This document shows, in pieces, positions 1 through 51,613 of a stretch of DNA of 51,613 nucleotides. The notes below the pieces were generated by a model. That model did no database searches, was not told where the DNA came from, and worked only from the letters and a program-made list of their open reading frames with translations. The position numbers and the translations under genes are program-made. Source of the DNA: a virus; the IMG/VR virus record IMGVR_UViG_3300014501_000026, positions 1 to 51,613 of that record. One strand, written 5' to 3'. Position 1 is the stretch's first letter. Each line of letters starts with the position of its first letter.

Positions 1-2
1 CC

Positions 3-1694
3 CAGGTTGGTCCGATCATCGCCGGGATGGGCAACGCGCAGGCCACCGCCGAACTGAAGACCCTCGGGTTCGGCACGGCGTCCGCGAAGCTGGTTACCAC
101 CATCCAGGCCGGTCTTCCCGCCTATGACGCGGCAACTGCCAAAGTCACCGCGGTCGGTGCGGCCCACGCGGCAGCAGCGATACAGGCACAGACCCTCGGC
201 CATGAGATGGACACATTGAAAGCCACGGTCGAGGACGCTGCCACTAAGTGGGGCATCGTCCTCATCCCCGTGTTGAAGGACGCGATCAAAGCCTTCGTCG
301 ATGTTGCGACGGCCATCGTCAAGTGCACGCCGTTGTTGATCGGCATTGGAGTTGTCCTCGCTGGCCTCGTCATCTGGTGGGTTGGCAACACAATCGCGGC
401 GATGGCCTTCTGGACCGCGGCTACCGGCGGAATCATTCTGCTCGTTGCGGCACTTGCTGTTGGTATCGCGTGGATCGTCGATCACTGGCACCAGGTGTGG
501 ACCGATTGCAAGAACTGGTTCGATGACGCGATCAACGCGATTAAATCCACCTGGGACACGGTATGGGGAGATATCAAGAAGGTATTCGATGACTTTGTGA
601 ACTTCCTTCGGAACAATCCGATCGCGCAAATCCTCGAAGCCATTTTCGCCCCGTTGCTTCTGCTCGCGTTGCATTGGCAGCAGGTATGGGCCGACATCAA
701 GAGCTGGACCGCAGATGTCATCAACTTCTTCGTAAGCATTCCCGGCACGATCGCTCATGTCTGGTCTGACGTTGTGAACGCGATCCACACTGCCTGGTCA
801 GTCGTTTCCGGTTGGGTGAACACGACCGTCATCCAACCCATCGTGCAGTTCTTCGCCGCTATTCCGTCGACAATCGCTCACGTTTGGTCTGACGTCGTGT
901 CGGCGTTGGAAACTGCCTGGAATGTCATCTCGGGTTGGGTCAACACGACCGTCATACAGCCGATTGTCGCGTTCTTCACGGGCATCCCCGGCACCATCGC
1001 GCACGTTTGGAGCGATGTGGTATCGGCACTCGAAACGGCATGGGGCGCGATCTCCGGTTGGGTGAATACGACAGTTGTGCAGCCCGTCGTGGGCTTCTTC
1101 ACCGGGATTCCTGGGACCATCGCGCACGTCTGGTCGGACGTTGTGACCGCGCTTGACAAAGCGTGGGGCGCGATCTCTGGTTGGGTATCGACGAACGTGA
1201 CCGGTCCGATCGTTGCCGCCTTCCAGGCTGTGCTCGGTCCGATCCAGACGGTGGTGAACGCCGTCAAGGCGGCGTGGAACTTTATCTTCAGCGGCCCGAC
1301 TGCTCCAGCGGCCAATCAACCGAACACGGGGGTCGTCATCCCCAAGGCCGGGGTCGGAGGATTGTTCTCTAGCGCGACTGTTGCGCTCATCGGTGAGACA
1401 GGCCCCGAGTTGGTACTGACCCCGGCCCTTACCGCGATGGCCCTCAAGAGCGGCATCGGTCCGTTGCCGGGTCTGGGAGCACTTCCGACCACGGGCACGG
1501 GTGGGATCGAAGGCAACGCGCAGATCAGTTCCAACATCATCACCATCCAGTCGGGTGCATTCGTCGTCAACGTCGGCCCCGGCGCGACGGCCACCGCGGC
1601 AACCCAGGCCGTGCAGCAGGGCATCGCCGCGATGACCGACGAACTGCGCGCGGGCCGCTCACCGATCCGTGGAGGACTGACCCATGGGAGCTAG
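3..1694 (+). CDS. Tail tape measure protein (5' end outside the window edge)
   Basis: This is the C-terminal bulk of the tape measure protein, which sets tail length and lies inside the tail tube. The frame is open to the first base, so the ATG at 27 is probably internal. The protein has an Ala-rich start, hydrophobic helices near residues 95-150, four 41-residue repeats built around 'TIAHVWSDVV', and a C-terminal segment ending in 'GETGPELVLTPA', typical of actinophage tape measures. It is followed 3 nt later by minor tail genes. If the window is circular, translation would start at GTG 51607, giving about 562 residues, short for this family. Confidence 0.85.
   Translation, partial: QVGPIIAGMGNAQATAELKTLGFGTASAKLVTTIQAGLPAYDAATAKVTAVGAAHAAAAIQAQTLGHEMDTLKATVEDAATKWGIVLIPVLKDAIKAFVDVATAIVKCTPLLIGIGVVLAGLVIWWVGNTIAAMAFWTAATGGIILLVAALAVGIAWIVDHWHQVWTDCKNWFDDAINAIKSTWDTVWGDIKKVFDDFVNFLRNNPIAQILEAIFAPLLLLALHWQQVWADIKSWTADVINFFVSIPGTIAHVWSDVVNAIHTAWSVVSGWVNTTVIQPIVQFFAAIPSTIAHVWSDVVSALETAWNVISGWVNTTVIQPIVAFFTGIPGTIAHVWSDVVSALETAWGAISGWVNTTVVQPVVGFFTGIPGTIAHVWSDVVTALDKAWGAISGWVSTNVTGPIVAAFQAVLGPIQTVVNAVKAAWNFIFSGPTAPAANQPNTGVVIPKAGVGGLFSSATVALIGETGPELVLTPALTAMALKSGIGPLPGLGALPTTGTGGIEGNAQISSNIITIQSGAFVVNVGPGATATAATQAVQQGIAAMTDELRAGRSPIRGGLTHGS
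726..1217 (+). repeat. Four tandem 123-nt coding repeats in the tape measure gene
   Basis: Units start with TTCTTC at about 726, 849, 972 and 1095, exactly 123 nt apart. Each encodes a 41-residue block with 'GTIAHVWSDVV', a Trp-containing helix and 'SGWVNTTV'. Copies differ by scattered substitutions, so the expansion is not very recent. Adding or losing a unit would change tail length by a fixed step. Confidence 0.9.
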
Positions 1695-1697
1695 CCG

Positions 1698-3785
1698 ATG
1701 AGCGTCGCCAAGGTCGCGGAGGGAACGCCAGTCACCGGCGCAACCGGGGCAGGCGCGGTTTTCGCCCTGCCTGCCGGGACCCAAGCGGGCGACTTTGTCA
1801 TGGTCGGCATCTCCGCTACCGGCGGTCCGTTACAGGCGACGCCAGCCGGGTGGTCGATCCTCTCGTTCCTCCAACAAGGGTCGGTGTTCGAGGCGGTGCT
1901 CGGCAAGACGATCGTTACCGCGGACCTGTCGGCCGGTCCGTTCTCGATTGGCTGGGCCACCTCGACGGGGTACTACATGCCGGTCGGCTACATCAACGCG
2001 CAGGGTCAACCCACCGGGTACGCGTGGGTCGGCGGTGGGCCGGGGCCGTTCCAGGTGGTCCCGATCACCTACCGTTCCTCAAGCGGGGCCTGCGTGATCG
2101 ACGCCATGTCCGCAATGGTCGCCGGGACCGTGGGGCCTGCCGTAACCACGACGGTCGCCAGCGATCAGATCGTGTCGGTCTTGCTTGGCTTCACCGGCTC
2201 GGTGTCGCAGCCGGTTGGATGGAACAACAGCGCCAACCAGCCGTCGTCGGTCGGCATGGGCGTGTTCTTCGCCGACACGACCTACGTCGGACCGGGTTCG
2301 ACCGGCACGACCACCTGGCCCGGGACCATCACCGGCACGGGCGCGGTCGTCACCGTCGCGCTCGAAACCGGCAGCATCGCCCCCCTGGCTCCGACGCCGA
2401 TCGCACCGACTCCGGGGTCAGCAGCCGACGCGACGCAGATCATCACGTATGAGGCGGGCTACAACCCAACCAACGGCGCGGCCATGTCCGCGTATGCGCT
2501 GCGGGTGAAGGTGGGTTCGGGGTCATATCAGTATTACAACCCGGCCGCAGGCGGATCGTTGCAAGCCGGGATCATCTGGAACGCCCTGGTCGTTCCGGCA
2601 GGCGGCACGATCGTCGTCAACCTCCCGGCTAACTTGCTCGCCAACGGCCACGCCGATGTATGGGCGATGAACACGCAGGAGTCGACGGCCGACACTGACG
2701 GTTCGTTCTGCGCCGATCAGGCGTTCACGACTGCGCTCGGTCCGACCGTGACCGTGAACACGCCTTCGGGGACCATCGGCACACCGGAACCGACGATCGG
2801 CTGGACCGCTGCCGCGTCGGCTGGGAACATCTTGTCGGCCTATCGCGTGGTCATCTACACCGCCGCACAACAGGGCGTAGGAGGTTTCCTGCCGGGCGTG
2901 TCGCCGTCCACGTTCGATACCGGACTTTCACCCGGAGCGGTGGCCAGTTTGGTAACCCCGATCCCGCTCGCCAACACGACGACCTTCTACGCCTATGTCC
3001 AGGTCACGCAGAGCAACGGGATGCTGTCGCCGTGGGAATACACGTCCTTCCTCGTCACCTACACCGCGCCGGCAACCCCGACACTCGTTCTGCTCGACTC
3101 CATCCCCTACCCCGGCACCGACCAACCGGTGATGGAGCTCGTCGCCACGGGCCATGATGCGGGCTACGCCGGCGGCAACTGGATCGAGGTGCAGCGATCG
3201 CTCGACGGCGGGAACACCTGGGCCGACCTCCGATACGGCGCGCTGCTCACGCCATCGGCTTCTGAGGTTGCCACGGTGTATGACACCGAAGCCCCGCCCG
3301 GTACGACGATCCTGTACCGCTCCCGCGTCATCACCACCCTGGCCGGCGGCATCCTGGCGTACTCGCTGTGGTCGACGGTCGCGCCGGGCATTCTCAACAC
3401 GTTCCCGTTCTGGGTCCTATCGAACCCGTTGATCCAAGGCATGGGGATGCGGTTCAATCTGTCGGCCAACCCGACCAAGACATTGCGCCAGGTCGATACC
3501 GAGTACGACCCGCTGTCCCGTTCGCACGGGATCAAGATGTCGGACGGGTGGAAGGGCAGCGATTGGAGCCTCCCGATCCGCCTGACCTCGCTGGCCGAGC
3601 AGCTCACGCTCGAGGCGATCATCCTCTCGGCCGGGGCTACTGGGACCCTGCTCCTCCAACACCCCCTCGGAGCGCAGTTCTATTGCACCGCGATCGGGAA
3701 CGTGGCGGTGGCGTTCAACTACTCGACGGGGCAAGCCCCCGTCCACGACACCACTCTCACGTTGAGGGAAGTGGCGACGCCATAA
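1698..3785 (+). CDS. Minor tail protein with beta-sandwich domains
   Basis: A 695-residue protein directly after the tape measure, where distal tail and baseplate proteins are encoded. The first 230 residues look like a Gly/Thr-rich beta domain, the middle carries fibronectin-III-like segments (around residues 250-470, with 'PTPIAPTPGSAAD' and 'PTVTVNTPSGTIGTPEP' linkers), and the end resembles a distal-tail segment. It starts with ATG 3 nt after the previous stop and abuts the next gene. The assignment rests on position and composition; no catalytic motif was seen. Confidence 0.7.
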   Translation: MSVAKVAEGTPVTGATGAGAVFALPAGTQAGDFVMVGISATGGPLQATPAGWSILSFLQQGSVFEAVLGKTIVTADLSAGPFSIGWATSTGYYMPVGYINAQGQPTGYAWVGGGPGPFQVVPITYRSSSGACVIDAMSAMVAGTVGPAVTTTVASDQIVSVLLGFTGSVSQPVGWNNSANQPSSVGMGVFFADTTYVGPGSTGTTTWPGTITGTGAVVTVALETGSIAPLAPTPIAPTPGSAADATQIITYEAGYNPTNGAAMSAYALRVKVGSGSYQYYNPAAGGSLQAGIIWNALVVPAGGTIVVNLPANLLANGHADVWAMNTQESTADTDGSFCADQAFTTALGPTVTVNTPSGTIGTPEPTIGWTAAASAGNILSAYRVVIYTAAQQGVGGFLPGVSPSTFDTGLSPGAVASLVTPIPLANTTTFYAYVQVTQSNGMLSPWEYTSFLVTYTAPATPTLVLLDSIPYPGTDQPVMELVATGHDAGYAGGNWIEVQRSLDGGNTWADLRYGALLTPSASEVATVYDTEAPPGTTILYRSRVITTLAGGILAYSLWSTVAPGILNTFPFWVLSNPLIQGMGMRFNLSANPTKTLRQVDTEYDPLSRSHGIKMSDGWKGSDWSLPIRLTSLAEQLTLEAIILSAGATGTLLLQHPLGAQFYCTAIGNVAVAFNYSTGQAPVHDTTLTLREVATP

Positions 3786-4979
3786 ATGCAACCCGTTTCG
3801 AGCAGATGGTGGCCGGCCATTGCCGCGGGAACATGCCAGCCATATGTCTATTGCAACATCCTTAGTGGGATCGGCGGGGGAATCATTGCCGGGCCGCTGT
3901 TCTGCGACGATGGCTATGGGACCTGGGACCAGACCAACGTCATCCGCCGCACCATCACCCGCGTCAAGTTCACCGACCCAACTGGTGCCCTCGTCCCCAG
4001 CGACCCCTCGCAACCGTTGTTCCCTGACGGCACGCTGATCCAACCGTTCCACGGGTTGCAGTACGCGGACGGCACAACAGAGGTGAAATCCCTCGGGGGG
4101 TTCCTGATCGAGGAAACGGATGCCGACGCGGGGGTCAGTCCCGGCGCGACCGAAATATGGGTGTCGGGTTCGGACCTGGGCGCGTTCATCGGGCGGGCGA
4201 AGTTCACACAGCCCTACGCAACGGACGGGGTCAGCACAACCGACGTGGCGATCAAGGCGGTCCTCGCGGCGGTTCTGCCCAACACCACTTTCGCGTTCAA
4301 CTTCACCAGCACCACTTTTGTCCCGGCCATCGCGACCGCGAACATCGGGGACGATCCGTGGGCGTTCTGCTGCACGCTGGCCGCCAACGCGGGGTATGAG
4401 TTGTTCTTCGACCCGCTGATGAACCTCATCTTCCGGCCGGTTGCGGACCCCTCGACGCTCCCGATTGTCAACGCCGGCCTGGCCTCCAACCCCTATGTGC
4501 AAGGCCCGGGGTGCGTCATCACCGAACTGCGCCACACGCTCACCAACGTGCCCGCACCGAACTGGGTCATCGTCATCGCTCAGGGCAGTGGCATTACGAC
4601 TCCACTGCGCGCGGACTGGCAGGACACCGACCCGAGCAGCCCCACCTACATCGGCGTTCTGAGCAACGGGCCCGGCAGCTACCCGATCCCCGGCACCGGC
4701 AAGTACCCGCTGACGGTGCAATACATCTCGACCGCCATCCCGACCACGCAAGCGGCGGTGCAGGCATACGCGAACGCGATCGGGCTCGCCGGCAAGGGTC
4801 TGCTCGACGGAATTATTATGTGGACGCAGGGGAACGCTGCGCTTGAGCCGGACGACGTGCTGGCCGTGACGCTCGACGTCGCCGGCGTTCGTGGGCCGCG
4901 GAGTTACGTCGTAGACAGTTTCGTATTCCAACTCGGTATCGCTCAGACGACCAAGGCGACGATGAGGCGTGTCGCGTGA
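3786..4979 (+). CDS. Minor tail protein, gp37-like (ReqiPepy6 type)
   Basis: A 397-residue protein whose central region ('GGFLIEE..', 'DPWAFCCTLAANAGYELFFDP', then 'LIFRPV') resembles the ReqiPepy6 gp37-like tail proteins of actinophages, which act as baseplate hub or tail-tip components. It starts one base after the previous stop codon and overlaps the next gene by 4 nt (GTGA), so the genes are translationally coupled. The family is recognised from memory; the exact role in the tail tip is inferred. Confidence 0.65.
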   Translation: MQPVSSRWWPAIAAGTCQPYVYCNILSGIGGGIIAGPLFCDDGYGTWDQTNVIRRTITRVKFTDPTGALVPSDPSQPLFPDGTLIQPFHGLQYADGTTEVKSLGGFLIEETDADAGVSPGATEIWVSGSDLGAFIGRAKFTQPYATDGVSTTDVAIKAVLAAVLPNTTFAFNFTSTTFVPAIATANIGDDPWAFCCTLAANAGYELFFDPLMNLIFRPVADPSTLPIVNAGLASNPYVQGPGCVITELRHTLTNVPAPNWVIVIAQGSGITTPLRADWQDTDPSSPTYIGVLSNGPGSYPIPGTGKYPLTVQYISTAIPTTQAAVQAYANAIGLAGKGLLDGIIMWTQGNAALEPDDVLAVTLDVAGVRGPRSYVVDSFVFQLGIAQTTKATMRRVA

Positions 4980-5836
4980 AGATCGGGATGTTGCGTCTGT
5001 TATGGCTGCTGGTCAGGACGATGATTGGCACGCTTATCGAGCCGACGGGCGTCCCGCCTGGCGCGCAGACAGGCGATGCGTCAGCGGCGTCCGACGCCAT
5101 CACCCAGGCCGTGGTCACCACGATCGGGGCCATCGGTGTCCCCATGTTCAGCTACATGGTCGTGACCGCGGTCACCCTTGGCCCACCTACGACCTGTTCG
5201 ATCGTGCCACCGCAGACGCCAGGCGGCCCAGCGCTGACCCCACTGACCGGCGTGAAAGTGATGGCTGGGTTTGTCCCCTACGTCGGCCAGACCGTGATCG
5301 TGGGATCGGTCGGGACCGATACGTTCGTGTGGGGCTCGACGCAAGGCGGGTCGGGCACCGACGTCGGCCTGATCGGGTGGTTCCAACAAGTGCCGTCTGG
5401 TGGGTGCTGGGTCATCCTCAACGGCGGCACGTTCAGCGCTACGACCTTCCCGATGGCCTATGCCAAGCTCGGGACGAACGTGCTGCCTGACCTTCGCAAC
5501 AAGTTCGTCGTCGGCGCGGGCGGTACCTACGCGGAGGGGACAACCCCCGGAGCGGCAACAGCGACACTCACCCAAGTGAACTTGCCGAACGTCACCCTTT
5601 CGGAAAAGACCCCGTTCCACAAGCACAGCCCACTCAGCAATGGCGCGTTCTACGGGAACGCAGCGGGCGGTACGTCGGGGGTCACGAACGCGGGCGTGAC
5701 AGTTGAGGTGGGAGCAGACCCCACAACCGCCGCAGTCGCCTCCCCCGGCGTCCAGGTGTCCCTCGGCGGATCGGCAACACCGCTCGCGATTATCCCTCCC
5801 AGCTACGCATTGTACCCGTGTCAAAAGCTCGCTTAG
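4976..5836 (+). CDS. Tail fibre protein with phage tail collar domain
   Basis: A 286-residue protein starting at GTG 4976, overlapping the upstream stop. A tail collar domain is visible at about residues 130-215: 'GWFQQVPSGGCWVILNGG', 'FPMAYAKLG', then 'LPDLRNKFVVGAG', followed by a Gly-rich tip with 'HKHSP'. Such proteins form short receptor-contacting fibres. The N-terminal 60 residues probably attach to the baseplate. The fold assignment is fairly safe; receptor specificity cannot be read. Confidence 0.8.
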   Translation: MKIGMLRLLWLLVRTMIGTLIEPTGVPPGAQTGDASAASDAITQAVVTTIGAIGVPMFSYMVVTAVTLGPPTTCSIVPPQTPGGPALTPLTGVKVMAGFVPYVGQTVIVGSVGTDTFVWGSTQGGSGTDVGLIGWFQQVPSGGCWVILNGGTFSATTFPMAYAKLGTNVLPDLRNKFVVGAGGTYAEGTTPGAATATLTQVNLPNVTLSEKTPFHKHSPLSNGAFYGNAAGGTSGVTNAGVTVEVGADPTTAAVASPGVQVSLGGSATPLAIIPPSYALYPCQKLA

Positions 5837-5846
5837 GAGGCTGGCA

Positions 5847-7121
5847 ATGGTGACCCCGATCGCGTTCGACCTCCTCTACAAGGGTTCGCCTCAACCTGGG
5901 CAGTTGACCTACCCCGCGTTGGCGCTGACCTGCTTGCAGGACCAGCCCGGAGCCGCGGCCCTGTTCCCGCAGACGGCGTTGTACGTCGCTCCGATCGTCG
6001 CGGATCCGTGGGCATCAAGCACGGTCCTCGCAGCGGGCACCTACGCGACGTGTGCCAACCCCAACGTGTTCACAGGTGGCGTGAACCGCCACGTCTACGT
6101 CTACAGCGGCGGCACAACCGGGACGACCGAGCCCGCTTGGAACATGACGCCGGGTGGAACGACGGTAGACGGGTCTGGCACTTGGACCGAGTGCTCGTTG
6201 TTGTTCGGCGCCGGCACCATGACCGGCTGTGAGCCGATCGACGTGAACTATGCCCGCGCCCCGCTCGACAACTCCGGCCTGATCTTCTACCAGGACACGG
6301 TCACCCCTAATCCGACAATCTCGTTCCCTGTGTCAGCAACGGCCTACGGCAACGTCGTCGGCCTCTTCGTCTCGGACGCGCCAACGGGCGGGAACATCCA
6401 TGCGTGGGGTCTGTTCCCGGCGGCTTACGTTCCCGCGGTCGGCACCAGTTTGACCATTCCGCTCGGGCCGACAGCAGCACCGGCTCCGCCATCGCCCCAT
6501 GCCATGGCGGTATCCCTCGTCCAGTCGGACACTGTCGACTTCAACCCGTCGTCGTCGGCCTCCGCCCAAACCGTCACGCTCAATGGCGTTATGGCTGGCG
6601 ACACGCTGGTAATGGCGGTGCCCGTGTACGGCACCCCTACAGCCCCGACAGTGAGTTCTGTTACATCGACGGGATCGCCTACATGGACAAAGATCAATAG
6701 CGCGGGTGTGAGCACCCTTGATCTTGAGTGGTGGTACGCGACTGGTGTCCCGGCCGGTACAAATGTTGTCACCGTCACTCCGACCGGCTCGTCGCGGTTC
6801 GGCCTGTGGATCGGCGAGCTGTCTAACGCTGGGACGCCGGTAACGGGCATGACCGACACTGGCGGCAGCACGCAGGTTGGTTACACGGCCATGACTGTGG
6901 GGACACCCGGTTCATGGGTAGCCGTTGCCTCGTTCACCATATCCCCTGAATCTAACTCGGTTGGTCTGGGCTCCTTCAATGCAGGCCCCTACTTCACCGG
7001 CGGCCAGCAGGCTGGGCTTACCTACGGCGCTGCATCGGCCAACACACCGGCAGCCGTCGGCTGGGTGATCCCCTCCGCGGTCAACTGGCTTACCGCCGGC
7101 ATCGTCGTCCCGCCTGCTTAG
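5847..7121 (+). CDS. Modular tail or adhesin-like virion protein
   Basis: A 424-residue protein. ATG 5847 is preceded by TAGGAGG at 5834-5840; an open frame further upstream lacks such a site. Residues 1-215 form a beta-rich unit found in tail-associated proteins ('YVYSGGTTGTTEPAW'). Residues 225-424 form a second domain ('LEWWYATG', 'FGLWIGELS', 'YTAMTVGTPGSWVAVAS', 'GIVVPPA') that recurs at the start of the protein encoded at 42161. This points to a shared surface-binding module. The stop overlaps the stop of the convergent minus-strand gene by 3 nt. Confidence 0.7.
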   Translation: MVTPIAFDLLYKGSPQPGQLTYPALALTCLQDQPGAAALFPQTALYVAPIVADPWASSTVLAAGTYATCANPNVFTGGVNRHVYVYSGGTTGTTEPAWNMTPGGTTVDGSGTWTECSLLFGAGTMTGCEPIDVNYARAPLDNSGLIFYQDTVTPNPTISFPVSATAYGNVVGLFVSDAPTGGNIHAWGLFPAAYVPAVGTSLTIPLGPTAAPAPPSPHAMAVSLVQSDTVDFNPSSSASAQTVTLNGVMAGDTLVMAVPVYGTPTAPTVSSVTSTGSPTWTKINSAGVSTLDLEWWYATGVPAGTNVVTVTPTGSSRFGLWIGELSNAGTPVTGMTDTGGSTQVGYTAMTVGTPGSWVAVASFTISPESNSVGLGSFNAGPYFTGGQQAGLTYGAASANTPAAVGWVIPSAVNWLTAGIVVPPA

Positions 7122-7837
7122 GACACTACGAAGCTGCTTGACGGGTCCACCGGACTGGTCGATGTGCTCGAAGCGATGATCGAGTTGTAGTTGGCGGCCA
7201 GCCCGTAATAGGCGAAGCCCCACAGACTGATCCCCTGCGAGCCTGGCTCGAAGAGGTAGTTGTCGACCGTCACCCAGGCGTTCGAGAAAGAGAACGCGGG
7301 GAACGGATTAGGCGCAGGCCCGAGTGATGGATTCGTCTCGACCAACCACTGTGCTTCTTCTTCAGCGCCAGAACCAACGGGGATGTTGTGAACCGCCCAC
7401 TCGACCCCCGTCGTGTCGTCGATGAACAGCACGCTCGCCCCTGAGCCGGTCGAGGCGTAGAGGATGACGGTGACCAGGTGTCCTGGCGCACAGTCGGACG
7501 GGTTGGGTCCTGGTGCGGGTTGTATCGCATAGCCAACGAGGTCGGATGACCAGAAGCAGTACCCGTTCACTGTTCCCGCTTGCACAAACTGGGCGGCCCC
7601 TACCGGCACCCCTTGCTCGATAGCCACCCAGTCGGCAACCCCGTTCGGAGCGACCGTCATCGTGGCCCCGATGGTGTAGATGGGACCGTTGAAGTTGGCG
7701 TAAGCCACGTAGCCGTCGACCTGAGAGAAAGCCGTGCCGGGTGGGGCAGCGTCGGCCGCTTGGGCGAGCGTCATGCCGACGAGTCCGATGGCGATTGCCA
7801 GGGTTAGGGCTATGCGCCCACGGGTAATGTGCGTCAC
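7118..7837 (-). CDS. Secreted glutamic peptidase (G1/eqolisin)-like protein
   Basis: The only gene on the minus strand. The 239-residue product has a signal peptide (residues 1-30: 'TRGR', a hydrophobic stretch, then 'AQAADA') and a Trp/Tyr-rich beta sandwich resembling peptidase family G1 (A4). The Gln motif is 'VQAGT' (Gln86). The family's EWIVE stretch appears as 'AQWLVE' (163-167), so one acidic residue is replaced and activity is uncertain. It starts at GTG, 9 nt downstream of a promoter that carries the CCCTA palindrome, so its mRNA may be nearly leaderless. It looks like an independently expressed cargo gene. Confidence 0.6.
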   Translation of the reverse strand: MTHITRGRIALTLAIAIGLVGMTLAQAADAAPPGTAFSQVDGYVAYANFNGPIYTIGATMTVAPNGVADWVAIEQGVPVGAAQFVQAGTVNGYCFWSSDLVGYAIQPAPGPNPSDCAPGHLVTVILYASTGSGASVLFIDDTTGVEWAVHNIPVGSGAEEEAQWLVETNPSLGPAPNPFPAFSFSNAWVTVDNYLFEPGSQGISLWGFAYYGLAANYNSIIASSTSTSPVDPSSSFVVS

Positions 7838-7846
7838 GTCAGGACC

Positions 7847-7874
7847 AACGTACCACGTCCCTAGTCGGTTAGGG
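7847..7874 (-). promoter_or_regulatory. CCCTA palindrome with extended -10, minus-strand promoter
   Basis: The palindrome CCCTAGTCGGTTAGGG is at 7859-7874. Reading the minus strand, it is followed after 3 nt by TGG and TACGTT (extended -10, 7847-7852), then 9 nt to GTG 7837. The same palindrome plus TGnTAnnnT arrangement occurs at 12324, 20424 and 20885. The site also lies 50 nt upstream of the endolysin, so it could control both directions. Confidence 0.6.
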
Positions 7875-7908
7875 ATGGGCTTGCCACGGCCAGGCCAGGG
7901 CGGTCGCG

Positions 7909-7914
7909 TAGGCT
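7909..7914 (+). promoter_or_regulatory. Possible -10 element (TAGGCT) for the endolysin
   Basis: TAGGCT sits 9 nt before ATG 7924, with context TCGCGTAGGCTG that resembles TCGCGTAGCCTG before the 48606 gene. No clear -35 is seen. The endolysin has no Shine-Dalgarno sequence, which fits a leaderless transcript. Confidence 0.35.
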
Positions 7915-7923
7915 GAAGTCGTC

Positions 7924-8565
7924 ATGCCAGACACATTCATCGCCGACATCAGCAATTACCAGAACCCGAATCTCGCTGCCTACCAGGCCGCGGGCTATGA
8001 GGTCCTGATCAACGAGGTTTCCTGGGGCCTGGCCACCACGGTCCCAGCCGGCCGGATCGCTGCCATCCGGGCGCAGAACTTCGCCTTGGTCGGCTGGTAC
8101 ATGGGCCTGGTTGCGAACCAGCCCATCGCCGCACAGGTGGCCGTGTTCGCTGCCGCGATCCGAACGCTTGAGCTGAACGAGTGGATCATCATCGACTGGG
8201 AATCCACCTCGGGGATCGGGCTTCCCTCGCCGGCTCAGCGCGACGAATGCCGCGCCCTGCTTGCCCAGGAGTTCGACCGGCCGGTCATGGTCTACGGCGG
8301 GGCTTCCGACCTGCGCAGCGCACCCCCCGGCGGCGAGGTGTGGGCCGCGAGCTACGAAACGAGCGAGCCGGACATTCCCCACCTCATGTGGCAGTTCAGC
8401 GATGGAACCTACGTCTCCCCCCCCTACAGCCCGATCAACTTCCCCGGCATCGGGTTCTGCGACGCGTCGGTGTTCCACGGCACCGTCGCCCAGTTGCAGA
8501 TGGCCCTCGGCCTGGGTGCCCCGGTGTCAGCCCGTCCCGACCTCTGGTCCCTCGCCCTCGTCTAA
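7924..8565 (+). CDS. Endolysin, GH25 muramidase
   Basis: A 213-residue glycoside hydrolase family 25 lysozyme that cleaves the beta-1,4 bond in peptidoglycan. Visible landmarks are 'FIADISNYQ' (Asp8), 'IIIDWES' with the Asp91-x-Glu93 pair, 'LMWQFSDG' and the C-terminal 'GFCDASVFHGT'. There is no signal peptide, so release depends on holins encoded just downstream. The length equals one catalytic domain plus a short tail; no separate wall-binding domain is evident. It begins the lysis region after the minus-strand gene. Confidence 0.9.
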   Translation: MPDTFIADISNYQNPNLAAYQAAGYEVLINEVSWGLATTVPAGRIAAIRAQNFALVGWYMGLVANQPIAAQVAVFAAAIRTLELNEWIIIDWESTSGIGLPSPAQRDECRALLAQEFDRPVMVYGGASDLRSAPPGGEVWAASYETSEPDIPHLMWQFSDGTYVSPPYSPINFPGIGFCDASVFHGTVAQLQMALGLGAPVSARPDLWSLALV

Positions 8566-8573
8566 GGAGCGCC

Positions 8574-8861
8574 ATGCCTGTTCCCCCTACCGGCTTCCCG
8601 GTCGCCGAAATCACCACATCCCCGTTCAGTGGTCCTCCCGACTGGTGGAGCTACGCCATCAGCGCCGAGTACCGGGAACTGTTCGCCGGGGCGGTCGCCC
8701 CTGACCTCGCGGCAGAACTGACGATCCTCGCCGGGTGGGACGGCTGGGCCGACTACGTGGTCGACCTCCACAACCGGGCCGCGGCTTACGGCGGGGAGAC
8801 GAACGCCCAACGGTTGGTGAAGGTGCTCGCCCTCCTCGCTCCTAAGCCAGCGTCCGCGTGA
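8574..8861 (+). CDS. Hypothetical protein in the lysis region
   Basis: A 95-residue protein starting at ATG 8574 with AAGGAG 4 nt upstream, 8 nt after the endolysin. It is acidic and Trp-rich, with no membrane segment; the middle ('SAEYRELFAG', 'ELTILAGWDGWADYVVDLHNRAA') looks helical. It could be an endolysin partner or a capsule/wall accessory protein, but nothing identifies a function. Its last bases overlap the next GTG start. Confidence 0.7.
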   Translation: MPVPPTGFPVAEITTSPFSGPPDWWSYAISAEYRELFAGAVAPDLAAELTILAGWDGWADYVVDLHNRAAAYGGETNAQRLVKVLALLAPKPASA

Positions 8862-9433
8862 TCGCTCTCATCGGCAAGCTGATCGCCGCCAAGCTGGTGT
8901 TCAAGGTGGCAGCGGCGACCCTGTTCTCCTCGATCACCCTGGCCCTCGCCAGCGTGTCCACGTCGACGTCGGATTCGACGGATTCCCACACGATCGCCCT
9001 CGCCGCCGTTGCCAGCTCGGCCGCTACTGTCGGCACACTCATGGTGCTGATCTGGAACACGCACAATCAGCGGTCGATGGTGAAGTCGCAAGCCGCGATC
9101 AGCGACAACGTGAACCTCGGGAACTTGGCAACGAACCTGGTCGCTGATCGCGTCGAGGACACTCACGCCGTCGCCACCGAGGCAGTCCTCAATACCACCA
9201 CCCTGAACGGCCTACGGATGGGCGAGCTGGCCGACAAGGAGCTGGGCGAGAAGATCCAGGCAACTATCGCTCACGACGACCGGACCAGCGCCGAACAGGC
9301 TCGCGTCGATAATCTCACCGAACCCGGAGCGTTGGAGCGGTACGACGCGTCGCTTACGCCAGCCGACAGGGTCGCAGAGACAGCGGAGGCGCTCGAGGTG
9401 GCCAAGGCCCGGACACCGTCCGAAAGCCCATGA
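8858..9433 (+). CDS. Membrane protein, holin candidate
   Basis: A 191-residue protein starting at GTG 8858, overlapping the upstream stop (GTGA). Two hydrophobic segments lie near residues 12-33 and 45-65, followed by a long charged helical domain ending in a Glu/Ala-rich tail. This topology and the position next to the endolysin suggest a holin or an inner-membrane regulator of lysis. The long cytoplasmic tail is larger than in standard two-helix holins, so an anchor or antiholin role is also possible. Confidence 0.6.
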   Translation: MIALIGKLIAAKLVFKVAAATLFSSITLALASVSTSTSDSTDSHTIALAAVASSAATVGTLMVLIWNTHNQRSMVKSQAAISDNVNLGNLATNLVADRVEDTHAVATEAVLNTTTLNGLRMGELADKELGEKIQATIAHDDRTSAEQARVDNLTEPGALERYDASLTPADRVAETAEALEVAKARTPSESP

Positions 9434-9501
9434 TCCATACCCTTATCGGCCTCGCCGTCCTGGTCATTCTCATCGTCGTTGTCGTTTCGCTCGTCCACTG
9501 A
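9430..9501 (+). CDS. 23-residue single-helix membrane protein
   Basis: A tiny gene, ATG 9430 to TGA 9501, overlapping the previous stop as ATGA. The product is one hydrophobic helix with a short polar N-terminus and a C-terminal His. Small single-helix proteins next to holins often modulate lysis timing. Support comes from the exact stop-start overlap and the strongly biased hydrophobic composition. Confidence 0.55.
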   Translation: MIHTLIGLAVLVILIVVVVSLVH

Positions 9502-9514
9502 AAGGCGATCCCCC

Positions 9515-9868
9515 GTGACGGGCTGGGAACTGGCTGCCCTAGCTGCCATAACGATGGTGGTGACAGACATCTTTGGGGTCATCCTTGTACAGGCAGAGGC
9601 ACGCGAGGCCGGTTGGCTCGCCGGTCTGATGGATGCCGCTCAGTGGCCAGTCGCCATTGTCACCACGACGATCACCGTCACCGCACTCCAAGGACATTCG
9701 GAGACCGAGAAGGTCTGGGTGATCGGACTGGTGACGTGCGCCAACGTCGGAGGCACGAAGCTCGGACAGCTCATCGGCAAGCGGTTCGTGAAGGACGCCA
9801 AGAATCTGAGCCTGACCGATCGAGTAACGGCGCTTGAACGAGTGGCCGTCAAGAAAGGCCCTCTATGA
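9515..9868 (+). CDS. Multi-pass membrane protein, holin candidate
   Basis: A 117-residue protein. GTG 9515 follows AAAGG at a suitable distance; an earlier in-frame ATG at 9479 would lie inside the preceding gene. Three hydrophobic segments (about residues 6-26, 37-60 and 68-85) are followed by a basic, helical C-terminus. This is the layout of a class I holin. It is one of three or four membrane proteins in the lysis cassette, so which one forms the lethal hole cannot be said. Confidence 0.6.
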   Translation: MTGWELAALAAITMVVTDIFGVILVQAEAREAGWLAGLMDAAQWPVAIVTTTITVTALQGHSETEKVWVIGLVTCANVGGTKLGQLIGKRFVKDAKNLSLTDRVTALERVAVKKGPL

Positions 9869-9906
9869 CCTCCTCACCGTTGCCCGACAAACCGGAGAAG
9901 CCGTGA
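9865..9906 (+). CDS. 13-codon relay micro-ORF
   Basis: ATG 9865 overlaps the upstream stop (ATGA) and its own TGA (9904-9906) overlaps the next GTG start. The peptide is Pro/Ser/Lys-rich and need not be functional. Five other junctions in this window have the same arrangement, suggesting a role in carrying ribosomes to the next start. Confidence 0.3.
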   Translation: MTSSPLPDKPEKP

Positions 9907-10076
9907 CCATCATCGCCCCTGACCGCTGCTGGCGCGACGGGGCAGAGGGTGGGGTCTGTGGCAGGCCCGCCGAAAGCCTCGTCGGTCTGTGTGCTGAGCA
10001 CGCGGCAGAGTTGCGATACGAGCTGTACGAGCGTCCGAAGGTAACTGCTGATCCGGGGGTAACCTTCACCCTATGA
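9903..10076 (+). CDS. Small Cys-rich protein
   Basis: A 57-residue protein from GTG 9903, overlapping the preceding micro-ORF. It carries a Cys-x8-Cys-x10-Cys-x2-His pattern ('RCWRDG', 'GVCGRPAES', 'GLCAEH') that could bind one zinc ion, resembling short treble-clef proteins. Its stop overlaps the ATG of the protease gene by 4 nt. Confidence 0.5.
   Translation: MTIIAPDRCWRDGAEGGVCGRPAESLVGLCAEHAAELRYELYERPKVTADPGVTFTL
10060..10065 (+). promoter_or_regulatory. Possible leaderless promoter -10 (TAACCT)
   Basis: TAACCT is followed by exactly 7 nt and then ATG 10073, the spacing expected for a leaderless actinobacterial transcript. No Shine-Dalgarno sequence precedes this ATG. There is no convincing -35, so the call is tentative. 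Confidence 0.35.
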
Positions 10077-10786
10077 GCACCCAGCGATTCAAACTCGGGC
10101 GTCTCGACGCCACGCGGCCGTTCGGTTTGTCCGACCTGACCGTCTACGCCGCCGGCAAGCTCCCAGCCCCACCGGCGAGCGTGGCAGTCCCTAACGCCCA
10201 GTACCCGATCGACGGCAACGACCAGTACGGGGACTGCACGATGGCCGGCGCGGCGCATCTCGTAGCGGCCTGGGACACCGAGGTCGGCGCTACCGATCCG
10301 GTGCCGCTGGGCGTTGAGGTGGTCGACACTTATCTCCAACTGACTGGGGGTGCGGACACCGGGCTCAACGAAGCCGATGTGCTCCAGACCTGGGCGACCA
10401 CGGGCCTATTCGGTGCCAAGATCGCTGCCTACGCCCCGGTGGACCCGTCCAAAATCGTGGAGCTCCACCAGGCGGTGGCCCTCTACGGCGGGTGCTACCT
10501 CGGGATCGCGTGCCCTGAGTCGGCGCAGAACCAGTTCGGCAACAACGAGCCGTGGACCTACGTGCCGGGAAGCCCGATCGAAGGCGGCCATTGCATTGTC
10601 GCCTTGGGCTATACCGCGAATGAGCTGCTCTGCGCGACCTGGGGTGGAATCGCTCCGGTGAGTTACAGCTTCCTCGCCCACTTCCTGCAAGAGGCGTGGG
10701 CCGTCATCCCCAACCAGTTCGTCGAAGCGGGAAAGGGACCCGAACTCGACCTCGCCGCGCTCCGGGCTGATTTGAAACTGGTATGA
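10073..10786 (+). CDS. Papain-like cysteine protease
   Basis: A 237-residue protein with a papain-fold layout: catalytic Cys55 in 'YGDCTMAGAAH', His173 in 'GGHCIVALGY', and a following 'CATWGG' that would supply the third polar position. Similar proteins occur in actinophage lysis or tail regions, where they may act as peptidoglycan peptidases or on host proteins. It has no signal peptide. It lies between holin candidates and the phospholipase-like gene and overlaps the latter by ATGA. Substrate is unknown. Confidence 0.7.
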   Translation: MSTQRFKLGRLDATRPFGLSDLTVYAAGKLPAPPASVAVPNAQYPIDGNDQYGDCTMAGAAHLVAAWDTEVGATDPVPLGVEVVDTYLQLTGGADTGLNEADVLQTWATTGLFGAKIAAYAPVDPSKIVELHQAVALYGGCYLGIACPESAQNQFGNNEPWTYVPGSPIEGGHCIVALGYTANELLCATWGGIAPVSYSFLAHFLQEAWAVIPNQFVEAGKGPELDLAALRADLKLV

Positions 10787-11400
10787 CCATCGCCTGGACC
10801 GACGTGACCGGCTGGCAGACCCTCTGGGTGCCCGACGATGCCGACGCGATCCAGACGGCCGTGGTGGCCCAGCTCGAGGACGCCCACGCCAAGGGGGCCA
10901 CGATCTTCTCGAACCAGTACGGGTTCACGGTGCAGGCGATTGCCGACGCGATGGCGATAGCCGGCGCAGCCAACCCCGCCAATCGTTACTGCTTCGACGA
11001 GTCGGAGTATTTCGGGACCTACGAGAAGCCGATCGTTGACGGCCTCATCGCGAAACTTCAACCGGATCAATGGGGGATCGGTACCTCCTCGGTCGGCGGA
11101 CAAATCCTCCACGCCAAGGTGCTGGCCATCCTGTATCCCGACGGAACCGGGTGGACCTTCAGCGGGTCCTACAACCTCTCGACCTCGGCGATGAAGCAGC
11201 TCAACGTGGCCGACCTCATCTGGTCCCGTCAGCGGGCCGAGTCGTTCGCCGCCCAGATTCAGAAGGCGCTCAGTTGGGTGCAAGCCAATCACCAGCCCCA
11301 ACCCCCGGTATCACCGAGTCGAGTGGGCGTCGCCCTTGACGACGGTGGCGAAGGGATCGAGCACGACTCGAACGACCCACCCTCAACCGAAAGCGAGTAG
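10783..11400 (+). CDS. Phospholipase D-like (single HKD) protein
   Basis: A 205-residue protein with one PLD-type motif: His110-x-Lys112 in 'ILHAKVLAI', followed by Gly128-Ser129 and Asn131 in 'FSGSYNLS'. One motif per chain implies a dimeric active site, as in the small PLD nucleases. The Asp of the classic HxKx4D is not at its usual spacing. The C-terminal 40 residues are Pro-rich and disordered. Substrate could be phospholipid or nucleic acid. Its place in the lysis cassette makes a membrane-lipid role attractive but unproven. Confidence 0.6.
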   Translation: MTIAWTDVTGWQTLWVPDDADAIQTAVVAQLEDAHAKGATIFSNQYGFTVQAIADAMAIAGAANPANRYCFDESEYFGTYEKPIVDGLIAKLQPDQWGIGTSSVGGQILHAKVLAILYPDGTGWTFSGSYNLSTSAMKQLNVADLIWSRQRAESFAAQIQKALSWVQANHQPQPPVSPSRVGVALDDGGEGIEHDSNDPPSTESE

Positions 11401-11402
11401 CC

Positions 11403-11666
11403 ATGCCTGTCCCCACCCCAGTCCCCGTACCCCCAGCGATCCCGACGTCGATCACCGTGACGACCGTGGTCACCTACATCGCCGCGCTGGCGGTGTTCGT
11501 CCTCGGCTTGCTCACCTTTGCCGGGGTCGTGCTGCCGGCCAATGTGTCGGGCGAGGTGCAAACCTGGAGCGCCGTGGCCGAGGCTGCCGCTGGCGTCATA
11601 ACCGGGCTGCTCGCCACCGTGAACCATCACGCGACGATCAAAGCGCTCGCCGCCTACGAGTCGTAG
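11403..11666 (+). CDS. Two-helix holin candidate
   Basis: An 87-residue protein with a Pro-rich N-terminus, a hydrophobic segment at about residues 22-45 and a second at 58-75, ending in a short polar tail. Size and topology match class II phage holins. It starts 2 nt after the previous stop and abuts the next gene without a gap. Confidence 0.65.
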   Translation: MPVPTPVPVPPAIPTSITVTTVVTYIAALAVFVLGLLTFAGVVLPANVSGEVQTWSAVAEAAAGVITGLLATVNHHATIKALAAYES

Positions 11667-12212
11667 ATGGAGGACCCGCGGCAACATCCGGCGTGGCATC
11701 ACCAGGGTCCGAACGAACTGTCGGAGCTCATCGCCGCGGAGTTGTTCGAACTGTGGATCGAGGCTCGGCAGACCAACGCCCTGCTCACCAAGATTCTGGC
11801 CGGTGAGCAGGTACCATCAGGACAAGCGACACACCTCGTCGTCACCATCACTAATCAAGGAGAAGCCATGCCAGTAGCAGCAGACGTAATCGTCGATACC
11901 GACGGCAACGCAGTAGTGACTGGGACGTGGACCGATGTCATGGGCCAGCCTGCCACAGCACCTGCCAACGCTGGGCCGCTTGTGTTCGGCTCAGACACCC
12001 CCACCACGGCGACGGTGGACCCTGGAACGGGGAAGGTCACTCCGGTGGCCGTCGGCACGTTCAGCGGCACCATCGCGGCACCACTCGACAACACGGGTGC
12101 TCCGTTGTTGGAGTCCGACAACGTGACGCCGTTCCCTGCGCCCGCTCCTTCGGCCGTGGCGACCGTCATTGCCAGCGCCGCGACCGGCCTGGCGGTGCAA
12201 GTCTCCGGCTGA
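11667..12212 (+). CDS. Coiled-coil plus Ig-like protein with an internal start
   Basis: The 181-residue frame begins at ATG 11667. Residues 1-55 are helical; residues 68-181 form a Thr/Val/Ala-rich Ig-like (BIG2-type) domain. A second ATG at 11868 is preceded by AAGGAG with ideal spacing, stronger than anything at the first ATG, so the Ig-like domain is probably also made alone (114 residues). The domain may decorate the virion or bind cell-wall material. It is the last gene before the hairpin at 12252. Confidence 0.6.
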   Translation: MEDPRQHPAWHHQGPNELSELIAAELFELWIEARQTNALLTKILAGEQVPSGQATHLVVTITNQGEAMPVAADVIVDTDGNAVVTGTWTDVMGQPATAPANAGPLVFGSDTPTTATVDPGTGKVTPVAVGTFSGTIAAPLDNTGAPLLESDNVTPFPAPAPSAVATVIASAATGLAVQVSG

Positions 12213-12251
12213 GCGAGTCGTGTAGATTCAGTCCGTTCCTCCTTGGGACGA

Positions 12252-12291
12252 GAGAATGCCCGGACCTTCCCTGGAGGTGCCGGGCATTCTC
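12252..12291 (+). terminator. Strong hairpin terminator after the lysis operon
   Basis: The 12-bp perfect stem GAGAATGCCCGG (12252-12263) pairs with CCGGGCATTCTC (12280-12291), extended by a 4-bp outer stem after one mismatch, and the 16-nt loop can form an inner ACCT/AGGT stem. No T-tract follows, which is common for actinobacterial terminators. It separates the lysis operon from the early promoter at 12324. Confidence 0.8.
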
Positions 12292-12323
12292 GCGTCTGTA
12301 ACCCCTGGTCAGCGTAGATATAC

Positions 12324-12352
12324 CCCTAACCCACTAGGGATGGTGATATAGT
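12324..12352 (+). promoter_or_regulatory. CCCTA palindrome with extended -10, early promoter
   Basis: CCCTAACCCACTAGGG (12324-12339) is followed by TGA and TATAGT (12347-12352), an extended -10. A 17-bp spacer would put the left arm in the -35 position. Transcription from about 12359 would give a 36-nt leader with AAGGAG before ATG 12396, and would read into the recombination and replication genes. Confidence 0.7.
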
Positions 12353-12395
12353 CGGACGACGGCCCGAAAGAGTCGATCAACCCAAGGAGAAGCAC

Positions 12396-12629
12396 ATGAG
12401 GAAGTACCGAAGGACAACCTGGGCGATCTTCGCCTTCAACCTGCTCATGCTGATCTGGCTTATCGCCGGGCTGGCGAACTCGACCCGTGCAACCTGTGGC
12501 AGCGCCCTGAACGCTCAGACGTGCGCTACGGCGACCGACGTCGGTAGGACGGCGGGGGTTGCGGTCCTCGCCCTGTTCTGGATCGCGGGCGATGTGGTGC
12601 TCGGGCTGTTCTGGCTCGTCACCAAATGA
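12396..12629 (+). CDS. Small two-helix membrane protein
   Basis: A 77-residue protein with membrane segments at residues 8-28 and 51-73, a short extracellular loop containing two Cys, and a basic N-terminus. Closely similar proteins are common in actinobacterial phages and prophages, where their role is unassigned; exclusion of superinfecting phage is one idea. It is the first gene after the 12324 promoter, so it is probably expressed early. It has a clear AAGGAG site and overlaps the next gene by 4 nt. Confidence 0.7.
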   Translation: MRKYRRTTWAIFAFNLLMLIWLIAGLANSTRATCGSALNAQTCATATDVGRTAGVAVLALFWIAGDVVLGLFWLVTK

Positions 12630-12991
12630 CCGTCGACGCAACGCTCCAGCCCGTAGACGTTGTCCGCCAACTCACGAAGCTGGGCAGCGAACTGGACGCC
12701 GCGGTTCGGATGCTCAAGGGAGCCGAAATCGAGGCGGTCGAAAAACGGCACGAGGCTGACATGGTTGAAAGCCGGGCCTTCCTGAGCAGCGACGGGGCGA
12801 TGGAGCTACGCAAGCACCAGGCCCGCGTGGCAGCCGACAGGTTCGAGCTACAGGCCCTGACCGCCGAAGCAGTCGTCAAGCATTTACGCGCGCACATACG
12901 GACTATCGAGACGCGCATCGAAATTGGTCGCAGCCTGGGTGTAGCACTTCGGAGCGAACTAAAACTCAACCCCTACGAGGAGGGCGCATGA
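12626..12991 (+). CDS. Helical protein upstream of the exonuclease
   Basis: A 121-residue, highly charged and almost fully helical protein with heptad-like stretches (about residues 30-100). It overlaps the membrane-protein gene and the YqaJ exonuclease gene by 4 nt each, so it is co-translated with the recombination pair and may assist them. No domain is recognised. Confidence 0.65.
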   Translation: MTVDATLQPVDVVRQLTKLGSELDAAVRMLKGAEIEAVEKRHEADMVESRAFLSSDGAMELRKHQARVAADRFELQALTAEAVVKHLRAHIRTIETRIEIGRSLGVALRSELKLNPYEEGA

Positions 12992-13947
12992 ACGCTCCGA
13001 CACTCCCCAAAGCCGACGTCATTGGTGAAGGGCTTAGCCGCGAGGATTGGCTGGGTGCCCGTCGCATCGGTGGGTCCGACATCGCTGCCATCGAGCAGAT
13101 CGACGGCGCGTGGGGATCGCCCCTGACGGTCTGGCTCAACAAGACCGGGCAGGGTCACGACGAACCCGAAACCATGTACCAGCGGGCCGGCAACCGCCTC
13201 GAGCAGCCGATCGCTGAATGGTTCAGCGACGAAACCGGGATCGCGACGGTCCAGCCGAACCCCATCACCATCTACGGCTCGCGGGAGTTCCCGATCGCCA
13301 CGGCCAGCCCGGACCGCCTGACCGCGGACGCCTCCGCGTGGGTGGAAATCAAGAACGTCGGCCATCATCGCACCGAGGAGTGGAGCGACGGCCCACCGGC
13401 TCACTACGCCGCCCAGGCCCAGTGGCAGCTCGCCGTGTCCGGTCTGCCGGTCTGCTACCTGGCCGTGCTCATCGGGGGTCAGGATTTCCGCTGGTATCCG
13501 GTCGAGGAGGACCAGGCGCGTCAGGCCGAGATGTTCGCACACGCCGCCGCGTTCTGGGAGCTGGTTGAATCCGGCACGGCTCCCGAGGTCGACGGGTCCA
13601 ATGCCTCCAAGCAGGCCATCGCTTACCGATACTCCGACGCCGACCCTGACCCGATTGAGGGAGGCGAAGCCCTGGCCATCGCGGTCGACCGGCTGGCACG
13701 AGCCAAGAACGCCGCGAAGATCAACGACGAAACCCTGACCAAGGCCGAGAATGCGGTGAAGCTGATTCTGAGGGAGCACGACACCGGGACCGTTGACGGC
13801 CGGGTCGTCGTCACCTGGAAGGAGCAGTCCCGGCGGGGTCTGGATACCGACGCTGTCCGTTCCCACCTCGGCCCGGACCTTGCAAAGTTTGAGAAGTCCA
13901 GTTCGTTTCGCGTGCTGCGCGTATCGACAACCAAGGAGAAGCGATGA
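12988..13947 (+). CDS. YqaJ/lambda-exonuclease-family recombination nuclease
   Basis: A 319-residue YqaJ-type exonuclease. Landmarks are 'RIGGSDIAAI', 'YQRAGNRLEQPIAEWF', the PD-(D/E)xK core 'TASPDRL' with 'WVEIKNVG', and the trailing 'HYAAQAQWQLAVSGL' helix. Such enzymes resect double-stranded ends and hand single strands to an annealing protein, here encoded next and overlapping by 4 nt. The pair would form a Red-type recombination system used in genome repair or concatemer formation. Confidence 0.85.
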   Translation: MNAPTLPKADVIGEGLSREDWLGARRIGGSDIAAIEQIDGAWGSPLTVWLNKTGQGHDEPETMYQRAGNRLEQPIAEWFSDETGIATVQPNPITIYGSREFPIATASPDRLTADASAWVEIKNVGHHRTEEWSDGPPAHYAAQAQWQLAVSGLPVCYLAVLIGGQDFRWYPVEEDQARQAEMFAHAAAFWELVESGTAPEVDGSNASKQAIAYRYSDADPDPIEGGEALAIAVDRLARAKNAAKINDETLTKAENAVKLILREHDTGTVDGRVVVTWKEQSRRGLDTDAVRSHLGPDLAKFEKSSSFRVLRVSTTKEKR

Positions 13948-14855
13948 CCGACAACACCCTGACCGATCCCCTGACGGAACTGCGCAAGCCGTTCCCGCCA
14001 GACGTGATCGGGAAGCTGCCCAAGGCTGGCGTGACGCTCGACTTCGTGGGCCACGCTCACGTCACCGATCGGTTCCTTTCCGTCGACCCCCACTGGAACT
14101 GGGAGCCGTTCGCACTCGACGACCGGGGCCTCCCAGCGTTCGACAATGCCGGTGGTCTGTGGATCAAGCTCACCATCTGCGGCGTCACCCGCCTCGGTTA
14201 CGGCGACGGACCCGATCCGAAGCAACGCATCGGTGACGCCTTGCGCAACGCGGCGATGCGGTTCGGGGTCGCGCTCGACTTGTGGGCGAAGACTGATCTT
14301 GAATCCCAACTTCCCAATGGCGACGGCACCGGCAGCACCACGCGCCAACCACCCGCGGCAGAAACGGGCGAGATGGCAACCACCCTGGCCGTCGCCGGCC
14401 TGCACGATCGGATCGCCGCGCTTCCTGAAGCCTCCCGCCGTGAGATGGGCGAGGCGTGGAAGGCCGCGGGGCTGTCCCGGCTCGAGGTGGGCCGGTTCCT
14501 GGCATCCGACGCCGCCGACGCGGATCGGCTCATCGCGGCCCAGGAAGCCCGCGAGGTCGATCAGGACCCACTGCCAGAATCCCCCCAGACGGCCCTCAGC
14601 GCCCCTGTGGGGGCTTCAACCCCCGATCCGCGTGCCCAGGACCCGACCGCCGGAACGCCGGGCTTACCGGGCGATATAGATCCGGACCTCATCAATGAGG
14701 TCATGGGCGATGTCGAGGCGATGGACGAGAAGACGATCAACGCCCTCCTCCGCGAGCGTGGGTACTCGGTGGCCGGGGGCATCCGGTCCAGGCGTGTTCG
14801 GCTGTTCCAGGTTTTGGCGACCGAGCGGCAGGTCGAGGCGAAGGTGGCGTTCTGA
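13944..14855 (+). CDS. Single-strand annealing protein, Rad52/ERF-like
   Basis: A 303-residue protein. Residues 15-125 contain 'LPKAGVTLDFVGHAHVTDR', 'DPHWNWEP', 'WIKLTICGVTRLGYGDG' and 'IGDALRNAAMRFGVALDLW', a pattern shared by actinophage Rad52/ERF-like annealing proteins. The C-terminal half is low in complexity, with an Asp/Glu-rich end. It is the partner of the YqaJ exonuclease upstream. Family assignment is from motif memory; structural confirmation would distinguish Rad52-like from ERF. Confidence 0.75.
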   Translation: MTDNTLTDPLTELRKPFPPDVIGKLPKAGVTLDFVGHAHVTDRFLSVDPHWNWEPFALDDRGLPAFDNAGGLWIKLTICGVTRLGYGDGPDPKQRIGDALRNAAMRFGVALDLWAKTDLESQLPNGDGTGSTTRQPPAAETGEMATTLAVAGLHDRIAALPEASRREMGEAWKAAGLSRLEVGRFLASDAADADRLIAAQEAREVDQDPLPESPQTALSAPVGASTPDPRAQDPTAGTPGLPGDIDPDLINEVMGDVEAMDEKTINALLRERGYSVAGGIRSRRVRLFQVLATERQVEAKVAF

Positions 14856-15019
14856 TGACCGGACACTCCGACCCCGTGGACCTCTACAGCCACCTCAGTG
14901 ACAGCGAGCTGCGCGCCCGGCTGCGCCAGCGCTGGTGTTCCGACGACGTGGATTGGCTCGTCTTGAACCGGGACAAGTGGCCGGCGACCGACGCGATCGC
15001 GAAATGGCTGAGGGCGTAA
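14855..15019 (+). CDS. 54-residue hypothetical protein
   Basis: ATG 14855 overlaps the last base of the preceding stop, and the frame ends at TAA 15019. The product is charged and Trp-rich ('LSDSELRARLRQRWCSDD', 'DWLVLNRDKWPATDAIAKWL'), predicted helical and soluble. The tight stop-start overlap and good codon use support it. No function can be assigned. Confidence 0.6.
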   Translation: MTGHSDPVDLYSHLSDSELRARLRQRWCSDDVDWLVLNRDKWPATDAIAKWLRA

Positions 15020-15168
15020 TGGCCAGAATGGCAGGATCACCCGACCCCGCCGCCGTCAGAGCCGACCAACCGGCCGGGGTGGTACCAGGTACTAGGACCC
15101 CCATCAGCGGCGCTCTACGGCGTTCTGCGGGAGTGCTCATGGCATTTGTGCCTGGTGGTGCCAAATGA
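15019..15168 (+). CDS. 49-residue hypothetical protein (weak)
   Basis: ATG 15019 overlaps the previous TAA and the frame ends at TGA 15168, overlapping the next ATG. The product is Ala/Pro/Gly-rich with a hydrophobic C-terminal stretch and no recognisable domain. Without this gene there would be a 145-nt gap in an otherwise gapless operon, which is the main argument for it. Confidence 0.35.
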   Translation: MARMAGSPDPAAVRADQPAGVVPGTRTPISGALRRSAGVLMAFVPGGAK

Positions 15169-15386
15169 CCCGGCGCGGGGTCCTGACGCTCGCCCAAGCC
15201 CTCGGGGTCGCGGAAGCCGCTGACCACCTGGCCGAGGAAGCCACCTACGTCCTAGCCACCCTGGACGAGGTGCTGGCCGGATTCGTCGGGGACGAGCCGG
15301 GCGACGGGGTGGAACTGCGCGGGCCGATCGAGGAGCTGACCGATCGGCTGTCCCAAGCCGTCCAGACGTTCCGGGCGCTGTCGTGA
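15165..15386 (+). CDS. 73-residue helical hypothetical protein
   Basis: Starts at ATG 15165, overlapping the preceding stop. The product is acidic and helical ('AEAADHLAEEATYVLATLDEVL', 'EELTDRLSQAVQTFRAL') and may form a helical hairpin. It is the last gene before the structured leader of the replication gene. No function can be assigned. Confidence 0.55.
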   Translation: MTRRGVLTLAQALGVAEAADHLAEEATYVLATLDEVLAGFVGDEPGDGVELRGPIEELTDRLSQAVQTFRALS

Positions 15387-15410
15387 CCCGTCGCGACCGG
15401 AGGCAGGGGG

Positions 15411-15518
15411 TAGGATGAGTGGCGTCGCCGGTAGCTCCGGCGATGTGGAGCGTGTTGGAGTCGGGGCCGGTTTTCCTACGGTCCCGGTCCCCGGCTCGCA
15501 CGCCTTGACCGTAGGAGG
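15411..15518 (+). promoter_or_regulatory. Structured leader of the replication gene
   Basis: A -10-like TAGGAT (15411-15416) is followed by two hairpins: TCGCCGG/CCGGCGA (15425-15431 with 15437-15443) and CCTACGGTC/GACCGTAGG (15475-15483 with 15507-15515). The right arm of the second overlaps the Shine-Dalgarno AGGAGG at 15513-15518, which precedes TTG 15523. Closing this stem would block initiation, so translation of the replication protein may be controlled by leader folding, a protein or an antisense RNA. Confidence 0.45.
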
Positions 15519-15522
15519 CAGT

Positions 15523-16317
15523 TTGATTATCCGGGTCCCGCACCACGCGGACTACGCCGTCATCTCGAACCGTGCCCTGTCAGACAAGCGTTTGAGTTGG
15601 AAGGCCCGTGGTGTGCTCGCCTACTTGCTCACCAAGCCTGACGGCTGGGAGGTCATGGTTGCCGAGCTGATCGGTGCCAGCCCAGACGGTCGCCGTGTCA
15701 TCGACAGCGCACTCGATGAGTTGGAGACGTGCGGTTATCTAGTGCGACCCGACCAGGCCAAGGATGAAACAGGGCGATTTTCGGCGGTATCAATCGAGGT
15801 GTGGGAGGAGCCTGTCGGTGGCTATCCGTCGCGCGAAAACGCCAACGGGTCCCACCAGGGAGTTCGCGCGAAAGTCCAGGTCGGCACCGATGGCGGTTTT
15901 CCGTCAACGGATAACGCGCGCCTAGTAAGTACTGAAGTAGTAAGTACTGAAACAATTGCCGATGCCCCTATTCGGGGCAATCAGCGCCCCCCAGACCTTC
16001 TCTGGGAAGCTGTCGTGCGAGAGGTTGGGATCGACCTCGACCGCGTGACCTCGTCTGCCCGCGGCGGGATCAACGCTGCGGTCGGGCAGCTCCGACGGGT
16101 GGGGGCGAACGCGGACGACATCGGACCCGCGGCCAAGGCTTACGCGAGGAAGTTCCCCGGTGCAGCGCTAACGGCGACTGCGCTCGCCAAACACTGGCCC
16201 ACTCTCGGCGGGTCGTCACGTCCCCAACCCGTCGACTGTGTTCGCTGCGGCAGGCCACTCGGTGCCAGCCGTCAAGATTCCCAAGCGGGGCCAGTGTGCC
16301 CAGGAGGATGCACGTGA
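15523..16317 (+). CDS. Replication initiator-like helix-turn-helix protein
   Basis: A 264-residue protein. I choose TTG 15523 because AGGAGG lies 4 nt upstream; the longer frame from ATG 15415 adds a Gly/Val-rich leader that looks noncoding and overlaps a -10 element. Residues 10-75 form a winged-helix domain ('ISNRALSDKRLSWKARGVLA', 'ASPDGRRVIDSALDELETCG') typical of phage replisome organisers. A Cys4-type cluster ('CVRCGRPL', 'CPGGC') closes the protein. It probably binds the origin and recruits host helicase; no polymerase is encoded here. Confidence 0.7.
   Translation: MIIRVPHHADYAVISNRALSDKRLSWKARGVLAYLLTKPDGWEVMVAELIGASPDGRRVIDSALDELETCGYLVRPDQAKDETGRFSAVSIEVWEEPVGGYPSRENANGSHQGVRAKVQVGTDGGFPSTDNARLVSTEVVSTETIADAPIRGNQRPPDLLWEAVVREVGIDLDRVTSSARGGINAAVGQLRRVGANADDIGPAAKAYARKFPGAALTATALAKHWPTLGGSSRPQPVDCVRCGRPLGASRQDSQAGPVCPGGCT
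15923..15952 (+). repeat. Two tandem 15-nt repeats inside the replication gene
   Basis: TAGTAAGTACTGAAG at 15923-15937 is repeated at 15938-15952 with one change. Each contains the palindrome AGTACT, and the stretch is AT-richer than its surroundings. It encodes 'VSTEVVSTE' in the linker between the DNA-binding and zinc regions. Short iterons inside an initiator gene can be part of an origin. Confidence 0.5.
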
Positions 16318-16586
16318 GTTACGTCGACGTGGTGGGCGTCCCGCGCCCCGATTGGTTCGATGACTGGGTCGCCTACTGCTTCGACTTCCAGAGCGATCTA
16401 GCGGCGAAAGCCGGTCTGCTCCCCGGCGCGATCGGCACCGACAGAGGGACCTTCGACCAGCTCAAAAGTCACGGGTTGATCGTCGGCGACTACGACGCCA
16501 ACCCCGACGTGGTTTTCGATCTCATCAACAACCAGTGGGGAAAGTTCATGCGCGAATGGATGAATAAGCAGGGGATGTACGCGTGA
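16314..16586 (+). CDS. Hypothetical acidic protein
   Basis: A 90-residue protein starting at GTG 16314 with AGGAGG 6 nt upstream, overlapping the end of the replication gene. It is acidic and aromatic-rich ('DWFDDWVAYCFDF', 'NNQWGKFMREWMNKQG'). No domain is recognised. Position in the operon suggests a replication-associated role. Confidence 0.6.
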   Translation: MSYVDVVGVPRPDWFDDWVAYCFDFQSDLAAKAGLLPGAIGTDRGTFDQLKSHGLIVGDYDANPDVVFDLINNQWGKFMREWMNKQGMYA

Positions 16587-16840
16587 CCACCGCCGTCGAG
16601 AAGCAGGGCGCTATCCGCATGATCGAGCTGGTGACGCTGCTCCGAGCTCGCGAGTCGACCGGGAACGAGGACCCGGCGTGGCAGCGGTTCATGGCCGAGC
16701 TGATGGACGAGTCGAAGATGGTCGACAACATGCTCGCGCTGGCCGTGGAAACGTCGGTCCTGGTGGGCGCTTTCGACGAGGACGGGCTACGAGCCGTCGC
16801 GTTGCACCTGGCGAGGGAAGATGGGAGCAAAGAAACGTGA
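16583..16840 (+). CDS. Helical protein ending in 'EDGSKET'
   Basis: An 85-residue helical protein starting at GTG 16583 (GTGA overlap). The C-terminus 'EDGSKET' and about 20 surrounding bases recur at the end of the unrelated-looking gene at 27663, in the same frame and also overlapping the next start. This suggests exchange of gene junctions within the genome. No function can be assigned. Confidence 0.6.
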   Translation: MTTAVEKQGAIRMIELVTLLRARESTGNEDPAWQRFMAELMDESKMVDNMLALAVETSVLVGAFDEDGLRAVALHLAREDGSKET

Positions 16841-17034
16841 GATGGGACGAGCTGGTGGACAGCCTCGAAGTTCAGTTCGGCTCACCCGTTCCACCCGACG
16901 CCGTGGTCTTGGTGAGCGACGACGAGAACGCTGAGGTCTACGACGTGGAGACAGCAGAAAGTGGTACCGGACATGGGGTCGGCCACAACGAAGAAGGCCC
17001 TGTTGTATATCTGCACTTCGGGATGGGGGGCTGA
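16837..17034 (+). CDS. 65-residue acidic hypothetical protein
   Basis: GTG 16837 overlaps the upstream stop. The product begins 'MRWDELVDSL', has a predicted short beta stretch and an acidic middle, and ends 'VVYLHFGMGG'. The start resembles that of the 36682 gene in style ('ELIQRL..') and may be a small beta-grasp-like protein, but this is only an impression. Confidence 0.55.
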   Translation: MRWDELVDSLEVQFGSPVPPDAVVLVSDDENAEVYDVETAESGTGHGVGHNEEGPVVYLHFGMGG

Positions 17035-17072
17035 TGCCGAATAATCCGAGTCAGAAAAGTCAACGTGACTGA
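17034..17072 (+). CDS. 12-codon relay micro-ORF
   Basis: ATG 17034 overlaps the upstream stop by one base and the frame ends at TGA 17072, overlapping GTG 17065 of the next gene. The polar peptide is unlikely to matter by itself. It fits the pattern of overlapping micro-ORFs seen at several junctions here. Confidence 0.3.
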   Translation: MPNNPSQKSQRD

Positions 17073-17271
17073 AGAACCCGAGCAGCCAATCCGACGCATC
17101 GGGGCTATGTCCGCTGCAGCAGCCCCGTTCGACCACCAGCCCGAGGCCGTGAAGCCGTCGAGTGTGATCGCGGACATCTGCCTCGCGGTCGGCATGGTCG
17201 TCGTGACTCTCGGCTGGATCGCGGTGGTGGGCCTGGGTGTGTACGCGCTGGCACGATTGGTGATCGGGTGA
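17065..17271 (+). CDS. Small single-span membrane protein
   Basis: A 68-residue protein starting at GTG 17065. An acidic 30-residue N-terminus is followed by one long hydrophobic segment (about residues 36-66). It overlaps the HNH gene by 4 nt. Function is unknown; small membrane proteins recur through this early region. Confidence 0.55.
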   Translation: MTEEPEQPIRRIGAMSAAAAPFDHQPEAVKPSSVIADICLAVGMVVVTLGWIAVVGLGVYALARLVIG

Positions 17272-17630
17272 AACGCACCGAGCTGAAACGGGGGACCAAG
17301 GGCCTGACCCGTAAGCCGTCGGCGCACAAACTCGACTACGAAGCCGAGCTAGACGCGATCACCCCGGCGCTACGTTTACGCGCGCGCAATCGCTGCGAAG
17401 CGTGCCGGACGCCACTCGGCCTAGACGAAGGGGAGCGCCACCATCGGATACGCCGCGGTCAGGGTGGCACGAACACGCTCGATTGCCTGGTACTGCTTTG
17501 CCGCCGCTGCCACGGGTGGATTCACCGACACGTCAGCATTGCGAAGTCGTGCGGCTACCTGGTCCCAAGTTGGGGCGATCTGGACCAGCCGTTGTGGCCC
17601 CGGACACTCGTGGAGGCGATGGGCCGGTGA
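17268..17630 (+). CDS. HNH endonuclease
   Basis: A 120-residue HNH nuclease. The zinc ligands are 'CEAC' and 'CRRCH', and the catalytic stretch is 'HHRIRRGQGGTNTLDCLVLLCRRCHGWIH'-like, spread over residues 44-87, with the first His pair, Asn and last His in place. The start is GTG 17268, overlapping upstream. Small phage HNH proteins act in packaging or homing; here it is embedded in the early operon, not next to the terminase, so a recombination or host-DNA role is also possible. Confidence 0.8.
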   Translation: MKRTELKRGTKGLTRKPSAHKLDYEAELDAITPALRLRARNRCEACRTPLGLDEGERHHRIRRGQGGTNTLDCLVLLCRRCHGWIHRHVSIAKSCGYLVPSWGDLDQPLWPRTLVEAMGR

Positions 17631-17719
17631 CGACGATTGTTGACTGGGTGGTAGCGCCTCTGTTCGTCATCGGATTCGCTGTGGGGTTCTACTGGCTTCT
17701 GGAGCGAGCGACCCGGTGA
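17627..17719 (+). CDS. 30-residue single-helix membrane protein
   Basis: GTG 17627 overlaps the HNH stop as GTGA, and the frame ends at TGA 17719, overlapping the next GTG. The product is mostly one transmembrane helix ('VAPLFVIGFAVGFYWLL') with a charged C-terminus. Double overlap and composition support it as a real micro-gene. Confidence 0.5.
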   Translation: MTTIVDWVVAPLFVIGFAVGFYWLLERATR

Positions 17720-17955
17720 TCGACGAATGCGAGCACACATTGATAACCGTCCACCGCGTCGTCGATGACTGCCGCGTCACCTACACCGACCTCGTCCACA
17801 ACACGCGCATGGAGGACTACATGAGCGCCGAACGCCTAGCCCCCGGCGACATACAGAGGCTCGAGGAGTGGCCGATCCGTCTGCGCCATCGCTGGTGGGA
17901 ACGAAACCCTCACAGACCCGAATGGGATCGAGCAGGACAAGGGAGGCAACCATGA
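17716..17955 (+). CDS. 79-residue basic/acidic hypothetical protein
   Basis: GTG 17716 overlaps upstream and the stop overlaps the next ATG. The sequence is rich in His, Trp and Arg, including 'RLRHRWWERNPHRPEWDR' near the end, which could contact nucleic acid. No family is recognised. Confidence 0.55.
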   Translation: MIDECEHTLITVHRVVDDCRVTYTDLVHNTRMEDYMSAERLAPGDIQRLEEWPIRLRHRWWERNPHRPEWDRAGQGRQP

Positions 17956-18032
17956 AGCACCCGATCGACGAAGCGCCCCTGGAGGAGGGACGGTCGAAGA
18001 TGGCGCACGCGTCGAGGGTCAGGAACCGGTGA
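17952..18032 (+). CDS. 26-residue micro-gene
   Basis: ATG 17952 overlaps the upstream stop (ATGA) and the frame ends at TGA 18032, overlapping GTG 18029 of the resolvase-like gene. The product is charged with a basic end ('HASRVRNR'). It may be a relay ORF rather than a protein of importance. Confidence 0.4.
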   Translation: MKHPIDEAPLEEGRSKMAHASRVRNR

Positions 18033-18361
18033 ACCGGTCGAAACAAAAAGGCACCGCGTTCGAGTCAGCCCTGGTCGACTACCTGCGTGCCAACGGGTTC
18101 CCGCGTGCCGAGCGTCGCGCCCAACGCGGGACGCTGGACGCCGGGGATATCGCCGGGTTGCCCGCCACGATCGAGGCGAAGAACTGCAAGCTCACGGAAC
18201 TAGGACCTTGGATGGACGAGGCGAAGACCGAGGCGAAGAACGCTGGGACCGCCCTCTACGCCGTGGTCCACAAGCGCCGCCAGCACTCGACCGCCGAATC
18301 GTTCGTCACGCTCCCGCTGCACCTGTTCGTCGAGATGTTGGTCTATGTCGACGCCCCCTAA
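18029..18361 (+). CDS. Holliday-junction-resolvase-like nuclease
   Basis: A 110-residue protein with the PD-(D/E)xK pattern of archaeal-type resolvases and related nucleases: 'QKGTAFESALVDYLRANGF', then 'GTLDAGDIAGLPATIEAKNC', giving Glu, Asp and Glu-x-Lys. Length fits a single nuclease domain. It would process junctions made by the YqaJ/annealing pair or resolve branched DNA before packaging. The stop codon lies inside the degenerate palindrome at 18356. Confidence 0.75.
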   Translation: MNRSKQKGTAFESALVDYLRANGFPRAERRAQRGTLDAGDIAGLPATIEAKNCKLTELGPWMDEAKTEAKNAGTALYAVVHKRRQHSTAESFVTLPLHLFVEMLVYVDAP

Positions 18362-18372
18362 ACCACTAGGCT
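18356..18372 (+). promoter_or_regulatory. Degenerate CCCTA palindrome before the HTH gene
   Basis: CCCTAAACCACTAGGC (18356-18371) matches the repeated palindrome except for its last base. Here TAGGCT (18367-18372) could itself be the -10, 7 nt before ATG 18380, giving a leaderless transcript. Unlike the other copies there is no separate extended -10 downstream, so it may be a weaker or autoregulatory site. Confidence 0.4.
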
Positions 18373-18379
18373 CCCAGCT

Positions 18380-18601
18380 ATGACCCCCCGAACCCTGTCC
18401 CCGTCTGCGCGCAAGAAGCTGCTGGCCGAGATTGCCGCGCGCGCTGAGGAACTGCGCGCGGGAAAGGTTCTACGGGCCGAGCAGAACAAAGCCTTCTGCG
18501 CCGCGTACAGGGCCGGGATTGGTTGCCGGGAGATAGCCAACGCTGCGGGGATCGCGAACGACCAGGCGGTACGGGACGTGATTCGTCGAGCTGGGTTGTG
18601 A
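18380..18601 (+). CDS. Small helix-turn-helix protein
   Basis: A 73-residue protein: a basic helical N-terminus and a C-terminal helix-turn-helix ('GIGCREIANAAGIANDQAVRDVIRRAG'). It follows a degenerate copy of the CCCTA palindrome, so it is a plausible regulator of that site and of itself. It overlaps the ParB-like gene by GTGA. Similar small HTH proteins in phages also act as terminase or replication accessories. Confidence 0.6.
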   Translation: MTPRTLSPSARKKLLAEIAARAEELRAGKVLRAEQNKAFCAAYRAGIGCREIANAAGIANDQAVRDVIRRAGL

Positions 18602-19194
18602 CAGCCGACCCCGAGTTTTCGATCGCCTACATGCCCCTCCATGAACTGCGGCCAGCGAAACGCAATGTCAAGGGCCACGATCAGGCCGGGATCGACCAGT
18701 CAATGCAGCGATTCGGGTTCGCGTCGACGCCGATGATCGACGAGCGGACAGGGCTGCTCGAAGCGGGCCACGGTCGGATCAAGACGCTCCTCGACAAGCA
18801 CTGGATCGGCGGGGACCCCCCTGCGGGCATCCGGGTCCGCGAGGACGGCGAGTGGTTGGTCCCGGTCCAGCGCGGATGGGCGAGCGAAAACGACGCCGAA
18901 GCCGAGGCATACGGGCTGGCCGATAATCGCCTGACCGAAGTCGGGGGATGGGACGACACTCTCGCCGAGATGTTGGAGTCGATGACCGAAACACCCAAGG
19001 GGCTCGACGGCACCGGGTTCACCTATGACGATCTGGAACGGCTGTTGCCGAAGCCGTCCGACGACGACACCAGCCCGCAACTGAACGAGATGTTGTTCCA
19101 GGTGGTCGTGGAATGCACCGACGAGCTCGATCAGCGCGAGGTCATCGAACAGTTGGAGAAGGAAGGCCGGACGGTCCGCGCATTGTCAATGTGA
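18598..19194 (+). CDS. ParB-like domain protein
   Basis: A 198-residue protein from GTG 18598. The N-terminal ParB/sulfiredoxin-fold domain shows 'YMPLHELRPAKRNVKGHD', 'SMQRFGFASTPMIDE' and the nucleotide-binding box 'EAGHGRIKTL'. Residues 100-150 look like a DNA-interaction helix set. No HTH partition module follows, so it is not a classic ParB. It is 10 nt upstream of the ABC-ATPase/GNAT gene, and the two probably work together, perhaps in DNA modification. Confidence 0.75.
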   Translation: MTADPEFSIAYMPLHELRPAKRNVKGHDQAGIDQSMQRFGFASTPMIDERTGLLEAGHGRIKTLLDKHWIGGDPPAGIRVREDGEWLVPVQRGWASENDAEAEAYGLADNRLTEVGGWDDTLAEMLESMTETPKGLDGTGFTYDDLERLLPKPSDDDTSPQLNEMLFQVVVECTDELDQREVIEQLEKEGRTVRALSM

Positions 19195-19204
19195 AGGGAG
19201 CGCG

Positions 19205-20332
19205 ATGCATCTATCCGCCACGGTCAGCGTCGAGATTCCGAGCAGCGGACGAACCCACCAGCTCGAGGCGTTATTCGATGTCCCACGGGCAGCCCGCCAG
19301 ACCCTTTCCTGGGAAGCCGACCTGCCGATCGAGGACCGGGACTGGTCGGTCGGCCTGATCGTCGGTCCCTCGGGGGCTGGGAAGTCGACCGCGGCCAGAG
19401 AGTTGTTCGGCCTGCCCGAGCCGTTCGAGTGGGACGGTCGGCCGGTCATCGACAACTTCCGCGCCGACCTGTCGATGGAAACCATCTCCTCGGTCTGCCA
19501 AGCCGTCGGGTTCAACACCATTCCGGCCTGGATGCGCCCTTACGGCGTTCTAAGCACCGGGGAGCAGTTCCGGGTCACCCTGGCCCGCACGTTGGCTGAG
19601 AGTGAGCCACAGGGCCTTCTGGTGCTCGACGAGTTCACGTCGGTGATCGACCGCCAGGTGGCGAAGATCGGCAGCCACGCCGCGCAGAAGTGGGTCCGAA
19701 AGAACGGTCGTCAGTTTGTGGCGGTGACCTGTCACTACGACGTGCTCGACTGGCTCCAACCGGACTGGGTGTTCCAACCGGCCACCCTCGATTTCGCCTG
19801 GAGGTCGGTTCAACCCCGCCCCAAGCTCGAAGTCGCCATCGAGCCGGTGGACTTTTCGGCATGGGCGCTATTCGCTCCGTTTCACTATCTGACCGCCGAG
19901 TTGAACAAGTCGGCGCGGTGCTTCGTGCTGTTCGTGGAGGATGAGCCGGCAGCGTTCGCCGGGGTGCTGCACCGACCCCACGCCAAGGCCAAGAACATCA
20001 AAGGCCTGTCGCGGCTGGTGACGCTGCCCGACTGGCAGGGGCTCGGACTGGCGTTCGTTCTCACCGATCGTCTTGCCGGGGCGTACTCGTCTGCGGGGTT
20101 TCGGTTCCGCACCTACCCGGCCCACCCGGCGCTCATCCACGCCTTCGATCGCTCGCCGGTCTATCGGCTCGAACAAAGGCCGGGGACGGCCACGAGCGGT
20201 CGGGTCAGATCGGGTCGGGACGCGGGTGGTCGCAGACTCGGGAACGACTGGCGACAGGGGTCCCGTCCCTGTGCCGTGTTCGAGTACGCCGGGCCGTCAG
20301 ACGACGAGGCTTGTTCAGCCCTGATCCGGTGA
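19205..20332 (+). CDS. ABC ATPase fused to a GNAT acetyltransferase domain
   Basis: A 375-residue fusion. The ABC part has Walker A 'GPSGAGKS' (54-61), a signature 'LSTGE' (116-120), Walker B 'LLVLDE' (138-143) and switch His177. Residues 215-345 form a GNAT domain with the acyl-CoA loop 'RLVTLPDWQGLGLA' (270-283). No membrane segment exists, so it is not a transporter. Phage proteins of this architecture accompany ParB-like genes, as here. A role in modifying nucleic acid bases is my inference. A hairpin terminator follows at once. Confidence 0.7.
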   Translation: MHLSATVSVEIPSSGRTHQLEALFDVPRAARQTLSWEADLPIEDRDWSVGLIVGPSGAGKSTAARELFGLPEPFEWDGRPVIDNFRADLSMETISSVCQAVGFNTIPAWMRPYGVLSTGEQFRVTLARTLAESEPQGLLVLDEFTSVIDRQVAKIGSHAAQKWVRKNGRQFVAVTCHYDVLDWLQPDWVFQPATLDFAWRSVQPRPKLEVAIEPVDFSAWALFAPFHYLTAELNKSARCFVLFVEDEPAAFAGVLHRPHAKAKNIKGLSRLVTLPDWQGLGLAFVLTDRLAGAYSSAGFRFRTYPAHPALIHAFDRSPVYRLEQRPGTATSGRVRSGRDAGGRRLGNDWRQGSRPCAVFEYAGPSDDEACSALIR

Positions 20333-20366
20333 TCACTCAGGGCCGTGGGAATCTCACCCTGAGTGA
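20333..20366 (+). terminator. Hairpin terminator after the ABC-GNAT gene
   Basis: A perfect 10-bp stem: TCACTCAGGG (20333-20342) with CCCTGAGTGA (20357-20366), 14-nt loop, beginning right after the stop codon. No T-tract follows. It ends the early operon and precedes the palindrome promoter at 20424. Confidence 0.75.
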
Positions 20367-20423
20367 CGATCGGGGATTGTCATGAAATGGCAATGACCCT
20401 CGTGGCGCCTCGTGTCATCCTGG

Positions 20424-20453
20424 CCCTAGTCCACTAGGGGGGTCTGATAGAGT
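20424..20453 (+). promoter_or_regulatory. CCCTA palindrome with extended -10, leaderless promoter
   Basis: CCCTAGTCCACTAGGG (20424-20439) is followed by TGA and TAGAGT (20448-20453). Transcription would start at about 20460, essentially on the GTG codon at 20461, so the ASCH gene is probably translated from a leaderless mRNA. Confidence 0.65.
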
Positions 20454-20460
20454 TGTGTTT

Positions 20461-20898
20461 GTGAAGTTCACCCAAGGGAACGCCGTCCTCAAGTCACTCC
20501 GAGCTGACGGGTCGAGTTTCGATCATGTCGACGACGCCAGTCCCCGCGTTCTGAAGGCCCTCACGGTCAAGCAACCGTGGGCCAGTCTCATCGTCGAAGG
20601 GTTCAAGGACGTCGAGAATCGGACGTGGCGAACCCATTACCGAGGACCGCTCTACGTTCACGCCGCCCTCCGCGACGACACCGAAGCCTCCGAACTGCTC
20701 TCCCTCGGCGATCCCGTGATCCGAGGCGCCATCATCGGCACGGTCGAAGTCGTCGATTGTGTTCGCGACTCAGACAGCGAATGGGCCGAGCTCGACTGCT
20801 GGCATTGGCTCCTCGACTACCCGGCCACCCTCGACGAACCGATCCCGATGAAAGGGAGCCTGGGGTTGTGGACGCCAAGACTTGCCCTAGTCGGTTAG
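20461..20898 (+). CDS. ASCH-domain protein
   Basis: A 145-residue protein. Start GTG 20461 coincides with the predicted transcription start; GTG 20455 is an alternative. The ASCH fold shows 'ALTVKQPWASLIVEGFKDVENRTWRTHYRGPLYVHAA' across residues 32-70, 'IIGTVEVVDCVRD' and the closing 'GSLGLWTP'. ASCH proteins bind RNA or act on modified nucleosides (the YqfB type hydrolyses N4-acetylcytidine). The 30-residue leader before the domain is unusual. Its stop lies within the next palindrome. Confidence 0.75.
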   Translation: MKFTQGNAVLKSLRADGSSFDHVDDASPRVLKALTVKQPWASLIVEGFKDVENRTWRTHYRGPLYVHAALRDDTEASELLSLGDPVIRGAIIGTVEVVDCVRDSDSEWAELDCWHWLLDYPATLDEPIPMKGSLGLWTPRLALVG

Positions 20899-20910
20899 GG
20901 GTGGTATTCT
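20885..20910 (+). promoter_or_regulatory. CCCTA palindrome with extended -10
   Basis: CCCTAGTCGGTTAGGG (20885-20900), identical to the copy at 7859, is followed by TGG and TATTCT (20905-20910). It overlaps the end of the ASCH gene and drives the 20936 gene, which has AAGGAGG upstream. Two palindrome promoters thus flank one gene. Confidence 0.65.
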
Positions 20911-20935
20911 CGCGCGCAGTACCCAAGGAGGCAGC

Positions 20936-21187
20936 ATGACCGTTACCCGCAATGGGGCCTGGCGAGTGATCCAGGCTTACGTCGAAGCCATACTAGGCGT
21001 AGAGGGTTTCGCTACATCGACGAGCGACAAAAGCATCGCCCAGCGTCACGGCCTGCTCGAGCTGCTCAAGGTGTACCGGCAGGCGGATTCCGTCCTCGAC
21101 GATCCCGAACCCGACATGGACGCCTATCGGCTCAACCCTCCCCCTACCGTCATGGACGAGTGGGCCGAATACGCCGAGCGTTACTAG
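20936..21187 (+). CDS. 83-residue hypothetical early protein
   Basis: ATG 20936 has a strong AAGGAGG site 6 nt upstream and its own palindrome promoter. The product is helical with a Pro-rich turn near the end ('DAYRLNPPPTVMDEWAEY'). Strong promoter and ribosome site suggest high expression soon after infection. No family is recognised. Confidence 0.65.
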   Translation: MTVTRNGAWRVIQAYVEAILGVEGFATSTSDKSIAQRHGLLELLKVYRQADSVLDDPEPDMDAYRLNPPPTVMDEWAEYAERY

Positions 21188-21203
21188 CCCCCCAAGGAGC
21201 GAC

Positions 21204-21386
21204 ATGCCGATGACCCCCGAAGATCAGAAGCTCGCAGACAAAGCGCACGCCCTCGTGCAGGATCGTCAGCGTAAATACTTTCTCGACCGCGCCGCGTCGT
21301 TGCGAACCCAGGCTGCCAAGAAGGTGACCGAGGCCGCCAAGTACGACGCGATGGCCAAGGCCCTCGAACCCCCGCCCACGACATGA
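21204..21386 (+). CDS. 60-residue helical protein
   Basis: ATG 21204 follows AAGGAG. The product is one long charged helix with Ala- and Lys-rich heptads ('DRQRKYFLDRAASLRTQAAKKVTEAAKYDAMAKAL'), so a coiled-coil dimer is likely. It overlaps the next gene by ATGA. Confidence 0.6.
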   Translation: MPMTPEDQKLADKAHALVQDRQRKYFLDRAASLRTQAAKKVTEAAKYDAMAKALEPPPTT

Positions 21387-21649
21387 CCCGCGGCGAGCAG
21401 CGAGCCATCGCCCACGAGGCAGCCGTCGCGGCTGGTGTACGCCGGACCCGCGGAGCGCGGGAGCAGGACCGGGCCAGAATCGCCTCAGACCCCTCCCGGT
21501 GGCCCTATGGGACCGTTGGGGGCGCGCTGGCCTACCTGGCTGGCTCCGACTCGATCCAGGCCCTCTCAGCGAGCCTCGGGATTCCGGTCCTCGAGCCGGG
21601 CGAAGTGCGAGCATGGTGCGCGCGACAACGTCGGAGGTCTATGGGCTGA
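21383..21649 (+). CDS. 88-residue basic hypothetical protein
   Basis: Starts at ATG 21383 (overlap). Arg-rich ends surround a small helical middle ('YGTVGGALAYLAGSDSIQALSASLGIPV'). It could bind nucleic acid. The 163 nt after its stop hold no convincing gene; a 57-codon frame from ATG 21700 overlaps the following gene too deeply to be trusted. Confidence 0.5.
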   Translation: MTRGEQRAIAHEAAVAAGVRRTRGAREQDRARIASDPSRWPYGTVGGALAYLAGSDSIQALSASLGIPVLEPGEVRAWCARQRRRSMG

Positions 21650-21812
21650 ACGAACATTCGGGACCAAGCACCGCGCGCAACCTGGACGCCCCGAGCGTCA
21701 TGGCACCGGCCGTTTACCGGAAGGCCGACAGGCGAACGCACCAGCGGCGCATCCCCAACGAGCAGAGAGGACGCGGGAGAAGTCGGCCCGCACGATCGAC
21801 GGGAGTTGGCAC

Positions 21813-22418
21813 ATGCGCCGACCAACCTTTACAGAGAGAAGTGCGAAGTGGTTTTGGATTCACTGGCCGCTAGTGGGAGCGATGGCAATCGTGGCGGCGC
21901 TCGTCACGAGCCTGGCGCTGATGCCTGGACCGTCAGCCGGGTCTTCCAGTACCGCGGCGCTGGTATCTGGCAATGGCAGATCGACACCAGTCACGAAGGC
22001 TCTGTCGTCAGCCCGTGGGCTCCGCTCATGGCAGCAGACGTTCGTCCCACCGACAACGACGACCACCGCACCGCCTTTACCGGCTCCATCCCCGCAGGCT
22101 TCGTACACACCGACGACCGCGACGCCTGCGGCCGCTCCTGCGCCCACGTCGGAGGGCTCTGGTGACTGCTCGCCCGACGAGGACTATGCCCTCGACGCGA
22201 CCACCACGGACACGCCGGATTGGTGCGCGATCCGAGACGCCGAGAATGGCGGAAGCTACGGCGCTCCGTGTGGTGCCTACGGGTTCACCTTCGCCTACCC
22301 GGCCGATCCGGCGGCTCAGGATGCCTTGGCCCTTCAACTCTTCGCGGAGAACCACGACCACTTCAGTGGGACGTGGAACAACCCACAGACGGCTAGCGAA
22401 GGTGGGCCGCTCCAATAG
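21813..22418 (+). CDS. Membrane-anchored lysozyme-like (Rpf-type) protein
   Basis: A 201-residue protein from ATG 21813 with GGGAG upstream. Residues 1-18 are basic, 19-42 form one membrane helix, 43-125 are a Thr/Pro/Ser-rich spacer across the wall, and 130-201 hold a small domain ('CAIRDAENGGSYGAP', 'GAYGFTFAYPADPAAQDALALQLF') resembling the lysozyme-like fold of resuscitation-promoting factors and phage transglycosylases. It would act on peptidoglycan from the membrane. It lies far from the lysis cassette, so wall remodelling early in infection is possible. The domain looks truncated. Confidence 0.6.
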   Translation: MRRPTFTERSAKWFWIHWPLVGAMAIVAALVTSLALMPGPSAGSSSTAALVSGNGRSTPVTKALSSARGLRSWQQTFVPPTTTTTAPPLPAPSPQASYTPTTATPAAAPAPTSEGSGDCSPDEDYALDATTTDTPDWCAIRDAENGGSYGAPCGAYGFTFAYPADPAAQDALALQLFAENHDHFSGTWNNPQTASEGGPLQ

Positions 22419-22439
22419 CTTCCCGCGGTGCATTCGGCC

Positions 22440-22811
22440 ATGACCGACGAACAGTGGGAACCAAGCCGCCGGGCGGTCACGGAAGCGGTGAGGGTGTATT
22501 GGGCCAACGCTGGATCGACCAACGCGAGCATGGCGTGGTCACCAGGGTCGGCCGACAGCCTCATGCGCGCTGCCCTCAAAGCCGCTTACGTCACGGATCA
22601 CCCTCGGCGTTGTGAAGCGCACCTTGTTCATGGCTCGACTGGCACAAAGGTGTCCCTGAGTACTGGACGACGTTTCGCCGCCGACACCCCATCGGTGTGG
22701 GGCGACGGCAGGTACGCCGAGGTCACCACTATTCGATGCGGCCTGCCCATTGACCACGACGGGCCTCATGTCCCAGACGTCCCAGACACATGCTGGCGAT
22801 CCGATGACTGA
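22440..22811 (+). CDS. Hypothetical protein with scattered Cys/His
   Basis: A 123-residue frame from ATG 22440 (GTG 22428 is an alternative; neither has a clear ribosome site). The first 55 residues are helical; the rest contains 'RRCEAHLVHG', 'IRCGLPIDHDGPH' and 'DTCWRSD', which may hold a zinc ion. Similar Cys/His pieces occur in many phage proteins that process nucleotides, but no family is clear. Confidence 0.55.
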   Translation: MTDEQWEPSRRAVTEAVRVYWANAGSTNASMAWSPGSADSLMRAALKAAYVTDHPRRCEAHLVHGSTGTKVSLSTGRRFAADTPSVWGDGRYAEVTTIRCGLPIDHDGPHVPDVPDTCWRSDD

Positions 22812-22950
22812 GCAGTCTCTTTCTCCTGAACTAAACACCGACGGTGATGAGTGTGACGGTCCGTTTTATTGTCCGCATGGCACCGAGGTCGAGATCCCAG
22901 GGGGCGCGTGTTATTGGTGTGCCCAGGAGGATGCCTACGATGGCGACTGA
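22804..22950 (+). CDS. 48-residue zinc-ribbon-like protein
   Basis: ATG 22804 overlaps the preceding gene by 8 nt. The product has 'FYCPHGTE' and 'ACYWCAQED', a CxxH...CxxC pattern in an acidic context, suggesting a small zinc ribbon. It overlaps the next micro-gene. Confidence 0.5.
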   Translation: MTEQSLSPELNTDGDECDGPFYCPHGTEVEIPGGACYWCAQEDAYDGD

Positions 22951-23035
22951 ACCGGTATACCCCCAGGACACGGTTCACCATGCGTGGCTAGCCGGGCCGA
23001 GTTCCCCGAGTCTTGTACCGCGTGTCAGTCCGTGA
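22940..23035 (+). CDS. 31-residue micro-gene (weak)
   Basis: ATG 22940 is preceded by CAGGAGG at 22924-22930, and its TGA (23033-23035) overlaps GTG 23032 of the next gene. The peptide is Pro/Ser-rich. The overlap geometry is the main support. Confidence 0.35.
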   Translation: MATEPVYPQDTVHHAWLAGPSSPSLVPRVSP

Positions 23036-23205
23036 CTGACGCTGTGAGGGGCGCAACCCTCTACGTCAAGCGCACGAAACTCGGCCCGACCATCGGTCGG
23101 CGGTGCCAAGACTGGCCTCTGCCGGTGCATGATGGGTGGGTTCTCTTTTGGTATCGAGGTCGGCCGCACTTTGACCGCGTAATGGCAAAGACGAGGCAGC
23201 CGTGA
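23032..23205 (+). CDS. 57-residue basic protein
   Basis: GTG 23032 overlaps the upstream stop; a longer frame from GTG 22984 is possible and would add a CxxC. The product is basic with an aromatic end ('HDGWVLFWYRGRPHFDRVM'). Unknown function. Confidence 0.45.
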   Translation: MTDAVRGATLYVKRTKLGPTIGRRCQDWPLPVHDGWVLFWYRGRPHFDRVMAKTRQP

Positions 23206-23258
23206 CTGAATCTTTCACTTCCAATGCTCCTGATCTATTCAACGAAAGGACCCCATGA
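23202..23258 (+). CDS. 18-codon relay micro-ORF
   Basis: GTG 23202 overlaps the upstream stop (GTGA) and its own TGA overlaps ATG 23255 of the pentapeptide gene (ATGA). It bridges 49 nt that would otherwise separate two genes. The Shine-Dalgarno GAAAGGA of the next gene lies inside it. Confidence 0.35.
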
Positions 23259-24058
23259 TCGAGATCAAACACTGGGACGGTCGGGTCCTCTACACGGCCA
23301 AGAGCGCCGCTGACGTCCGTACCGCGGTGGTGGAGGCGGTGAAATCCAGGGCCAACCTCTCCGGGGCCAACCTCTTCGGGGCCAACCTCTCCGGGGCCAA
23401 CCTCTCCGGGGCCAACCTCTTCGGGGCCTACCTCTTCGGGGCCTACCTCTCCGGGGCCAACCTCTTCGGGGCCTACCTCTCCGGGGCCTACCTCTCCGGG
23501 GCCAACCTCTCCGGGGCCAACCTCTTCGGGGCCAACCTCTCCGGGGCCAACCTCTCCAGGGCCAACCTCTCCGGGGCCTACCTCTCCGGGGCCAACCTCT
23601 CCGGGGCCAACCTCTCCGGGGCCAACCTCTTCGGGGCCTACCTCTTCGGGGCCGACCTCTCCGGGGCCAAGGGGATCAACAGGTACCTCACGACTCCGCT
23701 GCACATGCTCATGGATCAGCCCGGCCCCATCCGCGCCTACAAGCTCGTGGGTGCCAGCGGTGGAGGGCCGTTCCGGGGAGGGGTCAAGTACGTCGTCGGC
23801 AAGACGGTCAAGGTGAAAGACGCCAACACCAACGAGTCAGATCACTGCGGGGCTGGCATCAACGTCGCATCGCTCGATTGGTGCATGAAGGAGTGGCGTA
23901 CCGGCTACCGCATTCTGCTCGTGGAGTTCACAGCGGCCGACATTGCCTGTATCCCGATGGCGAGCGACGGGAAGTTCCGCGTGCATCGCTGCGACGTGGT
24001 GGGCGAGAAGGACTTGGCCGAGTTGGGACTACTTGAAGCCGAGAAGGTCGATGCCTGA
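23255..24058 (+). CDS. Pentapeptide repeat protein
   Basis: A 267-residue protein. Residues 33-137 contain 21 uninterrupted pentapeptides of the form A(N/Y/D)L(S/F)G, which fold as a right-handed square beta-helix. The N-terminus ('[28 protein letters not shown]') is a cap common to this family in phages. Residues 150-267 form a separate Cys-containing domain ('[16 protein letters not shown]'). Some pentapeptide proteins mimic DNA and inhibit gyrase, but phage versions are mostly uncharacterised. Confidence 0.85.
23351..23665 (+). repeat. 21 tandem 15-nt repeats encoding pentapeptides
   Basis: Every unit is GCC-(A/T/G)AC-CTC-T(C/T)C-(G/A)GG. All variation is at three positions and every change alters the amino acid; no synonymous difference is seen. 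This implies very recent expansion or ongoing homogenisation. The array also opens a long antisense frame that is an artefact. Confidence 0.95.
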
Positions 24059-24689
24059 ATCTTCCACTTCATCTTCGCCCCAGGCACGCCCTGAGCAGGG
24101 TAAAATGGCCCCCGGAGAGGGAGGAAGCCGCGAGGCCCCTCGGAAGGGTTCGGCCCCAGTGCGCCGGGCCCGTGATATGGCCTCTCCGCCTTTCGCTTCA
24201 CCCTGGCGCAAGTCGCACAAGTTCGACCGGGTTGCTCTCCCGATCGCTGACCGGCACTACAACCGGCGGAAGCCTGGTTCGCCCCAGTTCTGCCCGCCGG
24301 GCCGCACCGTTGTATTGCTGGCGCCCCACGCCCTCTGGGTGACCTCCTGGCCCTTCGCTGAATACACGAAGCACGACTGGCCCGGAGCCTGGATCAACTC
24401 TCTATTCCGCAATGAGGGGGAGGGACTGGCCAGTGACCTGATCCGTCTGGCCGTCGCACACACCCGATCGGTCTGGGAGCCACCCGAGCTCGGCATGGTG
24501 ACCTTCGTGGACCCGAAGAAGGTTCGCGGAAAGAAGGACCCCGGCTACTGCTACCTGATGGCGGGGTTCACGCTCGTCGGTAAGACCAAGGGTGGGCTGC
24601 TCGCCTGGCAGATGTTGCCCGAGGTGATGCCCGAACCGTTGCCGATCCCGAGCGATCAAGCGTCCTTCGACCTCGTGGGGGTGATCTAG
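24051..24689 (+). CDS. Mom-like DNA modification protein (GNAT fold)
   Basis: A 212-residue frame from ATG 24051; the first 42 residues are low complexity, so ATG 24177 (170 residues) is a possible start. The core resembles phage Mu Mom homologues: '[19 protein letters not shown]', '[21 protein letters not shown]', '[12 protein letters not shown]' and '[15 protein letters not shown]'. Mom converts adenine in DNA to N6-carbamoylmethyl-adenine and protects phage DNA from restriction. The next gene is a Dam-type adenine methylase, which could compete for, or share, target adenines. Confidence 0.7.
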
Positions 24690-25421
24690 TTGTCCACATC
24701 TTCGGTTTCTTGTCGGCGGTGCGGGGAGTCCTGGCACGCAACAGACGTGCGGTGGCTTGACCCATGCCTAAACGGAGGTTCGCACGATCCAGTGTTGTCC
24801 ACATCTAAACCGATGAGTGGTCACCAGCGGCCCGTTCGTGGAGCGACGGACGTATGGCTAACGCCACCGGAGATGATCGAGGCGCTGGGACCATTCGACC
24901 TAGATCCCTGTGCTGCTGTGGGCCAGCCCTGGCCGACGGCAGCCAAGCACTACACGGTCGAGGATGATGGACTGTCCCACGAGTGGGAGGGGTTCGTGTG
25001 GTGTAATCCACCGTTCGGTCCCGACGCCGAGAAGTGGTTGATGCGGCTTGCCAAACATGGCAATGGGATCGGATTGTGTCCCGCTCGGACTGAGACTCGC
25101 TGGTTTGTCAATACCGTCTGGAACGAAGCTCGGGCGATCCTGTTTCTCCACGGTCGGCCGTACTTCCATCGACCCGATGGGGTTCGTGGACACGCCAACA
25201 GCGGAGCGCCGATTTGCCTCGTGGCTTACGGGCTTCTCGGCTATGAACGCCTGAGTCACGGTGGACTCACCGGAACGCTGGTGGCGGGTTGGAACGAGAT
25301 AGGCCCACAGGTTTCGAGCAGGGACGGGCGTTCTTATGGACACTCCTCGGCGGCAACGTCGGGTGGTGGGGGTAACCCGGATGCGCCTTTCCCTGCTCGG
25401 ATACATCCACAGAACGGTTGA
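24690..25421 (+). CDS. Phage Dam-type DNA N6-adenine methyltransferase
   Basis: A 243-residue protein of the phage Dam family: 'TDVWLTPPEMIEALGPFDLDPCAA', the catalytic 'WCNPPFG', 'GIGLCPARTETRWF', and 'NSGAPICLVAYG'. The start TTG 24690 lies within a perfect TTGTCCACA box; ATG 24813 is an alternative that would drop a Cys-rich N-terminus ('CRRCGESW..DPC'). It probably methylates adenine in phage DNA, protecting it or timing replication. The neighbour is the Mom-like gene. Confidence 0.85.
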   Translation: MSTSSVSCRRCGESWHATDVRWLDPCLNGGSHDPVLSTSKPMSGHQRPVRGATDVWLTPPEMIEALGPFDLDPCAAVGQPWPTAAKHYTVEDDGLSHEWEGFVWCNPPFGPDAEKWLMRLAKHGNGIGLCPARTETRWFVNTVWNEARAILFLHGRPYFHRPDGVRGHANSGAPICLVAYGLLGYERLSHGGLTGTLVAGWNEIGPQVSSRDGRSYGHSSAATSGGGGNPDAPFPARIHPQNG

Positions 25422-25427
25422 CGACTG

Positions 25428-25691
25428 ATGTCCACAAACATTCATCCGCACCCCGACGATGCCCAAGCTGTTATCGAGTCGCTGGTCGGTCAACGGTTCA
25501 GGCTTGAAACCGAACGCGACGCCCTGGTGGCTGTAGTCGGTGCGGCGGTCGTTGTGAGCGATTCCAACTTCCGACGCTTGGAGTCGAGTCTCCGTAAGAG
25601 CGGATGGGTCGAGCAGGCCGACAAGGTGCAGGCGTTCCGCAAGGTGCTGGAGGACTACAACCAGCTAAATCCACAGAACGGTGACGGCTGA
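25428..25691 (+). CDS. Helical protein, paralogue 1 of the MST family
   Basis: An 87-residue helical protein starting 'MST', with a coiled-coil stretch around 'RFRLETERDALVAVV' and ending 'NPQNGDG'. Both ends and the 'RDALV' helix recur in the next two genes, so the three are paralogues or share swapped parts. It overlaps the next gene by one base. Confidence 0.65.
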   Translation: MSTNIHPHPDDAQAVIESLVGQRFRLETERDALVAVVGAAVVVSDSNFRRLESSLRKSGWVEQADKVQAFRKVLEDYNQLNPQNGDG

Positions 25692-26227
25692 TGTCCACGA
25701 AGATGCATGACGACGCGGTGTCAGCGGTGGCCGTAGAGATAGCCCACTCATTGCTACCGGGTGAAGATGGCGCCCTCCACTTTGACGCACCCGCCATCGT
25801 CCAGGCAGTCCTCGACGCCATCGGTTACGACGCCCTGGTGCAAGACCGTGATTCTGAGTATTCAATGCGACACATCTTGCAGTCCGAGTGCGACGCCCTG
25901 GTGGCCGAGCGGGACCGGCTGCGGGAGGCGCTACGGATCATCGAGCGGTCGATAGCTGGCGATGCCCAAGGGCTACAACGCATTGCCCGGGGTGCTTTGG
26001 GCGAGGAGGAACCCAAGCGTCATTTCCAAGTCGGTTTCAAGGGCGGTCCCTGGGATGGTCAGTTCTACGAGGTGGAGCACATCATGGGTCCCGTCTTCGC
26101 TGTAGGTCATCTCGTTGGCAACCACTACTGGTTCGACTCCAACAGCGGGAACAAGCCCACCTATCACTGGGATGGCACCGAGTGGGCCGTCAAAGACGGC
26201 ATACATCCACAGGACGGTGATGGCTGA
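25691..26227 (+). CDS. Helical plus beta-domain protein, paralogue 2 of the MST family
   Basis: A 178-residue protein with the shared start 'MST', two 'CDALV/DALV' coiled-coil segments (residues 46-85), and a C-terminal domain ('GFKGGPWDGQFYEV', 'YHWDGTEWAVKDG') typical of small phage proteins of unknown role, ending 'HPQDGDG'. It overlaps its neighbours by one base on each side. Confidence 0.65.
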   Translation: MSTKMHDDAVSAVAVEIAHSLLPGEDGALHFDAPAIVQAVLDAIGYDALVQDRDSEYSMRHILQSECDALVAERDRLREALRIIERSIAGDAQGLQRIARGALGEEEPKRHFQVGFKGGPWDGQFYEVEHIMGPVFAVGHLVGNHYWFDSNSGNKPTYHWDGTEWAVKDGIHPQDGDG

Positions 26228-26625
26228 TGTCCACAACTAACAAAGTCAGCTCCGTTCATCCGCACGAGCCGGAGCAGGCCCCCATCTACGACCCGCAGGG
26301 GCGGTGCCTTGTGTGCTCCCGGCTCTACTGGACAGCGGAGGCCGAACGGTGGGAAGGGCTGGCGAAGCAGATCGAGCGGGAACGCGACGCCCTGGTGGAT
26401 GTCCTGATAACGGCTCGCTGGCATTGGGAGGAGTGCGAACACGAGGGCGAAGGTGAGTGCTGTATGGAGGCGAACCGGGCGCTGGTTGCGGTAATCCCAC
26501 AGGACGAAGACGACGGGGCGGAGTGCCTCGGTCCCGAGGGCGACTGCGTTGACAGCCACGTCCCGCCGTGTCCCCTTGCTGGCATAGATCCACAGATGTA
26601 TTCCGAGGAGGAGAGCGATGCTTGA
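26227..26625 (+). CDS. Cys-rich helical protein, paralogue 3 of the MST family
   Basis: A 132-residue protein starting 'MST', with 'GRCLVCSRLYW' (CxxC), the family helix 'ERERDALVDVL', and a Cys/Glu-rich C-terminus ('CEHEGEGECCM', 'CLGPEGDC'). It may bind zinc. Near the end 'GIDPQM' corresponds to the fourth ATCCACA copy. It overlaps the next gene by 8 nt. Confidence 0.6.
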   Translation: MSTTNKVSSVHPHEPEQAPIYDPQGRCLVCSRLYWTAEAERWEGLAKQIERERDALVDVLITARWHWEECEHEGEGECCMEANRALVAVIPQDEDDGAECLGPEGDCVDSHVPPCPLAGIDPQMYSEEESDA

Positions 26626-27067
26626 TTGGGTCATGGCCGGCGGTTGCGCGGTGTTCGTGTTTCTGTACGCCAGCATTGCGGTCGCTGTCTACAAGGTCCG
26701 CCGAGCGTCACCTCGGGACTCTGGCGTGGCGGACTGCTCGGACTGCCGTGGGGGCACGAAAAGAGGCACCCACTGCTGGCACTACGAGACGGCTCACGAA
26801 CCCGCTAGGGCTGCCCGCGTGGAAAGACAATGGGACATCGCTGCCCGTTGGTTCGGTGCGTTCTGGGTGTTTGTCGGGGTCGGACTCGCGATAGCACGGA
26901 CCTCGGTCCTGCTCGCCCGAGCAGCGTCAGTGGGGCCGTCGCTCACTGGACAGAGGATCGCCCATGCCCTTACGGGCCGAGATGAGAGGCACAGGGGGCT
27001 ACAGGATCGGATCGCTGAGCTTGAGGCCGAACTCGGTATAGATCCTCTCGAAGATGCAAAGGAGTGA
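26618..27067 (+). CDS. Membrane protein with cytoplasmic coiled coil
   Basis: A 149-residue protein; ATG 26618 follows GAGGAGGA. Membrane segments lie at about residues 5-25 and 72-95, with a Cys/His loop between ('CSDCRGGTKRGTHCWHY') and a charged helical C-terminus. The loop could bind metal on the far side of the membrane. Function unknown. Confidence 0.6.
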   Translation: MLDWVMAGGCAVFVFLYASIAVAVYKVRRASPRDSGVADCSDCRGGTKRGTHCWHYETAHEPARAARVERQWDIAARWFGAFWVFVGVGLAIARTSVLLARAASVGPSLTGQRIAHALTGRDERHRGLQDRIAELEAELGIDPLEDAKE

Positions 27068-27069
27068 CG

Positions 27070-27501
27070 ATGGCAACAGACCCCTATCCCTTGGCCTACC
27101 TGCATCAGTCCCGCTATCAGATCGGTGATGTGGTGTTCGGCCTTCGCATCTACCCCCGCAAATACTGGTCGCTCTGTGGAGTATGCGGCGGCACCGGCCG
27201 GGTAGCGGTGGTGTGCCAGGAGGAAGGTCACGAGGAGGTCACGACCTATTGCCCTGACCGCAAATGCAGCTCCGGCAAGGTGCTGTTGCAACAGGGTTCC
27301 TATTTCGGTATCGAACAACTGACGCTCGGGATGCTGCGAGTCCAGGCTGGTTTCGACCCCCATGTGGAGTACATGGCCCACGAGACGGGTGTCGGTAGCG
27401 GGCAGGTCTGGAAAGAGGAGACCCTGTTCCCCACCCCAGAAGACGCCGAAGCGGTCGCCCGTGGTCAGGGGGCCGTCATGGAGAAGGAGTTGCAGGTCTG
27501 A
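27070..27501 (+). CDS. DnaJ-type zinc-finger-like protein
   Basis: A 143-residue protein. ATG 27070 is chosen because AAAGGAG ends 5 nt upstream; GTG 27064 overlaps that site. Residues 35-70 hold 'CGVCGGTGRV' and 'CPDRKCSSGKV', resembling a DnaJ Cys-rich finger half. The rest has no visible enzyme motif. A scaffold or RNA/protein-binding role is likely. Confidence 0.6.
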   Translation: MATDPYPLAYLHQSRYQIGDVVFGLRIYPRKYWSLCGVCGGTGRVAVVCQEEGHEEVTTYCPDRKCSSGKVLLQQGSYFGIEQLTLGMLRVQAGFDPHVEYMAHETGVGSGQVWKEETLFPTPEDAEAVARGQGAVMEKELQV

Positions 27502-27530
27502 TGCGAATTACAAACCGAAGAAACCGATGA
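27501..27530 (+). CDS. 9-codon relay micro-ORF
   Basis: ATG 27501 shares its first base with the upstream TGA, and its own TGA (27528-27530) overlaps ATG 27527. The peptide is basic and trivial in size. It is one of the clearest stop-start bridges in the window. Confidence 0.3.
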   Translation: MRITNRRNR

Positions 27531-27646
27531 GAGAACTCTGGCGAAGTGCCCGCGAGTTATGGGCCGATAGCCCCATCCACTTCTTTCTGTTTGTCGTTGT
27601 CGGTGGGATCATCGTGGCAGTTCTTGTCGTGGCGATTACGAAATAG
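27527..27646 (+). CDS. 39-residue single-span membrane protein
   Basis: ATG 27527 to TAG 27646. A charged amphipathic start ('RELWRSARELWADSP') is followed by one strong transmembrane helix (residues 17-38). It has no independent ribosome site, and the overlapping micro-ORF would supply ribosomes. Confidence 0.5.
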   Translation: MRELWRSARELWADSPIHFFLFVVVGGIIVAVLVVAITK

Positions 27647-27662
27647 CGAAAGAAGATGCCGG

Positions 27663-27854
27663 ATGAATGACCGAATGGATTGGGCCGAGCTGTTGGACCA
27701 TCTCTGTGACCCTCACGGCCATGCCCAGGATCGAGAGCAGGTTAGTAGTTGTGGCAAAGGGGACGTGTTCCATCGCAGGGAAGCCGCGGACGACCGTCAC
27801 GCTCAGTTACACAAGGCTCAGGTGCGTGGCGAAGATGGGAGCAAAGAGACATGA
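27663..27854 (+). CDS. 63-residue His-rich protein ending in 'EDGSKET'
   Basis: ATG 27663 to TGA 27854, overlapping the next gene by ATGA, which favours this frame over a longer competing frame from 27667. The C-terminus repeats that of the 16583 gene at both DNA and protein level. The middle is His/Asp/Gln-rich and its codon pattern is poor, so the reading frame may have drifted. Confidence 0.4.
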   Translation: MNDRMDWAELLDHLCDPHGHAQDREQVSSCGKGDVFHRREAADDRHAQLHKAQVRGEDGSKET

Positions 27855-28135
27855 CCACCACCATCGAGATCGCTGGGCGTTTGTATCCGGCCAGTTGGGT
27901 CATAGAACGCCGGGTGCTGGGGGAAACGTCGGTGTGGGATGCCCAGTTGCCGTTGGAGACAGGGATGGTCGTGGGCATCACGAAATGGGACGACGGCGAA
28001 GTGATGATGGACCTGTTGACCCCCAAAGAGGCGTCACGAGAATGGGGTGACCATTTGGACTCCGTGCCAAGTGCCACCTTCGACGGCATCGAAAGTGACG
28101 TGCCGAACGTCTTGCGGGAGTGGTCCTGTGTCTGA
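27851..28135 (+). CDS. 94-residue hypothetical protein
   Basis: Starts at ATG 27851 (overlap). The product is a small mixed alpha/beta protein with 'WDAQLPLETGMVVGITKWDDGEVMMDLL' in the middle. No motif is recognised. It overlaps the next GTG start. Confidence 0.55.
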   Translation: MTTTIEIAGRLYPASWVIERRVLGETSVWDAQLPLETGMVVGITKWDDGEVMMDLLTPKEASREWGDHLDSVPSATFDGIESDVPNVLREWSCV

Positions 28136-28472
28136 CCCCGTGCGAAGTTCGAGTCATGTTCGCACCGAGCCGTGGCCGAACGCGCACGAGCGTAGAACCC
28201 TGCGGCGCTGGAAGGGCACGGTGGTCGACCCGGCCCGCATGTTCGACCGGCTACTGACCGTGATCGAGGAACTGGAAGGCCGCCTAGAGCGGGCTGAGGC
28301 GATGGTGGAGGCAGATCGGACGTACATCGAGGCTCGCGAACTACTGGTCGCTCGGCGTGCAGCGGGGATGCCGGAACGGGAGGACTGTATGCGGGCCGAG
28401 CGGGACGCTCGCTTGCGTCGTGAGGCTGCTCTTGCCGCTTACGACAGCGAAGTTGGCGACGAAGATGCCTGA
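28128..28472 (+). CDS. Coiled-coil hypothetical protein
   Basis: A 114-residue protein from GTG 28128, with GGGAG about 8 nt upstream. Residues 45-110 form a long Glu/Arg/Ala-rich coiled coil. The basic N-terminus ('RRTLRRWKG') may contact nucleic acid. It overlaps the next gene by 8 nt. Confidence 0.55.
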   Translation: MSDPVRSSSHVRTEPWPNAHERRTLRRWKGTVVDPARMFDRLLTVIEELEGRLERAEAMVEADRTYIEARELLVARRAAGMPEREDCMRAERDARLRREAALAAYDSEVGDEDA

Positions 28473-28833
28473 CGCCGTGCAGTGGGCCGAAACGCACCGG
28501 ACGCGTCTGAACGAAAACAAGATGACCCTGCTTCTCACCTCGTTCGCTCAGGTAGGCAATCTGTTGCTCGCTGGTGTCGGGCTTGAGAAGGGTGGGCGGG
28601 TCAAAACGATCGACTCAGCGGGAGTCAAGTGGAAGCACCTACAGAACTGCACGCTGCTCGAACTGTGCAGTTTCATGGCCGATCTGGGGATCTACGGGTT
28701 GGAATCCGGCGTGGACCACGGTGAAATCTGGTACTCGATTTCCATTGGCGGCGAGATGGCTATTACCGCCGAGGGCGCTCGGCTGAGACACATCAGCGTC
28801 GGAGAGTTCGAGAACGTCGAGGTGCGAACATGA
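28465..28833 (+). CDS. 122-residue hypothetical protein
   Basis: ATG 28465 overlaps upstream. A helical N-terminus ('AQVGNLLLAGVGLEKGGRVKTID') leads into a small beta domain ('GEIWYSISIGGEMAITAEG'). Its start is equivalent to the 'MPDA' type seen in phage proteins of unknown role. It overlaps the next ATG by 4 nt. Confidence 0.55.
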   Translation: MPDAVQWAETHRTRLNENKMTLLLTSFAQVGNLLLAGVGLEKGGRVKTIDSAGVKWKHLQNCTLLELCSFMADLGIYGLESGVDHGEIWYSISIGGEMAITAEGARLRHISVGEFENVEVRT

Positions 28834-29084
28834 TGGCAACTTCGCACGTCCCCATCCATGAGCCGGTGATCCTCGCCGATGGTGGTCCGTGGGCGATACA
28901 CGACATGGCCTGCGCTGTCTGCCGCACAGAGAAGGCGGTCATCGACGTAGGCACCGGCATCTTCCATCCGTGTTGGAACTGCCAGGAGGACGGCTGGCAC
29001 CTGATCGGGCCAGCTCGCGGCTTGCGTCGGGTTTTCGAGTTCATCGCCAGCGGGGGCTACTCCGAACTGAGGCGACCGAAATGA
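28830..29084 (+). CDS. 84-residue zinc-ribbon-like protein
   Basis: ATG 28830 overlaps the preceding gene. 'CAVCRTEKAVIDVGTGIFHPCWNCQEDGW' (pieces at residues 28-56) gives two CxxC knuckles, a likely zinc ribbon. The C-terminus is basic. Similar small ribbons recur in this region, suggesting roles in binding RNA or host RNA polymerase. Confidence 0.55.
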   Translation: MMATSHVPIHEPVILADGGPWAIHDMACAVCRTEKAVIDVGTGIFHPCWNCQEDGWHLIGPARGLRRVFEFIASGGYSELRRPK

Positions 29085-29125
29085 CCTCCGACCAGGATAG
29101 TTGCAGGGGATTAGACCGTGGCTAG
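29081..29125 (+). CDS. 14-codon relay micro-ORF
   Basis: ATG 29081 overlaps the upstream stop as ATGA; TAG at 29125 lies 15 nt before the next GTG (29141), so here the bridge is incomplete. The peptide has no features. Confidence 0.25.
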   Translation: MTSDQDSCRGLDRG

Positions 29126-29140
29126 ACCCGAGCAAGTTTC

Positions 29141-29401
29141 GTGACGATCAACCAGGCGATCCTCCAAGCTTGCCGCGAGGTCCAGCAATGCCTCGACGGG
29201 CACCACATGTGGCGCGTCGTCCCCGTTGCCGGCTACGTGCGGAATGTCCCGGTGAGGGTTGGGGATCGCGTCTGCCGCTCCTGCAAGTCCATCGAAAGCC
29301 GGCCCAACCTGGGCATCGGGAACGTGATTCCGAACGCTCGGCCTGGCTGTTCGCGATATACTCGCGCGCGGGAAATCCGGTACTCGGACGGAGATTCGTG
29401 A
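29141..29401 (+). CDS. 86-residue CxxC protein
   Basis: GTG 29141 to TGA 29401. Residues 1-20 are helical; 'VCRSCKS' with a later single Cys may be half of a zinc site. A possible promoter (TTGCAG 29101, TAGACC 29123, 16-nt spacer) lies upstream, but it is weak. Function unknown. Confidence 0.5.
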   Translation: MTINQAILQACREVQQCLDGHHMWRVVPVAGYVRNVPVRVGDRVCRSCKSIESRPNLGIGNVIPNARPGCSRYTRAREIRYSDGDS

Positions 29402-29481
29402 TGGCACAAACGGCGGTGCTTTTTGAGCCTAGTCCATCGCCACTACCTGGACCCGCGCTGCGCGCAGAAATACCTCGCTGA
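29398..29481 (+). CDS. 27-residue micro-gene (weak)
   Basis: GTG 29398 or ATG 29401 overlaps the upstream stop and the frame ends at TGA 29481, sharing a base with the next ATG. The peptide is Pro/Ala-rich. It is supported only by overlap geometry. Confidence 0.3.
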   Translation: MMAQTAVLFEPSPSPLPGPALRAEIPR

Positions 29482-29795
29482 TGCCTCGACCTGTGGGCAG
29501 ACCGAAGAAGCCCCCGACCACCGTGCTCGCCATTCGTATGGAGCCGGAACTGCTCGCCATCCTTGACAAAGATCGCGGCGATGTCTCGCGGCAGGACTGG
29601 CTGCGACGGTTGATTCAGGGCCACGCGATCCTGACCGAGAAGCGGGAACGCAAGACGCTCCTTGGCAAAATAGACGAACGCCAGAAGGCCGAAATGCCGA
29701 TCATCGTGACCGGCGGGACCAAGAAGCAACTGGCGAAGATCAAGCAGGTCAACCGTCATGCTCCGACCTGTTCGTGTGCGGTATGCAAGCCCTAA
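29481..29795 (+). CDS. Ribbon-helix-helix-like DNA-binding protein
   Basis: A 104-residue basic protein. An AT-hook-like 'PVGRPKKPP' precedes 'TTVLAIRMEPELLAILDKDRG' and 'SRQDWLRRLIQG', the strand-helix-helix pattern of Arc-type regulators. The C-terminus has 'CSCAVC'. It is a candidate transcription regulator of the phage and could bind the CCCTA palindrome as a dimer of dimers. Confidence 0.6.
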   Translation: MPRPVGRPKKPPTTVLAIRMEPELLAILDKDRGDVSRQDWLRRLIQGHAILTEKRERKTLLGKIDERQKAEMPIIVTGGTKKQLAKIKQVNRHAPTCSCAVCKP

Positions 29796-29821
29796 GTACC
29801 ACCGTGGGTAATACTGGAAGG

Positions 29822-30319
29822 GTGATCGAGGTCCGATTGACGCACGCTGAAATCGAGTGGGCCGACCACGTAGCGCGCGAGCGGACGCGGGTGAACGCCA
29901 GCCACGCGCACTCGGACGGGATCACCGACGCCACCTCCCTGTTCGTCGACACGGTAGGGGCAAGGTCCGAGGCGGCCGTCTCCCATGCGTTCCCGCATCT
30001 GACCTGGTATGACCTGGTGGAAGATTTCACCACAGTCCCGGGCGACGTCGGGCCCTACCAAATCCGAGGGACCCAGCACCGCAACGGACGATTGTGGGTG
30101 TACGAAAACGACGACAACGCGGCACCGTTCATCCTGGTCATCGACAAGTGCCCGTTCTTCACCCTGGTCGGCTGGCTGTACGGGGGCGAAGCGAAGCGCT
30201 GGCCGATCGACCGGCAGTTTGCGCGCGCAGCTCATTGGGTGCCGCAACGAGTAAACGCGCGCAGCAACCTCCATCCGATGGAGTCGCTGCCTGCGGCCGA
30301 GATGCTGGAGTCGGTATGA
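29822..30319 (+). CDS. Conserved phage protein of unknown function
   Basis: A 165-residue protein. GTG 29822 is preferred because it lies 7 nt after a TAATAC -10-like box (29809-29814); ATG 29774 would overlap the upstream gene. The stretch 'GPYQIRGTQHRNGRLWVYE', 'PFILVIDKCPFFTLVGWLYGGEAKRW' is common in phage accessory regions and may be nuclease-like, but catalytic residues are not certain. Confidence 0.6.
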   Translation: MIEVRLTHAEIEWADHVARERTRVNASHAHSDGITDATSLFVDTVGARSEAAVSHAFPHLTWYDLVEDFTTVPGDVGPYQIRGTQHRNGRLWVYENDDNAAPFILVIDKCPFFTLVGWLYGGEAKRWPIDRQFARAAHWVPQRVNARSNLHPMESLPAAEMLESV

Positions 30320-30513
30320 CCCAAGCCCTCGTCGCGGTCGATCTTGAAAACTGCCCCGAGTGCGAGGCGATCCTCGACGTGGTGATCTGCCACGAGCCGG
30401 CCTTGTTGCGAGGCGGTGGGTACGGAGCCACCAGGCGTATCATCCGATTGGCCTGCAACCTCTGCGGGTTCGGGATGACCCGGGAGACGAGCGAAGTCCA
30501 GCCAGACCTATGA
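30316..30513 (+). CDS. 65-residue zinc ribbon protein
   Basis: ATG 30316 overlaps the upstream stop. 'CPECEAILDVVICHE' and 'LACNLCGFGM' provide CxxC pairs for a zinc ribbon. It overlaps the small terminase gene by 4 nt, so it may be co-expressed with packaging genes. Confidence 0.55.
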   Translation: MTQALVAVDLENCPECEAILDVVICHEPALLRGGGYGATRRIIRLACNLCGFGMTRETSEVQPDL

Positions 30514-31172
30514 ACCTCTCGCCGACTCCTCGACCTTTCCATTGTGAGAAGTGCGGCCAGGATCACGAACGATGCCTGGGCCACAAGAGGGACGGCAACC
30601 CGTGCGGCAGATGGTCGAACGACGGGCTCGATGTGTGCAACACCCACGGCGCTCGGGCACCCCAGGTCAAAGCCGCAGGTCAGCGAAGGGTCGAGACAGC
30701 CAAGGCCGAGATTGCGGTCAGGACTTACGGGCTCGCTGTTGACATTGATCCGTTCGACGCCATCCTCGACGAGATAGCTCGCACCTACGGGCACGTCCTG
30801 TGGCTGGCCGACATCATCGCTGCGCTCGAGGAGAAGGCGCTGGCCTTCGGCCCGACCGAAACCTCGGTGACCGAATCGACCGTGGAACGTGCGCGCGGAA
30901 ACACCCGGACAGCCACGGCGTCGGCCGGGGTCAATGTGTGGGTAGAGCTCTACCAATGGGAGCGAAAGCACCTGGTCGACGTATCGAAGACGGCGATCCT
31001 GTGCGGGCTGGCCGAGCGTGAGGTCGAGATGGCCGAGCAGCAGGGCAACATGATCGCGGCCCTGCTCAACGCGGTGTTCGGTGATCCAACACTCGATCTT
31101 TCCGAGGCGCAGCAGCAGTCGGCACGGGTCGTCGTCTCGAAGCACCTGCGTTCCCTGCCTCGAGCGGCGTGA
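30510..31172 (+). CDS. Terminase small subunit-like protein
   Basis: A 220-residue protein from ATG 30510. The N-terminal zinc knuckle ('CEKCGQDHERCLGHKRDGNPCGRW', in pieces, then 'CNTHGARAPQVKAAGQRR') is typical of actinophage small terminases, which recognise the packaging site. Residues 60-220 are helical and probably oligomerise. It stands directly before the large subunit and before two hairpins that could be its binding site. Confidence 0.7.
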   Translation: MNLSPTPRPFHCEKCGQDHERCLGHKRDGNPCGRWSNDGLDVCNTHGARAPQVKAAGQRRVETAKAEIAVRTYGLAVDIDPFDAILDEIARTYGHVLWLADIIAALEEKALAFGPTETSVTESTVERARGNTRTATASAGVNVWVELYQWERKHLVDVSKTAILCGLAEREVEMAEQQGNMIAALLNAVFGDPTLDLSEAQQQSARVVVSKHLRSLPRAA

Positions 31173-31246
31173 GTTATCGCGCGCAGCACCCGCGCGCGAT
31201 AACCCCATGACCCCAGTTATCGCGCGCAGCGCCCGCGCGCGAAAAC
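31173..31246. repeat. Two direct copies of a GC-rich hairpin between terminase genes
   Basis: Copy 1: GTTATCGCGCGC (31173-31184) and GCGCGCGATAAC (31192-31203), a perfect 12-bp stem with a 7-nt loop. Copy 2 begins at 31216 and ends at 31246, with one mismatch in its right arm, and encodes the first residues of the large terminase. Copies are 43 bp apart. The position fits a cos or pac recognition element, or an RNA hairpin that controls TerL translation. Confidence 0.7.
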
Positions 31247-32757
31247 CCGACCCGTTCCTCCTCGCCGCCGACCTACTCGATCCACCCCTCAACCTCTACC
31301 TTGACGATCCGGTGGGCTGGGTCGGTGAACGGCTTGGGGATCACCTGTGGTCCAAGCAGGTCGAGGTGGCACAGAGCGTGGCCGAGCATCGACTGACGGC
31401 TGTCCGGTCATCCCACGCCGTCGGAAAGAGTTACACCGCCGGCCGCCTTGCCGCGTGGTGGCTCGACACCCATCCACCCGGCGACGCGTTCGTGGTCACG
31501 ACGGCACCCAGTGGGGCACAGGTCCGGGCGATCCTGTGGAAGGAAATCGGCCGGGCTCATCGCAAGGGCAAGCTGGCCGGCCGGGTCAACCAGACCGAGT
31601 GGTGGATTGGCGACGAGATGGTTGGCATGGGTCGCAAGCCCGCCGACTACGACCCCAACGCGTTCCAGGGCATTCACGCCACTCACGTGCTCGTCATCCT
31701 CGACGAAGCGGCGGGCGTCTCGGATCTGCTCTGGACGGCGGCCGGCTCGCTTACGGCCAACCGGTTCAGCCGCATCCTGGCGATCGGTAACCCGGAGGAC
31801 TCCTCGAGCCACTTCGCCAAGGTCTGCCAGCCGGGGTCGGGGTGGAACGTGGTCCACATCTCGGCGTTCGATTCGCCCAACTTCACCGACGAGGCTGTCC
31901 CGACCTACCTCGCTGATCTACTCATCAGCCAGCCCTATCTCGACGACCTGATTGCCGACGGCTGTGGACCCGGGACACCGATCTGGCGATCCAAGGTCGA
32001 GGGGGAGTTCACCGAGGACGCGACGTCCGGCGTCGTCCCTCTCTCCATGCTGGCGGCCTGTCGCATCGAAGCCGACCACGAACCCGACGATCTGCTCCCG
32101 GTCGAGCTGGGCGTGGACGTTGGTGCGTCCGATGAAGGGGATATGACCGTTGTCCGTGAACGTCGCGGGGTCAAGGCCGGCCGGGTCTGGCGCACCCAGT
32201 CGAGCGACCCTGAAGTCGTGGTCGAGCACGTCTGGCAGGCCATCGTGGAAGCTGAGCCGTTGCGGGTGAAGATCGACTCGATAGGGATCGGTTGGGGAGT
32301 CGCCGGCCATTTGCGCGACAGGGTGCGCGAGGCGGGGCTGAACTGCGACATCGTATCGGTCAACGTCGCCATAGCCAGCTCCAAGCCCAGCCGGTTCCCC
32401 AGGCTGCGGGACGAACTTTGGTGGGAGGTGGGCCGGATGAACTCCGAGCAGCACACCTGGGACCTGTCGGCTATCGACGACCGAACCGCGGCCGACCTCA
32501 TGGCCCCGAAGTGGGCACCGGACGCTCGAGGCCGTATCCAAGTCGAGCGCAAGGCCGACACCAAGAAGCGGCTGGGCAGATCGCCCGACGACGCCGACGC
32601 CTTGCTCCTCGCGTTCTATGGCACCGGGGCCAGCATCCAAGCCCCCACGGGACGTATCCCCATAGGCCCGTCTGGGTCGCGTGGCGGTGGCGATCGCTTC
32701 GCCGGGATGCCCGAACACATCAGGCGTGTGGCGGAGTCACAGTTGCGCCGACGTTGA
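31207..32757 (+). CDS. Terminase large subunit
   Basis: A 516-residue packaging motor. The ATPase has the Walker A-like 'SSHAVGKS' (68-75) and Walker B 'VLVILDEA' (161-168). The C-terminal nuclease shows 'LGVDVGASDEGD' (301-312) and the final 'SPDDADALLLAFYG' acidic motif. ATG 31207 is chosen as the first start after the small subunit; it lies between the two hairpin copies. It pumps DNA through the portal and cuts concatemers. Confidence 0.9.
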   Translation: MTPVIARSARARKPDPFLLAADLLDPPLNLYLDDPVGWVGERLGDHLWSKQVEVAQSVAEHRLTAVRSSHAVGKSYTAGRLAAWWLDTHPPGDAFVVTTAPSGAQVRAILWKEIGRAHRKGKLAGRVNQTEWWIGDEMVGMGRKPADYDPNAFQGIHATHVLVILDEAAGVSDLLWTAAGSLTANRFSRILAIGNPEDSSSHFAKVCQPGSGWNVVHISAFDSPNFTDEAVPTYLADLLISQPYLDDLIADGCGPGTPIWRSKVEGEFTEDATSGVVPLSMLAACRIEADHEPDDLLPVELGVDVGASDEGDMTVVRERRGVKAGRVWRTQSSDPEVVVEHVWQAIVEAEPLRVKIDSIGIGWGVAGHLRDRVREAGLNCDIVSVNVAIASSKPSRFPRLRDELWWEVGRMNSEQHTWDLSAIDDRTAADLMAPKWAPDARGRIQVERKADTKKRLGRSPDDADALLLAFYGTGASIQAPTGRIPIGPSGSRGGGDRFAGMPEHIRRVAESQLRRR

Positions 32758-32792
32758 CGGCATAGGATTCCCGCGGTGATGGTGACCGGGTA

Positions 32793-35700
32793 ATGGCGCG
32801 ACTGAACCCGGTCAGCGTCGTCCGTCAACGTCGAGCTCGCAACGGCCCGATGTTCCGAGGCGTCCGTGACAACCGTGGCCTGACCGCCTCGGCTGCGACG
32901 ATGGACCTGACCTCGAAGACCGAGGCACGGCGGGTGCGGTACCTGCGCTCGCGTGCTCAGTCCGACGCGTGGTGTGCAGACCCGGAAACCGAAATCCTGA
33001 CGACTCGTGGTTGGCAGCACTACGGCGATCTGTCGGTGGGGGATCTAGTCCTGACCCTGAACCACGACACAGGGCTAAGCGAGTGGCAATCGGTCGAAGC
33101 AGTCAATGTATGGGAACCGGCTGAACGCGCCATGCTCAGCATGGAAGGGCGTCTTCATTCGTCGCTCACGACCCTTGATCATCGTTGGCCGGTTTTGGAA
33201 CGTCGCGTTCCATGGATTACTTCGGATGAGACTCGGCGTCAGGCGCGCCTTCGTGGCTTACCACAGCCATCGAGTGATCCTCGGCCCCCTACGACGATCA
33301 AGCGGAGGTGGCGAACATCCGGTGATCTGACTAGCAACCACCCAATCATTACTGCTGCTCCGTGCATCGACCTCCCGACCGAGCCGAAATACACTGACGC
33401 ATTTGTCGAACTGGTGGCGTGGTGGTGGACCGAGGGTCATTCTCGACCTGCTGGATACACCACGATCACCCAAAGCGTGAGAGTGAATCCTGGGTATGTC
33501 GATCGCATCCGGGCGGCGCTTACGATGACGTTCGGCCCAGCCGTTTTCACTACCCGTGGCGTGACGGAGCCAGCATGGCGTGAGTTTCGCGACGGCGGGT
33601 GTGCGGTGTTTGGCCTCAACGCACCGGCAGGCCGCCAACTGATGGCACATGGTGACGACCGCAAGGTAGTGACCTCGGAGTTCGTGCTGTCCCTTACCCG
33701 ATCACAGTTGGAGCTGTTTATCCAGACGTCGGTTGACGGGGACGGCCATCGTGACGACGGGCGCAACGTAGTCGTGACTCAGAGCGTGCCCGAACGGCTG
33801 GACCCGCTGGCCTTGGCCGCGATTCTCACGGGTCGGACTCCGCACCTCTACCAGAAGAGAGAGAACGCCTGGGCGCTCCATCTGCGCGACAAGGCGACCA
33901 TAAATCCTCTCGGGGCAGCGGCGAAGGATTGGGCACGAGCAGCGCGTGTCGAACGGGTGATGTTCGACGGCCCTGTGTGGTGCCCCACCACAGCCAACCG
34001 GACATGGCTTGCACGGCGGCGCGGAACGGTCTACTTCACCGGCAACAGCTACCGGAACACGGTCGGTGAAATCGGGTTCGCCCAACGCTTCCTCGCCAAC
34101 TGCGCCGGCCGCATGAAGATTTACCCAGCCATCTACCCGGTCGGAACTTACGACCAGGACCCGGTACCGCTGAACGACGAGGAAGCCGGGCCGATTCCGC
34201 CGCAGATTCTCGACGCCGCACAGAACTCGATGGCGTCATTCGCCTCCGGTCGCGTGGCGATGAGCGAGCACATGGAGCGCATCTCGGCCCAGATCGCGAT
34301 CGCAGGCGAGGGCTACATCGTCGGGACAACCGACGCGGTGGGCGATGAGTCATGGAACGTCCGCTCGATCGACGAAATCATGGTCAAGAACGACCGCTGG
34401 TATCTGCGCGAAGTCCCGACCACCTCCAACAACGACTTCGGCTGGGAGCCGCTCGACGACCCGACCAACACCTACATCGCCCGTTTCTGGACCCCGCATC
34501 CCCAGTTCAAGGTCATGGCCGATTCGCCCATGTTCGGCATCCTCGAAAGCTGCGAGGAGTTGCAAATCCTCCGCAAGACGCTCCGCGCCACCGGCAGGTC
34601 GCGGCTCATGTCGGGCATCTTGAAATGGCCGAAGGGCCTCAACGTCATGGGGATGCCCAACGACAACCGTGACCCCGTGGCGACGCCGGAAATCAAGGCG
34701 ATCACCGACGCCATGATGGCCCCGATCGTCGATGAGGGTGTCGCCTCGGCCGTCGTCCCGCTGCTGGTGTCGGGCGAGGAAGGTCCGCTGTCGGGCTTGG
34801 AGTTCATGACCTTCCAGCGTCCCTTCGACGCCACGGTGTTGCAACGCATCGAGGCGCTCATCGGCTACATGGCAAACGGGCTTGACCTCCCAGCGCAGGT
34901 GCTCACGGGTATCGCAGATTTGAACCATTGGACTGCCTATATGGTCGACGACAACACCTGGCGCTACCACGTCGAGCACCACGTCCGGCAATGTGTCGAT
35001 GCGATGGCGGTCGGGTTCTTGCGCGCTGCGATCATGGGCGCCGACGAGGTGCAGGGCCTCGACCCGATCATCGTCCGGCAGTTCGCCGCCCGCATCTGTG
35101 TCTGGTACGACCCGGTCGAACTGGTCACCCACCCCGACAAGACCCAGAACGCCCTCAACCTCTACGACCGCAAGGAGTTGTCCGGCGAATCACTGCGCGC
35201 CGCGGTCGGGTTCACCGAGGACGACAAGCCGACCCCCACCGAGTTCGTGGCCCGGCTCATCTCGGCCCAGCGAACCTGGCCCGCCAACGTCTCGCTGGCC
35301 GTGGTGGCCCGCGAGGACCCGAGCCTGACGATCCCGCCGATCACCGCCGCCGGCATGGTGCCGGGGATCAAAGCTGGCCTGGTGCAGGAAGCCGTCGCCC
35401 CAGCGCCCCCTGGAACGCCACCAGAACTGCCCCCAGGCGCTCCTACGCCCCCCGAACCGACTTCGCCCCCCGTCGCCCCACCGGCGCCCGAGGCAGCCCC
35501 TCAGCCGGTCCGTGGGCCCGCCCAGTCGACTCCACCGGGCATGGTGGCAGACGACGTGACGACGATGGCCGTCCACCCGCTCGGCCAAGCCCACCCGCGC
35601 CTCACCCCCAAGGCCCGCCAACTCTCGGCCAAGCTGACCGGGATCGACCGGGACCTGCGGGCGCGGTTACAGGTGCTCGCCTCGACCACGATCACCCGCG

Positions 35701-36647
35701 CGCTCGAACGCGCGGGGGCACAGCTCCGCACCAAGGTCCGCGGGTCGCGTGCCCTCACCGCCTCGATCCGCCCGGTCGCCAACACCCGCGTCGCGTTCAC
35801 CCTCGGCCCCGAAGTCTCGGCGCAATACGGGCTCGACCCGCGGGCCACCTCTGCCGACCTGACCGAGTTGAAGCCGACGTTCGAGGCATGGGTCATGCAA
35901 GCCCAGGAAGGCGCGCTGGCAACGGCGCACCAACTCGCGGGCCCAGGTGGATCGACGGCCAAGCTCACCGCTGCGCGCGCGGCAATGGCGACTGCGCGCG
36001 ATAACGCGTGGACCTACTTCGCCGCTCAGTTGCAGACGCTCTACGAGCAAGCCTTGTTCAAGGCTCAGCCCTCGATCGACAAGGGCACGCTGGCGCCGCT
36101 CGACCCCGAGACGGTGGTGCCGACTGGGGTTGTGCGCCGGACGCTCGCGGTTGCGGGAGGGTTGTCACCGACCAGCAAAGCGGTCACGGCCATCGTCGCT
36201 GCCGCGTTCGTGCCCCCGGTCGCTCCCATCCCGACAGCCGCCGATGACGCCGACGACGCGGGTGAAGCGGAAGCTGTGACCGACGCTGGCGTCGATACGA
36301 CCACCGAAGGGCTCGGCGCGGGAATCATCCAGGGCATCGTGGCCCAGATCGGCGGAGGCCCGATCGTGTCGGACCTGCTCAGTGCAGCCGGGTCCGAACT
36401 CGCTGGGTACGTGTGGATGTGGGGCGGCGGCGGTCCGACAGGGGCATACCCCCCACATGAAGACCTCGACGGATTCGAGTTTCAGAACTGGGACGATCCT
36501 GGGCTCGCGGTGACAGGGGATTGGGACCCGAGCGGCACGGGCTTCGAGACGGTCGGATCGCACGATGGCTGCTCGTGCGATTTCGTCGTCCTCGCGACCG
36601 AAGGCACCGACACGGCAGACACCGGCGACGAGGAGAACACCCCATGA
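32793..36647 (+). CDS. Portal protein fused to a MuF-like domain, with an intein
   Basis: A 1284-residue precursor. Residues 1-60 and 419-875 form the portal ('VGEIGFAQRFLANC', 'ISAQIAIAGEGYIVG', 'GLDLPAQVLTGIADLNHW'), the ring at the head vertex. Residues 61-418 are an intein, leaving 926 residues after splicing. A Pro-rich linker (about 870-935) leads to a helical domain and a MuF-type ending ('PPHEDLDGFEF', 'SHDGCSCDFVV'), normally a separate minor head protein. Thus portal and MuF are joined. Confidence 0.85.
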   Translation: MARLNPVSVVRQRRARNGPMFRGVRDNRGLTASAATMDLTSKTEARRVRYLRSRAQSDAWCADPETEILTTRGWQHYGDLSVGDLVLTLNHDTGLSEWQSVEAVNVWEPAERAMLSMEGRLHSSLTTLDHRWPVLERRVPWITSDETRRQARLRGLPQPSSDPRPPTTIKRRWRTSGDLTSNHPIITAAPCIDLPTEPKYTDAFVELVAWWWTEGHSRPAGYTTITQSVRVNPGYVDRIRAALTMTFGPAVFTTRGVTEPAWREFRDGGCAVFGLNAPAGRQLMAHGDDRKVVTSEFVLSLTRSQLELFIQTSVDGDGHRDDGRNVVVTQSVPERLDPLALAAILTGRTPHLYQKRENAWALHLRDKATINPLGAAAKDWARAARVERVMFDGPVWCPTTANRTWLARRRGTVYFTGNSYRNTVGEIGFAQRFLANCAGRMKIYPAIYPVGTYDQDPVPLNDEEAGPIPPQILDAAQNSMASFASGRVAMSEHMERISAQIAIAGEGYIVGTTDAVGDESWNVRSIDEIMVKNDRWYLREVPTTSNNDFGWEPLDDPTNTYIARFWTPHPQFKVMADSPMFGILESCEELQILRKTLRATGRSRLMSGILKWPKGLNVMGMPNDNRDPVATPEIKAITDAMMAPIVDEGVASAVVPLLVSGEEGPLSGLEFMTFQRPFDATVLQRIEALIGYMANGLDLPAQVLTGIADLNHWTAYMVDDNTWRYHVEHHVRQCVDAMAVGFLRAAIMGADEVQGLDPIIVRQFAARICVWYDPVELVTHPDKTQNALNLYDRKELSGESLRAAVGFTEDDKPTPTEFVARLISAQRTWPANVSLAVVAREDPSLTIPPITAAGMVPGIKAGLVQEAVAPAPPGTPPELPPGAPTPPEPTSPPVAPPAPEAAPQPVRGPAQSTPPGMVADDVTTMAVHPLGQAHPRLTPKARQLSAKLTGIDRDLRARLQVLASTTITRALERAGAQLRTKVRGSRALTASIRPVANTRVAFTLGPEVSAQYGLDPRATSADLTELKPTFEAWVMQAQEGALATAHQLAGPGGSTAKLTAARAAMATARDNAWTYFAAQLQTLYEQALFKAQPSIDKGTLAPLDPETVVPTGVVRRTLAVAGGLSPTSKAVTAIVAAAFVPPVAPIPTAADDADDAGEAEAVTDAGVDTTTEGLGAGIIQGIVAQIGGGPIVSDLLSAAGSELAGYVWMWGGGGPTGAYPPHEDLDGFEFQNWDDPGLAVTGDWDPSGTGFETVGSHDGCSCDFVVLATEGTDTADTGDEENTP
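32973..34046 (+). mobile_element. Intein 1 with LAGLIDADG-type endonuclease (358 aa)
   Basis: Begins at Cys61 with 'PETEILTTRGW' (block A), has block B 'TTLDHRWPV', endonuclease helices 'ELVAWWWTEGH' and 'FIQTSVDGDGH', and ends 'TVYFTGN' before Ser419. The penultimate residue is Gly, not the usual His. The +1 residue is Ser. Both splicing ends and both DOD motifs are present, so splicing and homing could be active. Confidence 0.85.
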
Positions 36648-36685
36648 CCCCTACCCGCGTGGCAGACTACCGAGGAGCGGAATGA
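36644..36685 (+). CDS. 13-codon relay micro-ORF
   Basis: ATG 36644 overlaps the portal stop (ATGA) and its own TGA overlaps ATG 36682 of the next gene (ATGA). It contains the next gene's GAGGAGCGG ribosome site. This is the cleanest double-overlap example in the window. Confidence 0.35.
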   Translation: MTPTRVADYRGAE

Positions 36686-36864
36686 CCACCTACGAGCTGA
36701 TCCAACGCCTGGCAAAGTTCCCGCCCGAGACGCGGATCGTCCACGGCGTGGACTGGTCCGACGATGTCGTGCTTGACGACTACACCGGGGTCACGGACGC
36801 CCCGCCGACGTTGGCACTCACCACGTCCGTGTCATCCGCCCCTCGCCAACGGGTTGAAGTCTGA
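36682..36864 (+). CDS. 60-residue hypothetical protein between portal and protease
   Basis: ATG 36682 with GAGGAG upstream; the stop shares a base with the protease ATG. 'MTTYELIQRLAKFPPETRI' resembles small phage proteins of the 'ELIxxLxxxPPxxxV' type, a mini alpha/beta fold found in many phages with no known function. Confidence 0.6.
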   Translation: MTTYELIQRLAKFPPETRIVHGVDWSDDVVLDDYTGVTDAPPTLALTTSVSSAPRQRVEV

Positions 36865-39800
36865 TGACGGACACCCTGTCCCGTTCCGCGATCGTTAACC
36901 AGTGGTATTCGGCGCTCGCCGCGGCCGGTCCTCCGCCCCCGGTCGCGGCAGCGCCACCTGCTCCTGCGAAGGCATCCCCGACCGCCGACGAACCGTTCGA
37001 GCCGCAGCCCTACCACGCCGACCCCGACGAAACGGTCCAGTGTCCGAAGTGCCAGAAAATGAACGACGTCGATGCGAGCTATTGCGATCAATGCGGTACA
37101 AAGCTGGCCGGCGATCCGGATGTGAAGATCATCGCCCCCGCCGCGCCTCCTGCCCCCGCTACGTCGACCATTAGAGGGGTCGCCTACGCGAGCAATGGGT
37201 ACGCCATCCCGCCACCGCCCGAACCTGCCGCTGCACCTGCTCCTCCGCCAGCCACGAAGGCACCGACCACCGACGTCGACAACTCCGTGCCCTGTGCGAA
37301 CACCCAGAGCGATGGGACGCCGTGCAACCACCTCGCGTCCGCGCACGACGACACCGCGACCGGAGCGAACACCGGCCCGTGCTCGATGCAGAACTGCGAC
37401 TGCGCGGGCATGATGATCCCCGACCAGGACGAGGACCTCGAGGCGCCCGAGCCGGCAGCAGTTCCTGCGGGAGCAGCGTCGGCCGAAACGAGCGAGTGGG
37501 AAGTCCGCTCGACCGAGGCGCGTGGTCGTGGCACAGTCCCGCCCAACCTCGCACGGCTGCTCGACCGAGCCACCGAGGGCAATCGCTCCGCTCCACTGAC
37601 GGCTGCCGCTCCGCCGGTTGCTCCTGCTCCCGAAGCCGCGCCGTCTGCACCGGCACTCCCTGGCCCGGCCGATCTGCCCCCGCTCGACGCGCTCGGCCCG
37701 GCGTTCAGCATCCCTGTCGCGGTGACCGAGGGCACGCTGACCGACGACGGCCGCACGATCGCCCCCAACGCGCTGACGTGGCGCGACCCGCCGATTCCGC
37801 TCATGTACCTCAAGCACACCCCCGAGATGGGTGGGCACGGTGGAGCGAAGCTGGTCGGGCGGATCAACACGATTACCCGCGGTGGCACGGTCATCTCGAT
37901 GGAGGGCAACTTCCTCACCACGCCGGACGGGGCAGAGGCCGCAGCCGACCTCGGTGGTATGGGCCGCCTCGGCATCTCGATCGACGTGGGCAACGTGAGC
38001 GAGGACATCGAGCTACCGCCGATAGAGGGCGACGAGGAGTTCGACGGGCCGGTTGCTTCAGACCCGGTTGCCTCGCTGACCGCTGGCGTCATCATGGCCG
38101 CCTGTTATTCAGAAGACACTGAAGTCCTGACCGACAGTGGATGGAAGCGATTCATTGATCTGGTCAAAGGGGTGGACCAGGTGGCGAGCCGGAATCAGAA
38201 GACGGGGGCCTTTGAATGGGCCCACCCGACTGCCTATTTTGCCTTGGATTACACCGGGCCGATGGTGCACTTCTACGGCGGCCGCCGACGTAATCTCGAT
38301 CTGTTGGTCACCCCAAACCACCGCATGCTCGTTCGAAGTCAAAAGACCGGCAAAGAGACGTTCGTTCGCGCCGATCATCTGGCATCCAGCACTAGCCTCT
38401 ATTGGGGCATCCCTACTACGTCGGTCCCTAACGACGTTGACGTGGATACCTTCCGCATCGAAGGGGCGCGCCGCGGTGTTCCCCACGTCCTGACAATCAA
38501 AGGGGACACGTTCGCTGCCTTTATGGGTGCGTGGTTGGCCGAGGGGTCTATCGTCGCTGGGCGCGGAAGGGTGTACATAAGCCAGATCCCCAGTGGGCGT
38601 GGCCGTGAGGCGTACCGAACGATGTTGACAGACCTGTTGGGGCATGAGCCAAGTTCTGACGCCACTGGGTTGTACTTCCAGAACCGCGTGCTGGCCGACT
38701 ACCTGGCGCGGTTCGGTCATGCAGCGGACAAGTTCATCCCCGACGAACTGAAGGATTTCTCTGCGCGTCAACTGCGCATCTTCTGGGATCACTACATGCT
38801 GGGCGATGGCTGCGCCAGCCGGCCAGAGAGCGTGACCGCGAGCGAACGTCTCGCTAACGACCTACAAGAGATTGCACAACGCATGGGCATGTGGGCCACA
38901 ATCATTCCCCGTGACCCAAAGGGAGATTCTGTCCTAAGCGATGGTCGAATCATTCTCGAGGCGAACAAGCGCCGCCAGTTTGTCGTTGGGTTCCGCAATA
39001 CAGGAGACGCTGGCCGTCATTCGTCCGAGGCGATCTGGGTTCGCCAGAATGAATCGGTGGACTATGACGGGACGGTGTATTGCGTGTCCGTTCCGAACGA
39101 GTCGCTTTATGTGCGCCGCAATGGCGTTCCTGCCTGGTGTGGCAACACCATGTGTACCCAGGCCGCGTTCCCTGGCGCGTACATCGTGCTCGGTGACGGC
39201 TCTGCACCGAACGCCGCCATTCCGCTCGAGCAGCCCAGCGCGGGCATGGGAATCGAAGGCATCCACGTCCTGTCCGGCCAGCCGTGTTGCGACGACTGCG
39301 AGGAAACCGACGCCCTGGTTGCCGCTGGTGCGATCGCTCCCATCCGACCTCCCACCGCGTGGTTCGTCGTGGACGAGCCGACCGAGCTGACACCGTTGCG
39401 GGTGACCGAAGCTGGCCAGGTCTACGGGCACATCCCGTGGAACCAGTGCCACACCGGGTTCACTGATCGCTGCGTCGTCGCTCCGCGCGGTGGGGCTTTC
39501 GGCTACGACCGGTTCTGTTCCGGCTATGTGCTGACCGACGAAGGCGACGAAATCCGCACAGGTCCGATCACCAGCGGCACGACCCACGGCGATGATGCGC
39601 GCGACTGGAACGACTGGTCGATCGAGCGCACCAAGCGCCACTACGCCGACACGGGCCACGCGGTTGCCGACGTAGTCGTGCGTGACGGGAAGCTCGGCAT
39701 CTGGATGTGTGGGGCCATGCGCCCGACCGCAACCGACGAGGACTTCCGCACGATGCGCGCCTCGGTTGTCTCCCCCGATTGGCGTTGGGAGGGCAATCAC

Positions 39801-40049
39801 CAGTCGATGGTCGCCGCGTTGGCGGTCAACTACGGCGGGTTCCCGACGCCGCGCATCCCGCGCATGAAGGCCGTGGTCGCTTCCGGGCACACCAAAGTCC
39901 TGGTGGCGTCGGGTGTCACCGAGCAGCTCGTTCTCCGTGCCGAGGAGGAGCAGGCCGAACCGACCGCCGATCAGCTCGTGTGGCGGGTCATGGCCCCGAT
40001 TGTGACGTCGACCCTGCGCGCACGCATGAACCGAGTGAGGAGTCTGTAG
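36864..40049 (+). CDS. Prohead protease with zinc ribbon and an intein
   Basis: A 1061-residue precursor. The N-terminus has a zinc ribbon ('CPKCQKMNDVDASYCDQCG'), Ala/Pro-rich linkers and a second Cys cluster. The HK97-type serine protease lies at about residues 270-413 and 762-780: 'FSIPVAVTEG', 'YLKHTPEMGGHGGAKLVGRI' (His), 'GISIDVG' (Ser), and 'IMAA' joined after splicing to 'TMCTQAAFPGAYIVL'. Residues 414-761 are an intein. The mature protein would be 713 residues, long because about 290 more residues follow the protease. Confidence 0.75.
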   Translation: MTDTLSRSAIVNQWYSALAAAGPPPPVAAAPPAPAKASPTADEPFEPQPYHADPDETVQCPKCQKMNDVDASYCDQCGTKLAGDPDVKIIAPAAPPAPATSTIRGVAYASNGYAIPPPPEPAAAPAPPPATKAPTTDVDNSVPCANTQSDGTPCNHLASAHDDTATGANTGPCSMQNCDCAGMMIPDQDEDLEAPEPAAVPAGAASAETSEWEVRSTEARGRGTVPPNLARLLDRATEGNRSAPLTAAAPPVAPAPEAAPSAPALPGPADLPPLDALGPAFSIPVAVTEGTLTDDGRTIAPNALTWRDPPIPLMYLKHTPEMGGHGGAKLVGRINTITRGGTVISMEGNFLTTPDGAEAAADLGGMGRLGISIDVGNVSEDIELPPIEGDEEFDGPVASDPVASLTAGVIMAACYSEDTEVLTDSGWKRFIDLVKGVDQVASRNQKTGAFEWAHPTAYFALDYTGPMVHFYGGRRRNLDLLVTPNHRMLVRSQKTGKETFVRADHLASSTSLYWGIPTTSVPNDVDVDTFRIEGARRGVPHVLTIKGDTFAAFMGAWLAEGSIVAGRGRVYISQIPSGRGREAYRTMLTDLLGHEPSSDATGLYFQNRVLADYLARFGHAADKFIPDELKDFSARQLRIFWDHYMLGDGCASRPESVTASERLANDLQEIAQRMGMWATIIPRDPKGDSVLSDGRIILEANKRRQFVVGFRNTGDAGRHSSEAIWVRQNESVDYDGTVYCVSVPNESLYVRRNGVPAWCGNTMCTQAAFPGAYIVLGDGSAPNAAIPLEQPSAGMGIEGIHVLSGQPCCDDCEETDALVAAGAIAPIRPPTAWFVVDEPTELTPLRVTEAGQVYGHIPWNQCHTGFTDRCVVAPRGGAFGYDRFCSGYVLTDEGDEIRTGPITSGTTHGDDARDWNDWSIERTKRHYADTGHAVADVVVRDGKLGIWMCGAMRPTATDEDFRTMRASVVSPDWRWEGNHQSMVAALAVNYGGFPTPRIPRMKAVVASGHTKVLVASGVTEQLVLRAEEEQAEPTADQLVWRVMAPIVTSTLRARMNRVRSL
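38103..39146 (+). mobile_element. Intein 2 with LAGLIDADG-type endonuclease (348 aa)
   Basis: Begins at Cys414 with 'SEDTEVLTDSGW', block B 'VTPNHRMLV', endonuclease helices 'FMGAWLAEGS' and 'HYMLGDGCAS', and ends 'GVPAWCGN' before Thr762. Penultimate Gly again replaces His. Insertion is in the conserved 'AATM' segment just before the last strand of the protease fold, a typical intein target. It differs strongly from intein 1. Confidence 0.85.
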
Positions 40050-40928
40050 ATGAACTGGGACAAGACACGAACAGGCTTGATCGTTCCGCCTGATTACCGC
40101 GGCCGGCATGTAAAGACAACGGACCGCGATACCTGGGAGAAGTTGGTCCACGGTGGCGGGCTTGACGGCGCCACGATGCAGCCCTTTGCCCAGTACAGCG
40201 AGCAGGCGGTCCTTGCAGCTATGTTCGGAAACTGCCTCGGGATGGTCAAGACCGGCATCGCCGCCGCAGCCACCGCTCAGACCTCGGTCACCGCCGGGAC
40301 CTTCGCCTCGGGCGGGGCAACGACCACCTGGGACTCGGCCACTCCCGCCGCGACCACGCTGTTCTTCGTCGGTACGCCAGGCTCGGGCGCGACGCAGAAC
40401 CAATACACGGCCCCGCACCTGTTCGCGGCGACCGCGGTGACCGCTTCGCCGGCTGCCTTCACCATCCCCTCGCAGTCGATCGGGTTGGCCATCACCGCGG
40501 GCGACATCATCATGAACCTCGGGACGCTCGCCGCGCCGGCGCCGGCGTTCTTCAACAACACGCTGTATGTCGGGCTCACCACCCAGGCCGTGTCCGGTGC
40601 GACCCAGGCCAACGTGCTGTCGGGCGAACCGACGTCGACGGGTTCGTATGCCCGCGTCGTGCTGCCCAACAACCTGCTGACCTGGAACGCCGCCACGGCC
40701 GCCTCGCCCTCGGTGACGACGAACCTGGCCGTCGTCTCGTTTGCCTCGAGCTCGGCGGCATGGAGCACGGGCGTGACGAACCTGATCCAGGCGTTCATAA
40801 GCGATGCTCCAACTTTGGCCGGGGGCCACGTTCTCGCGTATGGAGCACTCGGAACCGCACAATCCGTGAACGCGGCGAGCATCGTGCTCTCGTTCGCAAC
40901 CACAGTTTTCAGCGTCACTTTGACCTAG
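40050..40928 (+). CDS. Virion structural protein, probable head decoration or fibre
   Basis: A 292-residue Ala/Thr-rich protein. The region 'FFNNTLYVGLTTQAVSGAT', 'TSTGSYARVVLPN' resembles phage virion proteins that carry a 'LYVGL..GSYAR' motif and are thought to decorate the capsid or tail. It starts right at the protease stop. No enzymatic motif is present. Confidence 0.6.
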   Translation: MNWDKTRTGLIVPPDYRGRHVKTTDRDTWEKLVHGGGLDGATMQPFAQYSEQAVLAAMFGNCLGMVKTGIAAAATAQTSVTAGTFASGGATTTWDSATPAATTLFFVGTPGSGATQNQYTAPHLFAATAVTASPAAFTIPSQSIGLAITAGDIIMNLGTLAAPAPAFFNNTLYVGLTTQAVSGATQANVLSGEPTSTGSYARVVLPNNLLTWNAATAASPSVTTNLAVVSFASSSAAWSTGVTNLIQAFISDAPTLAGGHVLAYGALGTAQSVNAASIVLSFATTVFSVTLT

Positions 40929-40937
40929 GAGAATCCC

Positions 40938-41141
40938 ATGACCAACGAACAAGAGACCCTCGACGCCCTCAAGGCGCAGTGCCTCGAAGGCGAGAGTGAC
41001 GACGAGCACGCCGCCCACGGCGAAGCACTCGGTGCTGCCTATGCCGCCTTCGCCGGTCGCCAGGTATCCAACCCCGCGACGCCGGGGGCGACGACCCAGA
41101 TCGACGCCGCCGTGGTGGTGACCTCCGAAGACCCGGAGTAG
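40938..41141 (+). CDS. 67-residue acidic protein
   Basis: ATG 40938 follows TAGGAGAA. The product has an acidic helix and a disordered, Pro/Thr end. It is probably a small virion or assembly protein, but nothing is diagnostic. Confidence 0.55.
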   Translation: MTNEQETLDALKAQCLEGESDDEHAAHGEALGAAYAAFAGRQVSNPATPGATTQIDAAVVVTSEDPE

Positions 41142-41145
41142 CGCC

Positions 41146-41343
41146 GTGCCGTCTGTTTGCGGCCCGACGATTCATCCGTCGGACCACCACATGGCGGCGT
41201 GGTTCAAGCTCGCCAAAAGCACCGCCGCCGAACACGGCTATCCCGACGGCTGGTGGCGGTCGTGTCTCGTCTGCGGCCTCTACCAGAACACCTGGATCGA
41301 CCCCAAGACACCTGACCACCGCGACGGGGACTGGGTGCGGTAG
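41146..41343 (+). CDS. 65-residue Trp/His-rich protein
   Basis: GTG 41146 to the stop at 41341-41343, which shares a base with the next GTG. Contains 'CLVCGLYQNTW' (CxxC) and 'CGPTIHPSDHHMAAW'; a zinc site with these Cys and His is plausible. It lies among virion genes. Confidence 0.5.
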   Translation: MPSVCGPTIHPSDHHMAAWFKLAKSTAAEHGYPDGWWRSCLVCGLYQNTWIDPKTPDHRDGDWVR

Positions 41344-42005
41344 TGGCGATCACCCACGTACAGGACGGGACCCAGGCCACCATCACCGCGTCGGGGGTGA
41401 CGGCAAACCTGTTCTCCGCCAACGTCATCGCGGGCAATGCCGTTTCCTTCGCCGCGTTCGGTGCGGCTGGAACCACCGCGTTCTCGGCGGCGTCGGGGCT
41501 CGGGATCACCACCTTCACGAAGGCCGTCGGTTCTCATAACTCAGGGTTCGAGTGTGAACTCTGGACCGGGTTTTCCTCGGCCGGTGGCTCCAAAGCCCTC
41601 ACCCTGACGGGGCAGCAGTGGTACGCGGGTGGGTCGGAGTGGGCGGGGGCGACCTCGGCGGGGACCTTCACGGGTGCCACCGGAACGAGCACCGCCCCGG
41701 CCGTCAGTCCGTCTCCCGCCGCGGGCAACGCCGTCTTTTGCGCGATGGCGCTCGCCTCATCCGGTTCCACCGCGTCGCCGACGAGTCCGTGGACCTCAAC
41801 GACTGCTGTAACCGGATTCGACTTCACCTGGCAGATCGTCGCCTCCGGTGGGTCGGTCACCGCGACGTGGACCGCTTTGTCCCAGGCGTGGGACTGCATG
41901 GGCATCGTGCTCATCGGTGGACCGACCGCGCTCACGTCAGCCCTCACGGCATCCGCAGCCGTCGCCGCGACCAACACCGAAGCGGTCACCCTCACCCTCG
42001 CATGA
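41343..42005 (+). CDS. Beta-rich virion protein with a terminal fibre-type repeat
   Basis: A 220-residue protein from GTG 41343. The main domain ('AVSFAAFG', 'SGFECELWTGF', 'CAMALASSG') resembles the domain at the start of the 42161 protein. It ends with one unit of the repeat that fills that protein ('ASAAVAATNTEAVTLT'). The two genes therefore look like relatives with different repeat numbers. Probably an outward-facing capsid or tail fibre. Confidence 0.6.
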   Translation: MAITHVQDGTQATITASGVTANLFSANVIAGNAVSFAAFGAAGTTAFSAASGLGITTFTKAVGSHNSGFECELWTGFSSAGGSKALTLTGQQWYAGGSEWAGATSAGTFTGATGTSTAPAVSPSPAAGNAVFCAMALASSGSTASPTSPWTSTTAVTGFDFTWQIVASGGSVTATWTALSQAWDCMGIVLIGGPTALTSALTASAAVAATNTEAVTLTLA

Positions 42006-42028
42006 GTGCTGGCAGACGTAGACCAATG

Positions 42029-42139
42029 TTCGGGGCACCCTTGGCTCGGTTGACTCAATGTCCCGTGGCAAGTGCAGCGAAGAAACCACAACTACGAGGC
42101 TCGAAAGAGCGGCGTGGAAGACACCGGGGGTGCCCCGAA
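42029..42139 (+). ncRNA. Candidate structured noncoding element
   Basis: A 111-nt element closed by a perfect 12-bp stem: TTCGGGGCACCC (42029-42040) with GGGTGCCCCGAA (42128-42139). Inside are GTGG/CCAC (42065-42068 with 42086-42089) and a GAAA tetraloop hairpin GCTC/GAGC (42099-42110). The 155-nt interval holds no credible gene in an otherwise gapless operon. It could be a structured RNA, a processing site or a DNA cruciform; I do not recognise a known class. Confidence 0.45.
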
Positions 42140-42160
42140 CCTCTGCGAGGTAGGTGACCC

Positions 42161-43786
42161 GTGGCTACAACCATTGTCACCGGTCAGATCGCAATAACCA
42201 ACTTCAACACGTCGAACTCAGCGTCCGCCCGCACCGTCACCCTGGCAGCGGTCACCTCGGGTGACATCCTGGTGTTGAGTGCAGCCATCCTCGCCGGTGC
42301 CTTTACGGTGTCCACCGTCGCGACAACAACGGGTCCGGGCACGACAACGGCCTGGACAAAGGTGGTCACCTCTGGGACGACATCAGCCGATGTGGAGTGG
42401 TGGTATGCCGAGGCCACTGGTAGCGGCTCGGTCACCGTCTCGGTCACACCTGGCGGGTCTTGCAAACTCGGCCTGTGGCTGGCCGAGCTTTACGACAACG
42501 TGGGAGCGGTAGGGACTACACCAGGCACCCCCGTCTCAGGTCAGAGCGACACTGGCACCTCTACCCACGTCGCCTATACCGCGATGACGGTGGGCACGGC
42601 GGGTTCATGGGTCGCTATTGCGTCGGACTGCGGACAAACCGAGACGAACAACACCGGACTCGGGACCTTCGACGCCGGTCCTACCTTGTCGGGTGCCCAA
42701 CAAGCTGGGATCACCTACGGCGCGGCCTCCGCAAACACCGCGGGCGCCAATGGGTGGAACATTTCTTCCGGCACCTGGGGAACCGCGGGCATCGTCGTTC
42801 CGCCTGGTGCAGGGGGTGGCACCACCGCCATCACGGCAGCCCCTAGCGCCACCGCCGTAGTTGCGGCCACCAACACCGAATCCGTCGCGGTCACCGCTGC
42901 TCCCTCGGCTTCGGCAGTCGTAGCAGGGACTAACACCGAATCCGTCGCGCTCGCTGGTGCCGTTGCCGCCACCTCAGCGGTTGCAGGAAGCAACACCCAA
43001 GCCGTCGCCCTTACCTGTGCGATCACGGCTGGCGCGGCGGTCGCCGGTTCGGTTACCTCGACTGGCCCTACCGCCATCTCCGCGGCCGTCAGTGCCAGCG
43101 CGGCGGTAGCTGGAACGAATACCGAAGCCGTCGGCCTTTCATGCGCCATCTCGGCATCGGCGGTCGTCACCGCCACCAACACACCCCCCGCCCCCCACGG
43201 GATCGTCGCCGTCGCGGTCGTCTCGGCCCAGAACACCGAAGCGGTCGCGCTCACATGCTCGATCGCGGCTGGCGCTGTCGTCTCGGCCACTCTCACCCCG
43301 CAGGGCGGCGTGGTCATCACCGCGACCTCGGTCGTCGCGGCTGGGAACCGCGAGACGGTCGCCCTCACCTGCTCGATCACCGCCAGCACGGTCGTCACCC
43401 CGACCAATACCCAATCGGTCGCGCTGAGTACCGCCGTCTCGGGCTCGTCCGTTGTCGCAACAAGCAACCACCAGGCGACGGCCCTGAACGCCTCGATCAG
43501 CGGGTCCTCGACCGTCGTCGTATCTGCTGACCACAAGGCCGTCGCGCTCACAGTTGCCGTCTCGGCCTCCGCATCGGTCACCGCCATCAACAGCGGCAAC
43601 TTCCCCCTGACCGCCGCGATCACAGCGTTCGCCGTTGTCACCGCGGCCAATGGAGAGTTCTTCGTCCCACAGATTCAGGGCATCGCCACGCTGTACGTGT
43701 TCCTCCCGTCCGCACAGGTGACCTGCCTGCCCAACACCGCAACCCTCACCGCGGCGTTGCCCACGGCTAACGTTACGGCGACATGA
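42161..43786 (+). CDS. Repeat-containing fibre or adhesin-like virion protein
   Basis: A 541-residue protein from GTG 42161. Residues 1-220 repeat the C-terminal domain of the 5847 protein ('VEWWYAEATG', 'GLWLAELY', 'YTAMTVGTAGSWVAIAS', 'GIVVPPG'). Residues 225-510 contain about 13 imperfect units of 20-22 residues around 'ASAVVTATNTEAVALT', likely a beta-solenoid or fibre. The C-terminal 30 residues ('ATLYVFLPSAQVTCLP') may be a tip. It is a candidate host-surface binder. Confidence 0.65.
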   Translation: MATTIVTGQIAITNFNTSNSASARTVTLAAVTSGDILVLSAAILAGAFTVSTVATTTGPGTTTAWTKVVTSGTTSADVEWWYAEATGSGSVTVSVTPGGSCKLGLWLAELYDNVGAVGTTPGTPVSGQSDTGTSTHVAYTAMTVGTAGSWVAIASDCGQTETNNTGLGTFDAGPTLSGAQQAGITYGAASANTAGANGWNISSGTWGTAGIVVPPGAGGGTTAITAAPSATAVVAATNTESVAVTAAPSASAVVAGTNTESVALAGAVAATSAVAGSNTQAVALTCAITAGAAVAGSVTSTGPTAISAAVSASAAVAGTNTEAVGLSCAISASAVVTATNTPPAPHGIVAVAVVSAQNTEAVALTCSIAAGAVVSATLTPQGGVVITATSVVAAGNRETVALTCSITASTVVTPTNTQSVALSTAVSGSSVVATSNHQATALNASISGSSTVVVSADHKAVALTVAVSASASVTAINSGNFPLTAAITAFAVVTAANGEFFVPQIQGIATLYVFLPSAQVTCLPNTATLTAALPTANVTAT

Positions 43787-44130
43787 CCATCGTCAGCGAG
43801 GTCCCATCCCCGGTATGGGCAGGGACGGCCATCACCGAGGTCATGGTGTTCGCCGTTCCCAACGTCGCCGTCGACGCCTACGGGAACGTATCGGCCGGTC
43901 TGCCCACGCTCACCGACCCGACGACGGTCACGGTCAAGGTCAGTTCCAACGAGGGCACATTCACGTACACCTACGCGCTCGCCCAGATCACCAAGCTCGC
44001 CGTCGGGGTCTACATGATCGACATCTCCACGACCGGCGTGGTCGGAACCCTCACCGTCGAGTGGATCGGGACCGGGGCCTGCGCTGTGCCCAATATCCAC
44101 ACCTACTACGTCAACGCCCTTCCCCTGTAA
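43783..44130 (+). CDS. Beta-sandwich virion protein
   Basis: A 115-residue protein starting at ATG 43783 (4-nt overlap). An Ig-like fold is suggested by 'TTVTVKVSSNEGTFTYTYAL' and 'GTLTVEWIGTG'. Such small proteins ('YLIDIDTTG' type) occur among phage structural genes. It probably accompanies the fibre protein upstream. Confidence 0.55.
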   Translation: MTIVSEVPSPVWAGTAITEVMVFAVPNVAVDAYGNVSAGLPTLTDPTTVTVKVSSNEGTFTYTYALAQITKLAVGVYMIDISTTGVVGTLTVEWIGTGACAVPNIHTYYVNALPL

Positions 44131-44154
44131 AACCCTCAATCCGAAAGGTTCACC

Positions 44155-44385
44155 ATGCCCACCCAAGACAATGCCGAAAAGGCAATCGCGGTAGTCGAAG
44201 CACTCGCTGGCACGACCATGCCGACCCCGACCGCGGTTGCTGTGGTGACCACCACGCCGACCACCTCGGCCTACGGGTTCACCTCGGCCCAGGCCGTTGC
44301 CCTTCTCGCGTCGATAAACGCCCTAGTCGTGGACGTGGCCGCGCTCGCCGCCGTGTTGCAGGCGTTGGTCACGGCGTCGGCCTAG
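44155..44385 (+). CDS. 76-residue helical Ala/Val-rich protein
   Basis: ATG 44155 follows GAAAGG. A Thr/Pro middle links two hydrophobic helical segments ('AEKAIAVVEALAG', 'AQAVALLASINALVVDVAALAAVLQAL'). The second looks like a trimeric coiled coil. It may trimerise the neighbouring fibre proteins. Confidence 0.5.
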   Translation: MPTQDNAEKAIAVVEALAGTTMPTPTAVAVVTTTPTTSAYGFTSAQAVALLASINALVVDVAALAAVLQALVTASA

Positions 44386-44588
44386 TTCGCCTTTTGGATG
44401 ATGGCGAGCGTGCGGGACCCTCGGTTCAACCCTTGAGCGGGCCGGGGGTCCTTGCGCGAGCATCCTTGTACGACCGTTGACGTTGTGTCAGGCTGTCAGC
44501 AGTTCAGAGCGCGTAGCCGCTCCCCACGGGAACCGCCGGTCGTAGCACCGAGGTCCCGAGCGATTCACCAACGCGGGAGTGCAGCGAC
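44386..44588 (+). other. 203-nt noncoding gap before the capsid gene
   Basis: Contains a hairpin GGACCC/GGGTCC (44415-44420 with 44446-44451) enclosing a smaller CTCGG/TTGAG stem, consistent with a terminator, and TTGACG at 44477 that could be a -35 but has no matching -10. A GGTTCAACCC piece resembles a tRNA T-loop, but no tRNA cloverleaf forms. It may separate capsid expression from the upstream genes. Confidence 0.45.
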
Positions 44589-46301
44589 ATGGATGAGCAA
44601 ACCCTTCAGCTTCTGAGCAACCTGAGCGAGTGCTCGCCCGAGCAGCTCGAGCAGGTCACCAAGGCCCTCGACGACGCGTTCGACGATCTGGCCGGGGACG
44701 AATCGAAGAAGCCGACGCCGCAGGAAGCCGCGTCGATGACCGAGCTGGTCGAAGCCCGCGAGGGCGTCGCAGCCGAGCAGGCCCGCCGGGTCGAAGCCGA
44801 CGCCGCTGCACAACAGCAAGCCGAGGAGCTCCGCAGCCGGATGAAGCTCGTCCGTGGCGATGGGACCGACGACGCCGGTGAGGTTGCCCCGGTCGAGGAC
44901 GCCGACGAGGAAGGCAAGCCCAAGGCGGCCAAGCCCGCCGAGGGTGACGAGGCTGCCCCCGAAGGCGAAGCCGCCCCGATCGCCGCCTCCGGTCAGCGCA
45001 TCGCCCGCATGGCTGCCCAAGGCCGCCCAGGCGCGTCGCCCAATGGCACCGCCCCCCGCACGGGCCTGACCCTGGTCGCCTCGGGTTCGACCCGCGGCAC
45101 CTACGGCCCCGACCACGTGTTCGAGGAGCCAGAGGAACTGGGCCTAGCGATGTACGAGCAGCTCACCCGGATGTCCAAGTCGGCCAACGGCCGCGGGGGC
45201 GAGCCTGCCATCGTCGCCTCGGCTCGATACGAGTTTCCCGAGGAGTTGCGCCTGACGCGCGACCCGAGCCGCAACCTGGCCATCATGACCCGCGCGACTC
45301 GCCAGCATGCCGAGAGGCAAGCCCTGGCCGCCTCGGGCGGCATCCCCGGACCGCCCGCCGTCGACTACAGCATCCCGGTGTGGTCATCGGCCGATCGCCC
45401 GTTGCGTGATGGCCTGACCAGCGTCCAAGCCGATCGAGGCGCGTTGATGTACGTGACGCCCCCGTCGTTCGGCCTCCTGGCTGGTGCGACCGCCGTCTGG
45501 ACCGAAGCCACCGACGCCTCCCCTGGCGAAACCGTCAAGCCGGTCGTGTCGATCGGGGCGAACTCGCTGGTGACCGTGTACGTCGATGCCGTTGCAACTC
45601 GGATCGGCGCCGGCAACATGGAAGGCCGGTTCAGCCCCGAGTGGGTTGCCGCGAACACCGAACTGGCGCTGGCCGCCGCTGCGCAGATTCAGGAACTGAA
45701 CCTGCTGTCGCACATCGACGCCGCGGCCACCGCGGTCACCGCGGCCAAGATTCTCGGCACCAGCCGGGACCTGCTCACGCAAGCCGAGCTGATGACGGCT
45801 GCCTACCGTGACCGGTTCCGCCTTGCCGACTCCCAGGCGTTCACGGCAATCTTCCCGCGCTGGACCAAGGGCCTGTTCCGCGTGGACATCGCCCGGGAAC
45901 TGGCCCATGACACCTCGGGGATCGACGTGCGTGCGGTCACCGACGCCCAGATCGACAACTGGCTGGGCGCTCGTGGGATCACCCCCATCTGGATGTATGA
46001 CGGCATCTCGGGTCAGACCTTCAGCGCACAGTCGGCCGGCGCCCTCAACACCTGGCCGACGACGGTTGTCTGGCGTCTGTTCGCCGAGGATGTCTGGGTC
46101 CACCTCGATGGCGGATCGCTGGACCTCGGTGTGGTGCGGGACTCGACCCTCGACGCGACGAACGACTACGAGACATTCTCGGAAATCTTCGAGACGGTCG
46201 CCAACCGCGGACCCGCGGCCAGCACCTTCAAGATCACGTCGACAGTCCTCTCGGACGGGTCCTCGTCAGCCACGGTCACCCCGACCACTTCGGAGGGGTA
46301 A
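44589..46301 (+). CDS. Major capsid protein with N-terminal scaffold domain
   Basis: A 570-residue HK97-type capsid protein. Residues 1-150 are acidic and helical, a built-in scaffold (delta) domain probably removed by the prohead protease. From about residue 245 the shell fold follows ('GALMYVTPPSFG', 'AVATRIGAGNMEGRFSPEW', 'FPRWTKGLFRVDIA', 'DVWVHLDGGSLDLGVVRD'). A peptide GGIPGPPAVDYSIP at residues 250-263 recurs in the 49476 protein. GGGAG precedes ATG 44589. Confidence 0.8.
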   Translation: MDEQTLQLLSNLSECSPEQLEQVTKALDDAFDDLAGDESKKPTPQEAASMTELVEAREGVAAEQARRVEADAAAQQQAEELRSRMKLVRGDGTDDAGEVAPVEDADEEGKPKAAKPAEGDEAAPEGEAAPIAASGQRIARMAAQGRPGASPNGTAPRTGLTLVASGSTRGTYGPDHVFEEPEELGLAMYEQLTRMSKSANGRGGEPAIVASARYEFPEELRLTRDPSRNLAIMTRATRQHAERQALAASGGIPGPPAVDYSIPVWSSADRPLRDGLTSVQADRGALMYVTPPSFGLLAGATAVWTEATDASPGETVKPVVSIGANSLVTVYVDAVATRIGAGNMEGRFSPEWVAANTELALAAAAQIQELNLLSHIDAAATAVTAAKILGTSRDLLTQAELMTAAYRDRFRLADSQAFTAIFPRWTKGLFRVDIARELAHDTSGIDVRAVTDAQIDNWLGARGITPIWMYDGISGQTFSAQSAGALNTWPTTVVWRLFAEDVWVHLDGGSLDLGVVRDSTLDATNDYETFSEIFETVANRGPAASTFKITSTVLSDGSSSATVTPTTSEG

Positions 46302-46311
46302 CCGGTAGCCG

Positions 46312-47571
46312 ATGGTCGACTACAACTACCTTGCTCCGCTTCGGCAGCCGACCCCGCCTGTCGGGCAGAACCTCACCCTTCTCGACGCGGCCATGCCGCT
46401 CGGGACGGACTGGGACGTCCTGCCCGGTGGCTCGGTTAGCTCGCCGGACGGATCAGGGGGCGCCACTCCTTCCACGCGCTGGACTGATGGGTTTCGCTAC
46501 CTGCCGGAAAACCAGTTCGCGGCCGAGTTGCGCGCACCTGGGGACACGGCCGACGACGCGCCGGCGCTAGGGACGCCTCCGGCTCCGACCGCGGTCCCGT
46601 CGATCCTGGGTGGGACGTTGGCAGCAGCCACCTACGCCTACCAGGTGACATGGGTCAACGCCAACGGCGAAACGATCCACTCGGCTTCGGTCACCGCGAT
46701 TGTCGCCTCGGGGACCACGGGGTCTGTCGCACTGACCTTCACCAAGCCGACCGACCCACAAAAGGCAGCGGGCGTCACGGTCAACGTGTACGGCAATGTC
46801 GCCGGATCGCTCGGGCTGATCGCGACCGGGTTGACCGGCACGACATTCACCGACACGGGCGCCGTCACCCCGGGCGTTGCTCCTCCGACTGCGGACACGA
46901 CCGGAGGCCCAAGCACCTACGCGAACCTGCCGTGGGTGACAGCGATCCCGTTCCTGATCATGGTGGGCGAAACCATCTCGACGATGGGCGGGGAGAACTG
47001 GGACTTCAAGGGTCGGCTGACTCGGCACCTCGAAAACGCCACGCCTGCCGCGATTGGTCGGGAGTTCTGGCGGGGCGATTACGCGCGCGCTCACAGCTAC
47101 CCGACCAACTACCTGACCAAGAGCGGGACGGCGACCGACCTAACCCCGGGCGGTGGGCCTCCGTCTGCTACTCGCGGGTTGCAGATTCTCGAGGACGCCC
47201 TGGCATCGACCGGCTACGGCGGGCAGGGGATGATCCACTGCCAGCCCCAGACCCTTCCCTCGTTGCTCCGGTCCACCCTGCACAACGACAACTCCCTCGT
47301 GACCATGCTCGGCAACGCCCTGGTGCCCGACAGCGGCTACGACGGCACCGGCCCCGGGTCGACCCCGGCTTCACCCGCGGCCGGCTCGGCGTGGATGTTC
47401 GCAACCGACATGGTGAAGGTGGCCGTCGACGACATCGTGATCCTGCCGGATTCGGTCGCAGAGGCAACCGATAGGGCGACCAACTCGATCACCATGCGGG
47501 CGCAGCGATATGGCACCGCCTGCTGGGACAACTACCGCGCGTTTGCCTGTCGGGTCCTGCTCGATACCTAA
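46312..47571 (+). CDS. Virion structural protein with an inserted Ig-like domain
   Basis: A 419-residue protein after the capsid gene. The framework (residues 1-85 and 205-419: 'FRYLPENQFAAEL', 'LTRHLENATPAAIGREFWRG', 'GMIHCQPQTLPSLL') resembles capsid-associated proteins of actinophages. Residues 88-203 are a beta domain with 'GGTLAAATYAYQVTWVNANGE' and 'GSVALTF' that is also inserted in the next gene's product. It may be a second shell protein or a head-tail joining protein. Confidence 0.55.
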   Translation: MVDYNYLAPLRQPTPPVGQNLTLLDAAMPLGTDWDVLPGGSVSSPDGSGGATPSTRWTDGFRYLPENQFAAELRAPGDTADDAPALGTPPAPTAVPSILGGTLAAATYAYQVTWVNANGETIHSASVTAIVASGTTGSVALTFTKPTDPQKAAGVTVNVYGNVAGSLGLIATGLTGTTFTDTGAVTPGVAPPTADTTGGPSTYANLPWVTAIPFLIMVGETISTMGGENWDFKGRLTRHLENATPAAIGREFWRGDYARAHSYPTNYLTKSGTATDLTPGGGPPSATRGLQILEDALASTGYGGQGMIHCQPQTLPSLLRSTLHNDNSLVTMLGNALVPDSGYDGTGPGSTPASPAAGSAWMFATDMVKVAVDDIVILPDSVAEATDRATNSITMRAQRYGTACWDNYRAFACRVLLDT

Positions 47572-47586
47572 CAAGGAGAATCAACG

Positions 47587-48576
47587 ATGGCAGCTCCGAA
47601 TGATGGTGCGCAATCAATCCTGGCGGTGGCTTGCCGCATCTCCGCCCTCGACGTCAACGGGTTCCCCCCTGTCGGTGCGAACGCGTATACGACCGACACG
47701 CTGATCAAGGCCACGTTGTCGCCGGTCACCGAAACGGGCGTCGAGATTGTCACCGTCGGAGCCGATGGCAACCTTCACGGCACCTACAAGCACGGCGACA
47801 TGATTAAATACTGGACGATCGCGCTCGACCTCGTGGCGCCCGACCCGAACCTCGAAAACCTGCTCTGTGGCGGGACGATCCTCTCCGACACCGGGACCGC
47901 GCTGGTCACCCCGACCACGCTGGCGACCACGCCGGCGATCACCGGCGGTTCCCTCGCGGCAGGCACCTACGACTACCGGCTCACCGCGTGCAACCAGTAC
48001 GGCGAGACGTTGGCCGAAGCCGAGGTTCCTGCGGTCGTCGCGTCCGGGGTTGCCGGCTCAGTCGCCTTGGCATGGAGCTCCACGACCGGAGCGGCGTACT
48101 ACCGGGTCTATGGCCGGACAGCGGGCGCCGAGCAGTTCTTGTTCCAGACCACCGCGCTCACCTGGACCGACACCGGCCTCATCGTTCCCAACGGTGCGCT
48201 CCCGCTTGCGAACACGACCGCGGGGCCGGGTGCAGGCGTGGGCTACCAGGACCCGCCGCTCGGCATCGTCGGCAACCCGAACATGGTGTCGGTGGAGTTG
48301 TGGGCGCAGGCGTGGGTGAAGAACGCCCAGGCGACCAGCCTCCCGTTCTGGCGCTACGTCTTCCCCGGCTGCCGGGCCTTCCACCGCGAGGCGTCCGACG
48401 TCAACGCGGCTCGGTTCGTCAACACCTACTCGGGTCTGATGATGGAAAACCCGAACTGGGGATCAGGACCGATGGGCGACTGGGAGTTCGATTCGAGCCG
48501 CGTCAGGCAACGCGCGCGCTGTGGCTCCGAAACCGTCCCGCCGGTCGGGTTCGCAGCCGTCGCAGAAACGAACTAG
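47587..48576 (+). CDS. Probable major tail (tube) protein with an inserted Ig-like domain
   Basis: A 329-residue protein; ATG 47587 has AAGGAG upstream. The N-terminus ('ACRISALDVNGFPPVG', 'TGVEIVTVGADGNL', 'IALDLVAPDPNLENLLCGG') follows the pattern of actinophage tail tube proteins. Residues 105-215 are the same beta domain as in the previous gene ('GGSLAAGTYDYRLTACNQYGE', 'GSVALAW'), probably displayed on the tail surface. It precedes the connectors here, an unusual order, so the tube call is tentative. Confidence 0.55.
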   Translation: MAAPNDGAQSILAVACRISALDVNGFPPVGANAYTTDTLIKATLSPVTETGVEIVTVGADGNLHGTYKHGDMIKYWTIALDLVAPDPNLENLLCGGTILSDTGTALVTPTTLATTPAITGGSLAAGTYDYRLTACNQYGETLAEAEVPAVVASGVAGSVALAWSSTTGAAYYRVYGRTAGAEQFLFQTTALTWTDTGLIVPNGALPLANTTAGPGAGVGYQDPPLGIVGNPNMVSVELWAQAWVKNAQATSLPFWRYVFPGCRAFHREASDVNAARFVNTYSGLMMENPNWGSGPMGDWEFDSSRVRQRARCGSETVPPVGFAAVAETN

Positions 48577-48592
48577 ACGGTACCTGATCGCG

Positions 48593-48598
48593 TAGCCT
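48593..48598 (+). promoter_or_regulatory. Possible leaderless -10 (TAGCCT)
   Basis: TAGCCT lies 7 nt before ATG 48606 within TCGCGTAGCCTG, similar to the sequence before the endolysin. There is no Shine-Dalgarno site before this ATG. No -35 is evident. Confidence 0.3.
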
Positions 48599-48605
48599 GG
48601 GCGCT

Positions 48606-49451
48606 ATGACCTCCGGCCTACGGACTGCACCCAATGTGCCCTGGGTGGCAGGGTCGGACATCCTCACGATCCCGCCTCCCTCGGGCGTGGTCATCTCGAG
48701 CGACCTGGCCGAGGAGTTCGCCTCCATCGCGAGCGAACTGCTCTACATCGCCTCGGGTCGACAGTTCACCGGGGTCACCGGGCCGGTCACCGTACGTCCG
48801 TTATCGCGCCCGGTGGACATCGACACGCGTGGGTTTCGCTTCGGCGGCTTCGGCAGCTACGACGGGTCCTGGGGCGTGTGCATGGCCGGCATGTCTGCCG
48901 ATGGCATCTCGTCCCACTACGGCTGCTCGAACCCGCCGGAAATCGAACTGGGTGCGTACCCGATCATCGGCTCGACCATCGTGGTCCTGATCGATGGCGT
49001 GACCATCCCGACCGACGAGTACGAGCTCGAGGACTTCCACATCTTGAAGCGGATGAGGGTGAGCGCGTCCGCGTCCCCGACCGACCGATATGGCTGGCCA
49101 ACTTGTGCGATCATGGACCTCCCCGACACCGAGCCGGGCACCTTCAGCGTCACCTACTCCTACGGCGTCGCGCCCCCGGTCACCGGCGTGCGCGCAGCCA
49201 AGCGCCTCGGCTACGAACTGGCGCTGCACGAACTGGGCAAGTCCACGATCTTCGCCCAGCGCACCAAGTCGGTCACCCGGCAAGGGGTCAGTGTGGAGAA
49301 GAACGACCCGATCGACCTGATCATGGTGGGCCGCACTGGCATCGTTATGGTCGACCTGTTCGTAAAAGGCTTTAATCCGAGCGGCTCGACCTCACCGACG
49401 ATCGTGTGGAGTCCCGATAGCAGCCGCGCCCGTCGCACCGTCAGTAGCTAG
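48606..49451 (+). CDS. Head-to-tail adaptor
   Basis: A 281-residue protein with the actinophage adaptor pattern: 'LAEEFASIASELLYIASGRQF', 'GSTIVVLIDGVTIPTDEYELED', 'GTFSVTYSYGVAPPVTGVRAAKRLGYELAL' and 'RTGIVMVDLFVKGFNP'. It would bind under the portal ring and receive the tail. The position between tube and terminator genes agrees. Confidence 0.7.
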   Translation: MTSGLRTAPNVPWVAGSDILTIPPPSGVVISSDLAEEFASIASELLYIASGRQFTGVTGPVTVRPLSRPVDIDTRGFRFGGFGSYDGSWGVCMAGMSADGISSHYGCSNPPEIELGAYPIIGSTIVVLIDGVTIPTDEYELEDFHILKRMRVSASASPTDRYGWPTCAIMDLPDTEPGTFSVTYSYGVAPPVTGVRAAKRLGYELALHELGKSTIFAQRTKSVTRQGVSVEKNDPIDLIMVGRTGIVMVDLFVKGFNPSGSTSPTIVWSPDSSRARRTVSS

Positions 49452-49475
49452 CATCGTCCCAGACAAGGAGCCACC

Positions 49476-49853
49476 ATGCCCAAGCCCACCCCAGCGCCAG
49501 AACCCGAAGCTAAAGCGTTCGATCCGTTCGGCCCTGTGATCGCCAAGATCGAATCCGACGTCGTGCTCCCGATCGAGCGATTCGTCGGCAAGGCGGTTGG
49601 GGCCACCGAAGCCGAGGTGTCCAAACTGAAGGCGTGGTTCGACGGGCTGTCCGGGGCCGAGCAGAAGGGCTACGTCGATTCCCTCAACGGCAAATCGGCT
49701 CGGGACCTTCGGACCGACCTCGACGCCCGATTGGCACCAGACGCCGCTGAATCGCCCCAGGAGGGCACGAAAGCCGAGGACGGGGCACCTGCCGCCGGCG
49801 GCATCCCCGGACCCCCTGCGGTCGATTACAGCATCCCGACCCCCGAGGCGTAA
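49476..49853 (+). CDS. Acidic protein carrying a capsid-like peptide
   Basis: A 125-residue protein; ATG 49476 has AAGGAG upstream. A Pro-rich start, a helical middle ('IERFVGKAVGATEAEVSKLKAWFDGLSGAEQKG') and a disordered acidic region end in GGIPGPPAVDYSIP, identical to capsid residues 250-263. It could be a joining or scaffold protein that uses the peptide as a docking site. No other homology is recognised. Confidence 0.6.
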   Translation: MPKPTPAPEPEAKAFDPFGPVIAKIESDVVLPIERFVGKAVGATEAEVSKLKAWFDGLSGAEQKGYVDSLNGKSARDLRTDLDARLAPDAAESPQEGTKAEDGAPAAGGIPGPPAVDYSIPTPEA

Positions 49854-49855
49854 TC

Positions 49856-50362
49856 GTGGGGGCCAAACTGGCCGATCTGCCTGGGGCCGCGAACTCCCTG
49901 CTCGGGCTGATCCAGTCGGCCCTGGAGCTGTACGAGGTCCCGATCCCCACCGACGCCGACGGAACCGAAGTCGTCTACGTCTCACCAGGGGCGGAGTTCG
50001 CGTGGGACGGACCCTCGCTCGTCGTCTGCCTCGGTGCCCTCAACTGGGCCATCCCTGGTGCGGCGTCTGGGACCTACGAACCCTTCGCCGCGATCGTTTC
50101 TCGCGCGCAGTTCATCATCTGGTTACTGCGCGCGGTATCAGTGGAGCAGGACGCCAACACCCCGTCGATGGGCGACATCGCAGCCGACGCCGCGGTGTCC
50201 TTCGCCGACGCGACCGGGATGGCGCAGGCGATCTTCGAGGTGTTCAGCGAGTACCAGTTCGTCGATCAGGGGGTCCCGTTCATCATGCAGGGCATCGAGC
50301 TCGTCGGCCCCGAAGGTGGCTTGGCCGGGGTGAAGGCGACGATCGAGGTGCTCCTCTCGTGA
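49856..50362 (+). CDS. Probable head-tail connector or tail terminator
   Basis: A 168-residue protein from GTG 49856. It has an N-terminal helix, a beta core ('GPSLVVCLGALN', 'RAQFIIWLLRAVS') and a helical end, resembling tail terminator or connector proteins of actinophages. Position between adaptor and gp10-like protein supports this. The exact role is inferred. Confidence 0.55.
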   Translation: MGAKLADLPGAANSLLGLIQSALELYEVPIPTDADGTEVVYVSPGAEFAWDGPSLVVCLGALNWAIPGAASGTYEPFAAIVSRAQFIIWLLRAVSVEQDANTPSMGDIAADAAVSFADATGMAQAIFEVFSEYQFVDQGVPFIMQGIELVGPEGGLAGVKATIEVLLS

Positions 50363-50739
50363 GCGCGACGATCAAATGGGACCAAGGGGCTATCGCTAAC
50401 CTCCTCTACTCGCAGAACGGCGACGTCGGAAAGTCCCTCGCCATCCGCGCCCAACGGGTACAGGACGGCGCTCGATCCAAGATCCACAACCGCACCGGAC
50501 GGCTGGCCGCGTCGATCACGAAACGGTGGACGACGGTCGGCCCGAACCTCGCCATCCAGGTCGGTTCGTGGACCTGTCCGTACGCGCTGTTCGTGGAGAT
50601 GGGCGCTGGCCCCCATAACATCCCGAACGCCTTTGGTTGGGGGCCGAACTTCGGCACTCACGGGCGCTTCAACGGCAAGTTCCACCCCGGCAACAAGGCC
50701 CAGCACTTCCTGTCCGATAGTCTGCCGCTTGCCCTCTGA
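50359..50739 (+). CDS. HK97 gp10-like head-tail joining protein
   Basis: A 126-residue protein from GTG 50359 (4-nt overlap). The pattern 'DGARSKIHNRTGRLAASI', 'YALFVEMGAGPHNI' and 'GNKAQHFLSDSL' is characteristic of HK97 gp10-like proteins, which join head and tail or complete the tail end. Length matches the family. Confidence 0.75.
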   Translation: MSATIKWDQGAIANLLYSQNGDVGKSLAIRAQRVQDGARSKIHNRTGRLAASITKRWTTVGPNLAIQVGSWTCPYALFVEMGAGPHNIPNAFGWGPNFGTHGRFNGKFHPGNKAQHFLSDSLPLAL

Positions 50740-50753
50740 TCCCAAGGAGAACC

Positions 50754-51350
50754 ATGCCTGAACTGAACCCGACCGTTGGCGACCTCGGCGACCTGACCCC
50801 CGAGCAGCTCGAGGAGAAGCTTGGCCCGAAGGGAACCGTCCACCTGTTGAACGTGACCTCCTACGACGCCATCGCCACCTGGCCGGTGATGGACGAAAAC
50901 GGCGACGACGTGCTTGACGATGACGGGGAGGTCAAGCTGGCTCGGCATAAGTACGTCGACACGTTCCACGTCATCTGTGACATCCGCGTCGAGAAGGTGG
51001 TCGTCGCCCTGAACAAGATGACCAAGCACCGTGATCCTGAAACGGGGAAAATGGTGGTCGATGACCGAGCGCAAGCCGAGGCGGGTGCGCGCATGATCGT
51101 CGGCGTCGTCATCCCTTCCGAGCGCCAGGAGTTCCTCGACCTGCTCGATGATCCCGACCGCGCCTTTGCCGATGACTGGTTCGACGTCACGGCCCAATGG
51201 GTCCTCGCGACCTTTGAGGAGGAGGCAGGCCGCCCTTTGGAACTGCCCGGTGGCTCCTCGAATGGGAACGGCAAACACGCGCAGACACGACGGGTCGAGC
51301 ACGACGGGCGGGTATCACACTCCGAACTCTCCCCCTCTCCGAGCACCTAG
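50754..51350 (+). CDS. Tail assembly chaperone (short product)
   Basis: A 198-residue protein; ATG 50754 has AAGGAG upstream. It is the first of the two chaperones that coat the tape measure during tail assembly. 'PELNPTVGDLGDLTPEQLEE' and an acidic core fit the family. The last 35 residues after the slippery site are low in complexity, as is typical of the unshifted product. The slip site CCCTTTG is at 51233. Confidence 0.8.
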   Translation: MPELNPTVGDLGDLTPEQLEEKLGPKGTVHLLNVTSYDAIATWPVMDENGDDVLDDDGEVKLARHKYVDTFHVICDIRVEKVVVALNKMTKHRDPETGKMVVDDRAQAEAGARMIVGVVIPSERQEFLDLLDDPDRAFADDWFDVTAQWVLATFEEEAGRPLELPGGSSNGNGKHAQTRRVEHDGRVSHSELSPSPST

Positions 51351-51580
51351 ACGTACTGGAGTCATTCTTCATCGACGATCTGGTCGCGTGGCAGCCGATC
51401 GAGGCGCAGATGGAAGGTGGCAAGCCGCGGAACCGTTGGCAGCTCATCGAGTGGTTCGAGGAAGCCATCTCGCTCCCGTCTGATCCCGAGGAACGCCAGG
51501 CAGCATTACGCGCCAACTGGGGCCGTGCAGAGGCAGAGGCAGAGGGCTGGCCGGATGACGACGGCTGGTCGGACGACTAG
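51218..51580 (+). CDS. Tail chaperone extension reached by -1 frameshift
   Basis: A 121-codon open frame, one base back from the 50754 frame, with no credible start codon at its head. Shifting at CCCTTTG joins residues 1-162 to 113 further residues ('TARWLLEWERQTRAD', 'DVLESFFIDDLVAWQPIEAQM', 'WQLIEWFEEAISLPSD'), giving a 275-residue G-T type fusion. The product guides the tape measure; the ratio of both forms is set by slippage. Confidence 0.75.
   Translation, partial: GGGRPPFGTARWLLEWERQTRADTTGRARRAGITLRTLPLSEHLDVLESFFIDDLVAWQPIEAQMEGGKPRNRWQLIEWFEEAISLPSDPEERQAALRANWGRAEAEAEGWPDDDGWSDD
51233..51239 (+). promoter_or_regulatory. Programmed -1 frameshift site CCCTTTG
   Basis: In the 0 frame the bases read C-CCT-TTG, exactly the X-XXY-YYZ pattern. 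After slipping, CCC and TTT re-pair and reading continues in the 51218-51580 frame. No obvious pseudoknot was found by eye downstream. Confidence 0.75.
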
Positions 51581-51606
51581 GTAATATCTGGGGCAGACAG
51601 CCTTGA

Positions 51607-51613
51607 GTGGACC
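51607..51613 (+). CDS. Possible tape measure start crossing the window end
   Basis: GTG 51607 follows an in-frame stop (51604-51606) and, if the last base joins base 1, reads straight into the tape measure frame at base 3. The joint protein would begin 'MDPQVGPIIAGM'. It depends on the window being circular. Confidence 0.4.

Follow-up and report, generated by a model that had tools for sequence, protein, structure and literature searches.

Results

The window (the whole stretch of viral DNA that was analysed, 51,613 nt) carries two neighbouring head genes, each with an in-frame insert. Translation of the open reading frames, together with intein blocks A, B, F and G, placed two inteins, with their borders and +1 residues, exactly where the initial annotation had put them, to the residue, and its naming of the hosts as portal and prohead protease agrees with profile matches to PHROG 776 and PHROG 18402. 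Features of the portal gene are listed below; residues within an intein are numbered from its Cys1, and the counts refer to 71 non-redundant relatives of the portal intein, retrieved through endonuclease motifs.

32793..36647, + strand: portal precursor ORF, 1284 aa (ORF list; PHROG 776 portal; tblastn)
32973..34046, + strand: portal intein, 358 aa, precursor residues Cys61..Gly417-Asn418, W family (Cys1 + WCT) (family HMM; AF2; relatives)
33171..33188, + strand: block B, T-L-D-H-R-W, with Thr67 (B:7), His70 (B:10) and Trp72 (B:12, the W of WCT)
33432..33434, + strand: Glu154, acid of LAGLIDADG motif 1 (LVAWWWTEG); E 67 / D 3 of 71
33741..33743, + strand: Asp257, acid of LAGLIDADG motif 2 (IQTSVDGDG); D 70/71
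33981..33983, + strand: Cys337, block F:4 (the C of WCT); C 70/71
34038..34046, + strand: end of block G, Thr356 (G:5, the T of WCT; T 71/71), Gly357 (G:6, in place of His; G 68/71) and Asn358 (G:7; N 70/71)
34047-34049, + strand: +1 residue, Ser

The N-extein (precursor residues 1-60) and the C-extein (419-1284) make up a spliced portal of 926 aa. The PHROG 776 (portal) profile was matched over extein residues 420-1006 (E 2.8e-75), tblastn found matching portals in 848 phage records, with Actinomycetia phage DSL-LC01 as the best at 33%, and the C-terminal extension of the spliced portal was labelled MuF-like by eye. The intein was hit by the HMM of its own family at E 1.2e-130 (hmmsearch); its AlphaFold model (pLDDT 92.9) had 7qsu, an intein-homing-endonuclease, as best structure match (E 2.7e-16).

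The protease gene lies downstream, and the counts given with it refer to the 71 sequences of the protease (Q) family.

36864..40049, + strand: prohead/capsid maturation protease precursor ORF, 1061 aa
38103..39146, + strand: protease intein, 348 aa, precursor residues Cys414..Gly760-Asn761, Q family (class 1 signature, F:4 Cys)
38310..38327, + strand: block B, T-P-N-H-R-M, with Met and not Trp at B:12; M 44, V 14, L 6 of 71
38541..38543, + strand: Glu147, acid of LAGLIDADG motif 1 (FMGAWLAEG); E 63 / D 5 of 71
38805..38807, + strand: Asp235, acid of LAGLIDADG motif 2 (WDHYMLGDG); D 69/71
39081..39083, + strand: Cys327, block F:4; C 66 / D 5 of 71
39138..39146, + strand: end of block G, Cys346-Gly347-Asn348; G:5 C 39, S 23; G:6 Gly 71/71
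39147-39149, + strand: +1 residue, Thr

Precursor residues 1-413 and 762-1061 (N- and C-extein) make up a spliced protease of 713 aa. The ORF was matched by PHROG 18402 (head maturation protease; E 7.5e-31) and is 31-37% identical to capsid maturation proteases of actinophages; besides this homology, His325 and Ser372 were invariant in comparison with two homologues and are candidate catalytic residues, their role being predicted from conservation. The intein was hit by its own-family HMM at E 6.7e-121 (hmmsearch); AlphaFold model: pLDDT 92.2, best structure match again 7qsu (E 6.6e-17).

Both inserts are in frame, possess blocks A, B, F and G, end in Asn followed by Ser or Thr, and are absent from the corresponding sites of homologues. 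LAGLIDADG helices, noted earlier in both, were confirmed: two acidic helices are present in each, about 95-99% of the members of both families retain the acids, and in the fold search the endonuclease fold of both models matched PI-SceI, PI-PfuI and I-DmoI; both inteins are predicted to include a homing endonuclease. The fold search did find inteins; a sequence search of the PDB gave none at a significant level, Pfam and NCBIfam searches were weak or silent, and for neither the portal extein nor the protease intein did a single-sequence scan of viral contigs yield a close relative, so that alignments were needed. Hmmsearch with both family profiles gave no third intein in the 51,613 nt.

Signatures of the two families

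The portal intein combines the triplet of class 3 (Trp B:12, Cys F:4, Thr G:5; WCT) with Cys1 and TxxH of class 1. Although its 71 relatives were retrieved through endonuclease motifs, Cys1 (71/71), B:7 Thr/Ser (70/71), His (71/71), Trp (70/71), F:4 Cys (70/71) and G:5 Thr (71/71) are near-invariant among them; the modal frequency averaged across the columns of the family is 0.47. The initial annotation made no mention of the WCT triplet. In a published survey class 3 is defined by the lack of a class 1 nucleophile at position 1, which rules out Cys1 (PMC7891396). The portal intein apparently represents an undescribed family, a lineage of class 1/class 3 hybrid signature, because Cys1 and WCT are near-invariant together while that survey rules Cys1 out. 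Assignment as simply class 3 was rejected, Cys1 and TxxH being conserved. A natural endonuclease-free member of 143 aa (L028) occurs in the same family.

The protease intein has the class 1 signature (Cys1, TPNH) without the triplet (B:12 Met, G:5 Cys); in its family F:4 is C or D and B:12 is M/V/L. In an unrooted tree built from few columns, the W, Q and canonical class 3 inteins fell into three long-separated groups, one for each (97/97, 82/70 and 100/100, respectively). For the Catera gp206 intein of class 3 its homologue, the ET08 Cas4 intein, was used. Profile comparison of the portal family gave E 1e-38 with the class 1-like Q family and E 1e-10 with class 3, so that the Q family is the nearer of the two.

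The two inteins had been called dissimilar, which overstates the difference: they are homologous over their full length (BLASTP 22% identity, E 2e-6; profile-profile E 1.4e-38) and, judged from these comparisons, are distant homologues from two sister families. The penultimate Gly in place of His is indeed seen in both; it is not a shared oddity but the norm of each family (68/71 portal, 71/71 protease), and its interpretation as convergent or regulatory was rejected. Splicing on a scale of minutes has been described for an intein that has neither of the catalytic His (PMC7891396).

Insertion sites and composition

Intein-free alleles, a search for which had been proposed, were found: 96 portal and 79 protease alignments to homologues (tblastn) run across the insertion points uninterrupted, and both sites are empty in all sampled relatives. 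Insertion took place at conserved positions (slash, site), QSDAW/SY in the portal and VIMAA/TM in the protease; the DNA of the empty alleles reads ...GACGCGTGG/AGCTAC... and ...ATGGCCGCC/ACCATG..., respectively. The nearest relative (L189/L272; portal 44%, protease 37% identity) is without both inserts, its portal reading QSDAW/SYRDQIGELR. Thr is the natural +1 residue of the protease site in 79/79 relatives; at the portal site Ser was found in only 6 alignments, all of them nearest relatives, the others having mostly Glu.

With a GC3 of 0.654 and 0.675, the two inteins lie below their exteins (0.783-0.839) and below the major capsid gene (0.846), and from the difference to the exteins both are predicted to be imported mobile elements. 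Separate acquisition, as proposed earlier, is upheld: each intein sits in its own large family, the families group apart, GC3 is foreign and the nearest relatives lack both inserts. Recent duplication as source of the pair was rejected, each intein sitting in its own family.

Comparison with known systems

The W-family relatives (Belphegor, GordTnk2 TerL, Pinkcreek gp135, GX15bay and Woes; 34-42% identity over the whole length) share Cys1, HRW, VWC, TGN and a LAGLIDADG endonuclease with the portal intein; they differ in insertion site and often in host gene, and none lies at the portal site of the window. Among them the intein of the Gordonia phage Woes portal (gp8, annotated 'contains intein') is 42% identical to it. 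Class 3 inteins (Catera gp206 type; ET08 Cas4, Eureka, Hughesyang TerL) share with the portal intein WCT, the LAGLIDADG endonuclease and their location in phage genes, but usually lack Cys1, have no Thr at B:7, retain the penultimate His (PTHN) and form the separate tree group. The protease intein is about 30% identical to the inteins of Corynebacterium phage P1201 (thymidylate synthase) and HyRo (nucleotidyltransferase), which have Cys1, TxxH and penultimate Gly as it does, whereas the host genes differ. The same three features are found, in another host gene, in the Bethlehem gp51 RDF phage intein, likened here by description, which splices completely (PMC5050341). Neighbouring double inteins are already known elsewhere, and the arrangement is of a known kind: mycobacteriophages of cluster C1 and Zeta crAss-like phages (up to 3 inteins) also have several inteins in core genes; the pair described here differs from other multi-intein phages in being portal plus protease, with one family each.

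Discussion

The inserts are interpreted (probability about 0.9) as two full-length inteins, acquired separately from sister phage families, which would excise themselves and spread by their endonucleases, splicing of the portal intein being likely initiated by Cys1. Homing or horizontal transfer from the two sister families would have brought in each intein separately, each would spread by its own LAGLIDADG endonuclease, and constitutive self-excision after translation would release the 926-aa portal and the 713-aa protease. The protease intein would follow the class 1 route, with a thioester at Cys1, transfer to Thr+1 and Asn cyclisation without a penultimate His. For the portal intein initiation by Cys1 was judged the most likely mechanism, Cys F:4 acting either as an acyl relay before Ser+1 or as a helper of transfer.

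Plain class 1 splicing of both inteins, in which WCT would have a structural or accessory role in the portal family, has a real chance of being correct, somewhat short of even. The portal intein retains Cys1 and TxxH, Cys at F:4 is common among class 1 inteins (PMC4031507), and in the sister Q family F:4 is C or D and B:12 is M/V/L; against this, the portal family, of low mean conservation, hardly varies at any of Trp, Cys and Thr, and B:12 and G:5 of the Q family are variable. The triplet could be a class 1-compatible convergence, because F:4 Cys occurs also in class 1 and a hydrophobic B:12 is usual there (large hydrophobic residue; PMC7891396).

Splicing of the portal lineage via three successive acyl carriers, Cys1, Cys F:4 and +1 Ser/Thr/Cys, as a class 1/class 3 hybrid, is put forward tentatively from the residue pattern. 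A pure class 3 mechanism, in which direct attack on the N-terminal junction comes from Cys F:4 of the portal intein and Cys1 is not needed, is unlikely. The triplet is complete, position 1 is not required by class 3 inteins (PMC5222942), and the ET08 Cas4 intein has Ser1 together with the triplet, so that a position-1 nucleophile does not exclude class 3; yet the portal family keeps Cys1 and B:7 Thr/Ser throughout or nearly so, whereas class 3 generally loses B:7 Thr (PMC6195587), and it stands apart from canonical class 3 in the tree and nearer the Q family by profile.

Decay of one or both inteins with loss of splicing, be it as a pseudogene, in a dead phage or as an error of assembly, is highly improbable: both catalytic His for Asn cyclisation are absent and decay has been described for a class 3 intein (PMC3196547), but frames are open, blocks complete and endonuclease acids conserved, and G:6 Gly is near-universal in both families and present in the Bethlehem intein that splices. 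Hardly more can be said for regulatory switches timing maturation of portal and protease, the earlier suggestion that splicing could time head assembly: head assembly requires both proteins, and other inteins, e.g. Msm DnaBi1, can splice conditionally (PMC6195587), but no regulatory feature is common to the two inteins, every sampled relative has both sites empty, and membership in two different families, the foreign GC3 and the conserved endonuclease acids fit selfish elements, probably splicing constitutively.

Conclusion

The origin of class 3 inteins is disputed; in one published view they arose from class 1 (PMC3196547), in the opposing one they took a separate path, the steps from class 1 having to be simultaneous (PMC7664689). 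In the portal family Cys1, TxxH and all three residues of WCT are stably maintained, and both active-site sets can therefore coexist, which makes the disputed origin directly testable. The double insertion adds to the picture of portal genes as hot spots for phage inteins. If the relay through Cys F:4 is true, the family would be a living example of the intermediate that is required if class 3 evolved from class 1 step by step, and a lineage overlooked so far because the class 3 survey left out any Cys1 intein.

Intein borders and host genes

The two inteins were recovered in adjacent open reading frames of the window (51,613 bases, the virus record):

32793-36647, portal precursor, 1284 aa, one intein
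36864-40049, protease precursor, 1061 aa, one intein

Portal intein: Cys61-Asn418, then Ser. Protease intein: Cys414-Asn761, then Thr. The initial annotation had placed the borders at these same residues, and its naming of the hosts as portal and prohead protease was borne out by PHROG profiles (portal, PHROG 776, 2.8e-75; head maturation protease, PHROG 18402, 7.5e-31). Both proteins matched mostly actinophage proteins; best identity 33-37%. The intein structures were predicted with confidence (pLDDT 92.9, portal; 92.2, protease) and matched the intein-homing endonucleases TliVMA, PhoVMA, PI-SceI and PI-PfuI. The acids of both LAGLIDADG motifs were conserved alike in the relatives of the portal intein (W family) and of the protease intein (Q family), as expected for endonucleases under selection. 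Profiles of W and Q recovered the portal and protease inteins (E 1.2e-130 and 6.7e-121, respectively) and found no third intein in the whole window. The inserts are very probably two mobile inteins, predicted to splice (probability about 0.9).

Judged by eye, the C-terminus of the portal ORF (window 35900-36647) resembles a minor head domain of the MuF type (...HDGCSCDF...) fused to it, so the protein may combine portal and MuF. Towards its N-terminus (window 36900-37400) the protease ORF holds a zinc-ribbon-like CxxC pair, weakly matched in Pfam, at residues 60-81, and also a further stretch rich in cysteine, both unusual for a prohead protease.

Relationship of the two inteins

Loci were confirmed in viral contigs: W, 102 (80 taken); Q, 405 (80 taken); no scan contributed more than 80 loci. 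The inteins had been described as dissimilar and separately acquired. They are homologous (BLASTP 22% identity, E 2e-6; profile-profile E 1.4e-38); separate acquisition was upheld, since W, Q and canonical class 3 inteins formed separate groups (supports 97/97, 82/70 and 100/100, respectively) in the splicing-domain tree (57 rows, 107 columns, unrooted). Among hosts that could be recognised, portal genes were the most frequent for W and Q samples alike. W-family inteins were found at other portal sites also: in L019 about 10 residues downstream, in L037, L071, L080, L091, L092 and L096 at NHW|; these last six loci, L036, L061 and others carry related portals with several different insertion sites.

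Insertion sites and origin

The proposed search for intein-free relatives was productive: in related viral contigs the protease site was uninterrupted in 79 alignments and the portal site in 96. Of the two scan patterns used for fetching portals, one overlaps the site and is biased towards empty alleles, the other is not. The nearest relative was a single contig with both genes (L189/L272), the portal reading QSDAW|SYRDQIGELR. No intein of the three types looked for (W, Q, class 3) was found in the 160 extein-relative loci, up to 9 kb each side included. The protease +1 residue was Thr in 79/79 relatives, the natural residue; at portal +1, no more than 6 alignments had Ser, each from one of the nearest relatives, and most of the rest had Glu, which suggests that the portal intein could enter only alleles already carrying a usable +1 residue. 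Third-codon-position GC was 0.654 and 0.675 in the inteins vs 0.783-0.839 in their exteins, pointing to a different genomic background for both.

Splicing had been proposed to time head assembly. Nothing specific supports this; two different endonuclease-bearing elements of foreign composition, whose sites were empty in the relatives sampled, are explained by homing into essential genes. Such pairs are not special to this phage, as about ten other fetched loci had at least two inteins in neighbouring genes (W + class 3 in L066 and GX15bay; Q + class 3 in L129); multi-intein phages are already known (PMC5050341; PMC7886860).

Genes for a RecE-like exonuclease and a single-strand annealing protein (window 12988-14855), a phage recombination pair, could help repair homing breaks. 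In Caudovirales GX15bay (L005, 4581-6563 and 1632-4454) a W-family intein lies in a gene labelled 'portal protein', and the adjoining PhoH gene carries one of class 3 type; by eye the former gene resembles a prohead protease, the intein at GSLFF|SMETVPEEVSCP sitting possibly at the catalytic Ser.

Penultimate glycine

Gly in place of the penultimate His was correctly noted in both inteins; it is no shared oddity and is ordinary for both families (block G position 6, G:6: 68/71 W, 71/71 Q members). Class 1 inteins of mycobacteriophages commonly lack this His, and the Bethlehem gp51 RDF intein, with Gly, splices completely and is slowed by Gly -> His (PMC5050341); an intein without both histidines assisting Asn cyclisation splices within minutes (PMC7891396).

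Splicing residues and mechanism

The portal intein has the full class 3 triplet, Trp B:12 (T-L-D-H-R-W), Cys F:4 (V-W-C) and Thr G:5 (T-G-N), alongside Cys1 and the class 1 block B motif TxxH; the latter two are generally absent from class 3 inteins (PMC5050341, PMC6195587, PMC7891396). C-T-W-C-T-G at A1, B:7, B:12, F:4, G:5 and G:6 was found in 62/71 non-redundant W members (Cys1 71/71, Trp 70/71, Cys F:4 70/71, Thr 71/71). Triplet exceptions: L093, stored sequence frame-shifted at the C-terminal end; L091, Asn aligned at B:12. W members were fetched by endonuclease-domain patterns, which place no demand on the splicing motifs; every match was, however, verified by its resemblance to the portal intein of the window. 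In Q the same positions vary (B:12, M/V/L; F:4, C/D; G:5, C/S/N), so selection seems to act on both reaction centres in W.

The protease intein is probably class 1, judging from its signature. Splicing of the portal intein would most likely be initiated by Cys1, because Cys1 and Thr/Ser B:7 are as conserved as the triplet. A plain class 1 reaction with F:4 merely accessory is given slightly less than even odds; a relay of the acyl group from Cys1 over Cys F:4 is held somewhat less likely. Direct attack by F:4, as in class 3, is unlikely in view of that same conservation.

A survey of 1701 class 3 inteins demanded 'no cysteine' at position 1 (PMC7891396), by which the W lineage would fall in class 1 unnoticed. 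No description of a lineage with Cys1 and triplet was found in the literature searched (coverage incomplete). Tori and Perler (2011) reportedly deal with class 3 inteins that bear a nucleophile at the N-terminus.

One portal-like gene (L028, contig IMGVR_UViG_3300037258_000549) holds two W-family inteins (5671-6099 and 6337-7314), the first a natural mini-intein of 143 aa without endonuclease and the second full-length; the mini-intein keeps Cys1, HRW, VWC and TGN and would be a handy test case.
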